Below, one piece after another: positions 1 through 64,000 of a DNA stretch of 64,000 bases. Position 1 is the first letter of the stretch; every line of letters starts with the position of its first letter. This stretch comes from Spirochaeta lutea (GTDB lineage Bacteria; Spirochaetota; Spirochaetia; DSM-27196; Salinispiraceae), in NCBI RefSeq assembly GCF_000758165.1, contig NZ_JNUP01000049.1:62001-126000 (forward strand), read 5' to 3'. The notes under the pieces were generated by a model, which saw nothing but the letters and a program-made list of their open reading frames with translations, was not told where the DNA came from and made no database searches. The position numbers and the translations under genes are program-made.

Positions 1-1
1 C

Positions 2-682
2 GCGGATATCCTTATTCCCGAAAAACCCGGCATGCACAAGGGCGGTCAGTTTTATGGTGATGCCTCCGTCCTTGCTTCTTACACGGTTGAGGACCATGCA
101 TCCTCCCACGCGAGAGGGATCGATGATCATCTTTCACGGTATCAGTATGATGAGGTGTTCCTTGTGGGCTTTTCCGAGGGCGGCGCCCTTCTTCCTGCGG
201 TCTACGAAGCTATGGAGCGGAAAGTCGAGATTACCGGGCTTGTTGCCGTTGGTGCCGGGGTCATGAATCAGTATGATGAGTTTATGCTCCTGGCTGAATC
301 ACCCTTGTCCATGAACGATCAGTACAGAAACGGACTGAGTCATGTCGCCGAAGCCCGGGAAAAAATCATGCAGGATCCCCAATCCATTGATAGGTGGTAT
401 CTCGGCTGGCCGTACCGCCGCTGGTCTTCCTACTTTTCTTATACCCCGGCAAACCTCTATAGGGATGTACCGGTTCCTGTTCTCTTTTTGCATGGCGAGA
501 AAGACACCAGTTCTCCCGTCGAATCGTCTCTGGCGGCAAGGACACTCGGTTTAAGCGATTGCACCGTGATTACCTACCCTGAGATGGGCCATGGACCGGA
601 CACCGACGAGCAACGAACCCGGTTATTTACCGATATTACCGAGTGGTTTGCCGGGGTCGGGACCGGCGTGACCGACCGATAG
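2..682 (+). CDS. Alpha/beta hydrolase, 5'-truncated by the window edge
   Basis: The reading frame is open from base 2, before the first ATG at 32, so the true start probably lies outside the window. The visible 226 codons read like the core and C-terminus of an alpha/beta-hydrolase: the nucleophile elbow GFSEGG gives a candidate catalytic Ser, HGEKD matches the usual acid-bearing strand, and the late MGHGPDTD supplies the His. The substrate cannot be told. No transmembrane segment is visible in this part. The stop codon TAG at 680-682 is also the first triplet of an interspersed repeat, so the repeat abuts or entered the 3' end and may have supplied the stop. Fold assignment is firm; function (esterase, lipase or peptidase-like) is open. 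Confidence 0.75.
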   Translation, partial: ADILIPEKPGMHKGGQFYGDASVLASYTVEDHASSHARGIDDHLSRYQYDEVFLVGFSEGGALLPAVYEAMERKVEITGLVAVGAGVMNQYDEFMLLAESPLSMNDQYRNGLSHVAEAREKIMQDPQSIDRWYLGWPYRRWSSYFSYTPANLYRDVPVPVLFLHGEKDTSSPVESSLAARTLGLSDCTVITYPEMGHGPDTDEQRTRLFTDITEWFAGVGTGVTDR

Positions 683-785
683 TGCGCAAAGGGTTGTAAC
701 ATTCCCCATTCGGGGCGCTATCTCTGGGGCCAGAACCCGGTCAACCCCGCTATATCCGGTGTAGTTTACAGGCTTTTGCGTACTA
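680..785. repeat. Interspersed ~106-bp element, copy A
   Basis: The left end TAGTGCGCAAAGGGTTGTAA and the right end (reverse complement TAGTACGCAAAAGCCTGTAA) form imperfect terminal inverted repeats. The interior contains GGGGCGCTATCTCTGGGG, the reverse complement of a module also seen in the copies at 21.3 and 58.0 kb. No coding capacity is visible. It resembles a miniature inverted-repeat or REP-like intergenic element. Confidence 0.7.
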
Positions 786-929
786 AGTGACCGATCCTTA
801 AGAGTAACGTTACCGAGGTGGTTTGGTGCAGCCTTTCGCACACACCATCGTTTTACCGGCCCCTCCGGGGTATCCCCCGGAAGTAACCGGCCGGTTACGG
901 CTCATACGGATCTTCCATTCCTGGAGAGC

Positions 930-2135
930 CTATCCCTTCTCCTTCCGGTTCTTCATGAACTGGGCAAAGGGGTTATAGGTGGATTCCTCGTCGGCGGTTT
1001 CAACGTACTGGGCATACTTATCGTCATCTATATCCAAGGAAGCGGGTTTCAGGGCTATGCGCTGTTGTTTCGGGTCCACGGAAATAATTTCGACCTTCAG
1101 GGTTTCTCCCCTCTTGAAGAGGAACCGCGGCTTGGTAGGGCCTTCATTTTTGGTCAGTTCCGACACGTGGATCAATCCGTCCAAGCCGGGTTCAAGGGTG
1201 ACAAAAGCACCATAATCGGTGAGGCGGGCCACCCGGCCGTTGTGTCGTGATCCCGGGGGATACTTTTCAACAGCCTTCTCCCACGGATCGGGAAGCAGGG
1301 CCTTCATGCTCAGCCCGATTCGCTCCCGCTCCCAGTCGATGCTGATAACGAGGGCCTCAATCTCCTGGCCCGGGGAAAGAACCTCGGCCACATCATTGAG
1401 CCGGCCTTGCTGAATTTCGGAGATGGGTAGCAGAGTTTGTACTCCTTGGACATCCACAAAGGCGCCAAAATCCCGGATGGAGCTTACTTCTCCCCTGACC
1501 TTCATGCCTATTTTTAGGGAGGATTTTAACGCAGCAATCCGTTCAGCATACTCTTCTTCCTGGATCGCGCGGTGGGAAACAAGAATACTACGGCCGTTCT
1601 CTCTGAACTCAAGAATCTTGAAGGGTAATGTCTTCCCCAGCCACTCATCCGATGATTCGGACCGTTTTCGGCCCATCTGGGAGAAGGGGCAGAAGGCCCG
1701 GGCTTCGCCAATTCGTATATCAAATCCACCTTTTATTTCTTTCTCGACGCGGCCCTCCACGGGTATGGCGTTTTCATAGGCATTCTGGAGCATCGCCGAT
1801 CCGGCCTCATCACCGGATATTCGGGTGGTGAACCGGAGTTCACCGTCCCGGGATGCCAGAAAAAAGACCCGGACGGTATCTCCCGGCTTCACCCGGAGTG
1901 ATCCATCCTCTTCGCTCACCTCAGAGGCATCCAGGACTCCCTCGCTCTTTCCCCCCAGCTGGAGAAACACGGTTCCACCTGAGATCGAAATAACAGTAGT
2001 TTCAAGCATCTGTCCGGGCTCAAACCGGGATAGCCCTTCGAGGCTTTTTTCAATGAGATTTTCGAAGCTTTCTTCGCCAAATTCACTGGTATCCTTATTC
2101 ATTGGTCCCCACTTCTTGGTTATCTGTTCAAACAT
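930..2135 (-). CDS. S1 RNA-binding domain protein (ribosomal protein S1-like, four S1 repeats)
   Basis: 401 residues with four OB-fold S1 repeats at roughly 40-105, 125-190, 207-280 and 295-365. The third and fourth are the most canonical (VRGEVSSIRDFGAFVDV; HNGRVARLTDYGAFVTL...GLIHVSEL). It is shorter than the six-repeat Gram-negative RpsA and closer to the short S1 homologues of other phyla, so a role in mRNA binding or translation is likely but ribosome association is not proven. Internal ATG codon 12 (position 2102) follows a GGGGA stretch and is a plausible alternative start; the listed start has no clear ribosome-binding site. The C-terminus is charged and lacks a domain. The gene stands alone, divergent from the hydrogenase operon. 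Confidence 0.85.
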   Translation of the reverse strand: MFEQITKKWGPMNKDTSEFGEESFENLIEKSLEGLSRFEPGQMLETTVISISGGTVFLQLGGKSEGVLDASEVSEEDGSLRVKPGDTVRVFFLASRDGELRFTTRISGDEAGSAMLQNAYENAIPVEGRVEKEIKGGFDIRIGEARAFCPFSQMGRKRSESSDEWLGKTLPFKILEFRENGRSILVSHRAIQEEEYAERIAALKSSLKIGMKVRGEVSSIRDFGAFVDVQGVQTLLPISEIQQGRLNDVAEVLSPGQEIEALVISIDWERERIGLSMKALLPDPWEKAVEKYPPGSRHNGRVARLTDYGAFVTLEPGLDGLIHVSELTKNEGPTKPRFLFKRGETLKVEIISVDPKQQRIALKPASLDIDDDKYAQYVETADEESTYNPFAQFMKNRKEKG

Positions 2136-2561
2136 CGTGCACCGTTTCGGTGTTTATGGATCAGGGGTATGGCTGATCCGCTCCAGTATAGCATAGTTTT
2201 GCCCTAGGTCTCCTGGGTCTGTGGCAATGGGCTCGGAGGGCGGGGGTCCTCTCGGGAATCCTTGGTTGGGTGGAGACTGCTCGAGGAATGTCCCCGCCCT
2301 CGCCATCCTTCCGCACCCCGGCCAGGGGAACGGCCAGCCCTCCCGGGTCAAGGATGGGGGCCATTGGAATCACCCTAAAAACATCCCAATAAATCCTTGA
2401 CGTACCACCGGACTGCCCGTACGATTATTTTATATCGATAGATCATTATGTATACGGAATTATCCGTAGCAACCAGATAACAGCTAGAGATACTGCAACA
2501 CGGTGTACCCCGGAAGATTCGCGCAGGTAATGCGCATGAGATATACGGCAAGGGGGATTGT
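2136..2561. other. Intergenic region between the S1 gene and hydrogenase operon
   Basis: 426 bases without a convincing gene; the overlapping minus-strand ORFs here have no ribosome-binding site or recognisable product. The stretch 2420-2490 is much more AT-rich than its surroundings and carries the dyad at 2453-2468, so the hydrogenase promoter probably lies there. Nothing else was recognised. Confidence 0.5.
2453..2468. promoter_or_regulatory. Dyad TACGGA-N4-TCCGTA upstream of hydrogenase genes
   Basis: Perfect 6-bp arms around ATTA, inside the AT-rich stretch about 95 bases before the hydrogenase operon. The position suits an operator, but the sequence does not match a site I know (it is not a classical Rex or FNR box). 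Confidence 0.3.
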
Positions 2562-3080
2562 ATGTGTTCTAAGAGCGGGATGGCTTCTGCCCTCGGGCGG
2601 GAAGCCCTGGATCTATCGAAATTGTCAGAATTTCTTGACAAGCACAAGGAAATGCCGGGTGTACTCATACCCGCCCTTCAGTTTGCCCAGGATACCTACG
2701 GCTACCTGCCCGATGCGGTCCTGCACCATATCAGCCGCTTCCTCCACGTTCCATACAGCGAAGTAACCGGAGTTGTCGGTTTTTACTCCTACTTTTCCAC
2801 CGTTCCCAAGGGGAAGCATACCGTCCGGGTATGTCTCGGTACTGCCTGCTATGTTCGGGGCGGCAAGGGGGTTCAGCAGGCTTTGGAGGCTGAACTTGGA
2901 ATTTCCGACGGTGAAACCACCGAGGATCGCCAGTTCTCCCTCCAGACCGGGCGGTGTTTCGGAGCATGCGGCTTGGCCCCGGTAGTCATGGTAGATGACA
3001 ACACCCACCAGCGGGTTTCTCCGGCAAAGGTACATGAACTCTGTGAACAGTACCGGAACCAGGAGGATTCTGATGCCTAA
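2562..3080 (+). CDS. NuoE/HydC-like [2Fe-2S] subunit of NAD-linked [FeFe] hydrogenase
   Basis: 172 residues. A helical N-terminal part (about 15-75) is followed by a thioredoxin-like ferredoxin domain with the NuoE spacing C91-x4-C96 and C132-x3-C136, which bind one [2Fe-2S] cluster. In HydABC, HndABCD and complex-I-like enzymes this subunit docks on the FMN-containing NuoF-like subunit. An AAGGGGGA ribosome-binding site precedes the ATG. Its stop overlaps the next start by 8 bases, indicating translational coupling with the NuoF-like and hydrogenase genes. Family assignment is secure; membership in a bifurcating complex follows from the operon. Confidence 0.9.
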   Translation: MCSKSGMASALGREALDLSKLSEFLDKHKEMPGVLIPALQFAQDTYGYLPDAVLHHISRFLHVPYSEVTGVVGFYSYFSTVPKGKHTVRVCLGTACYVRGGKGVQQALEAELGISDGETTEDRQFSLQTGRCFGACGLAPVVMVDDNTHQRVSPAKVHELCEQYRNQEDSDA

Positions 3081-6000
3081 TAAACAGAAGTTGAAAACCC
3101 TCGGGGATTGGGAGGTATTTCGGGCAAGTACCATTGAAGCGGAAGCCCCGGGCGCACCCACCCTGCATGTCTGCTGCGGAGGCGGGTGCCTAGCCTCGGG
3201 TGCCCAGGATGTAATCAAAGCGGCCACAGAATCGGCGGACAAACGTGGCTTGAATCTCCAGGTAGTTCCCTCGGGATGCCTGGGCCCCTGTTCAAAGGGG
3301 CCGGTGGCTCGGTTTGATCCCGCCGGAATTCTCTTCCAACACCTCACACCCGAGAGTGTCCGGGAGCTCATACAGGACTGGGACGACAGCCAGGCTGAAC
3401 CCGTATCCCGGAAACATCCCGCCCGCTGGCCGGACGCTCCCAGTTTCCTCAGTAAGCAGCGTAAATCCGCCCTGCGTTCCTGCGGCCGGGTGAATCCCGA
3501 GAGAATCGAATCCGCCGTGGCTCACGGCGCATACTCCGCCCTCACCCAGGTTCTAGCCGAGGGCAGCGGTGATGGGGTCATCGCCGAATTGAAGGAATCC
3601 GGACTCAGAGGCCGGGGAGGGGCAGGGTTTCCAACCTGGCTGAAATGGCAAAGCACCATGAATCAGCCTGCTTCGCCGAAATACGTGATCTGCAACGCCG
3701 ATGAGGGCGATCCGGGGGCCTTTATGGACCGGAGCATCATTGAAGGTGCACCCCACGACCTCATTGAGGGTATGGCCCTGGCTGCCTTCACCATTGGTGC
3801 CCGCCAGGGGTACGTCTACGTCCGGGCTGAGTATCCCCTGGCCGTGTCCCGCTTGGAGCATGCCATAGAAGATGCCCGCCAGATTGGCCTGTTAGGAGAA
3901 AACATCCTGGGAACCGGGTTTGGTTTTTCCCTGGAAATCCGCAAGGGATCAGGAGCCTTTGTCTGCGGAGAGGAGACCGCCCTCATGAACTCCATCGAGG
4001 GCAAACGGGGTGAACCCCGTCCCCGGCCGCCCTTTCCCGCGGAAAAGGGGTTGTGGAACTCTCCCAGCCTGCTCAATAACGTGGAAACCTATGCCACCGT
4101 TCCCCTCATCATCTCCCAAGGGGCGGAAAAATACCTGGACTTCGTACACGACGGCAAACGCCCCGAGGGCAGCCGGGGGACAAAGGTATTCGCTCTGGCC
4201 GGGGCCATTGCTAACTCGGGCTTGGTAGAGGTACCCATTGGAACCACCCTGGGTGAACTGCTTTACGATATCGGCGGCGGAATGTTGGGAGGACGGGAGT
4301 TTAAGGCAGCCCAGATCGGAGGACCCTCCGGGGGCTGCGTTCCCAAGGGGCATCTGAACGTGCCCCTGGATTATGAAACCCTTAACGAGCTGGGTGCAAT
4401 TATGGGCTCCGGGGGATTAATAGTCATGGATGAAGAGACCTGCATGGTGGATGTCGCCCGCTTCTTCCTGGAATTTGTCCAAGAGGAATCCTGCGGAAAA
4501 TGTGCCCCCTGCCGGGTTGGAACCAAACGGATGCTTGAAATACTGGAAGGGATTTGTGCCGGCAAGGGCCGGATGGAAGACATCGACACCCTGGTTCGGC
4601 TTGGTGAACAGATCCGGGAAACCGCCTTATGCGGCCTCGGACAGACCGCACCCAACCCCGTTCTGTCCACCATCAGGCACTTCCGTCACGAATATGAACA
4701 GCATATCCGCTCCCACCACTGTGCTGCGGGCATCTGCCCGGGCTTAGTCCGGGCCCCCTGTCAGAGCGGCTGTCCGGCTGGGGTGGATGTGCCGGGCTTC
4801 GTAGCCCTGGTGAAGGAACGCAGATATGCCGATGCCCTCCAGCTCCACCGCAACCGGAATCCCTTCGCAGCGGTCTGTGCCCGGGTATGTTTCCATACCT
4901 GCGAGGAGCGCTGCCGGCGCAGTTCCATTGACGACCCGGTGGCAATACGCTCCATCAAGCGGTTCATGGTGGACCAGGAGGTCACTATTCAACGGCCCGA
5001 GGTACGGGCTAACAGCCGTACCCAGGAGCGGCGCATCGCCATCATCGGGGGCGGTCCCGCTGGTCTATCCTGCGGGTACTTCCTTGCTCGGTTGGGTTAT
5101 GAGCCGGATATTTTTGAAGCGGAACAGCGCCCCGGGGGAATGCTGGTACAGACAATTCCCGCCTATCGCTTACCCCGGGAGGTATTGGCTCGGGAGATTC
5201 GAATGATCGAGCAGATGGGGGTCAAGATCCACACCGATTCACGCCTGGGACGGGACTATTCCATTGAGGATTTGCGTAACCAGGGGTACGAAGCCATATT
5301 CCTTGCCATGGGTGCGCCGGGGTCTACCACCCTGGGCATACCCGGGGAAGAGGCGAAGGGGGTTGTACACGCCGTGGATTTCCTCCGTCAATACAACATC
5401 CGCGGCTCGGTTCCGGTAGCCGACCGGGTCGTTGTCGTTGGAGGCGGAAACGCTGCGGTGGATGCTGCCCGGACCGCCGTACGCCTGGGGGCCAAGGAGG
5501 TGACTATTGTGTACCGCAGAACCCGGGATCAGATGCCGGCATATGCCGAGGAGCTGCAGGCCGCCGAGGAGGAAGGGGTCGCGATATGCGGACTGACCCA
5601 GCCCGTGGAGGTTATCGGCAGCCCCGTTTCTGCCCTGCGGTGTTCATCCATGCGGCTCGGCGGATTCGACCCCAGCGGCCGCCGCAGGCCGACCGAGGCG
5701 GGGAAGCAGCTCTTCGACATCCCCTGTACCCAGGTCATTGTTGCCATCGGGCAGCAACCCGTGGATACGGCACTCTTTTCCGGATTTACCGCTATTCGTA
5801 CCAGGGCAGGATGGATCGCCGTGGACCCTGCCACCGGACAGAGTTCGGTGGAATGGCTGTTTGCCGGGGGTGATGCGGTAACCGGTCCCAGCTCGGTGGT
5901 TGCCGCTATCGGTGCAGGCGAACGTGCCGCGGTGGGCATTGACCGGATGTTTACCGGAGAGAACAACGCCTTCTGGCGGATTGATCGTGAGGTCGATGTT

Positions 6001-6204
6001 GAGTTTAAACCCGGCGATGAGCCGGTTGAGACAGGCCGGGAACCCGTGCGGATGATGGAGGTACAGCGTCGATGCCACACCTTTGAAGAGGTTGAACTGC
6101 CCTGGAACGAAACCGTCGCGGTTCAACAGGCGGCGCGCTGTTTGCGCTGCGAATACGGTAAGTGCCGGAGCGAGGATGCATCCAAGGAGGCGGTAAATGT
6201 GTAA
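3073..6204 (+). CDS. NuoF/HydB-like flavoprotein fused to a GltD/NfnB-like NADPH domain
   Basis: The ATG at 3073 is chosen because AGGAGG lies 7 bases upstream; a longer frame from 2995 has no such site. The product is 1043 residues in two halves. Half one: thioredoxin-like [2Fe-2S] domain (C35, C39, C69, C73), FMN/NADH fold (RGRGGAGFPTW at 180-190, NADEGDPGAF at 208-217), SLBB-like segment, and a [4Fe-4S] motif C474-x2-C477-x2-C480 with C520. Half two (from about 550): a Cys-rich Fe-S linker (C555, C563, C567, C602, C606, C610, C614), an FAD motif GGGPAG at 659-664 and a second nucleotide motif VGGGNAAVDAA near 789, as in GltD and NfnB. The chain should therefore hold NAD(H) and NADP(H) sites together. 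Gene neighbours overlap on both sides. Confidence 0.92.
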   Translation: MPNKQKLKTLGDWEVFRASTIEAEAPGAPTLHVCCGGGCLASGAQDVIKAATESADKRGLNLQVVPSGCLGPCSKGPVARFDPAGILFQHLTPESVRELIQDWDDSQAEPVSRKHPARWPDAPSFLSKQRKSALRSCGRVNPERIESAVAHGAYSALTQVLAEGSGDGVIAELKESGLRGRGGAGFPTWLKWQSTMNQPASPKYVICNADEGDPGAFMDRSIIEGAPHDLIEGMALAAFTIGARQGYVYVRAEYPLAVSRLEHAIEDARQIGLLGENILGTGFGFSLEIRKGSGAFVCGEETALMNSIEGKRGEPRPRPPFPAEKGLWNSPSLLNNVETYATVPLIISQGAEKYLDFVHDGKRPEGSRGTKVFALAGAIANSGLVEVPIGTTLGELLYDIGGGMLGGREFKAAQIGGPSGGCVPKGHLNVPLDYETLNELGAIMGSGGLIVMDEETCMVDVARFFLEFVQEESCGKCAPCRVGTKRMLEILEGICAGKGRMEDIDTLVRLGEQIRETALCGLGQTAPNPVLSTIRHFRHEYEQHIRSHHCAAGICPGLVRAPCQSGCPAGVDVPGFVALVKERRYADALQLHRNRNPFAAVCARVCFHTCEERCRRSSIDDPVAIRSIKRFMVDQEVTIQRPEVRANSRTQERRIAIIGGGPAGLSCGYFLARLGYEPDIFEAEQRPGGMLVQTIPAYRLPREVLAREIRMIEQMGVKIHTDSRLGRDYSIEDLRNQGYEAIFLAMGAPGSTTLGIPGEEAKGVVHAVDFLRQYNIRGSVPVADRVVVVGGGNAAVDAARTAVRLGAKEVTIVYRRTRDQMPAYAEELQAAEEEGVAICGLTQPVEVIGSPVSALRCSSMRLGGFDPSGRRRPTEAGKQLFDIPCTQVIVAIGQQPVDTALFSGFTAIRTRAGWIAVDPATGQSSVEWLFAGGDAVTGPSSVVAAIGAGERAAVGIDRMFTGENNAFWRIDREVDVEFKPGDEPVETGREPVRMMEVQRRCHTFEEVELPWNETVAVQQAARCLRCEYGKCRSEDASKEAVNV

Positions 6205-7975
6205 GGTTTCAATCGACTGTGTGGAGGTTAAGGTTGAGCCGGGCTCTACCATCCTTGATGCGTCCAAAAAAGCCGGGGTTGTCATACCCACATTATGCAA
6301 TATGGAGACCCACGAGGCCCTGGGAGCCTGTCGGGTCTGTGTGGTGGAGGTTGAGGGGGCGAAAAGCCTCATGGCAGCCTGTTCCACCCCGGTTTGGGAC
6401 GGTATGAAGGTGCGAACCACCACCCGGCGGGTTCGAACCGCCCGAACCATGGTGGTGGATCTGCTTCTCAGTGAGCATAACGGGGAATGCGGAACCTGTT
6501 TTCGAAACGGTGAGTGCGAACTTCAGGCTATTGCCGCGGGATTGGGTCTGGATCGGGACACCATCCCGGGGCCCAAGCTGCCGGCACATCTTGACACCTC
6601 CACTGCAGCCATCCGCCGTGATACGGGAAAATGCATAAAGTGCCGTCGGTGTGTGCGGGTATGTCACGGCATCCAGGGGGTAGGGGCCCTGTTTCCCCAG
6701 GGCCGCGGGTTCGACACTACTATCGGACCGGCCTTCGGGGCAGACCTCAGTACCGTTGCCTGTGTGCAATGCGGCCAATGCGCTGCAGTATGTCCCGTGG
6801 GGGCGATCATGGAAACCTCCCATATCGACCGGGTATGGGATGCCCTGGACAATCCGGATCTCCATGTGGTGGTGCAGACCGCTCCGGCCATCAGAGCGGC
6901 CCTGGGGGAGTGTTTCGATATGCCCCCGGGTACCCAGGTGACCGGAAAGATGGTGGAAGCCCTTCGGCGCCTCAACTTCGACGCGGTATTTGATACGGAT
7001 TTTACCGCCGACCTCACCATTATGGAGGAGGGGACTGAGTTGCTCCTGCGCCTCAAGTCCGCCCTGGTGGACGGCAAAACACCGAAGCTTCCCCTGATAA
7101 CCAGCTGTTCCCCCGGGTGGATCAACTTTGCCGAACAGTATTTTCCCCGGTCCCTACCGCTAATATCCAGCTGTAAATCACCCCAACAGATGTTTGGGGC
7201 GGTTGCAAAATCCTACTACGCGGAACTCAAGGGGATTGATCCAGCATCCATCTACGTTGTATCGGTCATGCCCTGCACCGCGAAAAAGTACGAGGCTGCC
7301 AGGCCGGAAATGCAGTCCTCCGGCGGCCCGGATGTGGACGCAGTCTTAACCACCCGGGAACTGGCTCACATGATCCATCAGGGTGGCATTACCTTCTCGA
7401 GCCTCAAGGACGGAACAATGGATGAACCCCTGGGAATCTCTACGGGCGCCGCGGACATCTTCGGGAACACCGGAGGGGTTATGGAGGCAGCCCTCCGGAC
7501 CGTTCATGAAATCGTCACCGGTGCCCCGCTTCCCGGACCCCAGGGGCGCCTGGAGCTTCAACCGGTACGTGGACTGGAAGGGATCAAGGAGGCGACCCTG
7601 CGGGTGGAGGGAGCCAAGGGTGATTGGGCATTTCTGGAGGGCAAGGAGCTCTCGGTGGCGGTTGCCCACGGTCTGTCAAACGCTGCTGAGGTATTGAAGC
7701 GTATCGAATCCGGGGAAGCCTCGTACCATTTTGTGGAGATAATGTGCTGCCCCGGAGGTTGTATCGGGGGCGGCGGTCAGCCCCGGCCCACCACCGATGC
7801 CATCCGGGAGGCGCGAATGCGGGCCCTCTATGCCGAGGATGAGGGCAAGCCCCTACGCGGCTCCCACATGAATCCCGCAGTGCAGGTGTTGTATAAGGAG
7901 TATTTCCAGGAGCCGGGCAGCAAACGGTCCCATGAGCTTCTGCATACCCACTACACCGCCCGGACTCCTGTATAA
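6197..7975 (+). CDS. hydA: [FeFe] hydrogenase catalytic subunit, HydA-like
   Basis: 592 residues, overlapping the upstream stop by 8 bases (ATGTGTAA) with GGAGG ahead. Domains in order: plant-type [2Fe-2S] (C34, C45, C48, C62); NuoG-type His/Cys cluster (H94, C98, C101, C107); two [4Fe-4S] ferredoxin motifs (C146-C156 and C189-C199); and an H-cluster domain with L1 TSCSPGW (302-308), L2 MPCTAKKYE (358-366) and L3 CCPGGCIGGGGQP (517-529), then a small-subunit-like tail. This is the layout of the soluble NAD-linked multimeric hydrogenases that evolve or oxidise H2 with ferredoxin and a pyridine nucleotide. The L1 motif has Ser where many hydrogenases have a second Cys. Maturases HydEFG are not in the window. 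Confidence 0.92.
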   Translation: MCKVSIDCVEVKVEPGSTILDASKKAGVVIPTLCNMETHEALGACRVCVVEVEGAKSLMAACSTPVWDGMKVRTTTRRVRTARTMVVDLLLSEHNGECGTCFRNGECELQAIAAGLGLDRDTIPGPKLPAHLDTSTAAIRRDTGKCIKCRRCVRVCHGIQGVGALFPQGRGFDTTIGPAFGADLSTVACVQCGQCAAVCPVGAIMETSHIDRVWDALDNPDLHVVVQTAPAIRAALGECFDMPPGTQVTGKMVEALRRLNFDAVFDTDFTADLTIMEEGTELLLRLKSALVDGKTPKLPLITSCSPGWINFAEQYFPRSLPLISSCKSPQQMFGAVAKSYYAELKGIDPASIYVVSVMPCTAKKYEAARPEMQSSGGPDVDAVLTTRELAHMIHQGGITFSSLKDGTMDEPLGISTGAADIFGNTGGVMEAALRTVHEIVTGAPLPGPQGRLELQPVRGLEGIKEATLRVEGAKGDWAFLEGKELSVAVAHGLSNAAEVLKRIESGEASYHFVEIMCCPGGCIGGGGQPRPTTDAIREARMRALYAEDEGKPLRGSHMNPAVQVLYKEYFQEPGSKRSHELLHTHYTARTPV

Positions 7976-7983
7976 CAGAAGGT

Positions 7984-7999
7984 CTATACCCTGGTATAG
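7984..7999. other. Short inverted repeat after hydA
   Basis: CTATACC-CT-GGTATAG, perfect 7-bp arms, between hydA and the helicase gene. There is no T-run, so a terminator role is doubtful; it may be part of the helicase promoter region. Confidence 0.3.
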
Positions 8000-8046
8000 T
8001 GAGCTTAAATGTGTCTTGAGCCCCCGTTGTAGGAGATCGATGGCCC

Positions 8047-11000
8047 ATGGTACTTGAGAATCTCTTGGCTAGAATTAAAGAGGAGTTCTTCCAGCTCCGC
8101 GTCTGGCAGCGTGGGATAACCTATTTCGAGCAGGAAAGAGTTTTACAGTATATCACCGGGGAGAATCACGTAAGCTTTAGGGTGCATGGTTCTTCCGGGA
8201 GAGTCTATACCGTAATTGTTGATTATTCGGTCGAATATGGTGATCTTGATGCAAGTTGCACCTGTCCCTATGCCGAGGAATGTAAGCATATTGTTGCGGC
8301 CATTCATTTTGGATTTGCAACCGGGGTCTTCCAACCGAATATCTTTGATGCCCCAAGGGGTAACCCTGATGAATTTGGCTTCCCGGTTCCCCATCCTGCC
8401 TTAGGAATATTAGAACCCCGGGCTCGTCAGGCAGCGGTGGATAATGGCAAACGGTATACACCCTTTTTAGTGTTGTCGGACCGAACCGGGCCGGTACCAG
8501 GATCGAATCACCAGAACTACCTGTTCACCGGCTCCCGGGGACTGCCGTGGCACTTGGATATGCTTTGCCAGTATGTCCGTCAAGACACCAAGCAGGGGAG
8601 ATTTTATCGGTGGGCACCGGGAATGATCTTCGAAACCGAAACCTCCAGCCTACAACAATTGTATCGTGCTATCACCCAGGCGTCTGATCGTCGATTAGAC
8701 GCCCAGGTTTGGCTGCGTTGGGTCTTTAATCAGAACGAGATTCCCCTGGGAATACCTGGAAATTCACATTTTATGACCCTGCGAAAGGAATCCCTCCTCC
8801 GCATAGTTCTTGAGTTTACCGAACAAGATTCATTTGAGGAAGGGTTCTTCCGTCCACAGTTTTTAGGCTTATTCCAACAAGAGTCGGAGCTTGCTCATGT
8901 TGGTCATACCCCGCAGCTTTTGGCAATTAATGCGGGGCCGGAATGCTTTCTTCTGGATACCCAGAATGGTGTACTCTTTGAGACCAGCCAAATCGGCGAC
9001 CTGGGCACCAAACCGGATATCCCTGGGTATCAATACCAAACCGCTCTGGACCAACTCTTTGATATCATACATGTGTGTAGCGTTTCTTATGAGGGGTTTA
9101 CCCGCCAGATGATTGAGGTGTTAGAGAAACAGGTTGCTGGGAATGCCGTCATTTCCGCCATCCTAGATGTGGTGCCGCCACCGGCCGAGAAGGAATTATC
9201 CTTTGCTGTTCCCGCTTTCCGTCTGTACTTGAAGGCTGGTTGGCAGGTACAGGCCACCCTGGCAGTCAGTTACGGTGGACAGGAGATTCTATCTGGGCCC
9301 CGGCGTAACTGGTGGAGAGAGCCCATAGCCCGGGATGGTTTCCGGTGGGTGCAACCCGACTATATTCGGGAAAATTTGTTTCGTCAGCGGGTAGAATCCC
9401 TTGGGCTCATCCCCGCATCCGGAGATTCAGTGGGTGGATTCTCTTTCGTCAGCCAAAGACCACCGGCGGAATTACTCCAGGCTATGGTAACCGAGTTTTT
9501 CTCGGAAATCACTACTGGTGAGCTGGAACTGCTGGTTAATCGGATTCCGGTTAAGCTCAGTTCGATCCGCATTGAGGTGGAGTCGGGCATTGATTGGCTG
9601 AGCATTCATGCCACTGCCGACGGGGAGTCGTTAGATCAGCGGGATGTAGACAGCCTATGGAATATGCTGATGACCCGCTCAGGATACCGCCTAGTTAGTT
9701 CCCAGGAGTTGGCTGCCTTGAAAACCCTGGGTGAACTCAGCCAACGGGAGGATACAATTCGCCTCAACCCCTTGGAAATTGCCGCCCTGGACCCCCTGCT
9801 CACACTCCTCCAGGGGGAAACCAGGGAAGGGTCCGGCCAAGGTGAGGAAAATCAACAGAACCAACCGACCTCCGATCCCCTCTTCCATTTGGCTACGTTA
9901 CATGGGGAATTTGAACAATCCCTCACCGGAGTATCTACCCCACCCGCTCCGGCATTCCGGGGTGAACTGAGAGATTACCAGCAGATAGGATTGAGATGGT
10001 TACGTTTTCTGAAGTCTGCTGGCGCCGGAGGAATAGTAGCCGACGATATGGGACTGGGTAAAACTCTCCAAGCTATAGCCCTCCTGGCGGATTACCGAGC
10101 CGAAAAGAATGATCGGCCTGCCTTGGTGCTTGCCCCGGTATCTACCCTGGGAAACTGGAAGCGGGAATTATCCCGGTTTTTACCCGATGTGGCGGTAGTC
10201 CTGCACGCCGGTACAAGCCGGGGTGAACTGCCCGCGGGACCGCTAACCATCCTCAGTTCATACCAAACCATGGTTCGGGATTGGGCTGTTTTTTCAGAAA
10301 CCGTTTTTTCGCTCATCATCCTTGATGAAGCCCAACTAGTAAAAAACCATCAAACCAAGTTGCACAGTACGGTTTCGCAATTACGTGGCCAGCAGCGAGT
10401 ATTGCTTTCCGGTACCCCGGTAGAAAACAGTATCATGGATCTTTGGGCTCTCATGCAAATCGCCAATCCTGGTTTCCTGATGACCCGAAGAGCCTTCAAA
10501 AGACGATACGGCGGAAGCAAATTGACCAAGGATGCCCACCTGACTAGCCAACTCCAGCAGCGTATCCGCCCCTATTTCCTGCGCCGCACAAAACAGATGA
10601 TAGCCCATGAGCTGCCACCAAAGCAGGAAAATCAAATTACAGTAACCCAGGGAACGACTGAAGCCCAATTCTACCGTCGCCTTGAATCTGCCTGCCGCCA
10701 AAAAATCACCGAACTCCTGACTTCCCCCGACCCTCATAAGGCAGGAATCGCCATTTTGCAGACCCTTACCCATCTCCGCCAGGCTGCCATCGCTCCTCAA
10801 CTGGTGGGCGGCCCAGAGCACTCCGCGAAACTGGACACCCTCACGGAAAAACTTACCGAGGCTGCGGCCGAAGGTCATGGAATTCTGGTATTCAGTCAAT
10901 TTGTGCGGGTTCTCGAACTCATTCAACAGCGCCTGAACCGAAAGGGAATCCGCTATGCATACATCGATGGTTCCCTGAGTGCAGCGAAGAGGACCCAGCA

Positions 11001-11340
11001 GATTGAAACATTCCGAGGCAATAAACAAGTCCAAATCTTTCTATTGAGCCTTACAGCAGGGGGTGTTGGAATCAATCTGACCGAAGCGGACTATGTATGT
11101 ATTGTCGATCCCTGGTGGAATCCCGCCGTTGAAACCCAGGCCATCGACCGCACTCATCGAATCGGCCAAACCAAACAGGTAGTAGCCATGAGATTTATTG
11201 TAGAAAATACAATTGAAGAACGGGTATGGGAGCTGCAAAATAAGAAGCGGCTGCTCTTGGAGAACATCTTCGGAAACGGTGACTCCCTGTTCAGCCACCT
11301 TGATAGCGAGGAAATACTCCAGCTGTTTCATTCGAAATGA
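8047..11340 (+). CDS. SWIM-domain SNF2/Rad54-family helicase-like ATPase
   Basis: 1097 residues; AGGAGA sits 10 bases before the ATG. The N-terminus carries a SWIM zinc finger (C71-x-C73-x5-C79-x-H81). A long poorly conserved middle (about 100-620) precedes the two RecA-like lobes: Walker A DDMGLGKT near 665, DEAQ near 759, LLSGTPVENS, and motif VI QAIDRTHRIGQ near 1032-1042. This is the common bacterial SWIM-SNF2 arrangement; these are DNA-translocating ATPases of the HepA/RapA superfamily whose cellular role is mostly unknown. The codon use, especially in the first half, looks more AT-rich by eye than in neighbouring genes. No nuclease, methylase or phage-defence partner lies beside it, so I do not call it a defence gene. 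Confidence 0.9.
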   Translation: MVLENLLARIKEEFFQLRVWQRGITYFEQERVLQYITGENHVSFRVHGSSGRVYTVIVDYSVEYGDLDASCTCPYAEECKHIVAAIHFGFATGVFQPNIFDAPRGNPDEFGFPVPHPALGILEPRARQAAVDNGKRYTPFLVLSDRTGPVPGSNHQNYLFTGSRGLPWHLDMLCQYVRQDTKQGRFYRWAPGMIFETETSSLQQLYRAITQASDRRLDAQVWLRWVFNQNEIPLGIPGNSHFMTLRKESLLRIVLEFTEQDSFEEGFFRPQFLGLFQQESELAHVGHTPQLLAINAGPECFLLDTQNGVLFETSQIGDLGTKPDIPGYQYQTALDQLFDIIHVCSVSYEGFTRQMIEVLEKQVAGNAVISAILDVVPPPAEKELSFAVPAFRLYLKAGWQVQATLAVSYGGQEILSGPRRNWWREPIARDGFRWVQPDYIRENLFRQRVESLGLIPASGDSVGGFSFVSQRPPAELLQAMVTEFFSEITTGELELLVNRIPVKLSSIRIEVESGIDWLSIHATADGESLDQRDVDSLWNMLMTRSGYRLVSSQELAALKTLGELSQREDTIRLNPLEIAALDPLLTLLQGETREGSGQGEENQQNQPTSDPLFHLATLHGEFEQSLTGVSTPPAPAFRGELRDYQQIGLRWLRFLKSAGAGGIVADDMGLGKTLQAIALLADYRAEKNDRPALVLAPVSTLGNWKRELSRFLPDVAVVLHAGTSRGELPAGPLTILSSYQTMVRDWAVFSETVFSLIILDEAQLVKNHQTKLHSTVSQLRGQQRVLLSGTPVENSIMDLWALMQIANPGFLMTRRAFKRRYGGSKLTKDAHLTSQLQQRIRPYFLRRTKQMIAHELPPKQENQITVTQGTTEAQFYRRLESACRQKITELLTSPDPHKAGIAILQTLTHLRQAAIAPQLVGGPEHSAKLDTLTEKLTEAAAEGHGILVFSQFVRVLELIQQRLNRKGIRYAYIDGSLSAAKRTQQIETFRGNKQVQIFLLSLTAGGVGINLTEADYVCIVDPWWNPAVETQAIDRTHRIGQTKQVVAMRFIVENTIEERVWELQNKKRLLLENIFGNGDSLFSHLDSEEILQLFHSK

Positions 11341-11785
11341 CCTGGTTGGGTAGTTGCTCATCCCACTATTAGTTCCCTGTCGCGGTATTTTTGGCATACT
11401 GCCGGTTTGCTACCGGGTGATTTCGGCCCAGGGGCTTGCAATTACCGAGGAATCGTTCTAAACTTAGACATGTCTAACTTTCAGGGGCATGGACAGGGCG
11501 GAATCAGCAGGGTTACTTGGTAGCCTAACGCATGAGAATCACCTGAAAAAAGGCAGAACTAGAGCAGATATTCAGGACATGGGACGGCGAGAATACCGCC
11601 GGTTGTCTGATTTCGATATTTCATCGGCGGAAAGGGATCTGGCCGCGGCCCGAGGGTCGGAGTCCAGGGGCTGATAATCCGCGGAGTACAACAAACAAGT
11701 ACCGCATCTCTTCTTCCACTAACGGATCACGGCCCAGGGCCAGAGGTCCCTTAGCTGTTTTAGGGACGGTTCACAAGGAGCACAT
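11341..11785. other. Intergenic region upstream of pflB
   Basis: 445 bases. A 61-codon ORF at 11489-11674 has no ribosome-binding site or family resemblance and is not called. The notable item is a perfect 14-bp palindrome TTAGACATGTCTAA at 11464-11477. An AAGGAG site at 11775-11780 serves pflB. No terminator for the helicase gene was clear. Confidence 0.5.
11464..11477. promoter_or_regulatory. 14-bp perfect palindrome, candidate operator
   Basis: TTAGACATGTCTAA is fully self-complementary and lies in an otherwise unstructured stretch about 310 bases before pflB. It could be a regulator site for the pfl genes. No cognate regulator is identifiable here. Confidence 0.3.
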
Positions 11786-14020
11786 ATGGCACAGCATGTT
11801 GATTCACGGGGCTTTACGCCCGGAAAATGGAATACCCGAGTAGAGGTACGGGATTTTATCCAACGGAATTATACACCCTACGAGGGTGACGCATCCTTCC
11901 TGACCCAGCCCAGCGAAAAAACAAAAAAATTGTGGGAGAAGGTCAGTGCCCTGATGACTGAGGAACGAAAGCGTGATGGTATGTACGATATTGATGCCAA
12001 AACGATTTCCACCATTACCAGCCATGCTGCCGGCTACATCGATAAGAGCCTTGAAGAGGTGGTGGGATTGCAGACCGATGAGCCCCTGAAACGCGCCATA
12101 ATGCCATACGGCGGAATCCGCATGGTGTATTCCGGTTTGGAAGCCTATAACCGCGATATTGACCCCCAGCTGGAGGAGGTTTTCCGTCACCGGAAGACCC
12201 ATAATGACGGGGTTTTTGATGTATACACCGACGAAATGAAGAAGGCCCGGAAGACCGGTGTTATTACCGGACTGCCCGATGCCTACGGGCGGGGCAGGAT
12301 TATTGGGGATTACCGCAGGGTGGCTCTCTACGGGGTCGACTACCTGATTGCCCAGAAGAAGGAAGCTCATCGGAACGCTGCCGGGGATGCCATGACGGAC
12401 GATGTTATCCGGATGAGAGAGGAGCTGGCCGAGCAGATCCGTAGTCTGCAGGAACTCAAGGAAATGGCTGCCAGCTACGGTTTCGATATCAGCGGGCCTG
12501 CCAAGGATACCAAGGAAGCAGTCCAGTGGGTGTATTTTGCCTACCTTGCTGCGGTGAAGGAACAGAACGGCGCGGCCATGAGTTTGGGCCGGATCGCTAC
12601 CTTCCTAGATATTTACGCCCAGCAGGATCTGGACGCTGGGAGGTATACCGAGGAAGAGATCCAGGAGATGATTGATCACCTGGTTATGAAGCTCCGGATG
12701 GTCCGGTTTCTCCGTACCCCGGCCTACGACGCCCTCTTTTCCGGGGATCCTACCTGGATAACCGAAAGTCTCGGGGGAATGGGCTTGGACGGCCGAACCC
12801 TGGTTACAAAAATGAGTTTTCGCTTCCTCCATACCCTGACAAACCTGGGGCCCGCACCCGAGCCGAATATGACGGTACTCTGGAGTCCGCGGTTGCCCGA
12901 GGGCTTCAAGCAGTTCTGCGCCAAGCTCTCTGCTGAGACCAGTTCCATTCAATACGAGAGCGACGAACTCATGCGGGAAAAGTTCGGGGACGATTACGGA
13001 ATCGCCTGCTGTGTGAGTGCCATGCGCATCGGAAAGCAGATGCAGTTTTTCGGGGCCCGGGCGAACCTGGCCAAGGCGCTTCTCTACGCTATCAACGGCG
13101 GGCGGGATGAGAAAACCGGTATTCAGGTCGGCCCGTTTTTTGAGCCGGTGAGAACCGAGTACCTGGAGTACGAGGATGTGGCTAAACGATTTGATATGGT
13201 GCTTGAATGGCTGGCTAAGCTCTACATCGACACCCTGAACGTGATCCACTACATGCACGATAAATACTGCTACGAACGGGTGGAAATGGCCCTCCACGAC
13301 GAAGAGATAGACCGGACCATGGCCTGCGGGGTAGCCGGCCTCTCCGTTGTAGCGGATAGCCTGTCTGCCATCAAAAATACCCGGGTAAAATGTATCCGGG
13401 ACGAGAGCGGCCTGGTTGTGGACTTCGAACTTGAGGGTGAATATCCGCAGTTCGGTAACAACGACCCCCGGGTGGACCAGATCGCCGTCGATCTGGTGGA
13501 AAACTTCATGACCAAACTCAAAAAACACCACACCTACCGGGGCAGCCGACATACCTTAAGCATCCTCACCATCACAAGCAACGTTGTGTACGGTAAAAAA
13601 ACCGGGAACACCCCCGACGGCCGGAAAACCGGCGAGCCCTTTGCGCCCGGTGCAAACCCCATGCACGGCCGGGACAGCAAGGGCTGTATCGCCTCTATGG
13701 CATCCGTGGCCAAGCTGCCCTACGACTACAGCGAGGACGGTATCAGCTACACCTTCAGCATCGTACCCGAGGCCCTGGGGAAGGATGATTCCCAGCGTTA
13801 TGCTAATTTAGCAAATCTTCTGGACGGTTATTTCGAGAGCGAGGGGCACCACATAAACGTGAATGTCCTCAACAAGGAGGTGCTCCTGGATGCCATGGAC
13901 CACCCTGAACTGTATCCCCAGCTGACCATCCGGGTTTCCGGTTACGCCGTCAACTTTATTAAGCTGACCCGAGAACAGCAGCTGGATGTAATCAACCGGA
14001 CCTTCCACGAGGTATTGTAG
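11786..14020 (+). CDS. pflB: Pyruvate formate-lyase (formate C-acetyltransferase)
   Basis: Converts pyruvate plus CoA to acetyl-CoA plus formate in anaerobic fermentation. The 744-residue length is close to the E. coli enzyme. The active-site Cys pair is C408-C409 in [10 protein letters not shown], which distinguishes true PFL from other glycyl-radical enzymes that have one Cys. The C-terminal radical site is G719 in RVSGYAV. An AAGGAG site precedes the ATG. The activating enzyme follows 215 bases downstream on the same strand, so the pair is functionally complete. Together with the hydrogenase this supports mixed-acid-type sugar fermentation. Confidence 0.97.
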
Positions 14021-14022
14021 GC

Positions 14023-14098
14023 TCCCGGGACCCCAGGACTCCGGGACCCCAGGACTCCGGGACCCCGGGACTCCGGGACTCCGGGACTGTCCCGGGTC
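14023..14098 (+). repeat. GC-rich tandem repeat (GGGACTCC/GGGACCCC units)
   Basis: Directly after the pflB stop, imperfect 8-base units (GGGACCCC, AGGACTCC, GGGACTCC) recur about nine times. The array lies in the pflB-pflA spacer. It is a likely length-variable simple repeat; no coding function. Confidence 0.75.
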
Positions 14099-14235
14099 CG
14101 GCAGTCCCCGGAGTAGCAGGATGCAGCCATGAATCTATGGATGCATCCCCCCGAACCGGTGTCTTAGGCATCGGTTGAGGGGGGATGGTTCGGCGGGTGA
14201 CGAAAGCTTAGAAAAATAGTAATATAGGAGGTCCC

Positions 14236-15039
14236 ATGAACATTAAGCGAAGCCATTACGGCCCCCTAGGGGCCTCAGTGAGTCTGCATCCCGGCGCCCG
14301 GCCTGCAGCCCAGGACCCCCGGGGGTATATCCACTCCATCGAGACCGGTGGTACGGTGGATGGACCGGGAATACGGTATGTAGCCTTTCTTCAGGGATGT
14401 CCGCTGCGCTGCCTCTACTGCCACAATCCGGATTCCTGGCAGATGCGTACCGGAAAAACCATGACATCCTCCCAACTACTCGAGGACGTGCTCCGGTATA
14501 AACCCTTTATAAAATCCGGCGGTGTGACCCTTTCCGGGGGAGAGCCCCTGACCCAGCCGGAATTTGTAGAGCATTTTTTTACGAATGCCCGAGAACATGG
14601 CCTGCACACAGCCTTGGATACCTCCGGGGCTATACCCCTGAACAAGAGCCGGTCCGCCCTGGATGCGGCAGATCTTATTTTATTGGACATAAAGGCCTTG
14701 GATCCCCAACTCTGTCGGGATCTGACGGGAATGGACAACCAGCATGCCTTGGAGATGCTTGAATACCTGGAAGCTTCGGGCAAGCCGGTGTGGATCCGCC
14801 ATGTCGTTGTACCCGGCTACACCGATGATATGGAGCAGCTTGAAGCCCTGGCCTATTACCTCAAGGATTTTTCGGTTATCCAGCGGGTGGAGCTTCTGCC
14901 GTTTCACCAGATGGCCACCTATAAATGGAAGGCTCTGGGTCTGAAGTACGCCCTCAAGGATACCCCGGTTCCCTCCAAGGAGCTCATGGAGCGGGCGGCC
15001 GAACCCTTTATTCGCCTTGGTTTGATGGATAGCCTGTAG
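14236..15039 (+). CDS. pflA: Pyruvate formate-lyase activating enzyme (radical SAM)
   Basis: 267 residues. The radical-SAM motif C55-x3-C59-x2-C62 occurs in GCPLRCLYCHNPDSW, the PflA signature, followed by SGGEPLTQPEF. It uses S-adenosylmethionine and a [4Fe-4S] cluster to put the glycyl radical on PflB. AGGAGG lies 7 bases before the ATG. The N-terminus is about 25 residues longer than E. coli PflA. The spacer to pflB contains a tandem repeat and no clear terminator, so co-transcription is possible. Confidence 0.95.
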   Translation: MNIKRSHYGPLGASVSLHPGARPAAQDPRGYIHSIETGGTVDGPGIRYVAFLQGCPLRCLYCHNPDSWQMRTGKTMTSSQLLEDVLRYKPFIKSGGVTLSGGEPLTQPEFVEHFFTNAREHGLHTALDTSGAIPLNKSRSALDAADLILLDIKALDPQLCRDLTGMDNQHALEMLEYLEASGKPVWIRHVVVPGYTDDMEQLEALAYYLKDFSVIQRVELLPFHQMATYKWKALGLKYALKDTPVPSKELMERAAEPFIRLGLMDSL

Positions 15040-15084
15040 CAGGACATGATCTGCACCCTTGAAATTAGCCTATTCAATCCGCAG

Positions 15085-15110
15085 AAAACCCCCGGCCGAC
15101 CGGCCGGGGG
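15085..15110 (-). terminator. Intrinsic terminator of the sugar operon (minus strand)
   Basis: CCCCCGGCCG-AC-CGGCCGGGGG is a perfect 10-bp dyad. On the minus strand it is followed by TTTT (15085-15088), fitting termination after the debranching-type gene; the stem could also act on the converging pflA transcript. Confidence 0.75.
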
Positions 15111-15150
15111 ATGGGTAAGGAGGTATGGCATTCGGTACTATAAAGAGCCG

Positions 15151-15216
15151 ATTGCACATAACCACTGCAATCGACATGTGCAATTATTGGTAACCAGTCA
15201 ACCATTTTGCGCACTA
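15151..15216. repeat. Inverted repeat plus one end of the interspersed element (copy G)
   Basis: ATTGCACAT (15151-15159) and ATGTGCAAT (15176-15184) are perfect 9-bp arms. Shortly after comes AACCATTTTGCGCACTA (about 15200-15216), matching the outer end of the interspersed repeat. This looks like a decayed or partial copy. Confidence 0.45.
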
Positions 15217-15239
15217 AGAAAGGTTTAAAAGAGCCTCGG

Positions 15240-17180
15240 TCACTCACGGATAAGCAGCGGGTGTAGATATACCAGGGCTGCGGCATCCCAGGACTGGGGC
15301 CTGCACGCCACGGGGTAGGGAACCGGGGGGGATGTGCCCCGGGAATACCCGGCGATCAGTTCGGGAAGCCTCCGGTCCCCCTGGCTTCCGGCGAGATCGA
15401 AGAGATCCCGGACCAGCTGACCGGCCTCATCTCTAAATCCGTAGTCCCATAGCCCCCGGGCAATCAAGGCGGTATCGTGGGGCCACACCGAGCCGTTATG
15501 GTAACTCACCGGATTATATCGAGCCTCCTGGGTCCCCAGGGTTCGTATGCCCCAGCCGCTGTAAAGTTCCGGTCCCATGAGGGTTGAAACCAATCTAGGG
15601 GCCCGGTTTTCCGGAACAATGCCCGACCACAAAAGCTGCCCTGCATTGGAGCTCTTAACCGCCAGGGGACGGGAATCACCATCCAATGCCATGGCGTAAC
15701 AATCCAGAGAATCACTCCAAAACACCCTATCGAAGGACAGCTGGAGCGCCTGGGCGCGCATAAGCAATTCACTGCTCTTCTCCGGGTTCCCAAGGTCCTC
15801 GTAAAACTCTGCTGCGGCCATGTAGGCCCGGTAGGCGTAGCCCTGGACCTCGGCTGGCCGGATATATCCCTGGGCAAGGCTGCCGTCGCCGTGGCTCATG
15901 GAGTCATCCGAATCCTTCCAGCTCTGGACGACCAGTCCCTTTCCGGGTTCTGCGCTGATGTATTCCAAGAACCCGTCGCCGTCCGCATCCCCGTATTCCA
16001 TCATCCAGGCCAGGCAGGCCTCCCACTGGGGCTGGAAATGGGCGATCAGATCCCGGGAGCCCGTCTGCTCCACCAATTCCTGGAGTAATATAATGTACAG
16101 AGGAGTGGCATCAATGGTCCCGTAGTAGGGGGTATGGGGTATCTTTCCCTTCCGGGCGAGTTCACCGAAGCGTATTTCGTGCATGATTTTTCCCGGTTCC
16201 TCCCCGCGGAAGGTATGCACCTCCCTACCCTGGTAATGTCCCAGGTACTCCAGGACTCCCCGGGCGACCCAGGGATGGTGGGGCAGCAGCATGGCCGCGG
16301 TAATCAGGCTGTCCCGTCCGAAGGCGGCGACAAACCAGGGAATACCCGCCGCGGGAATGCTTCCCTGGGGCGAAATGAGCATGAGGGCCCGCAGATCCTG
16401 GATGGCCTGATTGAGGACCCCCTGATCCTGGCTCACCGGGCCCCGGATCAGGGATTCGGGAAATCCTTCCCGCCACCGGGAATAGCTGGGCAGGCTCGAT
16501 TCCAGGTCCTGGTTCAGACTTGGATGGGTCAGTGCTATCTTCATGGTCAGGGTAATTTTTTTTCTCGGGGGGATTTCAATGTCCCAGGATAGGGCGGCTT
16601 CCCCGGTACCCTCCCCCTGCCGGACTGCCATTTGGGTTTTCCCAGGGTCTCCGGGAACCATCAGACCCCCATCCGGGCCCTGGAGTTTCAGGGTAACGTG
16701 AGTTCCATAGGTATCGGGGCCGTCGGTGTATCCGAATTCCAGGGAGGACTTCCCTATGGCCGGGGGTGAGAGGCGGCGATCCAGGGAGGCGAAGCCCCTG
16801 GCCTCAAAGAGATCGATAAAATCTGCATCGATGCTCAGGCCAAGGCGAAGCCGCCGGGGTTGGCTGTCGGTGTTTTCCAACACCAAGGTATCAGCCAGCC
16901 GTCCTTCCTCCAGGCTCAGGGTGCGGTGGACACCCAGGATCTGGCTTGGCCCTTGGATCAGGGCGTGGTGAAAGACCGCTGTATCGGGCTGGGAGCTGTG
17001 GGCAACCAAGGTATGGAAGGTCTCGGGGACATCCGGGCAGTCGAACTGCCATAGGAGTCTGCTCAAGAACCGGGTGTCATGGGAATAGAGCCCCCGCTCC
17101 CCCCCAGGAATAGCGCCGTCCTCGTCCGTCACAAGAAAGGTGTAATTTTCCTTCAGTACAATGTTTTTGCTCAAATTCAT
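15240..17180 (-). CDS. Glycogen debranching enzyme-like glycosidase (amylo-alpha-1,6-glucosidase family)
   Basis: 646 residues. The N-terminal third (about 1-220) has the beta-sandwich seen in the GDE N-terminal-like family (YTFLVTDEDGAIPGGERGLYSHDTRFLSRL). The C-terminal two thirds form an (alpha/alpha)6-barrel region with FVAAFGRDSLITAAM, characteristic of this group. No signal peptide is visible, so it should act in the cytosol, probably on the sugar imported by the ABC system encoded just upstream (3-base gap). The exact linkage cleaved cannot be read from sequence; family members act on alpha-glucans or on glucosyl compatible-solute derivatives. A terminator follows the gene. Confidence 0.82.
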   Translation of the reverse strand: MNLSKNIVLKENYTFLVTDEDGAIPGGERGLYSHDTRFLSRLLWQFDCPDVPETFHTLVAHSSQPDTAVFHHALIQGPSQILGVHRTLSLEEGRLADTLVLENTDSQPRRLRLGLSIDADFIDLFEARGFASLDRRLSPPAIGKSSLEFGYTDGPDTYGTHVTLKLQGPDGGLMVPGDPGKTQMAVRQGEGTGEAALSWDIEIPPRKKITLTMKIALTHPSLNQDLESSLPSYSRWREGFPESLIRGPVSQDQGVLNQAIQDLRALMLISPQGSIPAAGIPWFVAAFGRDSLITAAMLLPHHPWVARGVLEYLGHYQGREVHTFRGEEPGKIMHEIRFGELARKGKIPHTPYYGTIDATPLYIILLQELVEQTGSRDLIAHFQPQWEACLAWMMEYGDADGDGFLEYISAEPGKGLVVQSWKDSDDSMSHGDGSLAQGYIRPAEVQGYAYRAYMAAAEFYEDLGNPEKSSELLMRAQALQLSFDRVFWSDSLDCYAMALDGDSRPLAVKSSNAGQLLWSGIVPENRAPRLVSTLMGPELYSGWGIRTLGTQEARYNPVSYHNGSVWPHDTALIARGLWDYGFRDEAGQLVRDLFDLAGSQGDRRLPELIAGYSRGTSPPVPYPVACRPQSWDAAALVYLHPLLIRE

Positions 17181-17183
17181 GGA

Positions 17184-18602
17184 TTATCCCTTTGTTCCGC
17201 CGAAGGAGACCCCTTCGAGGAAGTATTTTTGAAAGACAATAAAGAGTATGACTACCGGCAGGGCGCTAAGCATCGCTCCGGCGAGGATGAGCCCCCAGTC
17301 TCCTGCAGTTCCGTATATCTGCCGGAAGCTTAATAACCCGATGGGAAGGGTTTTTATTTCATCCGGACTGGTAAGGATGATGAAGGACCAAAAGAACTCG
17401 TTCCATGCGCCCTGAAAGCTCAGAATCACCAAGGCACCCAGAGCCGGCCGGGCCATGGGGAACATAACCCTCCAGTAGGTGGTCCATTCGCTGGCACCAT
17501 CGATCCGGGCTGCTTCCTCGATTTGCCTGGGAAGGGATTCGAAGTACTGCTTCATCAAAAACACCTTGGCTGCCTCAATCATGGTACCCGCGCCTCCGAT
17601 GATCAGGCCCCAGATATTATTCAATAGGGTGGGTGTACCGAAGATGTTGCTTAATCCCCAAATACCATCCCGTAACACCAGGTAGTTGGAGATAAAAATT
17701 ACCTGTACGGGAACCATCTGAGCCACTAAGAGCAGCATGAAGACCAGGTGCCGGCCCCGAAAGGTGAAGCGGGCCAGGGCGTAACCGGCCATGGAGGCCA
17801 GGAGCAGGTTGGTAATTACCCTGACGAGGGCGAAGAAGAAGGAATTACCGAACCAGTTGGTAAAGAGGCTGGTTCCGGAGGTGATACTCTTCGCTTCTTG
17901 GAAAACCCGTTGGTAGTTCCGGAAGATGTATCCGAGGAACCCCGGGCTGATGGTATCGAAACTGGCAACCCGGCCCCGGCGTTCGATCCGACTGGCGGTG
18001 ATGGTGCTGCCAGTGTAAATCTGGCCGGGGGGCACGGTGGCATCCAGGGGAACCCGGCTAATCCTGGGGCCGTCACCCTGGTATGAAACCGAAAATCCGT
18101 AGGTTGTCAAAAGACCGTCAACCGTAGCTCCGTCAATTTCTTTGCTGCCCGGGCGTTGGTCGATCTGCCGAACCGGTCCGACCAGGGCGTAGTCAGCGGC
18201 GTAGGTTTCTTCGAATACGGCTCCCAGGCCTGCCCCGGGCCGGCGCTTGGGTATGATAACCTCCGGGGGCTCGGGTGTCTGGGAATGGGGGGTGAGGTAG
18301 GTAATATCAAATTCGATGGTGCTTCCCGGTGTAAATCCCCCGAAAAATGCGTTTTCACCCCCCTGACGACCTAACCGCGCTGCTTGAACCCAGTTACGGG
18401 GATTCAGCTGGGGAGAAAGGAGCTTCGGCGGGTATTCCAAGGGGTCGGTTTTAATGCTCGAAAGGGCGGCAAAGAGAAGGGGAGAAAGGAATACCAGGGT
18501 AAGGGCGATAAAGAGGGTGTACCCAATACCCGCCCTTGCCCATCGCCGACGTCGATGCCAGTTCTCAAGTAGTTGCTGATTAATCTGTGTTGTTTCGGTC
18601 AT
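17184..18602 (-). CDS. Sugar ABC transporter permease (MalG family) with a large extracytoplasmic insertion
   Basis: 472 residues against about 280 usual for the family. Membrane segment one (about 25-48) is followed by the familiar SIKTDPLEYPPKLL, then some 150 extra residues (about 75-235), predominantly beta-like and polar, before the normal core resumes at NWFGNSFFFALVRV. The ATPase-contacting EAA loop EEAARIDGASEWTTYWRV is intact, so the permease should be functional. The start overlaps the partner permease stop (ATGA). The insertion lies between helices one and two, where it would face the binding protein. No ATPase gene is in the operon; a shared MsmK/UgpC-type ATPase elsewhere is expected. 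Confidence 0.9.
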   Translation of the reverse strand: MTETTQINQQLLENWHRRRRWARAGIGYTLFIALTLVFLSPLLFAALSSIKTDPLEYPPKLLSPQLNPRNWVQAARLGRQGGENAFFGGFTPGSTIEFDITYLTPHSQTPEPPEVIIPKRRPGAGLGAVFEETYAADYALVGPVRQIDQRPGSKEIDGATVDGLLTTYGFSVSYQGDGPRISRVPLDATVPPGQIYTGSTITASRIERRGRVASFDTISPGFLGYIFRNYQRVFQEAKSITSGTSLFTNWFGNSFFFALVRVITNLLLASMAGYALARFTFRGRHLVFMLLLVAQMVPVQVIFISNYLVLRDGIWGLSNIFGTPTLLNNIWGLIIGGAGTMIEAAKVFLMKQYFESLPRQIEEAARIDGASEWTTYWRVMFPMARPALGALVILSFQGAWNEFFWSFIILTSPDEIKTLPIGLLSFRQIYGTAGDWGLILAGAMLSALPVVILFIVFQKYFLEGVSFGGTKG

Positions 18603-19690
18603 ACATCACCTCGGTCTTTTATTACCAGCCGCTGAAGCATGACCGCTGCAAAGGTAAACAGGGCCAGAAACATGGCTGCTGCTGAAGCCAGTCCCACCTC
18701 GGGCAGTTGAGCGCCGGGGAACATCCGGTCGTATACGAAGTAGGCCAGGGTTATGACCGATTCCTGGGGAACTGCGTCACCGAAAATAGCCACCTGGTCG
18801 AACATCTGCAGGGTTCCGATGAGCCCCATGGTGGTTACCAGGAATAGTACCGGCCGGATGGATGGAACGGTTATGGATAGAAATTGCCGTACCGGACCGG
18901 CTCCATCGATAGACGCCGCCTCGTAGAGGCTCCCCGGCACGTCCTGGAGTCCGGCGATGAAGATCAACATCAGGGTTGGAATGGTTGTGAAGGTGTTTTG
19001 AATCATGATGGCAATGAGGGGTACCGGAATGCCCATAACGGTTTGGCGGGTCTGGAGCCAGACAAAGTCCACATCAACCCCGGGACCTAGATCGATAATG
19101 CCGGTCATGGTGCCAAGTACGGTTATTCCCAGGGACAAGAAGAAGGACAGCAGTCCCGTGGGGGCATCGAAAAACCGGATAGGGAAGCCCTTGGTACGCT
19201 CGTAGAGGTAAAATCCCGTCTGGAACAAGAGAAAGAGCAATGCCGCAGTCACAATGGCTGGACCGAGGCTCTGAATCGTTCCCGATATAAAGTTTATAAA
19301 TCCCCGGCGCTGGAACAGCCAAAGAAAGATAACGGTAATAACTACTGAACTGGCAATGCTGGGCAGATAAAAGGCGGAACGAAAGAAGCCAATGCCCTTC
19401 ATCTTCCGATTCAGGATTGATGCTATCACCAAGGCCAGAAAGGTCTGTACCGTGGTGACAATGAGGGAAAAGGCTACGGTGTTTCTGAGGGCCTTAAGAA
19501 AATTCGCTTCACGGAAGAGGTTTGCATAGTTTGCCAATCCGACGAACTGTGCCTGATTGAACATATTGTAATCGGTAAAGCTAAAATACACCGCCCGGAC
19601 CGCGGCATACACAAAAAATATGCCCTGAATTACCAGGAATGGGGTAAGAAATCCCCAGGCGGTCAGGGTGCGTTTTTGATGGAAGGTCAT
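18599..19690 (-). CDS. Sugar ABC transporter permease (MalF/UgpA family) with two extra membrane segments
   Basis: 363 residues, about 70 longer than typical. The start is preceded by AAGGAGG. The normal core is visible: N-terminal helix, NTVAFSLIVTTVQTFLALVIA, the EAA loop YEAASIDGAGPVRQFLSI, and C-terminal helices. Between about 135 and 205 a segment containing two additional hydrophobic stretches (VTAALLFLLFQTGFYLY; LLSFFLSLGITVLGTM) interrupts the region that is usually a short loop before IAGLQDVP. Both permeases of this operon are thus enlarged at extracytoplasmic or membrane positions, suggesting co-adaptation to an unusual substrate or partner. Confidence 0.9.
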   Translation of the reverse strand: MTFHQKRTLTAWGFLTPFLVIQGIFFVYAAVRAVYFSFTDYNMFNQAQFVGLANYANLFREANFLKALRNTVAFSLIVTTVQTFLALVIASILNRKMKGIGFFRSAFYLPSIASSVVITVIFLWLFQRRGFINFISGTIQSLGPAIVTAALLFLLFQTGFYLYERTKGFPIRFFDAPTGLLSFFLSLGITVLGTMTGIIDLGPGVDVDFVWLQTRQTVMGIPVPLIAIMIQNTFTTIPTLMLIFIAGLQDVPGSLYEAASIDGAGPVRQFLSITVPSIRPVLFLVTTMGLIGTLQMFDQVAIFGDAVPQESVITLAYFVYDRMFPGAQLPEVGLASAAAMFLALFTFAAVMLQRLVIKDRGDV

Positions 19691-19709
19691 GTACGCCTCC
19701 TTGGCGGAA

Positions 19710-19741
19710 GCCCGGGATCAGCAAAGGAGCTGATCCCGGGC
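19710..19741 (-). other. Strong hairpin between binding-protein and permease genes
   Basis: GCCCGGGATCAGC and GCTGATCCCGGGC form perfect 13-bp arms around a 6-base loop. No T-run follows. In analogous operons such a hairpin protects the 3' end of the binding-protein mRNA and raises its level relative to the permeases; that role is inferred. Confidence 0.65.
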
Positions 19742-19761
19742 GGGGGAAGATTCGGGGTTTC

Positions 19762-21048
19762 CTAGAGTCCTGCGCGATCCAGGATTGCATCAAGCTCGTT
19801 TTGAGCCTGGCGCACCGCATCGTTCACAGAAATCTGACCGGTCATAACCTCGGACAACATGGCGTTTACCGGACCCATCCAGTCGGTTCCCACCACACCG
19901 AATTGGTAGCCGTATACCACACCCTCTTCTGCGCCTTGGAAGACTACCTTATTGGTCTGCGCTTCCACGGTGTCTTGGTCGAAGAAGGGGTTGTCTGCTA
20001 AGGCGGTTCGGCTTGGAATGGCCAGACCCTCTTCCAGAATGAATTGCTGGGCTTTTTCACTGGTAAGGGCCTTCAGAACCTCCACGGCGGCTGCCTTCCG
20101 GGGGCTATCGCTGTTGATCCCATAGGCAACGGTGAACAGGAAGTTGCCCCGCTCTCCGGTATTCGGTGCTTTGGGGAGGAAGGTCGCTCCGTAGGCGAGG
20201 TTCGGTGCCTCATTCCGGAGGAATCCGATAATCCAGGCTCCTTCAATGGCCATGCCTACATTCTCGGTTGCTAAGGCGCCGCCGCCCCAGCCCTGACCGA
20301 TATCCGACGGAAGTACCCCGACCTTGTCCCGAACCAGACCGGTGTACCAGGAGGTCGCAGAAACGAAGGCAGGATCATTGAGGTTTGTCCGACCGTCAGA
20401 TCCCCCGAAGGGGCTCCATCCAGCACCGAAGGCGAAAGCGCCGAACCGGGCGTAATCCGCCGGCAGGGCTATGCCATATACGTCTTGGCCGAGTTCAGAG
20501 ATCTTCCGGGCCTTTTGAGCCAGGGTTTCCCAGGTGTCGTTCTCGTTGGGATAGGCAACACCGGCCTCGTCGAAGAGATCCTTATTGTATACCAGCGCCA
20601 GGGTGTTGAAGTCCTTGGCAATGCCGTAGAGCTTCCCATCGATGGTGTAGGCGTCGGTCAGGCTTTCAATGAAGGGATCCGGGTTTACATAGTCGTTCAA
20701 GGCCTCGACCTTCCCGGTGGCGATGATTCCCGGGGCTGTTTCTACGGGAATGTAGAAGATGTCTCCAGCTGTTCCTGCTGACAGGGCGTTGAATAGAGCT
20801 GCGTTATAATCGCCCTCCAGGGGTTCGTACACCACCTCGATGTTTTTTGCTTTTAGATCAGCGCCGATTACCTCGTTCAGCAGCCGGGTGACTACTGCGG
20901 GATCCTGGCCGCCATAGCCCATGATCCGTACACGCTGGGGTTGAGCAGGGGATGTGCTGCTGCCCCCGGATGCCTCTGATTCTCCTCCAGCCCATACGAG
21001 GCCGAAGCCGATTAGTAATACAAATACCGCAAGTACCAACTTTTTCAT
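19762..21048 (-). CDS. Sugar ABC transporter substrate-binding protein
   Basis: The start at 21048 is chosen because AGGAGAGGA precedes it; a longer frame up to 21123 would run across the promoter and first operator. The 428-residue product begins MKKLVLAVFVLLIGFGLVWA, a secretion signal lacking a lipobox Cys, followed by an acidic Gly/Ser-rich linker. The rest is a family-1 (MalE/UgpB-like) binding fold with the characteristic GKVEALND, GKLYGIAKDFNTLALVYNKDLF and EGAWIIGF. It delivers a sugar, probably an oligosaccharide or glucoside, to the two permeases encoded downstream. Confidence 0.93.
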   Translation of the reverse strand: MKKLVLAVFVLLIGFGLVWAGGESEASGGSSTSPAQPQRVRIMGYGGQDPAVVTRLLNEVIGADLKAKNIEVVYEPLEGDYNAALFNALSAGTAGDIFYIPVETAPGIIATGKVEALNDYVNPDPFIESLTDAYTIDGKLYGIAKDFNTLALVYNKDLFDEAGVAYPNENDTWETLAQKARKISELGQDVYGIALPADYARFGAFAFGAGWSPFGGSDGRTNLNDPAFVSATSWYTGLVRDKVGVLPSDIGQGWGGGALATENVGMAIEGAWIIGFLRNEAPNLAYGATFLPKAPNTGERGNFLFTVAYGINSDSPRKAAAVEVLKALTSEKAQQFILEEGLAIPSRTALADNPFFDQDTVEAQTNKVVFQGAEEGVVYGYQFGVVGTDWMGPVNAMLSEVMTGQISVNDAVRQAQNELDAILDRAGL

Positions 21049-21074
21049 AGTTGTCCTCTCCTTTTTTGGTTTTT

Positions 21075-21088
21075 TGTAAGCGGTTACA
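21075..21088 (-). promoter_or_regulatory. LacI-type operator O1 over the transcription start
   Basis: TGTAAGCGGTTACA fits TGnAAnCGnTTnCA, shared with two further sites near the lacI-type gene. It begins immediately downstream of the predicted -10 box, so a bound repressor would block initiation. Confidence 0.75.
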
Positions 21089-21094
21089 ATTCCT

Positions 21095-21123
21095 ATTGTC
21101 CGGCGCTTTACCTCATCCGTCAA
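21095..21123 (-). promoter_or_regulatory. Promoter of the sugar uptake operon
   Basis: On the minus strand TTGACG (21118-21123) and GACAAT (21095-21100) are spaced by exactly 17 bases, a good sigma-70-type match. Initiation would fall near 21088, at the edge of operator O1, leaving a leader of about 40 bases before the binding-protein ATG. Confidence 0.7.
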
Positions 21124-21141
21124 GTAAAAAAATGTAAAATA

Positions 21142-21155
21142 TGGAACCGTTTACA
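21142..21155 (-). promoter_or_regulatory. LacI-type operator O2, upstream of the promoter
   Basis: TGGAACCGTTTACA combines one half-site of O1 and one of the site at the regulator gene. Its centre lies 67 bp from O1, upstream of the -35 box, compatible with an auxiliary or looping operator. Confidence 0.65.
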
Positions 21156-21256
21156 AAAAAACCGGATTCCCGGTGTCCCGATCACCGAAGGGTGGAGGTT
21201 CCGGGCCGGGCAGCTGGTTCCGGGAAGTGCTGTCGGTGCCGGATCGGAAGGATTCT

Positions 21257-21423
21257 ATCGTGGGCAATAGGTTGCACACTACACAGGATAGAGCGGAGCT
21301 GCCTGGTGTACAGCCCCAGGGATGGCGCCGCGGGATTATCATGGGCTGCATGCCAACCTGGAAGAGTTTAACGCCCCAGGGATAGCGCCGCAGATGGGGA
21401 AGGGTACAGGCTTTTGCGCACTA
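21257..21423. repeat. Interspersed element, copy D (long form)
   Basis: The right end GTACAGGCTTTTGCGCACTA (to 21423) is the best-preserved element end in the window. The left end near 21257 (TGGGCAATAGGTTGCAC) is diverged. Inside, the module CCCCAGGGATRGCGCCGC occurs twice (about 21313 and 21374), so this copy looks internally duplicated. It fills most of the gap between the regulator gene and the operon promoter. Confidence 0.65.
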
Positions 21424-21486
21424 TCTGAGGAACTGGTCCCGGGAAGTAGTAGTGGCTCGGCACCTATTCGCTCGGGCCCGGCCGTA

Positions 21487-22464
21487 CTAGAGGCGCCGGG
21501 TGGTTTGGCGGGCTACCAGTTGGACCGGCAGAGTGATATGCCTGGGAGGTTGACGGTCAATCTGCTCTCCCAGGAGGGTAAGGGTTTGCTCCGCCATGAG
21601 GGGGATGTCTTGGTGGATGGTAGTAAGGGTATCTCCCAACTCGGGTAAATCGTCGAATCCCACAACGGAAACCTGGTCAGGGCAGGAAATGTGGTGATCC
21701 GCCAGACACACCAGGGCGCCCTGGGCCATTTCGTCCGATGAGGCGAAGACGGCGGTGAACCTCTCGGGATGGTTACCCCCCGAACCCTCCAGATACCCTG
21801 CCAACACCCGGTAGGCATCCAGGGCGGAGAACCGGCCGTCCAGAACCATCTCCGGATTATGCATGACCCCGGCTTGGGACAGGGCCTCGCGAAAGCCTTC
21901 GTAGCGGTCTTTAAAGGCCTGGTGCTGCATGTACCCCCCGATGTGAAGGATGGATGTATGGCCCAGGGCCGTCAGATGTCTTCCTGCCTGGTAACCGCCG
22001 TCAAAATCATCGGGGCTTATGGAAGCTATACCCTCACCGCGGCCGATGAGCACAAAGGGTGTAGCATTTTGTTGGAGGTAGGCGATCCGGGGGTCGTCAT
22101 CATGGGCGCCGAAGAGTACCATTCCGTCGGGAAGCTGTTCGGGAAGACCGTTGGGAAGGTTGCCTACCTCCTCGAACCTCAGGCCATCTACCCGGGCGCG
22201 GTTCATGAGGCTCTCAATGAAGAGAAAAAAGAAGGGGGTCAGGCGTTTGGTGTTCGGGGCGACGTTTAGTCCGATCCTCAGGCCGGAACGGAAGGATAAC
22301 TCCCGGGCTGCCACATCGGGTTGGTATCCCAGGGCCTTCATGGTCTCCAGGACCTTCCGGCGGGTGTATTCTTTGACCCCGGGCCTGTCATTTAAGACCC
22401 GGCTGACCGTGCCGATGGAGACTCCTGATTCTTGGGCTACTTCGCGAATGGTAATCTTGCTCAT
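21487..22464 (-). CDS. LacI-family transcriptional regulator
   Basis: 325 residues. The N-terminal helix-turn-helix reads ITIREVAQESGVSIGTVSRV followed by the hinge helix region, then a periplasmic-binding-protein-like sensor domain (about 60-325) with FVLIGRG and SVVGFDDLPE. It very probably represses the adjacent sugar operon and itself: matching operators lie at 21075, 21142 and 22467. No Shine-Dalgarno precedes the start; the space from the predicted -10 box (22486-22491, TATGAT) to the ATG is almost entirely operator, so the message would have a very short leader. The inducer is presumably the transported sugar. Confidence 0.93.
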   Translation of the reverse strand: MSKITIREVAQESGVSIGTVSRVLNDRPGVKEYTRRKVLETMKALGYQPDVAARELSFRSGLRIGLNVAPNTKRLTPFFFLFIESLMNRARVDGLRFEEVGNLPNGLPEQLPDGMVLFGAHDDDPRIAYLQQNATPFVLIGRGEGIASISPDDFDGGYQAGRHLTALGHTSILHIGGYMQHQAFKDRYEGFREALSQAGVMHNPEMVLDGRFSALDAYRVLAGYLEGSGGNHPERFTAVFASSDEMAQGALVCLADHHISCPDQVSVVGFDDLPELGDTLTTIHQDIPLMAEQTLTLLGEQIDRQPPRHITLPVQLVARQTTRRL

Positions 22465-22466
22465 AA

Positions 22467-22480
22467 TGGAACCGGTTCCA
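22467..22480 (-). promoter_or_regulatory. Perfect LacI-type operator at the regulator's own start
   Basis: TGGAACCGGTTCCA, fully palindromic, two bases before the ATG and just downstream of a TATGAT -10 candidate (22486-22491). It occupies the place of the ribosome-binding site. Autoregulation is inferred. Confidence 0.75.
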
Positions 22481-22594
22481 AGTGTATCATAGATACAGGA
22501 GGCGGCGCCAGGGATTAGAGAAGATTATGAACAGCTGTGCCGTTGCCTCCCGTCCCCTCTGGACTTTCTATCCCCCGGAGCCTATGGTTTTTTC

Positions 22595-25396
22595 ATGAGT
22601 ATGATACTGAATCAGGATTTTCCCTCGGGGGATCCCGGCATAGACACGGTGTCCGGGGGACTGAAGATCGGGGACAACGTGGTCTGGCGGACCGAGTCCC
22701 TGGCATTGTACCGCCGGTGCTGCCGGGCCTTAGCGGTGCAGGGCAGAGAGCACGGCATGGCCATGGTGTACTTCCGTTTTGCGAATCATCCCCCACTCTT
22801 CGCCCTGGAACAAGACGACCAGGGGGGGTGGATGGTGGCTGGCGAGTTTAGTCATGCAGTGGAGGTGATTCAGACCCATCCTGAACGGGGTTTTGAGGAT
22901 TTTATTACCCAGATCCACCGGGTCATCTCTCGGAAGGGTGAGGGAGGGATCTACTTTTTTGACAGCCTGTCCGATCTCCAGAATATTTACTATTCAGACC
23001 GAATGATCGGTAGTTTTTTCCGGCTCACCTGTCCCTACCTGCGCCGCCTCAAGACCATTGCCTATTTTTGTCTTGACTGGTTCGTTCATTCCAACCATGC
23101 CCTGACCCCCATCCGAAGGACTACCCAACTATGGATCGACGGGTTCGTTCACCGGGGCCAGTTCTACCTTCAGCCCATTAAGACCCTGGGAGGTAAGGGG
23201 GGATTGTACCGCTGGGCCCGGAGATCCTCTGAGGAAGTCGGGATTTCCGGGGATCCCGGGGGTGATTCGGAGGGCCCGGATAGGGGAGATACTGCTGCCG
23301 TTCCGGTACAAAACAGCGCTGAGCAGTCCGCGGTCCGCTCGGCCCTGGGTTGGCAGGGGGTGCCCTCGGCGGCCTATCGTCAGGTGGATGTATGGGATTC
23401 GGTGTTTCTACGTCTCAAGGATCTCCTGCAGGCAGGAGAATCCCCCAAAAATACGGAATCTGCCCCCCAGGGCGAAGGCCCATCCACGCCGGATACAGAG
23501 GAGCAGATTCGGGAGCTGCACCGGATAACCACCCGGATGATGCTAACCAACGATCCGTCCATGGAGGAGTTGGCTCTCGCGGAGATTTCTCCCCGGGATA
23601 TCGTATCTATCTGGCAGCGCATGGTGGGCACGGGGTTTATCGGGGGAAAGGCCCTGGGGATGCTTCTTGCCAGGGCGATTCTACGGAATGCCCGGTCGAG
23701 GATTCAGGATTACCTCGAGGAGCATGACTCTTTTTACATCGGTTCGGATGTATTTTACACCTTCCTGGTGGATAATGACTGCTGGTGGGACCGCCAGGAC
23801 CAGCGCAGCCCGGAGTACTACCTGCGGAAGAATGAATCCCTGGCCCAGCGAATCCTCCAGGGCAGCTTCCCCCAGGATGTGGTTAACGCCTTCCAGGATC
23901 TGCTGGAGTACTTCGCCGGCAGCCCCATCATCGTCCGGAGTTCCAGCCTCCTGGAGGATAACTTCGGGAACGCCTTCGCGGGAAAGTACGAATCTATCTT
24001 CTGCGCTAACCAAGGCAGCCTACCAGATCGCCTGGAGGAATTTCTGAATGCCGTGAGGCGTATCTACGCCGGAACCATGAGCCGGGAGGCCCTGGAATAC
24101 CGGCGGGACCGGGGGGTGCTGGAAAAGGATGAACAGATGGCCCTGCTGGTTCAGCGGGTCTCCGGAACCCGCCGGGGCGATATTTTTTATCCCGATCTCG
24201 CAGGCACCGTACTGAGCTGGAACCCCTATGTCTGGCACCAGGATATCGATCCCGGGACGGGGATGGCCCGGATGGTCATCGGCTTGGGGACCCGTGCAGT
24301 GGAACAGGTAGGCGATGACCACCCATGGATTGTATCCCTGGGATCCCCCCATCGGCGGCTGGAGGAGGGGAGGAAGCGCCAGCACCAGCAGATGATGGAC
24401 TGTATAAACCTGGACCTCGGGCGGTTCGAAACCAGGTCGATCGCCCTGGAGCTGCTTCCGCCGCGGTTGGTCCGCCGGGACTGGCGGCGCCGCCGGGTTC
24501 TCCGGGAGATGGGCCTTCCCGAATCCCAGGCCGTGGAGGTATCCCTGGACGCCATCCTCTCGTCCCGGGAGGATTCCCTCATCCCCCTGCTGCGTGAGGC
24601 CGCCTCCCGGCTTTCCCGAGCCTACGGGGTTCAGGTGGAGCTGGAGTTTGCCGCCCAATGGGGCCCCGGACAGGAAAATCCCCCTGAAAACGGCAGAACA
24701 CCGGAACAGGCCCAGGCCGATGATTTGCCAGGTAGCCTCAGGATAAACCTGCTCCAGTGCCGGCCTTTCCAGCTCAGATTGCCCGCCGGTGAATCCCTCT
24801 CCCGCCCCGAGCTGGTCAAACACGACCCGCGTATCATCATCCACGCCAAGGGGCCGGTCATCGGGGTGGGGCGGAGTATGGCTATCAGTCATATAATTTA
24901 CGTTGATCCCCAGGGGTATTCGCGGCTGGATGAGGGCCGCAGGTATGCCCTCGGTCAGGCCATCGGCCGGTTGATGCACGGTCTTCCGGCGGGTCATACC
25001 ACCCTGCTTTTAGGGCCCGGCCGTTGGGGAACGAGTACCCCGGCCATGGGGGTGCCGGTTTCTTTTCGGGATATTAAGGGTGCCTCGGTGATCGCGGAGA
25101 TGGACTGGATGCACGAGGGCTTGAGCCCCGAGTTGTCCCTGGGAACGCATTTTTTCCATGAGATGGTGGAAGCCGATCTTCTCTTCATCGGTCTGCGCCG
25201 GAGCGATAAGGACTGCGTCATTAATCTGGAGTGGTTCCGGGAACAGATGGCGGGTTGTAGGGATGGTGATGACGGATTAGGGGGATTTGAATGCCTCTAC
25301 TGCCTGCCGTGCGGTTCCCAACCCCGGGGCATTGTGCTGTTTGCCGATCCCATTGGTCAGGAGGTCCTGCTCTACCAGGATCAGCCTCCCTCCTAG
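22595..25396 (+). CDS. PEP synthase/PPDK ATP-binding-domain protein with degenerate KaiC-like N-terminus
   Basis: 933 residues. Residues 1 to about 215 resemble a RecA/KaiC-like fold (GDPGIDTVSGGLKIGDNVVW), but the Walker A GxxxxGK[T/S] is replaced by sequence without Gly-Lys-Thr, so this lobe probably does not hydrolyse ATP. After a variable linker (230-315), about 345-720 form the ATP-grasp nucleotide-binding region of PEP synthase and pyruvate phosphate dikinase (GGKALGMLLARA; SPIIVRSSSLLEDNFGNAFAGKYES). The phosphohistidine swivel motif TSHAA and the PEP/pyruvate TIM barrel are absent, so it cannot be a normal PEP synthase. The C-terminus (about 760-930) has LLGPGRWGTSTPAMGVPVSF. Function unknown; a phosphotransfer or regulatory role is possible. 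No clear ribosome-binding site. Confidence 0.75.
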   Translation: MSMILNQDFPSGDPGIDTVSGGLKIGDNVVWRTESLALYRRCCRALAVQGREHGMAMVYFRFANHPPLFALEQDDQGGWMVAGEFSHAVEVIQTHPERGFEDFITQIHRVISRKGEGGIYFFDSLSDLQNIYYSDRMIGSFFRLTCPYLRRLKTIAYFCLDWFVHSNHALTPIRRTTQLWIDGFVHRGQFYLQPIKTLGGKGGLYRWARRSSEEVGISGDPGGDSEGPDRGDTAAVPVQNSAEQSAVRSALGWQGVPSAAYRQVDVWDSVFLRLKDLLQAGESPKNTESAPQGEGPSTPDTEEQIRELHRITTRMMLTNDPSMEELALAEISPRDIVSIWQRMVGTGFIGGKALGMLLARAILRNARSRIQDYLEEHDSFYIGSDVFYTFLVDNDCWWDRQDQRSPEYYLRKNESLAQRILQGSFPQDVVNAFQDLLEYFAGSPIIVRSSSLLEDNFGNAFAGKYESIFCANQGSLPDRLEEFLNAVRRIYAGTMSREALEYRRDRGVLEKDEQMALLVQRVSGTRRGDIFYPDLAGTVLSWNPYVWHQDIDPGTGMARMVIGLGTRAVEQVGDDHPWIVSLGSPHRRLEEGRKRQHQQMMDCINLDLGRFETRSIALELLPPRLVRRDWRRRRVLREMGLPESQAVEVSLDAILSSREDSLIPLLREAASRLSRAYGVQVELEFAAQWGPGQENPPENGRTPEQAQADDLPGSLRINLLQCRPFQLRLPAGESLSRPELVKHDPRIIIHAKGPVIGVGRSMAISHIIYVDPQGYSRLDEGRRYALGQAIGRLMHGLPAGHTTLLLGPGRWGTSTPAMGVPVSFRDIKGASVIAEMDWMHEGLSPELSLGTHFFHEMVEADLLFIGLRRSDKDCVINLEWFREQMAGCRDGDDGLGGFECLYCLPCGSQPRGIVLFADPIGQEVLLYQDQPPS

Positions 25397-25447
25397 TTGA
25401 GGCGGCATCGAACCCCAGTGATTACCCCGCCCGGATGTGCTCGGGCA

Positions 25448-25474
25448 TAAAAAAGCCGGAGGAATCCTCCGGCT
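25448..25474 (-). terminator. Terminator between converging genes
   Basis: AGCCGGAGGA and TCCTCCGGCT form a perfect stem; on the minus strand it is followed by TTTTTT. It should end gdhA transcripts and, as a stem, limit read-through from the opposite gene. Confidence 0.8.
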
Positions 25475-25524
25475 CAGTAATTCAGGGCTCTCCGGGATGG
25501 TTCTTGGACGCAACCCGGAAAACC

Positions 25525-25542
25525 CCAGCAGATATCTGCTGG
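25525..25542 (-). terminator. 18-bp palindrome next to the gdhA stop, possible second terminator
   Basis: CCAGCAGATATCTGCTGG is perfectly self-complementary and on the minus strand is followed by GGTTTT. Located 14 bases after gdhA, it may be a first, weaker terminator ahead of the one at 25448-25474. Confidence 0.5.
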
Positions 25543-25555
25543 CTTGTATTAGTGC

Positions 25556-26905
<1,350 letters not shown>

Positions 26906-26972
26906 CTAATAAAAATTCCCCGGGGCCTGGCCCCAGGCTTTCGTATAATAATACAGTTTTTCTTGTATAAAA

Positions 26973-27016
26973 AGGGAATATCCGGGGGAAACGCGGTAAA
27001 GTACCCGGATATCCCT
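26973..27016 (-). terminator. Terminator after the hybrid kinase gene
   Basis: AGGGAATATCCGGG and CCCGGATATCCCT pair over 12-13 bp with one bulge. On the minus strand the stem is followed by TTTTT. It separates the kinase from gdhA. Confidence 0.75.
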
Positions 27017-27128
27017 GGTCACCCCGGAATCGGCTCCAGGCGTAGACATGTTACCGTGGAGTTTTGCACAATTTTACTCATTTTAGCACCATACAGTCGG
27101 CAGCAGACGCCTCAGTTGAATCCCAGAA

Positions 27129-30100
27129 TCAAGCCCAGATTTCATCCAAGAGACCGAAGAGGGTATCCCTCCGGATGGGTTTGCTTAGGTAATAATCCGC
27201 GCCGTGGGACAAAAACCGTTTCCGATCCTCGGGAAAGGCGTGGGCGGTGAGGACACATACCCGGGCTCTTAGTTCCCCCGGTTCTTTTTTGCGCATGGCA
27301 GCGATCACATCCATACCGTTCATTCCCGGCAGCCCCACATCCATGAGAATCAGATCAAAGGGTTGGAGGGAATCTATAGACCTCTGCCACTGTTCAGCCG
27401 CTGCCAGGCCGGTTCCTGCCTCGGTAATAATCATGCCCTGAGCGCTCAGTAACCGCTGGATGTACAGCCTGTTAATGGCCTCGTCTTCTACCAGGAGGAC
27501 CCGCCGCCCCTGGTACCGACCGGGGGAAGGGGTGAGCTCGGCGGTTTCTGGGGACTGGGCTGGAGGGCGGCCTGCCTGGGGTTCGGGGCGGGAGATTCCC
27601 GGGGCAGGGGTGACGGGGGACGCGTGTTCGGGTACGTCGGGAAGCTGCTCCCTGGGCGGATCATGGCGTTCCAAGGGAAGTTCAACGAGGAAGGTGCTGC
27701 CCCTGCCGGGTTTGCTGTCCACGGAGATTCTACCCATCATGAGGTCCACCAACCCCTGGACAACCGCCAATCCCATACCGATTCCCTGGTGGGTTTTGGT
27801 GTAGGGGTTCTCAAGCTGCGCAAAGGGCTCGAAGATCCGGGAAATCCCAGGATTGTCGATGCCGATCCCGGAGTCTTGAACCTGAATCTCAAGACCGTGT
27901 TTAGCCCGGATTTCCAGGCTGACATACCCGGAGTTGGTATACTTAATCCCGTTGGTTAATAGGTTTAGGGTGATTTGACTGATGCGCTGCTCGTCTCCCA
28001 CCATCCAGACACCCTGAGTCTCATCCCTGTATCGGAGATCCAGGTTTTTTCGTTCTGCCAGTCTCTGGACCTGATGGATGCAGGTTTGGGCGACCCGGCT
28101 TGGCTGGAAGGGTTTCGGGGTAATGCGAAGACTATGACGGGACAGGCGGTTAACATCCAGAAGATCTTCCACAATAGCGAAGAGATTCTGTCCGCTCTGT
28201 TCCAATAATTCCAGATAGTTGGTGGTTTCCTCGTCGTAGTCGTGCTCCTGGAGCAGACTCAGCATCCCCAGAATACCGTTTATCGGTGTTCGCAGCTCAT
28301 GACTGACATTTGCCAGGAATTCCTCCCTGGTCTTATTCGCCGCCTCGGCTACCTCCTTAGCAGCCCGCAATTCCATGAAGGTCTGCCGGAGCTGGGTAAC
28401 ATCCCGGGTCAGGGTGGCGAACTGACCCGGGCTTGCCTGGTAGGCGGAAACCTCAAAGTACCGGCCCAGTTCCCGGGCATAACTCTCAAAACAGATGCTT
28501 TCCCCCGTCAAGGCCACCTTCCCGTATTCCTCAATCCAATGCTTCTCGGTTCGGGGAAGGATTTCCAATACAGTTTTTCCCACCACCGCAGCGGCAGGCA
28601 TTCCCAGAATCCCCTCCATAGCAGGGTTCACCTCTAAAAACCGGTAATCCACCGGTTCTCCTCGGGTATTCACGATGATCTCATGCAGGGCAAAGCCCTC
28701 GGACATGGTGGAAAAAAGCAGCCGGTACTGATCCCGGCTCGCCCGGAGCTGCTGTTGGCGCTGAAAGTCCCGGGTATTGTCCTCAACCGCAGCTATGGCG
28801 CCATCAAAATCCCCCGAGGAATTCTCCAATGGGGCGATGTTCACCCCTAGGACCCGTTCCCGGCCCTCCATGCGTACCTGGATCCGGAGATCATGGAGGA
28901 CCGTCCGCTCCCGTTCAACCTGCCAGAAGGGAAGGTGATGCGCCTCGAGTTCCGTACCGTCGAGACCCCGAACCCCCATGACGGGGTCGGATAGGGGGGA
29001 TTGGCCTCGGGAGATTCCAAGGATCTCCCGGGCCCGGGGGTTAGAATACACGATCCCGCCCTGGGTATTCAGCACCACAATCCCCGCGGGGCTTGTGAGA
29101 GCCAGCATCTCTAACCGCCGGCGCTCGGATTCCAGGTTTCGTTCCATTTGGAAGTGCAGAACCAGCCCCGCGAAAATCTCCCCGGTGGTGCGCAGCCGGG
29201 GTAGCAGGCCTTCTTGAAAGTTGAGGGGGCTGCCGAGATTTACCCCCCAGAGGATGTAGGTGGCTCCCCGGGTTGAGACGAGGGGCAGCAAAAAGGCCCC
29301 GGTAATACCCTGGCGTTTCCACCACTTCCATTGACCATCCGTCAGGACAGCTTTTGCCTCGTCCGGAGATGGGACGATGACATCTCTGCCGGCATCTACA
29401 ATCCCATCCAGCCCGGGAAAGCCCTCTATACGGCTCAGATTTGACAGTTCCGAGCCGGGGTACTGGTAACCTGTCCAGGATTCTATTACCTCCCTGGTTT
29501 CATCCACCGCCATGAAGCCCAGGTAGTCCAGGGTCAGGAGCTCTGCCAGCTGTTCGAGGCTTACGGTAAGCCGTGAGGACAAATCTCCTCCAGGTTGAAC
29601 CAGGTAGGCTGAAACCTGGGCAGTGAGCTGCTCCAGACGGGAGGCCTGGCTTCCCTGTTCACCGGTTCGCGGATTCGAATCCTTCAGGTGCCGGATACGC
29701 TCTACCAAGCGTAAGCGCTCGGTGTTCAGGGCGCTGAAGGTTAGCTCGGCCGGGTCCCGGACTCCCCAGCGCAGGATGCCCAGGTGCACGGCGTAAAAGG
29801 ACAGGGCCTTGAGGGCCTGGGCGGCCATGGCACCGGTTGTTCCGGACCAGGACTCCCGGAGGGGTATGTACAGCGTTGCGGCAAGCCAGGAAAGCACCAG
29901 GATCAGTATCATGTACCAGAATAGACTGGTTTTCCTGGCAGTCCAGTACCGTCGGATGTAGAGGACCAGGGCCAGGAGCATTACCCCGCTGATTACAAGG
30001 TTGATGTCCCCGAGATCGGCGGTTGGTTCGGTGAGCAGCAGCATCAGGGCCACCAGTCCCAGGCTTAGCAGAGAGGAAAAAGCATGCCAGGTTCCGATGC

Positions 30101-30497
30101 GGTTGGCCCGGTTCCCGGAGAGCACGGCCGTCAAAATAATTCCCCCCTCCAGACCTCGGCCTGCTATCCATAACGCACCGGAGATTCTTGCATCCACCCC
30201 GGGTACACCCGTGAGCAGTTCCAGGTTGCTGATGGTCCGCAGAAGATCCAGCACTCCGACATATCCGTACCCGACTCCGAGAACGAGCAGAAGGCTGCCC
30301 CTGAGGTGGGGATGCACCTGATGGGTAAAGGCGGCGATACCCAGGGCTATGAAGATACAGAGAAACTCCAGAAGTAGATGAAAGGTCCGGTGGTTCACCA
30401 GGCCTGCTTGTGCAGCGGCCATGAGAATCACCATGACGAGAAAAAGAAATGCGAATTGCGGTACCTGGTTTTTACTTACTGTATGCCGAAGGAACAC
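27129..30497 (-). CDS. Hybrid sensor histidine kinase: MASE3, GAF-like, PAS, HisKA, HATPase, receiver
   Basis: 1122 residues with a GTG start; AGGGGGTGAT lies just upstream. Residues 1 to about 250 contain seven or so hydrophobic helices with a MASE3-type pattern (TFHLLLEFLCIFIALGI; GVLDLLRTI). A GAF-like region spans about 290-440 and PAS-like repeats about 450-720. The phosphorylated His is H733 in SHELRTPINGIL; the ATPase shows NLLTNGIKYTNSG, DSGIGID and GIGMGL. The receiver phosphoacceptor is D1053 in LMDVGLPG, with a K in YYLSKPI. There is no separate output domain or cognate regulator next door, so the phosphate probably passes to an unlinked Hpt protein or regulator. The signal is unknown; MASE3 is a membrane sensor of undefined ligand. 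Confidence 0.93.
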   Translation of the reverse strand: MFLRHTVSKNQVPQFAFLFLVMVILMAAAQAGLVNHRTFHLLLEFLCIFIALGIAAFTHQVHPHLRGSLLLVLGVGYGYVGVLDLLRTISNLELLTGVPGVDARISGALWIAGRGLEGGIILTAVLSGNRANRIGTWHAFSSLLSLGLVALMLLLTEPTADLGDINLVISGVMLLALVLYIRRYWTARKTSLFWYMILILVLSWLAATLYIPLRESWSGTTGAMAAQALKALSFYAVHLGILRWGVRDPAELTFSALNTERLRLVERIRHLKDSNPRTGEQGSQASRLEQLTAQVSAYLVQPGGDLSSRLTVSLEQLAELLTLDYLGFMAVDETREVIESWTGYQYPGSELSNLSRIEGFPGLDGIVDAGRDVIVPSPDEAKAVLTDGQWKWWKRQGITGAFLLPLVSTRGATYILWGVNLGSPLNFQEGLLPRLRTTGEIFAGLVLHFQMERNLESERRRLEMLALTSPAGIVVLNTQGGIVYSNPRAREILGISRGQSPLSDPVMGVRGLDGTELEAHHLPFWQVERERTVLHDLRIQVRMEGRERVLGVNIAPLENSSGDFDGAIAAVEDNTRDFQRQQQLRASRDQYRLLFSTMSEGFALHEIIVNTRGEPVDYRFLEVNPAMEGILGMPAAAVVGKTVLEILPRTEKHWIEEYGKVALTGESICFESYARELGRYFEVSAYQASPGQFATLTRDVTQLRQTFMELRAAKEVAEAANKTREEFLANVSHELRTPINGILGMLSLLQEHDYDEETTNYLELLEQSGQNLFAIVEDLLDVNRLSRHSLRITPKPFQPSRVAQTCIHQVQRLAERKNLDLRYRDETQGVWMVGDEQRISQITLNLLTNGIKYTNSGYVSLEIRAKHGLEIQVQDSGIGIDNPGISRIFEPFAQLENPYTKTHQGIGMGLAVVQGLVDLMMGRISVDSKPGRGSTFLVELPLERHDPPREQLPDVPEHASPVTPAPGISRPEPQAGRPPAQSPETAELTPSPGRYQGRRVLLVEDEAINRLYIQRLLSAQGMIITEAGTGLAAAEQWQRSIDSLQPFDLILMDVGLPGMNGMDVIAAMRKKEPGELRARVCVLTAHAFPEDRKRFLSHGADYYLSKPIRRDTLFGLLDEIWA

Positions 30498-30651
30498 ATC
30501 ACCCCCTGTTCAAGTATCCACCCTCCGCAAGAGTTCTTCAACTCTAATATTGCCAACAGGGTCAAAAAGCTCCTATACTGGAGGTTCAGTATTCTTGGGC
30601 ATGCTAAATGCAAAGTAGGGTTGCAATTGGCTACAGTAGAAAAAGTAATTA

Positions 30652-30669
30652 CCGGCGGTGTTTCGCCGG
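30652..30669 (+). other. Hairpin directly before the ribosome-binding site of the lipid cluster
   Basis: CCGGCG-GTGTTT-CGCCGG, perfect 6-bp arms, ends a few bases before the AAAGGGAG site of the first cluster gene. It may influence leader stability or translation; a similar arrangement precedes the malonyl transferase gene. Confidence 0.45.
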
Positions 30670-30686
30670 GCTGAAAGGGAGTTTGT

Positions 30687-31817
30687 ATGTCAGAAGTTGT
30701 CGTAAAACCGGTTTCCACCAAAAAAGAGATGGACATGTTCATCCATTTTCCCTGGAAGGTGTACCGCTCGCCGGAGTCCCACTATCCCAACTGGGTTCCG
30801 CCCCTGCTGATGGATGAGAAACATACCTTCAATAGGAGCCATAATAAGTTCTTCAACCATGCCGATCAGCAGGAGTTTTTAGCCTTCCGGGACGGCCGTG
30901 TTGTAGGGCGGATTGCCGCTATGGTGGACTGGAACTATGTGGACTACCAAAAAAAGAAGGACGGGTTTTTCGGTTTTTTTGAGGTGCTGAAGGATGCCGA
31001 GGCCGCCCTGGCCCTCCACCGCGCCGCCGAGGACTATCTACGGGAACGGGGTATGGATCGGGTTCTTGGTCCGGTGAACCAGTCCACGGGTCATATCCTG
31101 GGGTGTATGATCTCCGCCTTCGATGTGCCCCCGGTTGTCCAGATGGGTTACAACCCTGAGTACTATCAGGAATTTCATGAATCGGCAGGCTATGAGAAGG
31201 AGATGGATCTCCGCAGCTATATTATGGATGTAAGCCTGCCCCTTTCGGATAAAATAAAGCGGGTAAGCGAGCTGGCCCGAAAACGCAACGGCGTGGAGGT
31301 TCGTAAGGCGGATGTGAAGCAGTGGGCCCAAACCGTTGATGTGGTTCGGGAGATCTGGAACGACGCCTGGACGGATAACTGGGGTTTTACGCCCTGGACG
31401 GAAGAGGAATTCGCCGTGATGGCCGCAGACATGAAGATGATCATGGACAAGGACATGGTCCTCATGGCCTATATTGACGGAGAACCCGCAGGTTTTGCAT
31501 TTCCGGTACCCGATGTGAACAATATCATGATCAATATGAACGGGCGGCTTTTCCCTACGGGGATTTTCAAGCTTCTAGGCGGTATAAAAAAGGTGAAAAA
31601 CCTCCGGGTGGCTGCCTTCGGGGTGAAGAAGAAGTTTCAGAACAAGGGCGTGGATGCCGCATTCGTGTACGATCTGTACACCCAGGGACAGGCGAAGGGG
31701 TATACCGGTGCGGAGTTTAGCTGGATACTGGAGACCAATCAGCGTCTTACCAATATGCTGGAGAACTGGGGAGCGACCTACTACAAGACCCACCGTATTT
31801 TTCGAAAACCCCTGTAA
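30687..31817 (+). CDS. GNAT-like N-acyltransferase family protein, first gene of the lipid cluster
   Basis: 376 residues, cytosolic. It resembles a widespread family of about 375-390 residues with two GNAT-like lobes, marked here by FPWKVYRSPESHYPNWVPPLL near the start, FLAFRDGRVVGRIAAMVD, YLRERGMDRVLGPVN and a C-terminal VKKKFQNKGVDAAFVYDLY. Family members are usually annotated only as N-acetyltransferase or hypothetical. Bacterial ceramide synthases known from Caulobacter are also GNAT-fold acyltransferases in sphingolipid loci, so N-acylation of an amino lipid made by this cluster is a reasonable guess, not a demonstrated match. AAAGGGAG precedes the ATG. A 111-base gap with two dyads separates it from fabD. 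Confidence 0.65.
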   Translation: MSEVVVKPVSTKKEMDMFIHFPWKVYRSPESHYPNWVPPLLMDEKHTFNRSHNKFFNHADQQEFLAFRDGRVVGRIAAMVDWNYVDYQKKKDGFFGFFEVLKDAEAALALHRAAEDYLRERGMDRVLGPVNQSTGHILGCMISAFDVPPVVQMGYNPEYYQEFHESAGYEKEMDLRSYIMDVSLPLSDKIKRVSELARKRNGVEVRKADVKQWAQTVDVVREIWNDAWTDNWGFTPWTEEEFAVMAADMKMIMDKDMVLMAYIDGEPAGFAFPVPDVNNIMINMNGRLFPTGIFKLLGGIKKVKNLRVAAFGVKKKFQNKGVDAAFVYDLYTQGQAKGYTGAEFSWILETNQRLTNMLENWGATYYKTHRIFRKPL

Positions 31818-31879
31818 GGTGTCGTTTCTTACCGCCGCCTGATTAGTTGAATCTCATTCAATTGTGTGCTACCAATTCA

Positions 31880-31905
31880 GCAACCCGGGGTAACTCCCGG
31901 GTTGC
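31880..31905 (+). other. Perfect 10-bp hairpin in the leader of the malonyl transferase gene
   Basis: GCAACCCGGG-GTAACT-CCCGGGTTGC lies 10 bases before the GAGGAGAG site. No T-run follows, so it is more likely an mRNA-processing, stability or regulatory stem than a terminator. A smaller dyad TTGAAT-CTC-ATTCAA sits at 31847-31861. Confidence 0.6.
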
Positions 31906-31928
31906 ATGTTAGGTGCGAGGAGAGTTGT

Positions 31929-32864
31929 ATGAAAACCTGTTATTTATTTCCCGGCCAGGGAGCTCAGTTTCCCGGAATGGCCAAGGACCTATTTGAATCA
32001 AGTCAAACCGTTAAGGATCTCTTTACTGCTGCATCGGATGCCACCGGCAAGGACCTCCGGGCTCTGCTCTTCGACTCATCCGAGGAGGTACTGAAGGTAA
32101 CCGAGAACACCCAGATTGCGGTTACCCTGGCGAATATTTCAGCTGCCGCCTATCTGTCCGAACGCGGCATCACGGCGGATGCTACCGCGGGCTTTAGCGT
32201 AGGAGAGTATGCTGCTCTCTACGAAGCTGGGGTCTTGGGTTTGAAGGATCTCTTTAAGGCTGTGGTGCTCCGGGGAGAGGCCATGGAGAAGGGCAGCCGG
32301 GCGAGCGATACTCCCGAGGGTCCGGCGGGCATGAGTGCAGTCATCGGCCTTCCCTTCGAGGAGGCGGCTCCCATCGTAGAATCCTTGGCTGATCAGGGGG
32401 TCTATGTGGCAAACCATAGCTCACCCATCCAGATTGTATTAGCCGGAAAGGCGGGCGGATTGACGGCTGCCGAGAAGGCCCTGGAGGATGCCGGGGCTAT
32501 GAAGGTGGTACGACTCAAGGTTTCGGGGCCATTCCACAGTCCCTTGCTGCAAAACGCCAGAGAGGAGTTTGAGGCCGCTATCGCCGATATTCCCTTTGCT
32601 GATCCTAAAAAACCGATCTTTTCCAACGTAACCGGTCAGAGCATTACCTCCGGGGAAGAGGCCCGAAAACTGGCGGGTTTACAGATAGTATCCACTGTGC
32701 GGTGGGTGGATAGTATGCAGAATATTCTGGACGGCGGGTATCAACGGGTGCTGGAGGTCGGTCCCGGCACGGTACTGACCGGACTGTGGAAGAGCTTCTA
32801 CCGGAAACAACGTGCCCTTCCGGCGGGAACAAAGGATTCCATCGAAGCGCTTCTGGAAGCCTAG
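31929..32864 (+). CDS. fabD: Malonyl-CoA:ACP transacylase
   Basis: The ATG at 31929 is preceded by GAGGAGAG; 21 extra codons upstream are rejected. 311 residues. LFPGQGAQFPGM opens the protein; the nucleophile is S90 in GFSVGE, where most family members have GHSLGE, so the residue before Ser is Phe instead of His. The carboxylate-binding Arg (R115, VVLRGEAM) and the catalytic His in GPFHSPLL are present, indicating malonyl rather than acetyl selection. It would load malonate onto the cluster ACP. Being in a dedicated cluster, it may be a paralogue of the housekeeping FabD. Confidence 0.9.
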   Translation: MKTCYLFPGQGAQFPGMAKDLFESSQTVKDLFTAASDATGKDLRALLFDSSEEVLKVTENTQIAVTLANISAAAYLSERGITADATAGFSVGEYAALYEAGVLGLKDLFKAVVLRGEAMEKGSRASDTPEGPAGMSAVIGLPFEEAAPIVESLADQGVYVANHSSPIQIVLAGKAGGLTAAEKALEDAGAMKVVRLKVSGPFHSPLLQNAREEFEAAIADIPFADPKKPIFSNVTGQSITSGEEARKLAGLQIVSTVRWVDSMQNILDGGYQRVLEVGPGTVLTGLWKSFYRKQRALPAGTKDSIEALLEA

Positions 32865-33041
32865 TAAAGAGTAAAATATCTCCAATACCGGGTCCCGGGG
32901 GGTGGGAACCGGGTCCGTCTCAGGAACACGGAGGGGCTTTAGGCGTGCTTAGAAGCCCTGAAATTGGCCTTCGACTGGACAAACCGTGAGTTGTAATTAT
33001 ACTTACCCCATTCTTCAAACCAATGTGAAAGAGGATCATAC

Positions 33042-34325
33042 ATGGAACGACGTGTTGTTATTACCGGAATGGGAACCATCAACCCCCTGGGCGACACCCT
33101 CCAGGGATACTACGATAACCTGATTGCCGGGAAGTCCGGCGTTAAGCGCTGGGAATCACTGGATTTATCGCCCTGCGAGAATAAGATTGGCGGGGATTTA
33201 GGGGATTACGATTTTACGGCCGGGCTTGAACGTTTTAAAGACGCGTTAGGTCCTCAGTATAAGGCGGTAAAGAGGTTATTCCGGAATGCAACCTTCACTT
33301 CAAAAATGTCGGTGCTAACAGCCTTAGATGCCTGGAAGGATGCGGGCCTTCTCCATGCCGAGATCGATCCCTTTCAGACCATGACCGTGGTTGCGGGCCA
33401 TAACCTAAACTCCAACTATATCTACAAGATGGGTCTTCAATACCAGGAGGAACCCGAGTTCATCGATCCCCTGGCAAGCGTAGAGGCTATAGATAACAAT
33501 GTACCCGCCCTGGTTACCGAGGTGCTGGGTATTCACGGTCCGGCATACACCATCGGCGGAGCCTGTGCCAGTGGAAACCTTGCCCTGCGGGATGCCTTCC
33601 GGGATATCAAGCTGGGAGAGGTAGAGCGGGCAGTGGTCTGCGGTGCAGCCTTCGATGTAAGTGCTGCCGATATCATGGCGTCTTCAATAATTAACTCGGT
33701 GGTAGTCAAAAAGGAATTCCAGGAAAAACCCGAGACGGGCAGCCGTCCCTTCGACACCCAGCGTGACGGATTTGTATACAGCCACGGATCTGCAACCCTG
33801 ATTGTTGAATCCCTGGAGAGTGCCAAGGCCCGGGGAGCCAGGATCTATGCCGAGGTGCTGGGGGTTAAGGCCAGCGCGAACGCTAACCACCTTCCTATGC
33901 CCGGGGCTGACTACATGTCCTGGGTCATGAAGGAGCTTCTGCGAACCACGGGTACAAAACCCGAGGATGTGGATTACGCGAACTGCCACGCCACAGGAAC
34001 CCCGGCGGGGGATATGCAGGAGATTATGGCTATTAAGAATACCTTCGGGGAGCATGCCTACAAACTGAAATTGAATGCACCCAAGTCCATGTTAGGGCAT
34101 ACCTGCTGGGCAAGTCCCCTGGTGGAAACCATTGGTGGTATACTTCAGATGCAGCACGGGAAACTTCACCCGACTATAAACATCGACAACCTTGATCCGG
34201 AGATAGATCTTGATGTCTGTCCCAATGAGCCTGTAGATTTTCAGGCCCGGATTATGCTGAAAAACTCCTTCGGGTTTGGTGGATTAAACTGCTGTAGTTT
34301 AATCAAGATGTGGGAGGAAGATTAG
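33042..34325 (+). CDS. Divergent beta-ketoacyl-ACP synthase (KS1)
   Basis: 427 residues, thiolase fold. The catalytic triad is intact: C175 in GGACASGN, H316 in CHATGTP and H353 in KSMLGH. The context of the Cys (GGACASGN, not TACSSS) and the N-terminal third (HNLNSNYIYKMGLQYQEE) differ clearly from FabF. Beta-branching cassettes contain a KS that decarboxylates malonyl-ACP to acetyl-ACP, usually with Ser or another change at Cys; here Cys is retained, so elongation is equally possible. The AGAGGATC site precedes the ATG; the next gene follows after four bases. The role is therefore either acetyl-donor formation or chain extension. Confidence 0.85.
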   Translation: MERRVVITGMGTINPLGDTLQGYYDNLIAGKSGVKRWESLDLSPCENKIGGDLGDYDFTAGLERFKDALGPQYKAVKRLFRNATFTSKMSVLTALDAWKDAGLLHAEIDPFQTMTVVAGHNLNSNYIYKMGLQYQEEPEFIDPLASVEAIDNNVPALVTEVLGIHGPAYTIGGACASGNLALRDAFRDIKLGEVERAVVCGAAFDVSAADIMASSIINSVVVKKEFQEKPETGSRPFDTQRDGFVYSHGSATLIVESLESAKARGARIYAEVLGVKASANANHLPMPGADYMSWVMKELLRTTGTKPEDVDYANCHATGTPAGDMQEIMAIKNTFGEHAYKLKLNAPKSMLGHTCWASPLVETIGGILQMQHGKLHPTINIDNLDPEIDLDVCPNEPVDFQARIMLKNSFGFGGLNCCSLIKMWEED

Positions 34326-34329
34326 TTAT

Positions 34330-35076
34330 ATGGCACAAAATGCCTTTGTAACCGGCGGATCCCGGGGGATCGGCCGGGCAATTGTTTTACGCTACGTAAA
34401 AGAGGGCTGGGGCGTGGGGTTTACCTACAATGCCAACGACGAAGCAGCCCAGGAGACCATCAGGCTGGCCCAGGAAATCAATCCTGAACTGCCGGTCCGG
34501 TCGTATAAGATGGCTCTGGATAATGAGCAGCAGATCGAAGATGTATGCGATGCGGTGCAGTCCGACTTCCGTACGGTAACGGCTGTGGTGAATAACGCAG
34601 CCATTGTCCGGGATAACGCAGCAGCCTTGATGGATAACGACCAGTGGAATCAGGTTATCCAGGCAAACCTCACCGCTCCGTTTTTGGTAAGCAGATCCTT
34701 TTTAATGCATTTTCTTTCCAACAGGAAGGGCAGGCTCGTACATATCGGTAGCCTGTCAGCCTACGGAAGCAGCGGCCAGGTAAACTACGCGGCTGCGAAG
34801 GCGGGGTTGGAAGGCATGAGTCTGACCCTGGCGAAGGAGTATGGAAAAAAAGGTATTACCAGCAATATCGTGACCGTGGGGTACGTTCCTACGGACATGA
34901 CCCAGAGTCACATGAATCAGGCTCTCTCGGAATATTGGGTCAAACACTGCCCCCTGCGAAGGGTTGGAACCCCCGAGGAAATTGCCTCCATGGTGTTCTA
35001 CCTGTCCGGGGACGAGGCAGGATTCATCAGTGGAGAAAATATTCGGGTATCCGGGGCGCTAACCTATTCGGTTTAA
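34330..35076 (+). CDS. 3-oxoacyl-ACP reductase, FabG-like SDR
   Basis: 248 residues. TGGSRGIG (8-15) binds the nucleotide; the catalytic set N113, S141, Y153 and K157 (NYAAAKAGL) is complete and classical for ketoreductases. It should reduce a beta-ketoacyl-ACP to the hydroxyacyl-ACP with NADPH. It follows KS1 by four bases, with GGAAG within the end of KS1 acting as its ribosome-binding site. The neighbouring SDR at 38054 has a different active-site spacing, so the two are not redundant. Confidence 0.9.
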   Translation: MAQNAFVTGGSRGIGRAIVLRYVKEGWGVGFTYNANDEAAQETIRLAQEINPELPVRSYKMALDNEQQIEDVCDAVQSDFRTVTAVVNNAAIVRDNAAALMDNDQWNQVIQANLTAPFLVSRSFLMHFLSNRKGRLVHIGSLSAYGSSGQVNYAAAKAGLEGMSLTLAKEYGKKGITSNIVTVGYVPTDMTQSHMNQALSEYWVKHCPLRRVGTPEEIASMVFYLSGDEAGFISGENIRVSGALTYSV

Positions 35077-35113
35077 CCCGGCGTTACAATCACCTATAAA
35101 AAGGAGAATACCG

Positions 35114-36343
35114 ATGAATAAGGTCGGCATCGAAAAGTTAAATGTATACGGTACATCCATGTACCTGGATCAGCGGGACCTCGCCGTGGCCCGTCAGAAG
35201 GATCCTGCCCAGGTTGTGGAAGATTTTCTGATCCACACCCGCTCTTTGAATCCCCCCTGGGAAGATACGGTTACCATGGGAGCGAATGCTGCCCTGGCTA
35301 TGCTCAGCGAGGAAGATAAGAAAGACATCGGAATGCTCATCGTGGGCACCGAGGGTTCGGTGGACTTTGGAAAGCCGATATCCACGAATATTCATAAAGC
35401 CTTAGGGCTCGGACCGAATGTCCGGAACTTTGAGACCAAATTCGCCTGCTACAGCGGGGTCGCTGCCCTGGATGTGGCGGTTAACTGGGTGGCTTCTGGG
35501 CTAAACCATGGAAAAAAGGCTCTGGTTATTGCCACCGACTTTTCCCGGGCCCACCTGGATACCAAGGAAGAGTTTGTAATGGGCGGAGCCGCCACAGCTG
35601 CTCTTATCTCCAGCGATCCGAAGATTGTTGAGTTCGAGACCCAGAAAAAGGGGACCTGGTCAACGGATATCTACGATACCTTCCGTCCCAGCGCCACCGC
35701 CGAGGTAGGCAACAACGAGGTAAGCTTGTTCAGCTACATGGATGCCGCCAGCGGTTCCTACGAGAACTACCTCGAACACAATCCCGATTCGGTGGATTTC
35801 GACACCTATTTTAAGTATTTCATTTACCACACTCCCTTCCCAGGGATTGCCTTCCAGGCTCACCGGACCCTTTGCCGGGATCATGCGCCGAAGAAGAAGG
35901 CTGAGCTGAAGGCAGATTTCGAGAAACGGGTCATTCCGGCCCTACAGTTTGCCAAGCGGGTTGGGTCTACCTACGGAACCAGCAATTTTACCGGACTTGC
36001 CAGCCTGATTCTCCATGCCGACGATCTGAACGCCGGAGACCGCCTGGCTCTTTTTGCCTACGGATCCGGTGCGATCGGTGAGTTCTACTCAGCTATTGTT
36101 CAGCCCGGTGCCCGGGAGGCTCTGGAGGCGATGAAGATTTCTGAAAAACTAGATGCCCGCCGGAAGTGCAGTGTGGAAGAATACGAGTTCATCGAGAATT
36201 TGCGGGAGACCTACGTGGAAAACCCCGATCTTGAGCCCGATTTCTCCATCCTGAATAACTGGTACAAAGAACACTACGAGGGCAGCGGTCTGCTGGTCCT
36301 GAAGAAGGTGGATAACTGGTACCGAACCTACGAGAGGGCGTAA
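35114..36343 (+). CDS. HMG-CoA-synthase-like beta-branching enzyme (HCS, PksG family)
   Basis: 409 residues. The sequence tracks the HCS enzymes of polyketide beta-branching (PksG, MupH, TaC): GIEKLNVYGTSMYLD at the start, FETKFACYSGVAALD with active Cys C112, YHTPFPGIAFQAHRTL with H239 and H250, and GSGAIGEFYSAIV near the end. Such enzymes add an acetyl unit from acetyl-ACP to a beta-keto thioester, making an HMG-like ACP intermediate. Mevalonate-pathway HMGS is the alternative, but the companions ECH1, ECH2 and ACP are immediately downstream and no mevalonate gene is present. AAGGAG precedes the ATG; ECH1 starts one base after the stop. Confidence 0.92.
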   Translation: MNKVGIEKLNVYGTSMYLDQRDLAVARQKDPAQVVEDFLIHTRSLNPPWEDTVTMGANAALAMLSEEDKKDIGMLIVGTEGSVDFGKPISTNIHKALGLGPNVRNFETKFACYSGVAALDVAVNWVASGLNHGKKALVIATDFSRAHLDTKEEFVMGGAATAALISSDPKIVEFETQKKGTWSTDIYDTFRPSATAEVGNNEVSLFSYMDAASGSYENYLEHNPDSVDFDTYFKYFIYHTPFPGIAFQAHRTLCRDHAPKKKAELKADFEKRVIPALQFAKRVGSTYGTSNFTGLASLILHADDLNAGDRLALFAYGSGAIGEFYSAIVQPGAREALEAMKISEKLDARRKCSVEEYEFIENLRETYVENPDLEPDFSILNNWYKEHYEGSGLLVLKKVDNWYRTYERA

Positions 36344-36344
36344 G

Positions 36345-37214
36345 ATGTCTGGAGGTGCTGTGGGCTACCTGGTAGAGAGCGGGCTTGGTATTCTGACCAT
36401 GCAGGACGGTACGGGAACGAACCGTCTTGACGGGCCCTTTCTGGAGCAGCTGCTTTCCGGGATAGAGTCCGCCTACGCCGATGATTCGGTTAAGGCGGTT
36501 CTGCTGCGCAGCGGAGAGTCTGCCTTCTGCCTTGGGATGAACCTTCAGGCCCTCCAGGGCAGCCTGAGCCGGGACGGCGCCTCCCCGGGAGGGCGGGAGC
36601 AGCGCGGTCAGGCTGTGGCTGTGTACGGTAGGCTGTTAGAGCAGCTGCTCTTGGGTCCTAAGCCGGTCATCGCCCTGGTAGAGGGGGCCGTGAAGGCCGG
36701 CGGCATGGGGATTACCGCCGCCTGCGACATCGTTATTGCCCAAGAGGAACGTGCAAGCTTTGAGCTCTCCGAGGTACTCTTCGGCTTGATACCAGCCAAT
36801 GTGCTGCCCTTTCTTATGCACCATCGGATCAGCCCCCAGCAGGCCAGGTATTTAATCCTCTCGGCTAAGCAGCTTTCCGCCCAGGATGCCCTGCATCTGG
36901 GTATTGCGGACGAGGTGTATGCCGCTCCCGAATTGGAACGGGGATTAAAAAACCTGCTAAAAACCATGATGCGGGCTGAACCAGGTGCCCTGGCTGCTGC
37001 AAAGCGGTTTATCGGGGCCCATATTCAGAGCGGATTTGATGAGTTTCGAGATGCAGCCGAGGAAGAGCTGCTGTCTCTCATGGAGCGGCCCCAGGTCGGC
37101 CAGGGCCTCCAAGCCTTCCATGAGGGGGATATGCCGCCCTGGTTTGACCGATTCAAGGCTAAAACGGCCCTCTCGGGGGCTGCACGCCAGGGTGACGGCG
37201 GGGTTCAGGCCTAG
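36345..37214 (+). CDS. Crotonase-fold dehydratase, ECH1 (PksH-like)
   Basis: 289 residues. The oxyanion-hole region and the stretch VKAGGMGITAACDIVIAQE and FELSEVLFGLIPANVLPFL match ECH1 enzymes of beta-branching cassettes, which dehydrate the HMG-type intermediate to a glutaconyl-ACP. The start follows the HCS stop by one base, with GAGAGGGCG at the end of HCS as ribosome-binding site. Sequence order HCS-ECH1-ECH2 is the same as in polyketide cassettes. The C-terminal 20 residues are polar and probably disordered. Confidence 0.88.
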   Translation: MSGGAVGYLVESGLGILTMQDGTGTNRLDGPFLEQLLSGIESAYADDSVKAVLLRSGESAFCLGMNLQALQGSLSRDGASPGGREQRGQAVAVYGRLLEQLLLGPKPVIALVEGAVKAGGMGITAACDIVIAQEERASFELSEVLFGLIPANVLPFLMHHRISPQQARYLILSAKQLSAQDALHLGIADEVYAAPELERGLKNLLKTMMRAEPGALAAAKRFIGAHIQSGFDEFRDAAEEELLSLMERPQVGQGLQAFHEGDMPPWFDRFKAKTALSGAARQGDGGVQA

Positions 37215-37284
37215 CATGGTAGCCCGGGACTGTTGAGCAGCCTTGAATGAACCAGCGCCGGGGTTTAGATGAGAAGGAAACCAA

Positions 37285-38031
37285 ATGAGTAAACGTGTTA
37301 GTCATTATATCGAAGAAAATGGGATAGCCCATATTCAGATGCACGACCATGAGGGCAAAAACGTATTTTCCCATGCCTTCGTGGAAGATTTTCTGGTGGA
37401 GCTTGATGCGGTTGAAAAGGCAGAGCCCAGGGTTCTGATTTTAGAGGGCTTGGATGATGTGTTTTCCGGGGGCGCCGATAAGGAAAGCCTCATGGACCTT
37501 GCCCATGGTAATATTGTGGTCCGGGATTTGGTAATCAGCGAACGCTTAATTAATACCCGGTTCCCGGTGATCTCCGCCATGAAGGGACATGCCATGGGCG
37601 GCGGTCTGGTTATTGGGCTCTGCAGCGATATTGTCATTGCAGCCCGGGAAAGCAGGTACGGGGCGGTTTTTATGACCATGGGGTTTACCCCGGGGATGGG
37701 AACCACCACCCTGTTGCCGACCCTGGTTGGGCCGTTCATTGCCAACGAGATGATGTTCACCGGTAAGCGGTTTAAGGGTAGGGAGTTAGCGGAAAAGGCC
37801 TGCGGTTTTAACTACATCCTTCCCAAGGATCAGGTCCAGGCCAAGGCCCAGGACGTTGCTTTACAAATCGCCGAGCGGAATGTAAAATCCGTATACCTCT
37901 TAAAGTACACCCTCAGTGCTCCTAAGAAGAAGCTTCTGATAGATGCCCGTCTGCAGGAAGATATGATGCATACCATTAGCTTCGGGTATCCGGAGACCAA
38001 AGAAATTATTAATGATTTATATGCCCACTAG
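37285..38031 (+). CDS. Crotonase-fold decarboxylase, ECH2 (PksI-like)
   Basis: 248 residues. Matches ECH2 enzymes by KNVFSHAFVEDFL, AMKGHAMGGGLVIGLCSDIVI and in particular MGFTPGMGTTTLLPTLVG. ECH2 decarboxylates the glutaconyl-ACP, leaving a methyl-branched alpha,beta- or beta,gamma-unsaturated thioester. AAGGAAA precedes the ATG. It is less than 60% as long as multifunctional crotonases and lacks their dehydrogenase part, as expected. With HCS and ECH1 it completes a beta-methylation set. Confidence 0.9.
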   Translation: MSKRVSHYIEENGIAHIQMHDHEGKNVFSHAFVEDFLVELDAVEKAEPRVLILEGLDDVFSGGADKESLMDLAHGNIVVRDLVISERLINTRFPVISAMKGHAMGGGLVIGLCSDIVIAARESRYGAVFMTMGFTPGMGTTTLLPTLVGPFIANEMMFTGKRFKGRELAEKACGFNYILPKDQVQAKAQDVALQIAERNVKSVYLLKYTLSAPKKKLLIDARLQEDMMHTISFGYPETKEIINDLYAH

Positions 38032-38053
38032 GGGCCGGAACAAGGAGCGGTAA

Positions 38054-38869
38054 GTGATAACGATAGATTTTAGCGGAAAATCAGTACTCATAACCGGAGG
38101 GACGAAGGGAATCGGGCTTTCCACAGCTCTGAATTTCGCCCAGGCCGGGGCTCAAACCTATTTAACCTACAAGTGGGGAAGTGCGGATAATGATCAGCTG
38201 ATGGCCCAGTTTGATGCAGTTAATGGTCCCAGGCCCATCCTGTTACAGGCCGATGTATCGGTGGATGAGGATACCGATGCTCTGCTGGAGAAGATTGCCG
38301 AGACCAGCCCCCAGGGTGTGGATATATTCATCTCCAACGTGGGATACGCTGCGACAATGAAAACCCTGGACAACTACAAAAAGCGCAGTCTTTTCAAGAC
38401 CCTGGAATATTCCACCTGGCCCATGATAGAGTACACCCGGAAGATCCAGAAGCGATTCGGTCGATACCCCGAAAAGGTCGTGGGAATTTCCAGCGACGGC
38501 CCGGATCATTATTACCGGGGATACGACTATGTGGCTGCCAGCAAGGCTCTACTGGAGTTCTTCGGGAAGTACCTCTCGGTTCACCTCTTTGAAGAGGGTT
38601 CACGGGTGAATGTGATGCGCTTCGGTACGGTTAAGACAGAATCCTTTACTGCCATATTCGGTGAAGAGTTCTTTGAGTACTTGAAGAACGAGGGTGTTTC
38701 TGAACAGATGATTCTCACCCCCGAGGCCTGCGGTAAGGCGGTATTTGCCCTCTGCAGCGGGTTTATGGATGCGGTGAACGGGCAGGTGATCAATGTTGAC
38801 TATGGCCTGCCTTTCCAAGATAATAGCATGATGCGTTACCTGAACTGGAAAGAAAAGCAAACCCAGTAA
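38054..38869 (+). CDS. Enoyl-ACP-reductase-like SDR (FabI/FabL-type active site)
   Basis: 271 residues with a GTG start, AAGGAG seven bases upstream. The nucleotide motif is TGGTKGIG (14-21). The classical Y-x3-K is absent: four positions before K164 stands Val. Instead Y157 and K164 are spaced Y-x6-K (GYDYVAASKALLEFF), the arrangement of enoyl reductases FabI and FabL. I therefore favour an enoyl-thioester reductase that saturates the chain or the branched product. A further Tyr at 159 leaves some doubt. Together with KS, KR and the FabZ-like enzyme it would complete a private fatty-acid elongation cycle. Confidence 0.75.
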   Translation: MITIDFSGKSVLITGGTKGIGLSTALNFAQAGAQTYLTYKWGSADNDQLMAQFDAVNGPRPILLQADVSVDEDTDALLEKIAETSPQGVDIFISNVGYAATMKTLDNYKKRSLFKTLEYSTWPMIEYTRKIQKRFGRYPEKVVGISSDGPDHYYRGYDYVAASKALLEFFGKYLSVHLFEEGSRVNVMRFGTVKTESFTAIFGEEFFEYLKNEGVSEQMILTPEACGKAVFALCSGFMDAVNGQVINVDYGLPFQDNSMMRYLNWKEKQTQ

Positions 38870-38916
38870 GCGCAGGATAATAAAGACCTTACCAATCGTA
38901 AGAAAAGGAGTTATTA

Positions 38917-39165
38917 ATGACCAAAGCAGAGGTTATTGAGGTAATTAAGAAGAATATCGTTGAGAACCTCGACGATGTTGAGTTGGATGAGATTGATGTT
39001 ACTAAGTCAATGAAAGACTACGGTGCCAACAGCCTTGATATTATTGAGGTTGTTTCCTGCTCCATGCGGGATCTTGACATCAAGATTCCCCGTTCAGAGC
39101 TGGCAGACATCGGTGATATTGACGGACTTGCTGAAAAGTTCATGCAAAACATCGGCGATAACTAA
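38917..39165 (+). CDS. Acyl carrier protein
   Basis: 82 residues, acidic. The phosphopantetheine site is S39 in YGANSLDIIEVV; the Asn before Ser (GANSLD rather than GxDSLD) is a feature I associate with the donor ACPs of beta-branching cassettes such as AcpK. It should carry malonyl/acetyl units or the growing chain. AAGGAG precedes the ATG and a terminator follows, so it closes the first operon. A second ACP is not encoded in the window, so either this one serves as donor and acceptor or the housekeeping ACP takes part. Confidence 0.92.
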   Translation: MTKAEVIEVIKKNIVENLDDVELDEIDVTKSMKDYGANSLDIIEVVSCSMRDLDIKIPRSELADIGDIDGLAEKFMQNIGDN

Positions 39166-39184
39166 GGGTTTTACACCCCTAAGG

Positions 39185-39215
39185 CCCGGGGTCTATGAAT
39201 GGTCCCGGGTTTTTT
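39185..39215 (+). terminator. Terminator after the ACP gene
   Basis: CCCGGG (39185-39190) pairs with CCCGGG (39204-39209) and is followed by TTTTTT. The stem is short but GC-pure; it marks the end of the fabD-to-ACP transcript. Confidence 0.65.
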
Positions 39216-39457
39216 CGTACTACCATCCGTTTTCCGTCACGCATTGGTATAGACCGGTTCGCGACGGAAGGCTCGGCGGCGCGTCTTCCCTCGGGTGTTC
39301 ACGACTGGGCTCTGAACAGTGACTCGGGTGCATCCTTACGGGAGTGCTATCCGGTCTCCGGACCACTGGAATACCCGCCGCCGCGTTCCTGTTCAGACAT
39401 GTACCATGATTCCGGGGCAGGGGCGGATATTTTTCCATGAATAAGGAACGATTTACT

Positions 39458-40714
39458 ATGTCTGATGTAACCAATTTTAGTCTTGCAGACTTCCATTACA
39501 ATGATAATCCGGATGTTCTGTCTCCCCCTGAGGATTTTGAGTCCTGGATCAACAACCCCACCGTGCAGCGGGCCTTTAGCTTTACCGGACAGCAGCTGCT
39601 CCGGGCTCCTTCGGCGGAAACGGAAATCCTGTCTAATCTCGACGGAAAAAGCCGCCGGATGATTAACATGACCAGCTACAACTATCTCGGTCTCTCCACC
39701 CACCCCGAGGTGCTTCAAGCCGCGAAAGAGGCGGTGGACAAGTACGGTATGAGTTCTTCGGGTGCACCCTTGGTATCCGGCACCCTGGATATCCACGTGA
39801 AATTCGCCGAACAGCTTGCGAAACTGAAGGGTAAGGAAGCTGCGATGATCTTCTCTTCGGGGTACGGCGGTAATGTAGGCGCCCTTCAGGGGCTTATGCG
39901 GAAGGGAGATGTAATCGTTTTCGATGAGAAGGCCCATAAGTCTCTGATTGACGGGGGAATTCTCAGCGGGGCGAAGATGCTCTTCTTCGATCACAACGAT
40001 ATGACCAGCCTGGAACAGATGCTCGAAAAGGCAAAGGGGAAACGTACCCTTATCTGTATTGAGGGTGTCTATTCCATGGACGGGGACATCTGTAAGCTCC
40101 CCGAAATTGTCGAGCTATCCGAACGCTACAACGCCCCGATCTACCTGGACGAAGCACATTCGAGCCTCATGTTCGGTGAGAACGGAGGAGGTATCGGTGA
40201 GTACTTCGGTATGGAGGATAAGATCGGCATTAACTACGGTACCCTCTCGAAGAGCTTCGGCGGGGTAGGGGGCTTCATTGCCACGAAGGCTAACCTGATA
40301 ACCTACTTGAAGGGCTATGCCTCGAGTTGGAATTTCAGTTGCGCCCCCAGTCCGCCGGTTGTTGCCGCCCTCACCAAGGCCCTGGAGGTAGCTACCCGGG
40401 ATAGTACCCTCCGAGATCAGCTCTGGTCGAATACGCGGTACATGAAGGAGAATCTCGAAGCCATGGGCTTGGATTTAGGCGGCACAGAAAGCCAGGTTAT
40501 TCCGATTATTATCGGAGCCAGCGGGGAGCGGCTGTTCACCTTTGCTGAGCAGATGCAGCTCCGGGGATTGTTCCTCCAGCCCATTGATTATCCGGCAGTA
40601 CCCGCCCATGCCCGGCGGTTTAGAATCTCTGTTTCTTCCCAGTTCTCTCGGAAGGATATGGATGAGGCGCTCAACATTATAAACGACGTTATTGCGAAGG
40701 GATTAAAAAAATAA
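39458..40714 (+). CDS. Alpha-oxoamine synthase (serine palmitoyltransferase/KBL/BioF family)
   Basis: PLP enzyme of 418 residues from the ATG at 39458 (AAGGA upstream); an in-frame ATG seven codons earlier is possible. MTSYNYLGLSTHPEV, DEAHSSLMFG and the Schiff-base Lys K265 in GTLSKSFGG are typical. These enzymes condense an amino acid with an acyl-CoA or acyl-ACP, losing CO2, to give an alpha-amino ketone: 3-ketosphinganine (Ser), KAPA (Ala) or 2-amino-3-ketobutyrate (Gly). No bio or tdh genes are adjacent, whereas ACP and fatty-acid-type enzymes are, so I infer chain release from ACP as in sphingolipid, prodigiosin or CqsA-like systems. The amino acid used cannot be deduced. The 3' end is two bases from the dehydratase start. 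Confidence 0.9.
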   Translation: MSDVTNFSLADFHYNDNPDVLSPPEDFESWINNPTVQRAFSFTGQQLLRAPSAETEILSNLDGKSRRMINMTSYNYLGLSTHPEVLQAAKEAVDKYGMSSSGAPLVSGTLDIHVKFAEQLAKLKGKEAAMIFSSGYGGNVGALQGLMRKGDVIVFDEKAHKSLIDGGILSGAKMLFFDHNDMTSLEQMLEKAKGKRTLICIEGVYSMDGDICKLPEIVELSERYNAPIYLDEAHSSLMFGENGGGIGEYFGMEDKIGINYGTLSKSFGGVGGFIATKANLITYLKGYASSWNFSCAPSPPVVAALTKALEVATRDSTLRDQLWSNTRYMKENLEAMGLDLGGTESQVIPIIIGASGERLFTFAEQMQLRGLFLQPIDYPAVPAHARRFRISVSSQFSRKDMDEALNIINDVIAKGLKK

Positions 40715-40715
40715 C

Positions 40716-41255
40716 ATGGACGCCCTGGAGCTGGAAAAACTACTGAAAAAGCACCGTAAAAAGTTGTTATTTGATCCCGCAGACGTATCCACCCCCTTGG
40801 ATCTGGACACATCTGCGATTCAGAGGATCATCCCCCACAGGGATCCTCTGCTGTTTGTTGACCGGTTGACGGGCCTCGATCTCCAGGAGGGACGCATCGT
40901 GGGACAGAGGACCTTGCACGCCTCCGATCCCGTGTTTCAGGGACATTTTCCCGAAATGCCCCTGTATCCCGGGAACTTCACCATTGAGATGATCGGGCAG
41001 CTGGGACTATGTATGTACTACTTCGTCTCTCAGGACCGGACCGAGTTGGGGGATGATGCCAGGCCGGTACCGGCCAGAGCTACCCGCATTGCCGGAGCAT
41101 ACTACCTGGAACCCATTGAACCCGGGAAAACCGTTACCCTTCTGGCTCAGAAACTGGATTTTGACGGGTATTTCGCCAGCATGATCGGTCAGGCCGTGGT
41201 AGACGGCAAGGTGGCGGTAGTCACCATCGGTGAAGTCATCATTCTGGAGGATTGA
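40716..41255 (+). CDS. FabZ/FabA-like hotdog dehydratase
   Basis: 179 residues. After a 30-residue charged extension comes IPHRDPLLFVDRL and the catalytic GHFPEMPLYPGNFTIEMIGQ with H77 and E91, the dehydratase pair. It should remove water from 3-hydroxyacyl-ACP. It is about 30 residues longer than FabZ. It starts two bases after the alpha-oxoamine synthase stop, so these two are co-translated; a terminator follows. Confidence 0.88.
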   Translation: MDALELEKLLKKHRKKLLFDPADVSTPLDLDTSAIQRIIPHRDPLLFVDRLTGLDLQEGRIVGQRTLHASDPVFQGHFPEMPLYPGNFTIEMIGQLGLCMYYFVSQDRTELGDDARPVPARATRIAGAYYLEPIEPGKTVTLLAQKLDFDGYFASMIGQAVVDGKVAVVTIGEVIILED

Positions 41256-41312
41256 AGCAGGGGGAGGCAGAGGAGCCTACCAGCTTAGCTTAGGGCAGAA
41301 GTAAAAACAAAG

Positions 41313-41352
41313 ACCCCGGGACCGGTTCTGAGAACCAGCTCCGGGGTTTTTT
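41313..41352 (+). terminator. Terminator after the dehydratase gene
   Basis: ACCCCGG and CCGGGGT pair around an inner GGTTCT-GAG-AGAACC stem-loop, followed by TTTTTT (41347-41352). The remaining stretch 41353-41585 holds no gene or recognisable signal. Confidence 0.85.
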
Positions 41353-41585
41353 CGTGTGATCATACACTGGGGTGTAGAGGATTCAAAGGGCGATCAGGGA
41401 ATGGTGCGGCTCCAGGAATCGGGGTTCGGGCTGCCGATGGGCTGGGTTCAATCCCCTGGCCATTACCCACGGGACTACCCAAGGATGGGGAACCCTCCCC
41501 GCCTGGAAGCCACACAGGAGCGGGTACCGGACGGATCCGGCAGTTTCCCGGAACCCCGAGGGTCAGCCCGGAGACATTCTTCGGG

Positions 41586-42845
41586 CTATTCGAACCTGCT
41601 GAAGATCAGGGTTGCGTTGTGGCCGCCGAAACCGAAGGCATCGGAGAGAATGTGATAGATATGTTTCTCGGTAGGCTCTTTTACTACGTTCAGGTTTATA
41701 TCCGGATCCTGCTCGAACTGGTTAATCGTTGCGTGGATGACACCGCGTTTAAACGCCATGATGGCGGCTATGGCCTCCACGCCCCCTGCAGCCCCGATGA
41801 GATGTCCGACCATGGATTTTGTGGAGTGTACCATGACCTTCTGTGCAATGGTGCTGCCCAAGGCGCGGTTTATTGCAGTGGACTCGGCTTGATCTCCCAC
41901 GGGAGTAGAGGTGCCGTGACAGTTGATAAGATCAATCTGATCGGTATTGAGTTTGGCCATATCCAGGGCGGCGGTAATCGCCCGGGCCGCTCCCTTGCCC
42001 TCAGGATGGGGAGCCACAAGGTCATGAGCATCACTGGTAAATCCGAATCCGGTTACCTCTGCATAGATGGTTGCACCCCGTGCCTTGGCATGTTCCAGCT
42101 CCTCCAGAACAAGCACCCCGGCGCCCTCCCCCATGACAAAGCCATCTCGATCCTTGTCGAAGGGCCGGCTGGCAGTCTGGGGATCATCGTTCCGGCGGCT
42201 CAGGGCGCCGATGTTTCCGAAGGCGGCGATTCCCGGTATTCCGGCTACCGCCTCGGTGCCCCCGGCCACCATGGCATCGGCCATGCCCATTTTAATAAAG
42301 TTAACCGCAACCCCCAGAGAATGGTTGCTGGAAGCACAGGCCGAGCTGATGGCGAAGCTCGGCCCCAGGAGGTTATGTTCTTGGCTGAGCAGGGCCGAGG
42401 CGCTGTTGGAAATAGCACCGGAGATGTAAAAGGGGCTTGCCATCTCCATTCCCCGGTCCTTGATCCGGGGAATCTGGTCCCAATGGGTCATGAGACCCGC
42501 ATCACCGGTTCCGATAACCACACCGCAGCGGTGCCCCATGCGTTCGGTGTCCAAACCCGAATCGCGGATGGCCTGAACACCGGCAATCTGGCTGAAGGTA
42601 ATAAACCGGCCCAGGCGGCGCATCATTTTTCTGCTTTTAAAATAATCTGCAGCGTTTTCCGGAAGATCGACCTCAGCAGCAATTTTTACGTGGTACCGGG
42701 AAAGATCCATGTTCTGAGCAATGCGGGTTCCGCTTTTACCTGCGGTAAGGTTATCCCAGAATTCGTCCACGGTATTTCCGATGGGATTAATGGTTCCGAG
42801 TCCCGTAACGACGACCCGGCGTTCAAATGGATTTATGCTGCTCAC
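41586..42845 (-). CDS. Beta-ketoacyl-ACP synthase II (FabF-like, KS2)
   Basis: The start is GTG at 42843-42845 with GGAGG seven bases upstream; the frame remains open a further 60 codons but crosses the divergent promoter region. 419 residues. RRVVVTGLGTINPIG opens the fold; C170 in SSACASSNHS, the His in NCHGTSTPVGD and the KSMVGH His form the complete elongating triad. This is a canonical FabF-like enzyme. It is the only cluster gene on the minus strand and shares a 105-base divergent promoter region with the phosphopantetheinyl transferase gene. It probably elongates the acyl chain, while KS1 has a specialised task. Confidence 0.9.
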   Translation of the reverse strand: MSSINPFERRVVVTGLGTINPIGNTVDEFWDNLTAGKSGTRIAQNMDLSRYHVKIAAEVDLPENAADYFKSRKMMRRLGRFITFSQIAGVQAIRDSGLDTERMGHRCGVVIGTGDAGLMTHWDQIPRIKDRGMEMASPFYISGAISNSASALLSQEHNLLGPSFAISSACASSNHSLGVAVNFIKMGMADAMVAGGTEAVAGIPGIAAFGNIGALSRRNDDPQTASRPFDKDRDGFVMGEGAGVLVLEELEHAKARGATIYAEVTGFGFTSDAHDLVAPHPEGKGAARAITAALDMAKLNTDQIDLINCHGTSTPVGDQAESTAINRALGSTIAQKVMVHSTKSMVGHLIGAAGGVEAIAAIMAFKRGVIHATINQFEQDPDINLNVVKEPTEKHIYHILSDAFGFGGHNATLIFSRFE

Positions 42846-42950
42846 CTCTGTTCCTCCGTCAGCTGGTTCTAAGATTTGCAAAATCCTACTATACTTTGGG
42901 CAATAAATCAAATTACCGCACCCCGGTGTGCACCCGTGAAGGAATCTGAC

Positions 42951-43646
42951 ATGACCATCGGCGATATTCCCCTTGAGATTTCCCTGATTCAGTATCATGA
43001 TGAGGATCCGGGCAGCTATCAGCATCTTTTAGACCAGGGTGATTTGAATGATTTGCGCAACCTGGCAAGTCCCCGAGCCTTTCGGGAGCTGGGCTGGCGC
43101 AGGGCCATGCTGCGGAAAACCCTGGCAGAACGGACCGGTCAAGCCCCGGATCGCCTGGTTATAATCAGGGGAGATCATGGTAAGCCCAGACTTGAGGGGG
43201 CCGATATATCCTTTAATGCCTCCTACAGTACGGGGCTCTTGGCCCTGGTTATGTATCCCGGGGATGCCGGGGAGGTAGGGGTAGATATTGAGTTTCTGGA
43301 TCGCCGGGGAGGAGACAACCGGATCCGGCGCCTGGGTGAGGTGGTCCTGCAATTCTTCGGACAGGACGAACAGCAGGTTCTGGGCGAGACCGGACCGCCT
43401 GGCTGTGATGCCTGGCTTGAGGAGTTTTTTCGGCTGTGGACCCGGAAAGAGGCCTTGGTGAAGGCCTGGGGTGAGAGCATCGGTAGTCATGGATTGTTTA
43501 CCACCCTGGATAGTCCCGTATTATGGCAGGGAAGGGCCTGGTGGACCGGAGATTCGGTGGTAACCAGAGGGTCGGATCGATGGTGGTTGGGGGTAGCCGG
43601 ATCCGGACCGATAACTATGGATACCCGAAACTATAGACTAGTATGA
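42951..43646 (+). CDS. 4'-Phosphopantetheinyl transferase (Sfp type)
   Basis: 231 residues from the ATG preceded by AAGGAA (25 upstream codons rejected because they overlap the divergent promoter). The metal and CoA-binding signature is present: GVDIE with D112 and E114, and WTRKEALVKAWG with E167 and K171; GKPRLEGADISFNAS is the usual preceding loop. It should attach phosphopantetheine to S39 of the cluster ACP. A dedicated Sfp-type enzyme next to a discrete ACP supports a secondary, not housekeeping, pathway. The SDR gene follows after ten bases. Confidence 0.92.
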   Translation: MTIGDIPLEISLIQYHDEDPGSYQHLLDQGDLNDLRNLASPRAFRELGWRRAMLRKTLAERTGQAPDRLVIIRGDHGKPRLEGADISFNASYSTGLLALVMYPGDAGEVGVDIEFLDRRGGDNRIRRLGEVVLQFFGQDEQQVLGETGPPGCDAWLEEFFRLWTRKEALVKAWGESIGSHGLFTTLDSPVLWQGRAWWTGDSVVTRGSDRWWLGVAGSGPITMDTRNYRLV

Positions 43647-43656
43647 GAAGGTACCT

Positions 43657-44631
43657 ATGATACTTGTAACAGGTTCGACTGGGTTTGTCGGGAGGGCGCT
43701 TTGCCGTCGGTTGGCTGAGTTAAATCTGCCCTTTCGGGTGCTGCTTCGGCCCTCCAGCGATCCCAGCAGAGCTCCAGGGGATGCAGCCGGTCAGGTATTT
43801 GCCGATCCCGGCGATGTTGATTCTCTCGCAGAGGCAGTGCGGGACGTGGATACCATCGTGCACTGTGCAGGAGCGTTGGTTGGCAGGGAGTATGATGACT
43901 ATTACCGGGGGAATGTGCTGTATACCCAGAATCTTCTGGAAGCCCTTAAGCGATCAGGCACGATAGTGCAGAGGTTCGTACTGATTAGTTCCCAAGCCGC
44001 CGGGGGTCCGGCCTCTCCCGAGGGCGAAGCCGAGGTAACCGAGGACGACAAGGCTCATCCCATTAGCTGGTACGGCCAGTCAAAGTTCCATGCGGAGGAG
44101 GTGCTCCGGGCAGGGGCGGTTCCCTACGTTATTTTACGGCCTGTTCCTGTCTACGGACCGGGGGATAGGGAGTTCCTCACGGTGTTTAAGATGGCGAACC
44201 GCGGACTCATGGTTACCCTGGATGACGGTCAGCAGCTGGTTAATATGGTATATATTGATGATCTTGTGCAGGCTATTCTGCTGGGGATAAACAGCCCCAG
44301 GGCCAACCGGACCTACTTTGTTTCCGGTCCCGGTTTCTATTCCCAACAGGAGATACTCAATACCTGCAGGAGGGTTGTGGGGCGCGAAGCCTGGCTTGTG
44401 TTTATTCCGGCCTGGCTGGCCCGGGTAGTCGGCGGGGTGAATTCCCTGGTGGGGCGGTTATTCGGACGGGTTCCCCTGGTGAACCGGGATAAGATCAACG
44501 AAATGCTTCAACGCCGGTGGCTCTGTTCTCCCCGGCGGATCAAGGACGAACTGGCCTTCTCAGCCGCCGTTGATCTAGAGGAGGGGTTTCGACGGACCCT
44601 CGCCTGGTACCGGGAGCAGAACTGGCTTTGA
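43657..44631 (+). CDS. Extended SDR (NAD-dependent epimerase/dehydratase family), possible 3-keto reductase
   Basis: 324 residues. GSTGFVG (6-12) is the extended-SDR nucleotide motif and the catalytic pair is Y139-x3-K143 (WYGQSKFHAEE). The C-terminus carries a hydrophobic stretch (VFIPAWLARVVGGVNSLVG) that could touch the membrane, as in sterol-dehydrogenase-like members acting on lipids. In Caulobacter an enzyme of this broad family (CerR) reduces the keto group of 3-ketosphinganine; by context the same step on the amino ketone from the alpha-oxoamine synthase is my favoured role. Sugar epimerisation is the alternative. Confidence 0.75.
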   Translation: MILVTGSTGFVGRALCRRLAELNLPFRVLLRPSSDPSRAPGDAAGQVFADPGDVDSLAEAVRDVDTIVHCAGALVGREYDDYYRGNVLYTQNLLEALKRSGTIVQRFVLISSQAAGGPASPEGEAEVTEDDKAHPISWYGQSKFHAEEVLRAGAVPYVILRPVPVYGPGDREFLTVFKMANRGLMVTLDDGQQLVNMVYIDDLVQAILLGINSPRANRTYFVSGPGFYSQQEILNTCRRVVGREAWLVFIPAWLARVVGGVNSLVGRLFGRVPLVNRDKINEMLQRRWLCSPRRIKDELAFSAAVDLEEGFRRTLAWYREQNWL

Positions 44632-44705
44632 ATCACCCCGGAATGAATCGCCCTAGGTAGAACACCGGAAACAGGGGATCCCCCGCGGCCGATCTGGATG
44701 AGGGG

Positions 44706-45344
44706 TTATTGGGGGATCTTCGGGGGTTCGCCGCCTTCGGGAACAAAGATGAGGGCTGCGGAGTTCATACAGTAGCGCAGGCCGGTGGGCTGGGGGCCGT
44801 CGGGGAATACGTGGCCAAGGTGGCTGCCCGATTTGCTGTCCACAACCTCTACCCGGGGTGCGAATAGGGTGAAGTCCCCGAGAAGGTGTACGGCTTCGGG
44901 ATTGATGGGTTTGGTAAAGCTTGGCCAGCCGGTTCCCGATTCATATTTGTCATCGGAGTGGAAGAGGGGTTCACCCGTGGCCGCGCTGTAGTAGATTCCA
45001 CGCTCCTTGTTGTTCCATAGGGCGTTGTCGAAGGCCCGTTCTGTTCCGTCCTGCCGGAGGATGTAGTAGCGATGGGGGGAGAGGATGTCCTGCCACTCTT
45101 CCTCGCTCCGGGTGATGGGATATTGGAAATCCTCAGGAAGCTGGGTGAGTGTAATTCCGTCTATTTCTTTTGCATTTCTGTTCATGGTGCTTCTCCCTTC
45201 AATATCCGGGACTGGTGATGTTTTACCCCGGTCTTCCCCCGAACCCTGGGCAGCTGTCTGGATTGGCACTATAATGAGAATCCAAAGCAGTAGTAGCGGA
45301 AGCCCCAGACGCTTAAACCTTATAAAAAAGCTATGGTATTCCAT
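44706..45344 (-). CDS. msrB: Peptide methionine-(R)-sulfoxide reductase, exported
   Basis: 212 residues. An N-terminal hydrophobic segment (RLGLPLLLLWILIIVPIQTAAQ) predicts export or membrane anchoring. The MsrB domain (about 75-205) contains TERAFDN, SGTGWPSF, GSHLGHVFPDG and the catalytic Cys in RYCMNSAAL. Zinc-binding CxxC pairs are absent. It repairs oxidised methionine in periplasmic proteins, probably with electrons from a thiol relay not encoded here. It is divergent from the cytochrome c synthase gene; both act on the outer face of the membrane. Confidence 0.92.
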   Translation of the reverse strand: MEYHSFFIRFKRLGLPLLLLWILIIVPIQTAAQGSGEDRGKTSPVPDIEGRSTMNRNAKEIDGITLTQLPEDFQYPITRSEEEWQDILSPHRYYILRQDGTERAFDNALWNNKERGIYYSAATGEPLFHSDDKYESGTGWPSFTKPINPEAVHLLGDFTLFAPRVEVVDSKSGSHLGHVFPDGPQPTGLRYCMNSAALIFVPEGGEPPKIPQ

Positions 45345-45402
45345 ACCAACAAGGTACTGAGGAATCGGATTGTGGGCAAGAAAATGATGGAGACAGGTGA
45401 TT

Positions 45403-48400
45403 ATGGCTGAACGGAGGATGCGGGGCCGGCTATTCGGTGCATGGGCTCGGGGATTCGGGGCGGTTCTACGAGGTTTTGGATCCTTGAAGCTGTCGGTGGT
45501 GCTGTTAGCCGCTCTTGTGGCGGTGGTGTTTATCGGGACCCTCTATCAGGTTGATAAGGGGGTGTACCTGGCTCAAGAGGTTTTCTTTTTTTCCTGGTTT
45601 ACAACCCAATGGATTATTCCCCTGCCGGGGGGGCAGCTGCTTCTCTGGCTGCTCGGCGTGAATCTGATGGTTTCCCTGGTGGTGCGGCTGCCCAGGGTGA
45701 GGCCCCGATTAGGACTCCTTATTTCCCACGGCGGCTTGGTTGTGCTCATGCTCGGGGCGTTTACGGGATTGTACCATAGCGATTCCTTCATTATGGCATT
45801 GCAGGAAGGCGCAACGGAGGAACGGGTGTATCATCGCTCCGATTGGGACCTGGTGGCCTATGAATTTCCCGGAGGCGGCGAGCTGGGACGGATCGGTTTG
45901 GAAACTATCCGGGAGGGGCGGGCCGAGCCCATGAACCTGGCGGGGGGGCTTGAAATCACCCTTAGGTTAGAAACCATCTATCGAAACAGCCGCCGGGTTT
46001 CAGATTCGCAACTGGAAGCACTTCCCCTGGATGATGAGGTAATCCGAAACTTTCCCGGAGTACGCGGCAGGGTGGAGATGGCCGGACGGAATGTACCCTT
46101 GGTGCTTCACGGAGGCGATCAGGGGGTGGCAGTGCTCGGTGCTGTAGAGGGTCTTCAGGGGCGTGAGATTGGTGTATTTCTGGAGCCCAGGTCGGTGGCC
46201 CTGCCCTTTTCGGTGACCTTGGAGGACTTTGAGGCGTTGTTTCACCCGGGAACGGATGTGCCGGCCTCCTTCGCCAGTGATGTACGGATCCAGCATTCCA
46301 GGGGGGATGGTATCGATCTGGAGGCGAGGATATCTATGAACAGTCCCCTTCGGCATGGGGGATACACCTTCTACCAAAGTAGCTACCGCCAGGCGGATCC
46401 GGAGCTTGGGATTGCCAGGGATCTGTCGGTGTTTGCCGTGCGTCGGGACGGAACGGCCTGGCTGCCCTACGCCGGAACCCTAATAACCGTGCTGGGGTTA
46501 GTGATTCACCTGTTTCAGCGGCTTGGCCGCAGGGGAGGCCGGGGAGGCCGAGGAGGCCGAGGAGGCGGCCGAACGCCCAGGGCCGCCCTCCCGGGAGGCG
46601 GCCGGAACGGAGGCGGTGGTTCTGGAAGGCGGGCTGTGTTCGGTAGCGGTGTTGTAGCGGTTCTGTTGGTGGTAGCGTCGGGGCTTGGGTATGCCCAGAC
46701 CCCCGAGGGGGAGGTAGGCGAGGTATTCCCGCCGGGTTCCCCTGGGGGGGATGTAAACCGAGGGGCGACAGAAACCCAGGGATGGCTGGAGGCCCCCGAT
46801 CTTTCGGGTTTGATTGTGCAGCAGAGCGGCCGCACCATGCCCCTGGGCTCTTTAGCCCCTGGATTGGTACGGAATCTATCCGGAAAGACCGGGGTAGGGG
46901 GCTATACCCCGGAGCAGATCCTCTCGGCCATGATTCGGGGTGAGGATGCCGTTTTGGATGTACCCCTGTTTGTGGTGGATAATCCCGGGGTATTTCCGGT
47001 TCTTCGCCTGCCCTTTGAACAACGGGGGCGGTATTCTTACCGAGAACTCCAGGGGGGCCTGGGTATCCTGGAACAGATTCAGGATGTAATCACCCAGCGG
47101 GAGGCAGCGGGTACGGAGGATGCCTTGGAGCTGGAGTTGATCAGGCTGTACCGCCGGGGACGGTTGTTCGCCCAGGTGTTTGATGCTCCCCAAGACGGGG
47201 GGTACGGCGATTCTATTCTGACCCTGGTTCCTCTGGAGCAGCGGGTGAGCAATCAGGCTGGGTATCGCTGGGTAGATCCCCGGTCGGCCTTGGAGCTGCT
47301 GGACAGCCCGGGGTACCGGCTGCCGGATGTGGAGCAGGGTTCTCGTTCTGATTCAGGGGAGCAGAGAAACTCCCGGATCAGGGCGCTGATCGAGCAGATG
47401 GCCGGGCTTGATTGGGGTCGCCTGGAGCAGCAGCAGGCTGAACTGCTGAATCTGCTGGGCCTGGAAGACTATAAAATCCGCGGAGAGGTGGAGGCCCTGT
47501 ACCGCAGGTTCAATCCGGTGTTCTGGGCCATGGTTTCCACCGGGTTGGGGCTTAGTATCGGCTGGCTTTCGGCCCGGAGACAGCGGGTTATGCCCCAGGG
47601 CGGCAGCCTATCAGGGGATAGGATGTACCGGTTCGGCCGGGTCGGCGAGCTGATTCTGCTCTGGGGTGGAGTGGTTTTTGTGGCGGGGGCATTGGTTCTC
47701 CGGGTGGTTATTACCCGGCGGCCCCCGGTGACCGATTTGTCTTCCAGCGTGTTGTTCGTGGGCGCCACGGCGGTCCTGGTGGGAGCGGTGTTGCGTACCT
47801 GGGGGGTCGGGCGGTTCGGCAGTCCCGGACAGCTGGCGGGGTGGTTTGCCCTTGCCTTGCTGGGGCTGAGCCGATATCTCCTGGGGAGCGGGGATGAGCT
47901 GGGGGTGATTCAAGCGGTATTGGACACAAACCTGTGGCTGAGCGTACACGTTCTCACCATAGCCTCGGGTTATACCGCTGTGCTCCTGGGGGGTATTACC
48001 GCCAATGCCTATACCCTGACGGCAGTTCTCCGCCCCCGGGCTGACCGGTTTCTCCAGATGCTGTACCGGGTAATGTATGTGAGTCTACTGGCGGGGTTGG
48101 TGCTGAGTTTTTTTGGAACCATGCTCGGGGGATTCTGGGCTGATCAGGCCTGGGGACGGTTCTGGGGCTGGGATCCCAAGGAGAACGGCGCCCTGATGAT
48201 TGTATTATGGACGGCCATGGTTCTTCATATCCGTCCAGCGGGATTCGGGGGGAGTTACGGAACAGCCCTGGCGGCAGGATTCGGGGTTGCAGTGACTGCG
48301 TTCAGCTGGTTCGGGGTGAACCTCATCGGCCAGGGGCTGCATAGCTACGGGTTTTCGACCCGGACATTGATGCCCCTGGTGGTATCCTTGCTGGTAGAAC

Positions 48401-49434
48401 TGGTGATCCTCGGGGTTGGTCTTGGGGGCATGAGGCGGTACCGATGGGCCCAGCTGCTGCCTCGGGAGGTCCTGGGGCGGGTGGACAGTCGAATCACCCT
48501 AGACGATGAAACCATGCACGTATGGATACGGGTCGGGGCCGCGGATCATGAGAGACTGGTCTCCCAGTACCACCCGGGCCAGTATATGACTCTGGGGCTG
48601 GACCGATGGGGATCGATTCAGCGTCGGGTTTTCTCCATATCCGGGGTTGATGAGGGACGATGGCGGTTTACCCTTCGTGATTCGGGTAACCGCGGGGTAA
48701 GCCAGGGCTTGATGAAGGCTCCCCTGGGGACACGGGTTGGTGTGCTCGGTCCCGGGGGTGATTTACGTGGGCCTGATCTCAAGGATCCTCCGTCTGGAAA
48801 AAGGATGATGGCGGTGGTTCAGGGGGTGGGAATCGGTCCGGTGCTTCCCATACTTCAGGGGTTGCTTCCCCGGGGCTGGTCTGCCTGCATTCTCTGGGCA
48901 GGGAGCTGGGAGGATGAGGAGCTCGCAGGCTTATCTAAGGATTATCCCGGAGCTTTGGAGCTCCGGCGCTTTGACGGGACCCACCGTCTGGACCTCGGGG
49001 GGGTTAGGGCTGCCCAGGAAGAATTCCGCATCCCGGACAACCTGGTGCTTATTGTGGGATCCCAGGAGTTTGTGGAAAGCTTTGATGTACCCGAAGCTCA
49101 ACGTGAGGCCTTTATCGCTAGTCGAAATTCGGCGGGGGGCGCAGTGCCCATTTCTCAACGGAGCCACATCCTCGGGTTCGCGGGGATATCCCGGACCGTG
49201 CATGTGGCGGCAGGTCAGAACCTGTTGTCCGCCATGGTTGAGGCCGGGGTGGATGCGCCCTTCGGATGTGCCGGGGGCCAATGCGGCGAGTGCAAGGCTC
49301 GGGTGGTATCCGGCAGGGTTGCGATGGAGCTGCCCAATATCCTGGGACGGTCGGTTGCAGGGCCCGGAGAGGATACTCTCACCTGTTCTGCCTACCCCCT
49401 GGAGGATGTTACCCTGGATTTAAGCGAGGATTAA
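45403..49434 (+). CDS. ResB-CcsA cytochrome c synthase fused to a ferredoxin reductase and [2Fe-2S] ferredoxin domain
   Basis: The ATG at 45403 follows AGGTGA; a GTG two codons earlier is possible. 1343 residues. Order: ResB part with helices near 30-50, 75-98, 103-122 and 365-385 and the signature NSPLRHGGYTFYQSSY (313-328); a Gly/Arg-rich linker (about 388-425); another helix; a periplasmic stretch (450-700); then CcsA with six or more helices, a candidate haem His near 849 and the WWD-type motif WGRFWGWDPKENGALM (917-932). From about 1020: a flavin-reductase barrel with RRVFSISG (near 1074) and a nucleotide domain (MMAVVQGVGIGPVLP), then a plant-type [2Fe-2S] domain C1289-x4-C1294-x2-C1297-x30-C1328. 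CcsBA attaches haem to apocytochrome c and needs reduced haem. The extra domains, probably cytosolic, could supply electrons. Fused CcsBA is known; this C-terminal extension I do not recognise. Confidence 0.9.
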   Translation: MAERRMRGRLFGAWARGFGAVLRGFGSLKLSVVLLAALVAVVFIGTLYQVDKGVYLAQEVFFFSWFTTQWIIPLPGGQLLLWLLGVNLMVSLVVRLPRVRPRLGLLISHGGLVVLMLGAFTGLYHSDSFIMALQEGATEERVYHRSDWDLVAYEFPGGGELGRIGLETIREGRAEPMNLAGGLEITLRLETIYRNSRRVSDSQLEALPLDDEVIRNFPGVRGRVEMAGRNVPLVLHGGDQGVAVLGAVEGLQGREIGVFLEPRSVALPFSVTLEDFEALFHPGTDVPASFASDVRIQHSRGDGIDLEARISMNSPLRHGGYTFYQSSYRQADPELGIARDLSVFAVRRDGTAWLPYAGTLITVLGLVIHLFQRLGRRGGRGGRGGRGGGRTPRAALPGGGRNGGGGSGRRAVFGSGVVAVLLVVASGLGYAQTPEGEVGEVFPPGSPGGDVNRGATETQGWLEAPDLSGLIVQQSGRTMPLGSLAPGLVRNLSGKTGVGGYTPEQILSAMIRGEDAVLDVPLFVVDNPGVFPVLRLPFEQRGRYSYRELQGGLGILEQIQDVITQREAAGTEDALELELIRLYRRGRLFAQVFDAPQDGGYGDSILTLVPLEQRVSNQAGYRWVDPRSALELLDSPGYRLPDVEQGSRSDSGEQRNSRIRALIEQMAGLDWGRLEQQQAELLNLLGLEDYKIRGEVEALYRRFNPVFWAMVSTGLGLSIGWLSARRQRVMPQGGSLSGDRMYRFGRVGELILLWGGVVFVAGALVLRVVITRRPPVTDLSSSVLFVGATAVLVGAVLRTWGVGRFGSPGQLAGWFALALLGLSRYLLGSGDELGVIQAVLDTNLWLSVHVLTIASGYTAVLLGGITANAYTLTAVLRPRADRFLQMLYRVMYVSLLAGLVLSFFGTMLGGFWADQAWGRFWGWDPKENGALMIVLWTAMVLHIRPAGFGGSYGTALAAGFGVAVTAFSWFGVNLIGQGLHSYGFSTRTLMPLVVSLLVELVILGVGLGGMRRYRWAQLLPREVLGRVDSRITLDDETMHVWIRVGAADHERLVSQYHPGQYMTLGLDRWGSIQRRVFSISGVDEGRWRFTLRDSGNRGVSQGLMKAPLGTRVGVLGPGGDLRGPDLKDPPSGKRMMAVVQGVGIGPVLPILQGLLPRGWSACILWAGSWEDEELAGLSKDYPGALELRRFDGTHRLDLGGVRAAQEEFRIPDNLVLIVGSQEFVESFDVPEAQREAFIASRNSAGGAVPISQRSHILGFAGISRTVHVAAGQNLLSAMVEAGVDAPFGCAGGQCGECKARVVSGRVAMELPNILGRSVAGPGEDTLTCSAYPLEDVTLDLSED

Positions 49435-49500
49435 GAGGATTAAGATACCGGGGCAGGCCCGGTTGCTCACCGGTCCGGAGGCCCGGCCCGGAAGGTTTCT

Positions 49501-49603
49501 TAGTGCGCAAAAGGCTGGAACAATGCATACCCGGGACACAACCCTCAGGCTGAATCCAGGGATACACCGTTACATCTAGCCTGGTTTACAGCCTTTTGCC
49601 TAG
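49501..49603. repeat. Interspersed element, copy B
   Basis: Left end TAGTGCGCAAAAGGCTGGAA and right end GTTTACAGCCTTTTGCCTAG are near-complementary. 103 bp, in the spacer before the acetolactate synthase regulatory gene. The inner part has no obvious module shared with copies A or D. Confidence 0.65.
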
Positions 49604-49688
49604 GATGTATGTCTCAATCGCGTTATGCGGTAGCGCATTTCCGTGGTTTCTGGTAGTATGAGGCTTCACCATACACAAGGAGCGGGCA

Positions 49689-50171
49689 TTGAAGTCTCAG
49701 TCAAAACACCTGGTCAGCGTATACGTGCAGGACGGCCCTGGGGTAAGTATTAGAATCGCCTTGGTTTTTGCCCGACGGGGATACAATATTGAATCCTTTG
49801 TGGGATCCGAGACAAATAAGCCCGGCTTTTCACTGGTAAATATCGTCGCATCGGGGGATCAAGAGGTACTTCATCAGATTATTAATCAGCTGAACCGGTT
49901 AGTTAATGTACTGGAGGCCCGGGAGATTGATCCGAAACAGACCCTCCAGAGGGAGCTAGTTTTGTTTAAGGTTAATGTGGATGCCGAGCAGCGGCCCGAG
50001 GCGGTGATGATCGCCCAAGCAGCGGGTTGTGAAATCATTGAGGTGCTTCCGGAGTACATTTCTCTGCAATGTGTGGGAACCAGCGAAAAGATTGACGGTG
50101 TGGTTCGCATTTTTTCTGATTTTGGAATTCGGGAACTGATGCGGACCGGAAAGGTTTTTTTATCTCGATAG
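49689..50171 (+). CDS. ilvN: Acetolactate synthase regulatory (small) subunit
   Basis: 160 residues with a TTG start; AAGGAG lies seven bases upstream. The N-terminal ACT domain is typical (VSVYVQDGPGVSIRIALVFARRGYNIESFVGSET), followed by the IlvH-type C-terminal part (about 85-160). It binds the catalytic IlvB subunit and gives feedback inhibition by valine. No catalytic subunit is adjacent, which is unusual since the two are commonly neighbours; the large subunit must be elsewhere. A terminator follows, so the gene forms its own transcript. Confidence 0.92.
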   Translation: MKSQSKHLVSVYVQDGPGVSIRIALVFARRGYNIESFVGSETNKPGFSLVNIVASGDQEVLHQIINQLNRLVNVLEAREIDPKQTLQRELVLFKVNVDAEQRPEAVMIAQAAGCEIIEVLPEYISLQCVGTSEKIDGVVRIFSDFGIRELMRTGKVFLSR

Positions 50172-50182
50172 GGTAGTGTAAT

Positions 50183-50213
50183 ACGGTCAGGCTGCGGGGT
50201 CTGGCCGTTTTTT
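50183..50213 (+). terminator. Terminator after ilvN
   Basis: ACGGTCAG and CTGGCCGT pair over 8 bp (one G-U) around a 10-base loop and run into TTTTTT. Confidence 0.85.
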
Positions 50214-50243
50214 GTATCACGGGTTTTATCAAAAGGAGGTAGT

Positions 50244-51569
50244 GTGAAAAGCATTGCGAGGTTCTTTAAGTTTCAGGAGCTTAATACAGACCTGAAGACA
50301 GAGGTGTTGGCGGGAATTGCAACCTTCCTGACCATGGCGTACATCATTGTGGTTAACCCCCTGGTGTTAAGTGATGCCGGGATGCCCTTTGAGGGTGTTT
50401 TGTTTGCCACTGTTCTGGTGAGTGCGGTGACATCCATTCTCATGGGCTTGGTGGCTAATCTTCCCTTCGGGCTGGCTCCCGGTATGGGGATTAACGCCTT
50501 CTTTGCCTACAGTCTGGTGCTTGGCATGGGAATGGAGTGGCAGACAGCTCTGGGTGCGGTGTTCATCTCAGGGATCATCTTTATTCTCCTATCCATCTTT
50601 AAGGTTCGTGAGGCCATTGTACGGGCTATCCCTACCACGATTCGCTATGCCATTGCCGCAGGAATTGGGTTGTTTTTAGCCCTCATCGGTTTACGCAGTG
50701 TAGGATTCATTGTATCCAATCCTGCAACCATGGTGGGATTCGGCGGGATTACGCCGGTATTGCTCATATTTTTAGCGGGGTTCTTAGTTACCAGCGTGTT
50801 GGTGATTAAGCGGGTAAAGGGTGCCCTTATCATGGGGATCGTATTTACCTCACTGGTTGCGTTTATTGTGAGTCTCATCACCGTGGCGGCCGGGGGTGAA
50901 GGGTTTGTTTCCCTGCCCGAGGGGATCTTTGCTCTTCCAAGTTTGGAGGTGTTCTTTAAGCTTGATATCGCGGGTGCCCTGTCTGCTGGAATGATTCTGC
51001 CGATTTTCAGCCTGTTGTTCACGGATATGTTCGATTCTATCTCAACCTTCGCAGGGGTGTCCGAGGTGGGCGATTTTATCGATAAGGAATCCGGTGAACC
51101 GAAGAATGTAGGAAAGGCGCTGCTGGTGGATGCCATTGGAACCACCCTGTCCGGGCTCTTCGGCACCTCCAGTGCAACCACCTACATAGAGAGTGCAGCC
51201 GGGGTAGAAGAGGGCGGCCGGTCGGGATTCTCTGCGGTTGTTACCGGATTGCTGTTTATTCCCTTCATGTTCCTTTCCCCTCTGCTCAAGTTTATTCCTG
51301 AGGTTGCTACCGCACCGGTATTGGTTCTTATCGGAATCTTTATGGTTAAGCCCCTCATGAAGATTCATTGGACCCATTTTGACGAGGCTATTCCTGCATT
51401 CCTCGGGCTGATCCTCATCCCCCTGACCTACAGTATTACCCAGGGTGTGGTTTGGGCATTTCTAAGCTGGACTGTGTTGAAGGTTCTGCTCGGGAAAGCA
51501 AAGGAAGTTCCGGTTACCCTCTGGGTGATTGACGCCTTCGCCATCCTTTCTCTTGTGTTATCCCATTAA
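50244..51569 (+). CDS. Purine permease, AzgA/PbuG type (NCS2-like)
   Basis: 441 residues with a GTG start and an excellent AAAGGAGGT site. Twelve or more hydrophobic segments; NTDLKTEVLAGIATFLTMAYIIVVNP, GLAPGMGINAFFAYS and FGTSSATTYIESAAGVEEGGRSG are the hallmarks of the adenine/guanine/hypoxanthine permeases rather than the uracil or xanthine group. It should import nucleobases by proton symport. No purine riboswitch fits in the 30 bases between the preceding terminator and the start. Terminators on both sides make it monocistronic. Confidence 0.93.
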   Translation: MKSIARFFKFQELNTDLKTEVLAGIATFLTMAYIIVVNPLVLSDAGMPFEGVLFATVLVSAVTSILMGLVANLPFGLAPGMGINAFFAYSLVLGMGMEWQTALGAVFISGIIFILLSIFKVREAIVRAIPTTIRYAIAAGIGLFLALIGLRSVGFIVSNPATMVGFGGITPVLLIFLAGFLVTSVLVIKRVKGALIMGIVFTSLVAFIVSLITVAAGGEGFVSLPEGIFALPSLEVFFKLDIAGALSAGMILPIFSLLFTDMFDSISTFAGVSEVGDFIDKESGEPKNVGKALLVDAIGTTLSGLFGTSSATTYIESAAGVEEGGRSGFSAVVTGLLFIPFMFLSPLLKFIPEVATAPVLVLIGIFMVKPLMKIHWTHFDEAIPAFLGLILIPLTYSITQGVVWAFLSWTVLKVLLGKAKEVPVTLWVIDAFAILSLVLSH

Positions 51570-51585
51570 ACACGGTAGCATGAGC

Positions 51586-51617
51586 GCCGGTTCCTTTCAG
51601 GAACCGGCTATTTTTTT
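51586..51617 (+). terminator. Terminator after the purine permease gene
   Basis: GCCGGTTCC-TTTCA-GGAACCGGC, perfect 9-bp stem, followed by TATTTTTTT. Confidence 0.92.
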
Positions 51618-51644
51618 AGCTTGTGCCCCGAGTACACCCGAAAT

Positions 51645-53624
51645 ATGAAAAGTGAAATTATATCGTTGTTAACAGAACATGCATCTCTGGTACTTAGCCT
51701 GGTGAACCTAGGGATTTTATGTTCCTTGGCGGTTCAGTTGATGAGCATGGTTCTGACGGGTAGGGATACCCTGGTAGAAAATACCGGGGTTTCATTCGGC
51801 GATCCTAGGGGAGGTCAGGATGACCGGTGGCCCTATCAATTTGCCGTTGTGCTCTTTTTCCTTTTCGCTGGAATTTTCGAAGTGGTAGGATGGAGTCGGG
51901 CAGCGGGGTTCGGGCGAATTGCGGGGTACGCCATTCTCGCAGTTTTCCGAATCTCCAGGATTGTTCCCCCAGGCAGTATTCTCGACAACCATCGCCTCGC
52001 CGGAGCCGTCTGGGCAGTGGTGCTCGGGGGCACACTAGTGCTTGTATTGCCCGGTGAGCCTTCCTACATCTTTGAGTTGGTATTGGTGAGTGCTGCTGTC
52101 TTCGGGGTGGTCCGTACGAGTACTACCCGGGGCATACGGTTCCTAGTGATTCTCTGGGGCATTGCAGCAGGAACGGGATTGATGCTGCCGGGTCTCGGCC
52201 GGGTGATTGCCACCACCGTTGTTCCTGGAATGCTGGCTCTCATGCTTTCCGTGGTCGGAATCAGACATCTCCGGAACCGGATTCAGGAGGCTGAGCAGAT
52301 CGAACAGCGTTTGGAGTATTTGGCCTACCATGACCAGTTGACCGGTTTGGGAAATCGCAAGTCCTTCTACCGCCGCCTTCAATCCAGTGTTTTACAGACC
52401 GTTGAACCTCATTGGAACGAGGCCTCGGACTGGCGTGCGGTATTGATCATTGATATTGACCACTTTAAACATGTGAACGATAGCGCGGGTAATGAGGTGG
52501 GGAATATCCTGTTGATAAGAACCTCCCAGCACATCAGCGGGGTGGTACCGGATCCGAACCTGGTATTTCGAACCGGCGGGGATGAATTCGGCATTATCCT
52601 AGAGGGAATGGCCTCGGAACTGGATGCTGCCATGGTAGCAGAAAAAATTCTTGGAACCCTTGCCGAGCCCTTCGTTCATGAGGACCACCGGATTTATGTC
52701 TCCTTGAGCATCGGTATTACTATATTCCCCCGGGACGGAAACCGGGTGGAGGTAATCACTGCCAACGCCGATCATGCCCTGCAAGAGGCAAAGATCGACC
52801 GAAATACCTATCGGTTTTACACCCCGAGTATGCAGGAGCGGGCAGTCAGCCGGATTCAGTTCATAAACTATCTCCGCCAAGCCATCGACCGCAAAGAGAT
52901 GTATCTGGCGTATCAACCTCAGGTCTGTCTCGAGGGCCGGGTAACCGGTGCGGAGGTCTTGTTGAGATGGCACCATCCGGTGCTGGGCCAGGTGTCTCCG
53001 GCCGAGTTCATCCCCATCGCTGAGGAGACTGGGTTGATTTTGGCCATCGGATCCTGGGTAATCGAACAGGCCTGCAAACAGCTCGCCCTTCTCCATAAGG
53101 AGGGCTTTCATATCCCCTTGGCTGTAAACCTCTCCCCGAAACAGGTAAAGGATGTGAAGCTTCAACGGACTATAATAGCCCATCTGCGGCAGTACAAACT
53201 TCGGCCTGAGTTCCTTCACCTGGAAATCACTGAGAACAGCCTGTTAGAGAACGCCGAAAGCCTCATTTCCAAGATTCAAAACCTGGCTGATCTAGGATTT
53301 ACCTTTTCTATTGATGATTTCGGGACGGGCTACAGCTCCCTGAGTTACCTCAAACGTCTGCCCATTGCCACGGTGAAGATTGACCGATCATTCATCACCG
53401 AACTGCCGGATAATAACCAGGATGCCGCCCTAGTTGAGGCGATTATCTCTATGGTCCACGGCCTGGGGCTGAGTGTGGTTGCCGAGGGGGTTGATACGAG
53501 GGAACAGTTTGAATTCCTCCGGGATCGGGGCTGCGGCACACTGCAAGGCTACCTATTCAGCGTCCCCTTGGAGTTTAAGGAGTTTCTCCATTACCTTCGA
53601 AAACCCCCGAAATTGCCGGTGTAA
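51645..53624 (+). CDS. GGDEF-EAL cyclic-di-GMP protein with membrane N-terminus
   Basis: 659 residues from the ATG at 51645; a TTG eight codons earlier overlaps the end of the upstream terminator and no ribosome-binding site is clear. About six hydrophobic segments (10-220) anchor it. The diguanylate cyclase active site GGDEF is at 311-315; the phosphodiesterase half has EVL (437-439) for EAL, plus NLSPKQ, LEITEN, DDFGTGYSS, VKIDRSF and AEGVDT, so metal-binding residues are kept. Both activities are possible; which dominates cannot be read. The chemoreceptor gene converges from the other side, consistent with motility control. Confidence 0.93.
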   Translation: MKSEIISLLTEHASLVLSLVNLGILCSLAVQLMSMVLTGRDTLVENTGVSFGDPRGGQDDRWPYQFAVVLFFLFAGIFEVVGWSRAAGFGRIAGYAILAVFRISRIVPPGSILDNHRLAGAVWAVVLGGTLVLVLPGEPSYIFELVLVSAAVFGVVRTSTTRGIRFLVILWGIAAGTGLMLPGLGRVIATTVVPGMLALMLSVVGIRHLRNRIQEAEQIEQRLEYLAYHDQLTGLGNRKSFYRRLQSSVLQTVEPHWNEASDWRAVLIIDIDHFKHVNDSAGNEVGNILLIRTSQHISGVVPDPNLVFRTGGDEFGIILEGMASELDAAMVAEKILGTLAEPFVHEDHRIYVSLSIGITIFPRDGNRVEVITANADHALQEAKIDRNTYRFYTPSMQERAVSRIQFINYLRQAIDRKEMYLAYQPQVCLEGRVTGAEVLLRWHHPVLGQVSPAEFIPIAEETGLILAIGSWVIEQACKQLALLHKEGFHIPLAVNLSPKQVKDVKLQRTIIAHLRQYKLRPEFLHLEITENSLLENAESLISKIQNLADLGFTFSIDDFGTGYSSLSYLKRLPIATVKIDRSFITELPDNNQDAALVEAIISMVHGLGLSVVAEGVDTREQFEFLRDRGCGTLQGYLFSVPLEFKEFLHYLRKPPKLPV

Positions 53625-53717
53625 CAATCCTTCATTGTGAATACCACCCCGGCAACCCTATACTCCTCCCAGACCCGGCGGACCATCAAATCAACCCTCG
53701 ATCCTCGGTTCCGAGCT

Positions 53718-55562
53718 CTACTCGGTTTTAAAGCGTTTGAGCAGCCCAGCCAGGTCCCCCAGGCGTGAATTTGTTGTGGTGGACAGTTCGTTGGTGTGTT
53801 CCAGCTGGCCGAGGATATGGCCCGCCCCTTGGGTGATTTCCTGTATTCCGCGTTTCATTGTATCGGCATGGTTTTGGATACCATCCAAAACAGATCTGAC
53901 ATCCCGGGCATAGCTGATCATCCTCTGGGTTTCTTCGGTCAGGGAGGTAGAATCCTGGGATAGTGAGGTGGTATCCTCGAGGATTTCCCCGGTTCCCTCT
54001 TGGAGTTCCGAGAGGGCATGGTTGATCTGATCCATGGCCTGGCTGAAGGTTTCTACGGCGGTGGCTACATCCTCAAATCGCTGGCTTGAATTTGCAGCGG
54101 TGGTAACCGCTGCGTTTATCCGCCCGGTGACCTGATCGATGGTATTTCCTATGCGCTCGGCGTTTTCCCGGGTGGAATCGGCTAACTTCCTAATTTCTTC
54201 CGCTACCACGGCAAATCCCTTTCCGGCCTCTCCGGCGTGGGCGCTCTCAATGGCAGCATTCATGGAAAGCAGGTTGGTTTGGCTGGAAATGCTATCAATG
54301 ATCTCTATAATCTCCCGGATACCGTCCAGGTCTCTGGCCGCTTCCAGAATCTGTTCACTGGTTTCCTGGACCAGTTGGCCGCCTTCTTCGACCCGTGCTA
54401 CAAGCAGGGTGTTTTGTTCCTGGGTGCTTGTGGAAATGGTATTGGCGCTTTGCATGGCCCCGGCCATCTGTTCAATCGCAGAGGAGGAACCGGAGATGGC
54501 GCTGTTTTGTGATTCAATGGTCGCAGCGATCTGTTCCACCCCGCGGATGAGGGATGCGACCTGTTCCAGGGATGAAGCCAGACTGGATTCGAATTCTTGG
54601 AATTGGGAATCCATGGAGCTGATATTTTGGGTGATTTCATGAACCGCGCTCACCGAACTATTGGAAGAGCTGTCCAGCTGGGTCATCTGGTTCTCCACCT
54701 GCCCAGCAGTCTGTTGCACCTCGGAGATTAACTCTTTCAGATGGTCCGTCGTCCTGGTTAGATGCCGGGAGAGATTCCCGATTTCATCCCTGGCAGAGTC
54801 GTTGAGGTTGATACCTAGGTCCTGGTTGCTCACCGATTCCATGGCATCCTCCAGGATATGAATCCGCCGAGACAACCGAAGGGAGAACCAAAAGATGCTA
54901 GCCATAGCAATGATAGCGGACAGGGCGGATACCAGAAGTCCGAAGAGCAGGCTGCGGCCGCTCTGAGCCTGGCCCCGCTGAACAATGGCATTCTGAAGTT
55001 TGCCCAGGCTTCCCTCTATGAGTTCAATGGCATCCGTTTTCATACTGGGGAGCTGACGTTGCAGCTGGGAGGTTTCAAGGGCAAGGTAGCGGATATTCTG
55101 TGCTTGGGGAGAGGTAAGGAACCTGCTGATGTGGAAGATGCCAATCTTTTCTGTTTCCGGTAGATCCTGATTATCCAGGAGCTCTTGGATGCTTTCTTTG
55201 CTTTCCTCCATCCTGGTATTCATGTAATTCCACAGGTTCAATGCTCCCTCTATAGCAATCTGCTGGTCGGGGTAGGCATCAGTCAATTGCGGATCTGAGA
55301 GGAAGGATTCTAACTCTCCGGCAAATTGCCCGCGGATTTCGTCCCATTTCGGGAGTTCCTGACTCAGTTTCCCCGTGGTGGTGAGCAGGTTATCCGAGAC
55401 CAGGGCAAACTCATATCCCCGGGTGATGAGCCGCTGAGCTTCCTGGGCAAGAGAGCTTGTCTGTTGAAGCTGGGTTATGGCCCCAAGGAGCACCAGGAGG
55501 GATGCTACCATTCCTGCAAGAATAATCGCCATGATGGCGAATAGTTTATGGCGTATCTTCAT
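53718..55562 (-). CDS. Methyl-accepting chemotaxis protein
   Basis: 614 residues from the ATG at 55562, preceded by AAGGTG; 38 upstream in-frame codons have no ribosome-binding site. Helix one (about 6-28) and helix two (about 203-225) bracket a mainly helical extracytoplasmic sensor of about 170 residues. A HAMP region follows, then the long signalling coiled coil with its hairpin tip [21 protein letters not shown]. It would relay a chemoeffector signal to CheA/CheW. The C-terminus lacks a CheR-docking pentapeptide. Confidence 0.93.
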
Positions 55563-55659
55563 AAGCACCTTTCTGAACCTACAGCCTGGAAAGGGCTGAC
55601 GAGGGCAGAATTTCCGAGCTGACAAGGTTGCAATGGCATGAACGGCAATTCTACCATGG

Positions 55660-56856
55660 TTATGGTCGATCCTCAAACACCGTCTTCCATCGGTGTTCCG
55701 GGTTTTCGCCTAGGTACTCGGTAAAGAGGGATTCCATGGCCCGGTAGTCCCGTAAATTTTGGATGCTTGCCCCGATTCGATGACCGAAGAGCAGATTCTT
55801 CGTGTAGTACGCGTAGAATCGTTTGGTTCGGGTAATCCAGAAGTCCTCGGGTTGAAACTGCTCCAGGTAGGCGTGGAAGGCCTTGGCAGTAGTGAGGAGA
55901 TCCACCTGCAGGCTGGATCCCCTCCAGCGCATGAGTCCCTTGGAGAGGGCGGTATGCAGACCCGGCGCGGAGGGCTGCAATTCCCACGGCCCTGGAGCCC
56001 CGTTCCCCTGTTGAATCCTCCCCGGGATGGGGGAGGGGGGGCTGAGTCGCGGGAGGTTCCCGAGAAGAAAGAACCAGGGCTGCTGAATCACCGCCCTTCC
56101 TACCATGAGACCCGCCGAGGAATAACGGCTCCGGATGTCGAGACCGGGCAGGTCCTGGATGTCTCCGTTCCCGATAACCGGTATGGTTAGGGCCTCCTGG
56201 AGGCAGGAAACGGCGTTCCATTGGGCGGGACGGCTGTAGCCTTGTTTCCGGGTTCGGGGGTGGAGGGTGATGAAGTCGATTCCGGTTTCCGCCAAAGCCG
56301 ATCCCAGAGCACGTACATGGGCATAATCCTTGTCGTCCCTGCCGTCCGGGGAGTCGGGAAGGCGGATTTTAACCGAGAGGGTACGGGTTGGTACCTTTTT
56401 CCGTAGACGGCTTAGCAGACGGGTGAGGCGGTCGGGCTTGGAGAGCCAGGATATCCCCGCACCGCTCCTGACAATTTGGGGAGCAGAGCAGCCCAGGTTT
56501 AGGTCCAGACCGATCCAGTCTGCGTCCAAACCTTCCATGTGCTGGTGTATTCGGTCTATAGCAGGTTCCAGGGCTTCGGGGTTACGCCAGAGAAGCTGGA
56601 TTATGAGGTTCTCGGGTTGTGGCCGGGGGTCCAGGTAGTACTCTTCGTAGGTCCCGCGGTTTGCCAGGGCTTCGGCGCTGATCATCTCAGTCCAGAAGGC
56701 CCGGGGTGAGGAAAAGTCAGCGATGAGGCTGCGGAATCCCGGATGCCCCATGGTCGCGATAGGGGCGAGCACCAGGGGTTTTGGGGACGTTGAGGTTACC
56801 GAGGCATGGAGATCACTGAGAAAAGAATTCCCAGCCGGATGATAGGCAGTTGGCAT
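55660..56856 (-). CDS. tRNA-dihydrouridine synthase family protein
   Basis: 398 residues; AGGAG lies six bases before the ATG. TIM-barrel flavoenzyme: [30 protein letters not shown] with catalytic C123, HPRTRKQGY and IPVIGNGDI. It reduces uridines in tRNA with FMN and NADPH. The Cys context GCSAPQ departs from the usual GCP, and the protein is about 60-80 residues longer than DusA/B/C. A proline-rich insert (about 275-300) breaks the region after the phosphate-binding loop. The specific Dus subgroup is not assigned. Confidence 0.85.
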
Positions 56857-56918
56857 GAATACTCCTAATACCGGGAACCCGGCATTGACAAAGCCCGGCC
56901 CGGTAAGAAAGATACGGT

Positions 56919-57971
56919 ATGCATTTTAGAGTTGATGACGTACGAATTAATCAGATCAAGCCCCTCATCCCTCCGGCCATCCTCATGGAGGACGTTCCCC
57001 TGAGCGAGGCGGGCGAGGAGACTGTAGCACAGGCGAGGTCTTCTATAGAAGGTATTATCCGAGGGAAGGATAAACGCATTTTGGTGGTGGTGGGGCCCTG
57101 CTCCATTCACGATGTCCAGGCAGCCCGGGAATACGGCCGGCGCCTGGCAGGGATGCGCAGTCTCTACCGCGATGAGCTGGAGATTGTAATGCGGGTGTAT
57201 TTTGAAAAACCCAGGACTCGGAAGGGCTGGAAGGGTTTGATAAATGATCCGTTTTTAAATGATAGTTTTGAGATTAATAAGGGGCTCCATCTCGGCCGGC
57301 AGCTGCTGGTGGACCTGGTGGATATGGGGGTTCCTGCGGGCTGTGAGTTCTTAGATACCATCACCCCCCAGTTCATTGCTGATGTGGTCAGCTGGGGAGC
57401 CATTGGCGCCCGAACCACGGAAAGTCAGGTGCACCGAGAGTTGGCCAGTGGCCTCTCCATGCCGGTGGGTTTTAAGAATGGCACCGACGGGAATACCCGG
57501 ATCGCCATAGATGCGATTCATGCTTCCAGTGCACCCCACCATTTCTTGTCAGTGACAAAACAGTCCGTGGCGGCCATTGTCGAGACCACTGGGAACGAGT
57601 TCTGTCACCTGATCCTCCGGGGGGGCAGCGACGGACCCAATTTCAGTGCTCCGGCAGTGGAGTCTGCAGGCCACGATCTGGAGCAGGCGGGGCTTCCTGC
57701 CCGCATTATGGTGGATGCCAGTCACGGTAATTCCAACAAGGATTTTTCCAAGCAGCCCGGGGTGGTTCGTGAGATCGCTAAGCAGGTATCCCAGGGCAGC
57801 CCCTACATCTTCGGTTTGATGATCGAGAGTAACCTCGTGGAGGGGAATCAACCATTGCTGGCTTCCGACCAGCTTGTGTACGGCCAAAGCATCACCGATG
57901 CATGTATCTCCTGGGAGACCAGCGAGGAGCTGCTGGCGGAGCTGGCAGAGGCGGTAAAGCAGGGCCGTTGA
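56919..57971 (+). CDS. 3-Deoxy-7-phosphoheptulonate (DAHP) synthase, class I AroFGH type
   Basis: 350 residues, matching the E. coli AroF/G/H size. Key segments: VVGPCSIHDVQAAREYG, MRVYFEKPRTRKGWKG, GARTTESQVHRELASGLSMPVGFKNGTDG, and DASHGNSNKD. It condenses PEP with erythrose 4-phosphate to start the shikimate pathway. The N-terminal extension suggests the feedback-regulated type, but the inhibiting amino acid is not readable. Divergent from the Dus gene with a 62-base shared promoter space; the ribosome-binding site is weak. Confidence 0.95.
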   Translation: MHFRVDDVRINQIKPLIPPAILMEDVPLSEAGEETVAQARSSIEGIIRGKDKRILVVVGPCSIHDVQAAREYGRRLAGMRSLYRDELEIVMRVYFEKPRTRKGWKGLINDPFLNDSFEINKGLHLGRQLLVDLVDMGVPAGCEFLDTITPQFIADVVSWGAIGARTTESQVHRELASGLSMPVGFKNGTDGNTRIAIDAIHASSAPHHFLSVTKQSVAAIVETTGNEFCHLILRGGSDGPNFSAPAVESAGHDLEQAGLPARIMVDASHGNSNKDFSKQPGVVREIAKQVSQGSPYIFGLMIESNLVEGNQPLLASDQLVYGQSITDACISWETSEELLAELAEAVKQGR

Positions 57972-58000
57972 AGCGAAGGTTGGAAAAACTAGGCTGTTGA

Positions 58001-58027
58001 GGTGCAGGTTCGAAAGGAACCTACACC
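58001..58027 (+). other. Hairpin after the DAHP synthase gene
   Basis: GGTGCAGGTTC and GAACCTACACC form 11-bp arms with one mismatch around a 5-base loop. There is no T-run; it may still end or stabilise the aro transcript. Confidence 0.5.
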
Positions 58028-58051
58028 GGCTATCGGGGGTATCCGTGTTCC

Positions 58052-58103
58052 GCCTCCAGGGATAGCGCCGCTCCGGGGTACTGGCACAATCCTTTGAGCA
58101 CTA
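58052..58103. repeat. Interspersed element, copy E (partial)
   Basis: GCCTCCAGGGATAGCGCCGC is the internal module of copy D; it is followed by a diverged right end, CAATCCTTTGAGCACTA. The left end is not recognisable. Confidence 0.55.
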
Positions 58104-58114
58104 CCCGGGCTTCA

Positions 58115-59104
58115 CTAACCGGTAAAGCCGAAGAGGACCTGGGAATCTTCGTCCCAGGGCTGGTCATCCTGATCGGGATGGGGCTCTGAGGACTTGGGGA
58201 TATCCGGTGATTCTGATCCGGCATCCTTGGGAATGGTACCCTGGGAACTGGAGCCGGCCCTGGTTTGAATACGGATTACTGCTTGTTGAAGTTCCGGATT
58301 GCCGGGCATATGTTCCAAGGCTGCTTCGTAACAGCGTTTGGCCTCTCCCCAATGTCCTAATTCCTCGTATGCCTGGCCGATGTGACCCATAACCCAGGCT
58401 TCCTCGCCGGTTTGATAGCAGTTTGTGAAGGCAAATACCGCTTTCCAATGGTGCTGAGCCTCACCCAGGGCAAGACCCATCCGAAGCCAGAGCGCCGAAC
58501 GCTCACGGCTGTCCCGGGATAAGAGCACTGCTCGTTTATAATGCCGGAGAGCACAGTGCACCCTGTTTTGGGAAAGAAGTTCGTCTCCGGATTGTTCCCA
58601 GGTCCGGGGAATGAAACTACCGGGATTATCTAAAAAGGCCTGATTCTCCTCTTGCTGGTCCTCCATGGCCTCGAAGAGATCCAGCTGCCGGCCAGCATCA
58701 GGGTCGCAAAGTTCGTACAGCTCCACCTCCCCATGACTGTATTCCACCAGGTGGAAGGGGATATCCTGCCCCGAACTATCGGGTATACCCAGATCCTGGA
58801 GGTTGCGGTATTCCCGGGCGAGGCATACCACGGTCCATGGATCGCAGTTGATGCCAAATTCCCTGTCCCATTCTTCAACCAAGCGTTGATCCATGTGGGT
58901 ACCCCGGAACCAAGCGCGGCCGGCCAGACCCTGATCGCGGAGCAGGGTCTTGAGAGGCCACCAGTAGGGTCCGTAGAGGCGGTAGCTTTCAGGGTCAGCG
59001 GTTAATTCCTGGGCGTAATGCTTCAATGTTTTATGAAGGTCTTTAGTCGAGGGACGGGTGGATTGTTCAAGTATGGTCTTGTGTTCGTCTGAAGTATAGT
59101 ACAT
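58115..59104 (-). CDS. TPR-repeat protein of unknown function
   Basis: The ATG at 59104 (AAGGTGAG upstream) is preferred: the frame extends 32 codons further, but those codons run into an interspersed repeat. 329 residues. The N-terminal half (1-165) has no recognised family; it is rich in Trp, Tyr and Asp (YRLYGPYWWPLKTLLRDQGLA). The C-terminal half (about 180-285) carries three tetratricopeptide-like helical pairs (LGHWGEAKRCYEAALEHMPGNPEL is the clearest), and the last 45 residues are polar and probably disordered. No signal peptide. A scaffold or protein-interaction role is all that can be said. Repeat copies flank the gene on both sides. Confidence 0.7.
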   Translation of the reverse strand: MYYTSDEHKTILEQSTRPSTKDLHKTLKHYAQELTADPESYRLYGPYWWPLKTLLRDQGLAGRAWFRGTHMDQRLVEEWDREFGINCDPWTVVCLAREYRNLQDLGIPDSSGQDIPFHLVEYSHGEVELYELCDPDAGRQLDLFEAMEDQQEENQAFLDNPGSFIPRTWEQSGDELLSQNRVHCALRHYKRAVLLSRDSRERSALWLRMGLALGEAQHHWKAVFAFTNCYQTGEEAWVMGHIGQAYEELGHWGEAKRCYEAALEHMPGNPELQQAVIRIQTRAGSSSQGTIPKDAGSESPDIPKSSEPHPDQDDQPWDEDSQVLFGFTG

Positions 59105-59177
59105 GGGGGTGCTCACCTTAGTACAGTTTCGGCAGGTGTTCAAGGTAAATTGAGGGGCACTTTTCCCTTCCCTACCA

Positions 59178-59212
59178 TAGTGCGCAAAAGGTTGTACCAT
59201 TGCACCCCGGCG
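59178..59212. repeat. Interspersed element, copy C (one end preserved)
   Basis: TAGTGCGCAAAAGGTTGTAC is the best match to the left-end consensus. No matching right end was found before the next gene, so the copy is truncated or decayed. Confidence 0.6.
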
Positions 59213-59281
59213 ACACTACCCATGGGAGGAACGGTTTCCGAGACGACAGGAGGAAACCCGGGAGGATGCGGTCTTTGGGCC

Positions 59282-59311
59282 CTCATGAAAAAATCATCGT
59301 TTTTTCATGAG
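59282..59311. promoter_or_regulatory. Perfect 12-bp dyad before the glycosyltransferase gene
   Basis: CTCATGAAAAAA-TCATCG-TTTTTTCATGAG. The arms are exact. It lies between the divergent TPR and glycosyltransferase genes, so an operator is possible; the A/T tracts also allow a bidirectional terminator-like hairpin. Confidence 0.5.
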
Positions 59312-59342
59312 ATCTGTATACCGGGATTTTATAACTGATTAT

Positions 59343-60533
59343 ATGAAAATCAGAATCGGTCTCGCCGCTTGCGGCGAAGGCTTCGGCCATGTGAGCCGTA
59401 TGGTCAGTCTGGTTCAGGGGCTTGGTACTGAATTTGAGATTGTACTGTATGCTCCTGACACGGTACACGGGTTTTTATATGAAAAGCTTGCACCCCTACG
59501 TTACGGGACGTTGGAGATCCGAGATATCCCCCATCTCCATCTTGCAAAACGCGGGACCAGGATAAACTACAGCCGCACACTCCGGGAGAATCTACCCACC
59601 CTCCTATCATTACGGAAGAGTCTTACGCGACTGCGAAGGCAATTGCAGGGCGATGAGATCTCGGTGCTCATCAATGATTTTGAGCCCTTCACAGCCCTAG
59701 CCGCCACTGCTCTGGGGATTCCGGTGCTTCAGATAAACCACCCCGGTATCGTTACCCGGAGTCCGTCGCTTATGCCCGATGCCCTGTTCACTCGGTTGAT
59801 AGCCCATTTCATGATGCCGGCTTATGACCGCCGGTTATACATCAGCTTCTACGACGGAGATCTTGGACCCATGATACGGGAGGAGATTGTAAACCAAGAG
59901 CCCGTCCAGGGCGATTACTACGTGGTATATCTGAAACCTGAATACCGCCGTATTGTTCTCGGAGCCCTCCACCGTCTGGGTATGAGGAATTTCCACGTCT
60001 TTCCCCAGTCCCGCCTGGATTATGCCCGGACTCTGGCGGGGTGCAGGGGAGTCATAACCAGTGCCGGTCATCAAACCTTGAGTGAAGCCCTTTATCTCGG
60101 TAAACCCGTCTTTGCCATACCCCAGAAGGGGCAGTACGAACAGCGACTCAATGCCGCAAAACTTGCAGCCAGCGGCTGGGGTGTGCATGCCCGAAGCCGG
60201 AACATACCACGCCAGCTCTTCGGCTTTATCAGCCGGGTAGAATCGGGGGGATTCCCCCAAGCCTGGGCGCTTCCATGGCTGCGTATCTACCGGGAAAATC
60301 ACACCCCCCGAGTCATCCGACGGGTCCGGCAATTTATCTATAATTCCACCTCCCCACGGATCATTCCGGTTCGATCCTATATTTGGGACGGTTTTCTATC
60401 CATGGAATCCCCCGAGGATGTCCAGGGACTAGTCTCCCGGTGGCAGCGATGGGAGCGGCTGAGCTACCGGGCGACGGGGGGAGCGGATGTGCGGATGAGG
60501 GGTATCAGCGGTGAGGTATATCCCCGAGCCTAG
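59343..60533 (+). CDS. MurG-like (GT28/GT1 fold) glycosyltransferase family protein
   Basis: 396 residues from the ATG at 59343, where the typical Rossmann start MKIRIGLAACGEGFGHVSRM begins; an in-frame ATG 12 codons upstream lies in a hairpin arm and neither start has a clear ribosome-binding site. The second Rossmann lobe contains GVITSAGHQTLSEALYLGKPVFAIPQKGQYEQRLNA (several short motifs of the UDP-sugar site), as in MurG and diacylglycerol glucosyltransferases. The C-terminal 80 residues are basic and aromatic and could touch membrane. The acceptor may be a lipid or polyisoprenoid, but this is inference. Confidence 0.82.
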   Translation: MKIRIGLAACGEGFGHVSRMVSLVQGLGTEFEIVLYAPDTVHGFLYEKLAPLRYGTLEIRDIPHLHLAKRGTRINYSRTLRENLPTLLSLRKSLTRLRRQLQGDEISVLINDFEPFTALAATALGIPVLQINHPGIVTRSPSLMPDALFTRLIAHFMMPAYDRRLYISFYDGDLGPMIREEIVNQEPVQGDYYVVYLKPEYRRIVLGALHRLGMRNFHVFPQSRLDYARTLAGCRGVITSAGHQTLSEALYLGKPVFAIPQKGQYEQRLNAAKLAASGWGVHARSRNIPRQLFGFISRVESGGFPQAWALPWLRIYRENHTPRVIRRVRQFIYNSTSPRIIPVRSYIWDGFLSMESPEDVQGLVSRWQRWERLSYRATGGADVRMRGISGEVYPRA

Positions 60534-60599
60534 TCCGTTCCTCCGGACAGGGGTGATGAAGCGGAAGGGTAATGCGCTTGAAACCTAGGGGCGATGGAG

Positions 60600-60645
60600 C
60601 CGGTGGGGGCTCTGCAATCGGTGGGGGCTCTGCAATCGGTGCTGC
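60600..60645 (+). repeat. Short tandem repeat, about 19-base unit
   Basis: The unit CGGTGGGGGCTCTGCAAT occurs twice in tandem with a partial third (CGGTGCTGCC). It lies between the glycosyltransferase and exonuclease genes, just beyond the exonuclease stop. No other signal was seen in 60534-60665. Confidence 0.65.
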
Positions 60646-60665
60646 CCTCAGATCGGCAAACCGAT

Positions 60666-62504
60666 TCAACCCCCGTATTCAAGAACCTTTCGAATCTCGG
60701 TGTCTACATATTCCTTCAGGGCCCGGAGAATGACCTTATCCCGGGCGGGGGTGTCGGCGCTTTCCATTTTTGCGGTGATGACCTTTGAGGCCGTAGCGAG
60801 ATCAGTACCCTCGGCAAGGGGATGGTACAAGAGCCGGCCGGCACAGAAGCTCAGCCATCTGGCATGTTCACGTTCGGTCAATGCCTCGGGAAAGTTCCGG
60901 GCGAAAAACCGGCGCAGCATCTGAGGAATCCGGGGATCCTGGAAATGCAGCTGGTACACCTCCTGTTTTATCTCCATAAGGCGTTTACCCTTATTCCGGG
61001 GTGATTCGGGATGCCCCTCTGCCTGGGGGTGGGCCGAGGAAAGGTCCTTCGCGACGTCTCTTGGGGAGTTTTCTGAGAGTCCTGGGGGCCTATCTCGGTA
61101 CCCGGCGGGCTTGTCAGAGAGGCTTGCCGGCTTTTCACGGGTTTCTGGGGACTCAGAAGCATGGGGCGCCGGTGTTCCAGGGATGGGGGGTTGGTTTTCG
61201 GCCGGGAAGGGTGAGGCGGGTTTCTCCGCCCCATTCCCGCCATTGGAGGAACCGTCGACGCCTCCAAGATATCCGGACAGAAGATCGTGGATGGTCTCGA
61301 ATTGCTGTTTATCCTCATCCCGGAAGAAACCTCCGGAGTAAATCTGAAAATCCGGATCCTCGGAATCCTTGGTTACGGTAAGGGCTCCTTCCCCCTGGGG
61401 GGAAAAAACACTCATGATCTTCTGGATTAGGCGGGGTTCGGAGCGCAGCATGGCTGCGTGGCGTTGACAGGCTGCCAAATCAAGACCCAGACGCTCTGCG
61501 GCCTGATCCGTCAGGGTCTTAAGGGGAGCAAGAAAGGGACTCCGGTTGAGGTGGACAATTGTCAGGGGGATTCGACCAGCAAAATCACCCTGGTTCAATC
61601 CCTGAGGGTCGGGGTCTTGGCCGAAGCGCCGGGCGAGATCCTCCTCGGCCTCCAGTTCGGCCCGACTCGTAAAGACCCGCCGGCGCAGCTCCTCCACATC
61701 CAGGTCGAGCAGCGCCGAGGGATCATAACGGAGATCAATGGTGATCAGGGCGTTGCGGTTGGTGCCGTCCATGCCTATGGGAGCCACTAGGGTGGTGCAG
61801 CCGGCATCCGAGGTGTGAACCCCTGCTGTGTGCAGCAGGGGGGTGTGTTCAGCCAGGTTTACCAGACGCTTCAGGGAGTCCTTTTTCCGATGGGAGAAAT
61901 AGTAGGCGAATAGTTTCGGTTGGCGCTGGTGAATGAGCCGGGCCATGGCAATTGTGGCCAGTACATCACTCATAGCATCATGGGCCTGTTCATGACTGAT
62001 CCCGTTGGCTGCGGTCAATTCCTCCAGCCGGAAGCTGGGACGGCCCTGGGAATTGACCGGCCAGGTAATACCCTCAGGCCGGAGATCGTGGGTGGCCCGT
62101 ACCAAATCAATAATATCCCACCGGGAGTTTCCCTGGGACCATTCCCGACGGTAGGGATCAAAAAAATTCCGGTACAGGGTATTGCGGATAAACTCGTCAT
62201 CAAACCGGATGCTGTTGTACCCCAGGGCTGTAGTGCCCGGTACCATGAACTCCCGATGAATCCTGCTGATGAACTCATACTCACAAAGCCCATCGCTCAG
62301 GGTAACCTGGGGCGTAATCCCCGTGACCATACAGGCGTAAGGGTCGGGCATATAGTCCGGGGTTATTCGATTATACAACACCAGCCGTTCGCCGATAATC
62401 TCGAACCGGTCATTGGTGCGTACCCCGGCAAACTGGGCTATCCTGTCTGCCCGGCTGCTGCGTCCGAAGGTCTCTAAATCATACCAGAAAAGGGTTTGGG
62501 CCAT
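60666..62504 (-). CDS. sbcB: Exodeoxyribonuclease I (SbcB-like)
   Basis: 612 residues from the ATG at 62504 (a TTG two codons earlier is possible). The DnaQ-type exonuclease domain (1-200) has YDLETFG with the catalytic Asp and Glu, GYNSIRFDDEF, and HDAMSDV. The SH3-like and helical C-terminal domains of ExoI follow. It digests single-stranded DNA 3' to 5' in repair and recombination. A low-complexity Pro/Ser/Glu-rich insert of about 80 residues (about 425-505) interrupts the C-terminal helical part and makes the protein longer than the E. coli enzyme (475). Confidence 0.9.
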   Translation of the reverse strand: MAQTLFWYDLETFGRSSRADRIAQFAGVRTNDRFEIIGERLVLYNRITPDYMPDPYACMVTGITPQVTLSDGLCEYEFISRIHREFMVPGTTALGYNSIRFDDEFIRNTLYRNFFDPYRREWSQGNSRWDIIDLVRATHDLRPEGITWPVNSQGRPSFRLEELTAANGISHEQAHDAMSDVLATIAMARLIHQRQPKLFAYYFSHRKKDSLKRLVNLAEHTPLLHTAGVHTSDAGCTTLVAPIGMDGTNRNALITIDLRYDPSALLDLDVEELRRRVFTSRAELEAEEDLARRFGQDPDPQGLNQGDFAGRIPLTIVHLNRSPFLAPLKTLTDQAAERLGLDLAACQRHAAMLRSEPRLIQKIMSVFSPQGEGALTVTKDSEDPDFQIYSGGFFRDEDKQQFETIHDLLSGYLGGVDGSSNGGNGAEKPASPFPAENQPPIPGTPAPHASESPETREKPASLSDKPAGYRDRPPGLSENSPRDVAKDLSSAHPQAEGHPESPRNKGKRLMEIKQEVYQLHFQDPRIPQMLRRFFARNFPEALTEREHARWLSFCAGRLLYHPLAEGTDLATASKVITAKMESADTPARDKVILRALKEYVDTEIRKVLEYGG

Positions 62505-62606
62505 GGGCAACTATACCAGCTGGCAGTCAAAACCACAATTCTGTCACCGAGAGGTTTTCCCAATATCACACTAAGAAAGACTTATGCAATTGGTTCCCGG
62601 TATAAA

Positions 62607-62669
62607 TTGTGTTCAATCCCCGGGATGTGGTACAATAGATTCGTTAATTGGAAAAGCCAATTAACTTTT
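62607..62669 (+). promoter_or_regulatory. Promoter and start-site dyad for the beta-mannosidase gene
   Basis: TTGTGT (62607-62612) and TACAAT (62631-62636) are spaced by 18 bases. Initiation would fall at about 62643, exactly where a perfect dyad begins: GTTAATTGG-AAAAG-CCAATTAAC (62643-62665), followed by TTTT. It could be an operator at the start site or an early attenuator hairpin. Confidence 0.6.
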
Positions 62670-62747
62670 AGGGTTTTGGGGTGATTCGAATGCCCCTGGC
62701 ACCCCGGTGTTCTGTGCTGACACTAAACCTGAACTCGAACCATTGGC

Positions 62748-62851
62748 TGGTGCGCAATAGTATGGAAACTGCACCGAAGAAAGCGGCTCCATCCTGGAAC
62801 CATCCCAGGCGAGAGCCGCCGGTACCGAAGGGTACAACCGTTTGTGCACTA
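62748..62851. repeat. Interspersed element, copy F
   Basis: The left end TGGTGCGCAATAGTATGG and right end GTACAACCGTTTGTGCACTA are diverged inverted repeats. Inside, GCGGCTC and GAGCCGC enclose a nested CCTGG/CCAGG stem. 104 bp, in the leader of the beta-mannosidase gene. Confidence 0.6.
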
Positions 62852-62887
62852 TACAACCGGTAGAATCTCCAGAAAGGAAGTAAAAAT

Positions 62888-64000
62888 ATGATCGAAACGA
62901 AACCATTTTGCACCATGGACACCTGGGAGATCCATGGACGAGGACTTTCCCTCACCGCCGGACCAACCTGGGACATCTACAGCCTACTTATTCAAGAAGG
63001 CCATATACCTCACCCCTACCAGGACACCCAGGAAGAAGATGTGCAGTGGGTTGCCCGGCAGAACTGGCAGGCCCGGTCGGTATTTTCCCTGAGAGCCGAA
63101 GATCTACCCCGGCCGGAGGAACGCTGGTTCCTGGAATTTCCCGAGATCGACACCATCACCGCCATCCGGCTTAACGGACAGCATCTGGGGGTCACGGATA
63201 ACCAGTTTCACCCCCATGAATTCAGGGTGGACGAAATCCTCCAGGAGGGGAACAATACCCTGGAGATCGATTTCTCCAGTCCCGAACAGGCTGCCTTTGA
63301 CCTGCAAACCCAGGGGCCCTATGCCTTTCCCCACGCAGTATTTCCCCTTCAGTCCCCCCATCGGAATATGATTCGTAAAACCCAGTGTCATTCCGGCTGG
63401 GATTGGGGGCCCTGCCTGATGACCTCGGGCATCTACCAGGCTGTGCGCCTGATCCGCGCCCAATCCTCCCGGGTTACCGACATCTCCGCCGAGGTCATCC
63501 CCCCGGCAGAGGCTGGTGAAGAATGGCAGATCAGAATTGACGCAGCTTGGCAGTCCTGGCAGGCCTCCGATTCAGCCGTGGAGGTACAGGTGCTGCTCTA
63601 CGGACCTGAATCCCCAACACCAGAGGTATCTCGTGCCTGGACCCTTGGGATTCCCGGCACCCAAGCTGCCTCCCGGGGCGGGGCTTCAACACATATTACC
63701 GTGAAGGATCCGGAGTTGTGGTGGCCGAACGGTATGGGAGAACAGAATTTATACACCCTGGAACTCCGGTGGCCCCAGGGATACCGGAATCTCCGTTTGG
63801 GATTCCGAACCCTCGAGGTAGTCCGGCAGAAGGATGAGTTCGGTACTAGCTTCTATTTTCAGGTGAATGGCCAGGCATTTTTTGCCAAGGGTTCCAACTG
63901 GATACCTGCCGACGCCCTGCCAAGTTTCGAGGATCCCCGGCGTGTTCAGAATCTTTTAACCTCTGCCCGGGACAGCCATCAGAATATGATCCGGGTTTGG
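62888..64000 (+). CDS. GH2 beta-mannosidase, 3'-truncated by the window edge
   Basis: The first 371 codons; no stop occurs before the window ends. AAAGGAAGT precedes the ATG. The visible part spans the N-terminal jelly-roll domain and the immunoglobulin-like domain. Family marks are QWVARQNWQARSVF, RKTQCHSGWDWGPCLMTSGIY, DPELWWPNGMGEQNLYTL and the loop AKGSNWIPADALPSF, all characteristic of GH2 beta-mannosidases rather than beta-galactosidases. The catalytic glutamates lie downstream of the window. No signal peptide, so it should act on imported manno-oligosaccharides in the cytosol. Its leader carries a strong dyad and a repeat element. Confidence 0.92.
   Translation, partial: MIETKPFCTMDTWEIHGRGLSLTAGPTWDIYSLLIQEGHIPHPYQDTQEEDVQWVARQNWQARSVFSLRAEDLPRPEERWFLEFPEIDTITAIRLNGQHLGVTDNQFHPHEFRVDEILQEGNNTLEIDFSSPEQAAFDLQTQGPYAFPHAVFPLQSPHRNMIRKTQCHSGWDWGPCLMTSGIYQAVRLIRAQSSRVTDISAEVIPPAEAGEEWQIRIDAAWQSWQASDSAVEVQVLLYGPESPTPEVSRAWTLGIPGTQAASRGGASTHITVKDPELWWPNGMGEQNLYTLELRWPQGYRNLRLGFRTLEVVRQKDEFGTSFYFQVNGQAFFAKGSNWIPADALPSFEDPRRVQNLLTSARDSHQNMIRVW

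Follow-up and report, generated by a model that had tools for sequence, protein, structure and literature searches.

The window analysed here is a 64,000-nucleotide stretch of the Spirochaeta lutea contig NZ_JNUP01000049.1 (positions 62,001 to 126,000). On its forward strand, ORF translation gives an uninterrupted frame at 45403-49434 that encodes 1343 residues without a stop. The first-pass annotation had read this frame as complete ResB and CcsA parts running on, in the same chain, into a ferredoxin-NADP-reductase-like and [2Fe-2S] tail of about 320 residues. The single frame with its domains in that order bears this out: the tail is about 330 residues long with NCBIfam, profile and Pfam Fer2 matches, and the cysteines named as cluster ligands (C1289, C1294, C1297 and C1328) are found at exactly these positions. 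The features of the locus and its 3' neighbours are as follows.

45389..45397, + strand: likely ribosome-binding site GGAGACAGG, just 5' of the ATG at 45403 (sequence).
45403..49434, + strand: whole gene, ResB-CcsA-FNR-like-Fer2 fusion, 1343 aa (single open frame; Pfam and NCBIfam domains).
45403..46602, + strand: ResB/CcsB part, residues 1-400, with TM-His1 = H109 (codon 45727) (Pfam ResB; H109 conservation).
46603..47622, + strand: linker helix (411-429) and second periplasmic region, residues 401-740 (hydropathy).
47632..48432, + strand: CcsA core, residues 744-1010, with P-His1 H849 (47947), TM-His2 H942 (48226) and P-His2 H980 (48340) (Pfam, conservation, fold match to CcsBA 7s9y).
48136..48210, + strand: WWD haem-handling motif, W912-W936 (conservation).
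48367..48423, + strand: last transmembrane helix, residues 989-1007 (hydropathy and positively charged flank).
48445..48792, + strand: probable flavin-binding barrel of FNR type, about residues 1015-1130, with RVFS (1075), GVSQGL (1098) and GPGGDL (1116) (NCBIfam, structure and profile alignments).
48802..49152, + strand: putative NAD(P)-binding lobe, about residues 1134-1250, with GVGIGP (1141), VGS for CGP (1218-1220) and shortened loops (PaaE alignment).
49165..49431, + strand: plant-type [2Fe-2S] domain, C1289, C1294, C1297, C1328 (Pfam Fer2; PDB ferredoxins; cysteine positions).
49689..50171, + strand: ilvN, acetolactate synthase small subunit, a synteny anchor 3' of the gene and outside the function (Pfam ALS_ss_C; same neighbour at loci L021 and L022).
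50244..51569, + strand: permease of the Xan_ur_permease family, second synteny anchor, outside the function (same neighbour at loci L021 and L022).

From its ResB and CcsA domains, histidine pairs and WWD motif, the protein is predicted to be a System II cytochrome c synthase that attaches haem to CXXCH motifs. Pfam matches ResB at residues 102-332 (E = 6e-19) and Cytochrom_C_asm at residues 780-980 (E = 8.8e-20), and the NCBIfam CcsB model matches residues 754-983 (E = 4.7e-29); residues 401-740 have no family match in Pfam. The TM-His pair (H109/H942), the P-His pair (H849/H980) and the WWD motif (W912-W936) are all present. H849, H942 and H980 are each 100% conserved among 88 CcsA relatives, and 98% of ResB relatives keep H109, which lies in the third hydrophobic ResB segment. 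The CcsA part is modelled confidently by AlphaFold (pLDDT 85-97 for most blocks), and the best fold match of this model is Helicobacter hepaticus CcsBA (PDB 7s9y), and CcmF is one of the four matches that reach E <= 0.001. On these grounds the synthase half looks competent.

Like H. hepaticus CcsBA, the protein joins ResB and CcsA in one chain with four haem histidines, a WWD motif and large periplasmic parts, but the H. hepaticus protein has no cytoplasmic redox module. A structural review describes fused CcsBA proteins as having no distinguishing cytoplasmic domain beyond a possible haem entry site (2023; PMC10663686). CcmF of System I (PDB 6zmq) has a WWD/P-His core related to that of CcsA, and its transmembrane haem is proposed to reduce incoming haem; CcmF differs in having no fused reductase, with quinone or NADH proposed as its reductant.

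The tail resembles PaaE and phthalate-dioxygenase-reductase-like enzymes in its order of flavin, NAD and [2Fe-2S] parts, its RxYS-type motif, GxGIxP and four Fe-S cysteines. Compared with PaaE-type enzymes, to which it is about 28-32% identical in alignment, it has a shortened NAD lobe, VGS for CGP and the fusion to a membrane synthase. Fer2 is matched in Pfam at residues 1261-1332 (E = 9.1e-12); the tail matches the NCBIfam models PaaE, BenC, MmoC, flavohaemoprotein and PyrK, and profile comparison aligns the whole of it with PaaE-type reductases (probability 99.5%, 287 columns). Solved flavohaemoprotein and PyrK structures align weakly with the flavin/NAD stretch. On the flavin lobe FAD_binding_6 reaches 12.6 bits, under the Pfam cut-off of 21.1, and no NAD_binding_1 match is listed by Pfam even at E up to 10. 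The reductase part is therefore recognisable only through profiles and whole-module comparison, and a search of Pfam architectures would show only ResB, Cytochrom_C_asm and Fer2.

The motifs GQYMTL, RVFS, GVSQGL, GPGGDL and GVGIGP are retained in the module together with all four [2Fe-2S] cysteines. In RVFS (1075), the R and S columns are invariant against the PaaE alignment, and the four cluster ligands and C1162 are the only cysteines of the whole protein. Flavin and cluster binding by the module are likely, as judged from these motifs. NAD(P)H oxidation is plausible, with a weaker case: the NAD lobe keeps GVGIGP, has VGS in place of CGP at 1218-1220 and has loops shorter than those of PaaE. 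With this shortened lobe and the VGS reading, NAD(P)H is no more than a putative donor. AlphaFold gives pLDDT under 50 for most of the module when it is modelled with CcsA and a mean pLDDT of 41.5 for the module alone; at this low confidence, the models of the module were left out of any geometry argument.

Hydropathy places exactly one hydrophobic helix (989-1007) after the periplasmic H980, followed by the positively charged GMRRYRW. With one membrane crossing only and a positive flank, the module should lie in the cytoplasm, which contains the NAD(P)H and from which haem enters. There is almost no linker from the last CcsA helix to the module.

Thioether formation requires ferrous haem. We consider the protein to be, with a probability of about 0.55, a CcsBA synthase that gained a C-terminal cytoplasmic haem-reductase module in this lineage, with NAD(P)H electrons relayed to haem via flavin and [2Fe-2S]. 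NAD(P)H, the putative donor, would give a hydride to the flavin, which would pass single electrons to the C-terminal domain, presumably loaded with its [2Fe-2S] cluster. This domain might dock near the cytoplasmic haem entrance and reduce haem at the TM-His site (H109/H942), the presumed acceptor. The reduced haem would then reach the WWD/P-His site (H849/H980) on the periplasmic side, where it would be joined to CXXCH thiols held reduced by ResA/CcdA. Each electron step of this path is putative, and an NAD(P)H-driven path to haem is plausible. The haem-reductase reading is supported by the four haem histidines and WWD motif, the full-length homology to FAD-NAD-[2Fe-2S] reductases, the cytoplasmic topology, the ResA/CcdA-like genes and the candidate substrates (two CXXCH sensors and a P460-like lipoprotein). 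The shortened NAD(P) lobe, with no CGP and no NAD_binding_1 match, speaks against it, as do the occurrence of the fusion in a single draft assembly and the low-confidence AlphaFold models of the module. Such a module would not be generally needed, because relatives do without one.

A reductase built into the cytoplasmic side of the synthase suggests that electrons would be supplied directly from the cytoplasm. A single purified protein would also allow NAD(P)H-dependent haem reduction and attachment to be measured jointly, with point variants as controls. The proposed role of the module is comparable to that described for yeast Cyc2p, the haem reductase of System III. Cyc2p, a flavoprotein, interacts with HCCS and uses NAD(P)H to reduce haem (PMC3884852); unlike the module, it is a separate mitochondrial protein with its redox domain towards the intermembrane space.

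The genome offers few clients for a cytochrome c synthase. CXXCH-coding sites number 151 in the assembly, against 154 in a reversed control, and are thus not in excess. Nearly all of the 151 were inspected in context, and two sensors and a lipoprotein emerge as plausibly the only c-type haem protein candidates of the genome. The first sensor is an MCP with a Tll0287-like domain (PF11845, E = 1.5e-26); the second is a membrane-anchored nucleotide cyclase with a periplasmic CTVCH and a sub-threshold Tll0287-like match. The P460-like lipoprotein (PF16694, E = 3.7e-14) is encoded beside the nucleotide cyclase. A recent preprint describes Tll0287-type domains as binding c-type haem covalently (PMC12889525). 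A link to class I cytochromes c was rejected because the protein's own genome has no match to CBB3-type cytochrome c (PF13442), and one to the nitrite reductase NrfA was rejected because PF02335 is unmatched in 10 genomes. Cytochrome bd was not found in the genome; as regards a possible lack of quinones, which would account for a need for NAD(P)H, one MenA-like prenyltransferase is encoded, scoring under NCBIfam cut-offs. Pairs of ResA-like and CcdA-like proteins are also encoded. The thiol-reducing arm of System II thus exists separately, and the fused module would more likely serve the haem arm.

The same domain layout could carry electrons out of the cytoplasm. The two-haem synthase channel would then be mainly a transmembrane path to a periplasmic acceptor, as in NADPH oxidases and MsrQ, with cytochrome maturation secondary. 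C-terminal FNR-type domains are common on the membrane haem proteins of MsrQ-like and PepSY-like electron exporters, and in NADPH oxidases, too, a membrane haem protein carries an FNR-type module at its cytoplasmic C-terminus (PMC8238504). The top fold matches include Streptococcus pneumoniae NADPH oxidase, at an rmsd of about 20 that reflects similar domain order and not superposition. The small number of c-type haem proteins in the genome fits this role, as does the divergent neighbour, an exported MsrB, although this gene lies on the opposite strand. These exporters and oxidases differ, however, in having a PF01794 or PepSY membrane domain and in sending electrons to periplasmic proteins, iron or oxygen rather than to haem for attachment; PF01794, the ferric reductase-like membrane domain, is absent among Pfam hits of the fusion protein up to E = 1, which sets it apart from the NADPH oxidase/MsrQ group. 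Moreover, the synthase motifs are all intact, and the putative c-type haem sensors and the P460-like protein need a synthase; the genome showed no further close ccsBA that could supply it. Electron export as the main function is improbable on this evidence. A combined role is speculative and rather unlikely: NAD(P)H electrons would run via flavin and [2Fe-2S] into the TM haem and on to the periplasmic haem site, one chain would both export reduced haem and carry electrons from the cytoplasm over the membrane, and its clients would mainly be sensors instead of respiratory cytochromes.

The divergence of the NAD(P) lobe, which lacks CGP while flavin-lobe motifs and Fe-S ligands are retained, could instead mark a sensor. 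The module would read the cytoplasmic redox state or NAD(P)H and gate haem entry, supplying no electrons in turnover. The flavin-to-Fe-S chain is complete and ordered as in working reductases, suggesting electron transfer, and a purely sensory module is doubtful. The closest relatives of the module, the monooxygenase and dioxygenase reductases, serve separate partners, which would suit a reductase that the fusion simply anchors to the membrane and that acts on another, cytosolic substrate; the neighbouring genes include no oxygenase partner, and the near absence of a linker past the last CcsA helix also makes such tethering a poor prospect. The present data do not separate these three readings from one another.

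The fusion point coincides with a conserved gene end. In G003 and G001, two genomes from the same family, ccsBA stops shortly past the last CcsA helix (the gene end is AGLGKQLNKRAKKAGENQSK in G003), and ilvN follows within about 110 bases of the ccsBA end, then the permease. The window has the same gene order of synthase, ilvN (49689) and permease (50244), so that the module sits in frame exactly between the conserved gene end and the conserved neighbour. GC3 is 0.61-0.77 across the gene and flat over the CcsA/module junction. The first-pass annotation had itself raised a sequencing error fusing two genes. A frameshift or mis-assembly of this kind, for which the occurrence of the fusion in one assembly only and the lack of the module in two close relatives might speak, is very unlikely and effectively excluded, because the junction has no stop or frame change, GC3 is continuous, and the gene order on either side of the module is that of G003 and G001, so that a chimera could only have arisen by insertion in frame precisely where the gene ends.

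The fusion is a singleton so far, known from a single draft assembly of 69 contigs. A whole-protein search of 395 Spirochaetia genomes found synthase relatives, none extending beyond about residue 1022; with the tail only, the sole full-length match in these genomes was the protein itself, seven other genomes matching the ferredoxin part only. The best 80 matches in a scan of representative genomes (84,980 species) all end at or before residue 1034, none being fused. Past residue 1010, the tails of the 88 CcsA relatives have a median of 12 and a maximum of 74 residues. The 1118-residue open frame of G112 was rejected as a second fusion, since its extra length is upstream read-through and its tail just 74 residues. 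An FNR-Fer2-like gene adjoining ccsBA, as an unfused precursor, was found by phmmer in none of the 88 relative loci, and no relatives of the module were found on viral contigs. We found no description of such a fusion in the open-access literature, and the architecture, which the first-pass annotation had not recognised from any described protein, holds up as rare: no relative with the tail and no open-access paper on such a protein came to light in these searches, although fused relatives may exist in metagenomes or below the best 80 matches of the scan. Absence of the module from all other relatives favours its gain in this lineage over loss in G001 and G003.

Both halves belong to known families; their union in one chain turned up nowhere else in these searches. 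One relative is encoded on contig DAOWMR010000114.1 of a Spirochaetales bacterium, which belongs to the same order as the genome of the window.

Only three plausible c-type haem proteins were found in the S. lutea genome. A nucleotide cyclase and an MCP are both signalling proteins whose sensor parts carry CXXCH, and the third is a P460-like lipoprotein, whose gene adjoins the cyclase gene; as clients of a cytochrome c synthase these are unusual. These loci and several other features of note are:

L161:543-2583 (contig G000:C42) and L187:1-1577 (G000:C68), candidate c-type haem protein loci
L139:819-2445 and L141:1177-3414, two CcdA-like genes, each adjoining a ResA/TlpA-like thioredoxin gene
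window 44706-45344 (-), gene for an exported methionine sulfoxide reductase, MsrB, divergent from the fusion gene
window 46528-46575, glycine/arginine-rich low-complexity stretch (RRGGRGGRGGRGGGR) within the fusion gene
window 37285-43646, acyl-chain gene cluster

The CcdA-like pairs point to several periplasmic thiol-reducing systems in the one organism. At a further locus (L140), an MsrA-like frame lies next to a DsbD/CcdA-thioredoxin fusion, which, together with MsrB, suggests that methionine may be repaired in the periplasm.

The low-complexity stretch follows the final ResB helix and precedes the next helix, and would by topology be cytoplasmic.

The acyl-chain cluster, possibly a small polyketide-like pathway, comprises enoyl-CoA hydratase-like, SDR, 8-amino-7-oxononanoate-synthase-like, FabA-like, ketoacyl synthase and phosphopantetheinyl transferase genes.
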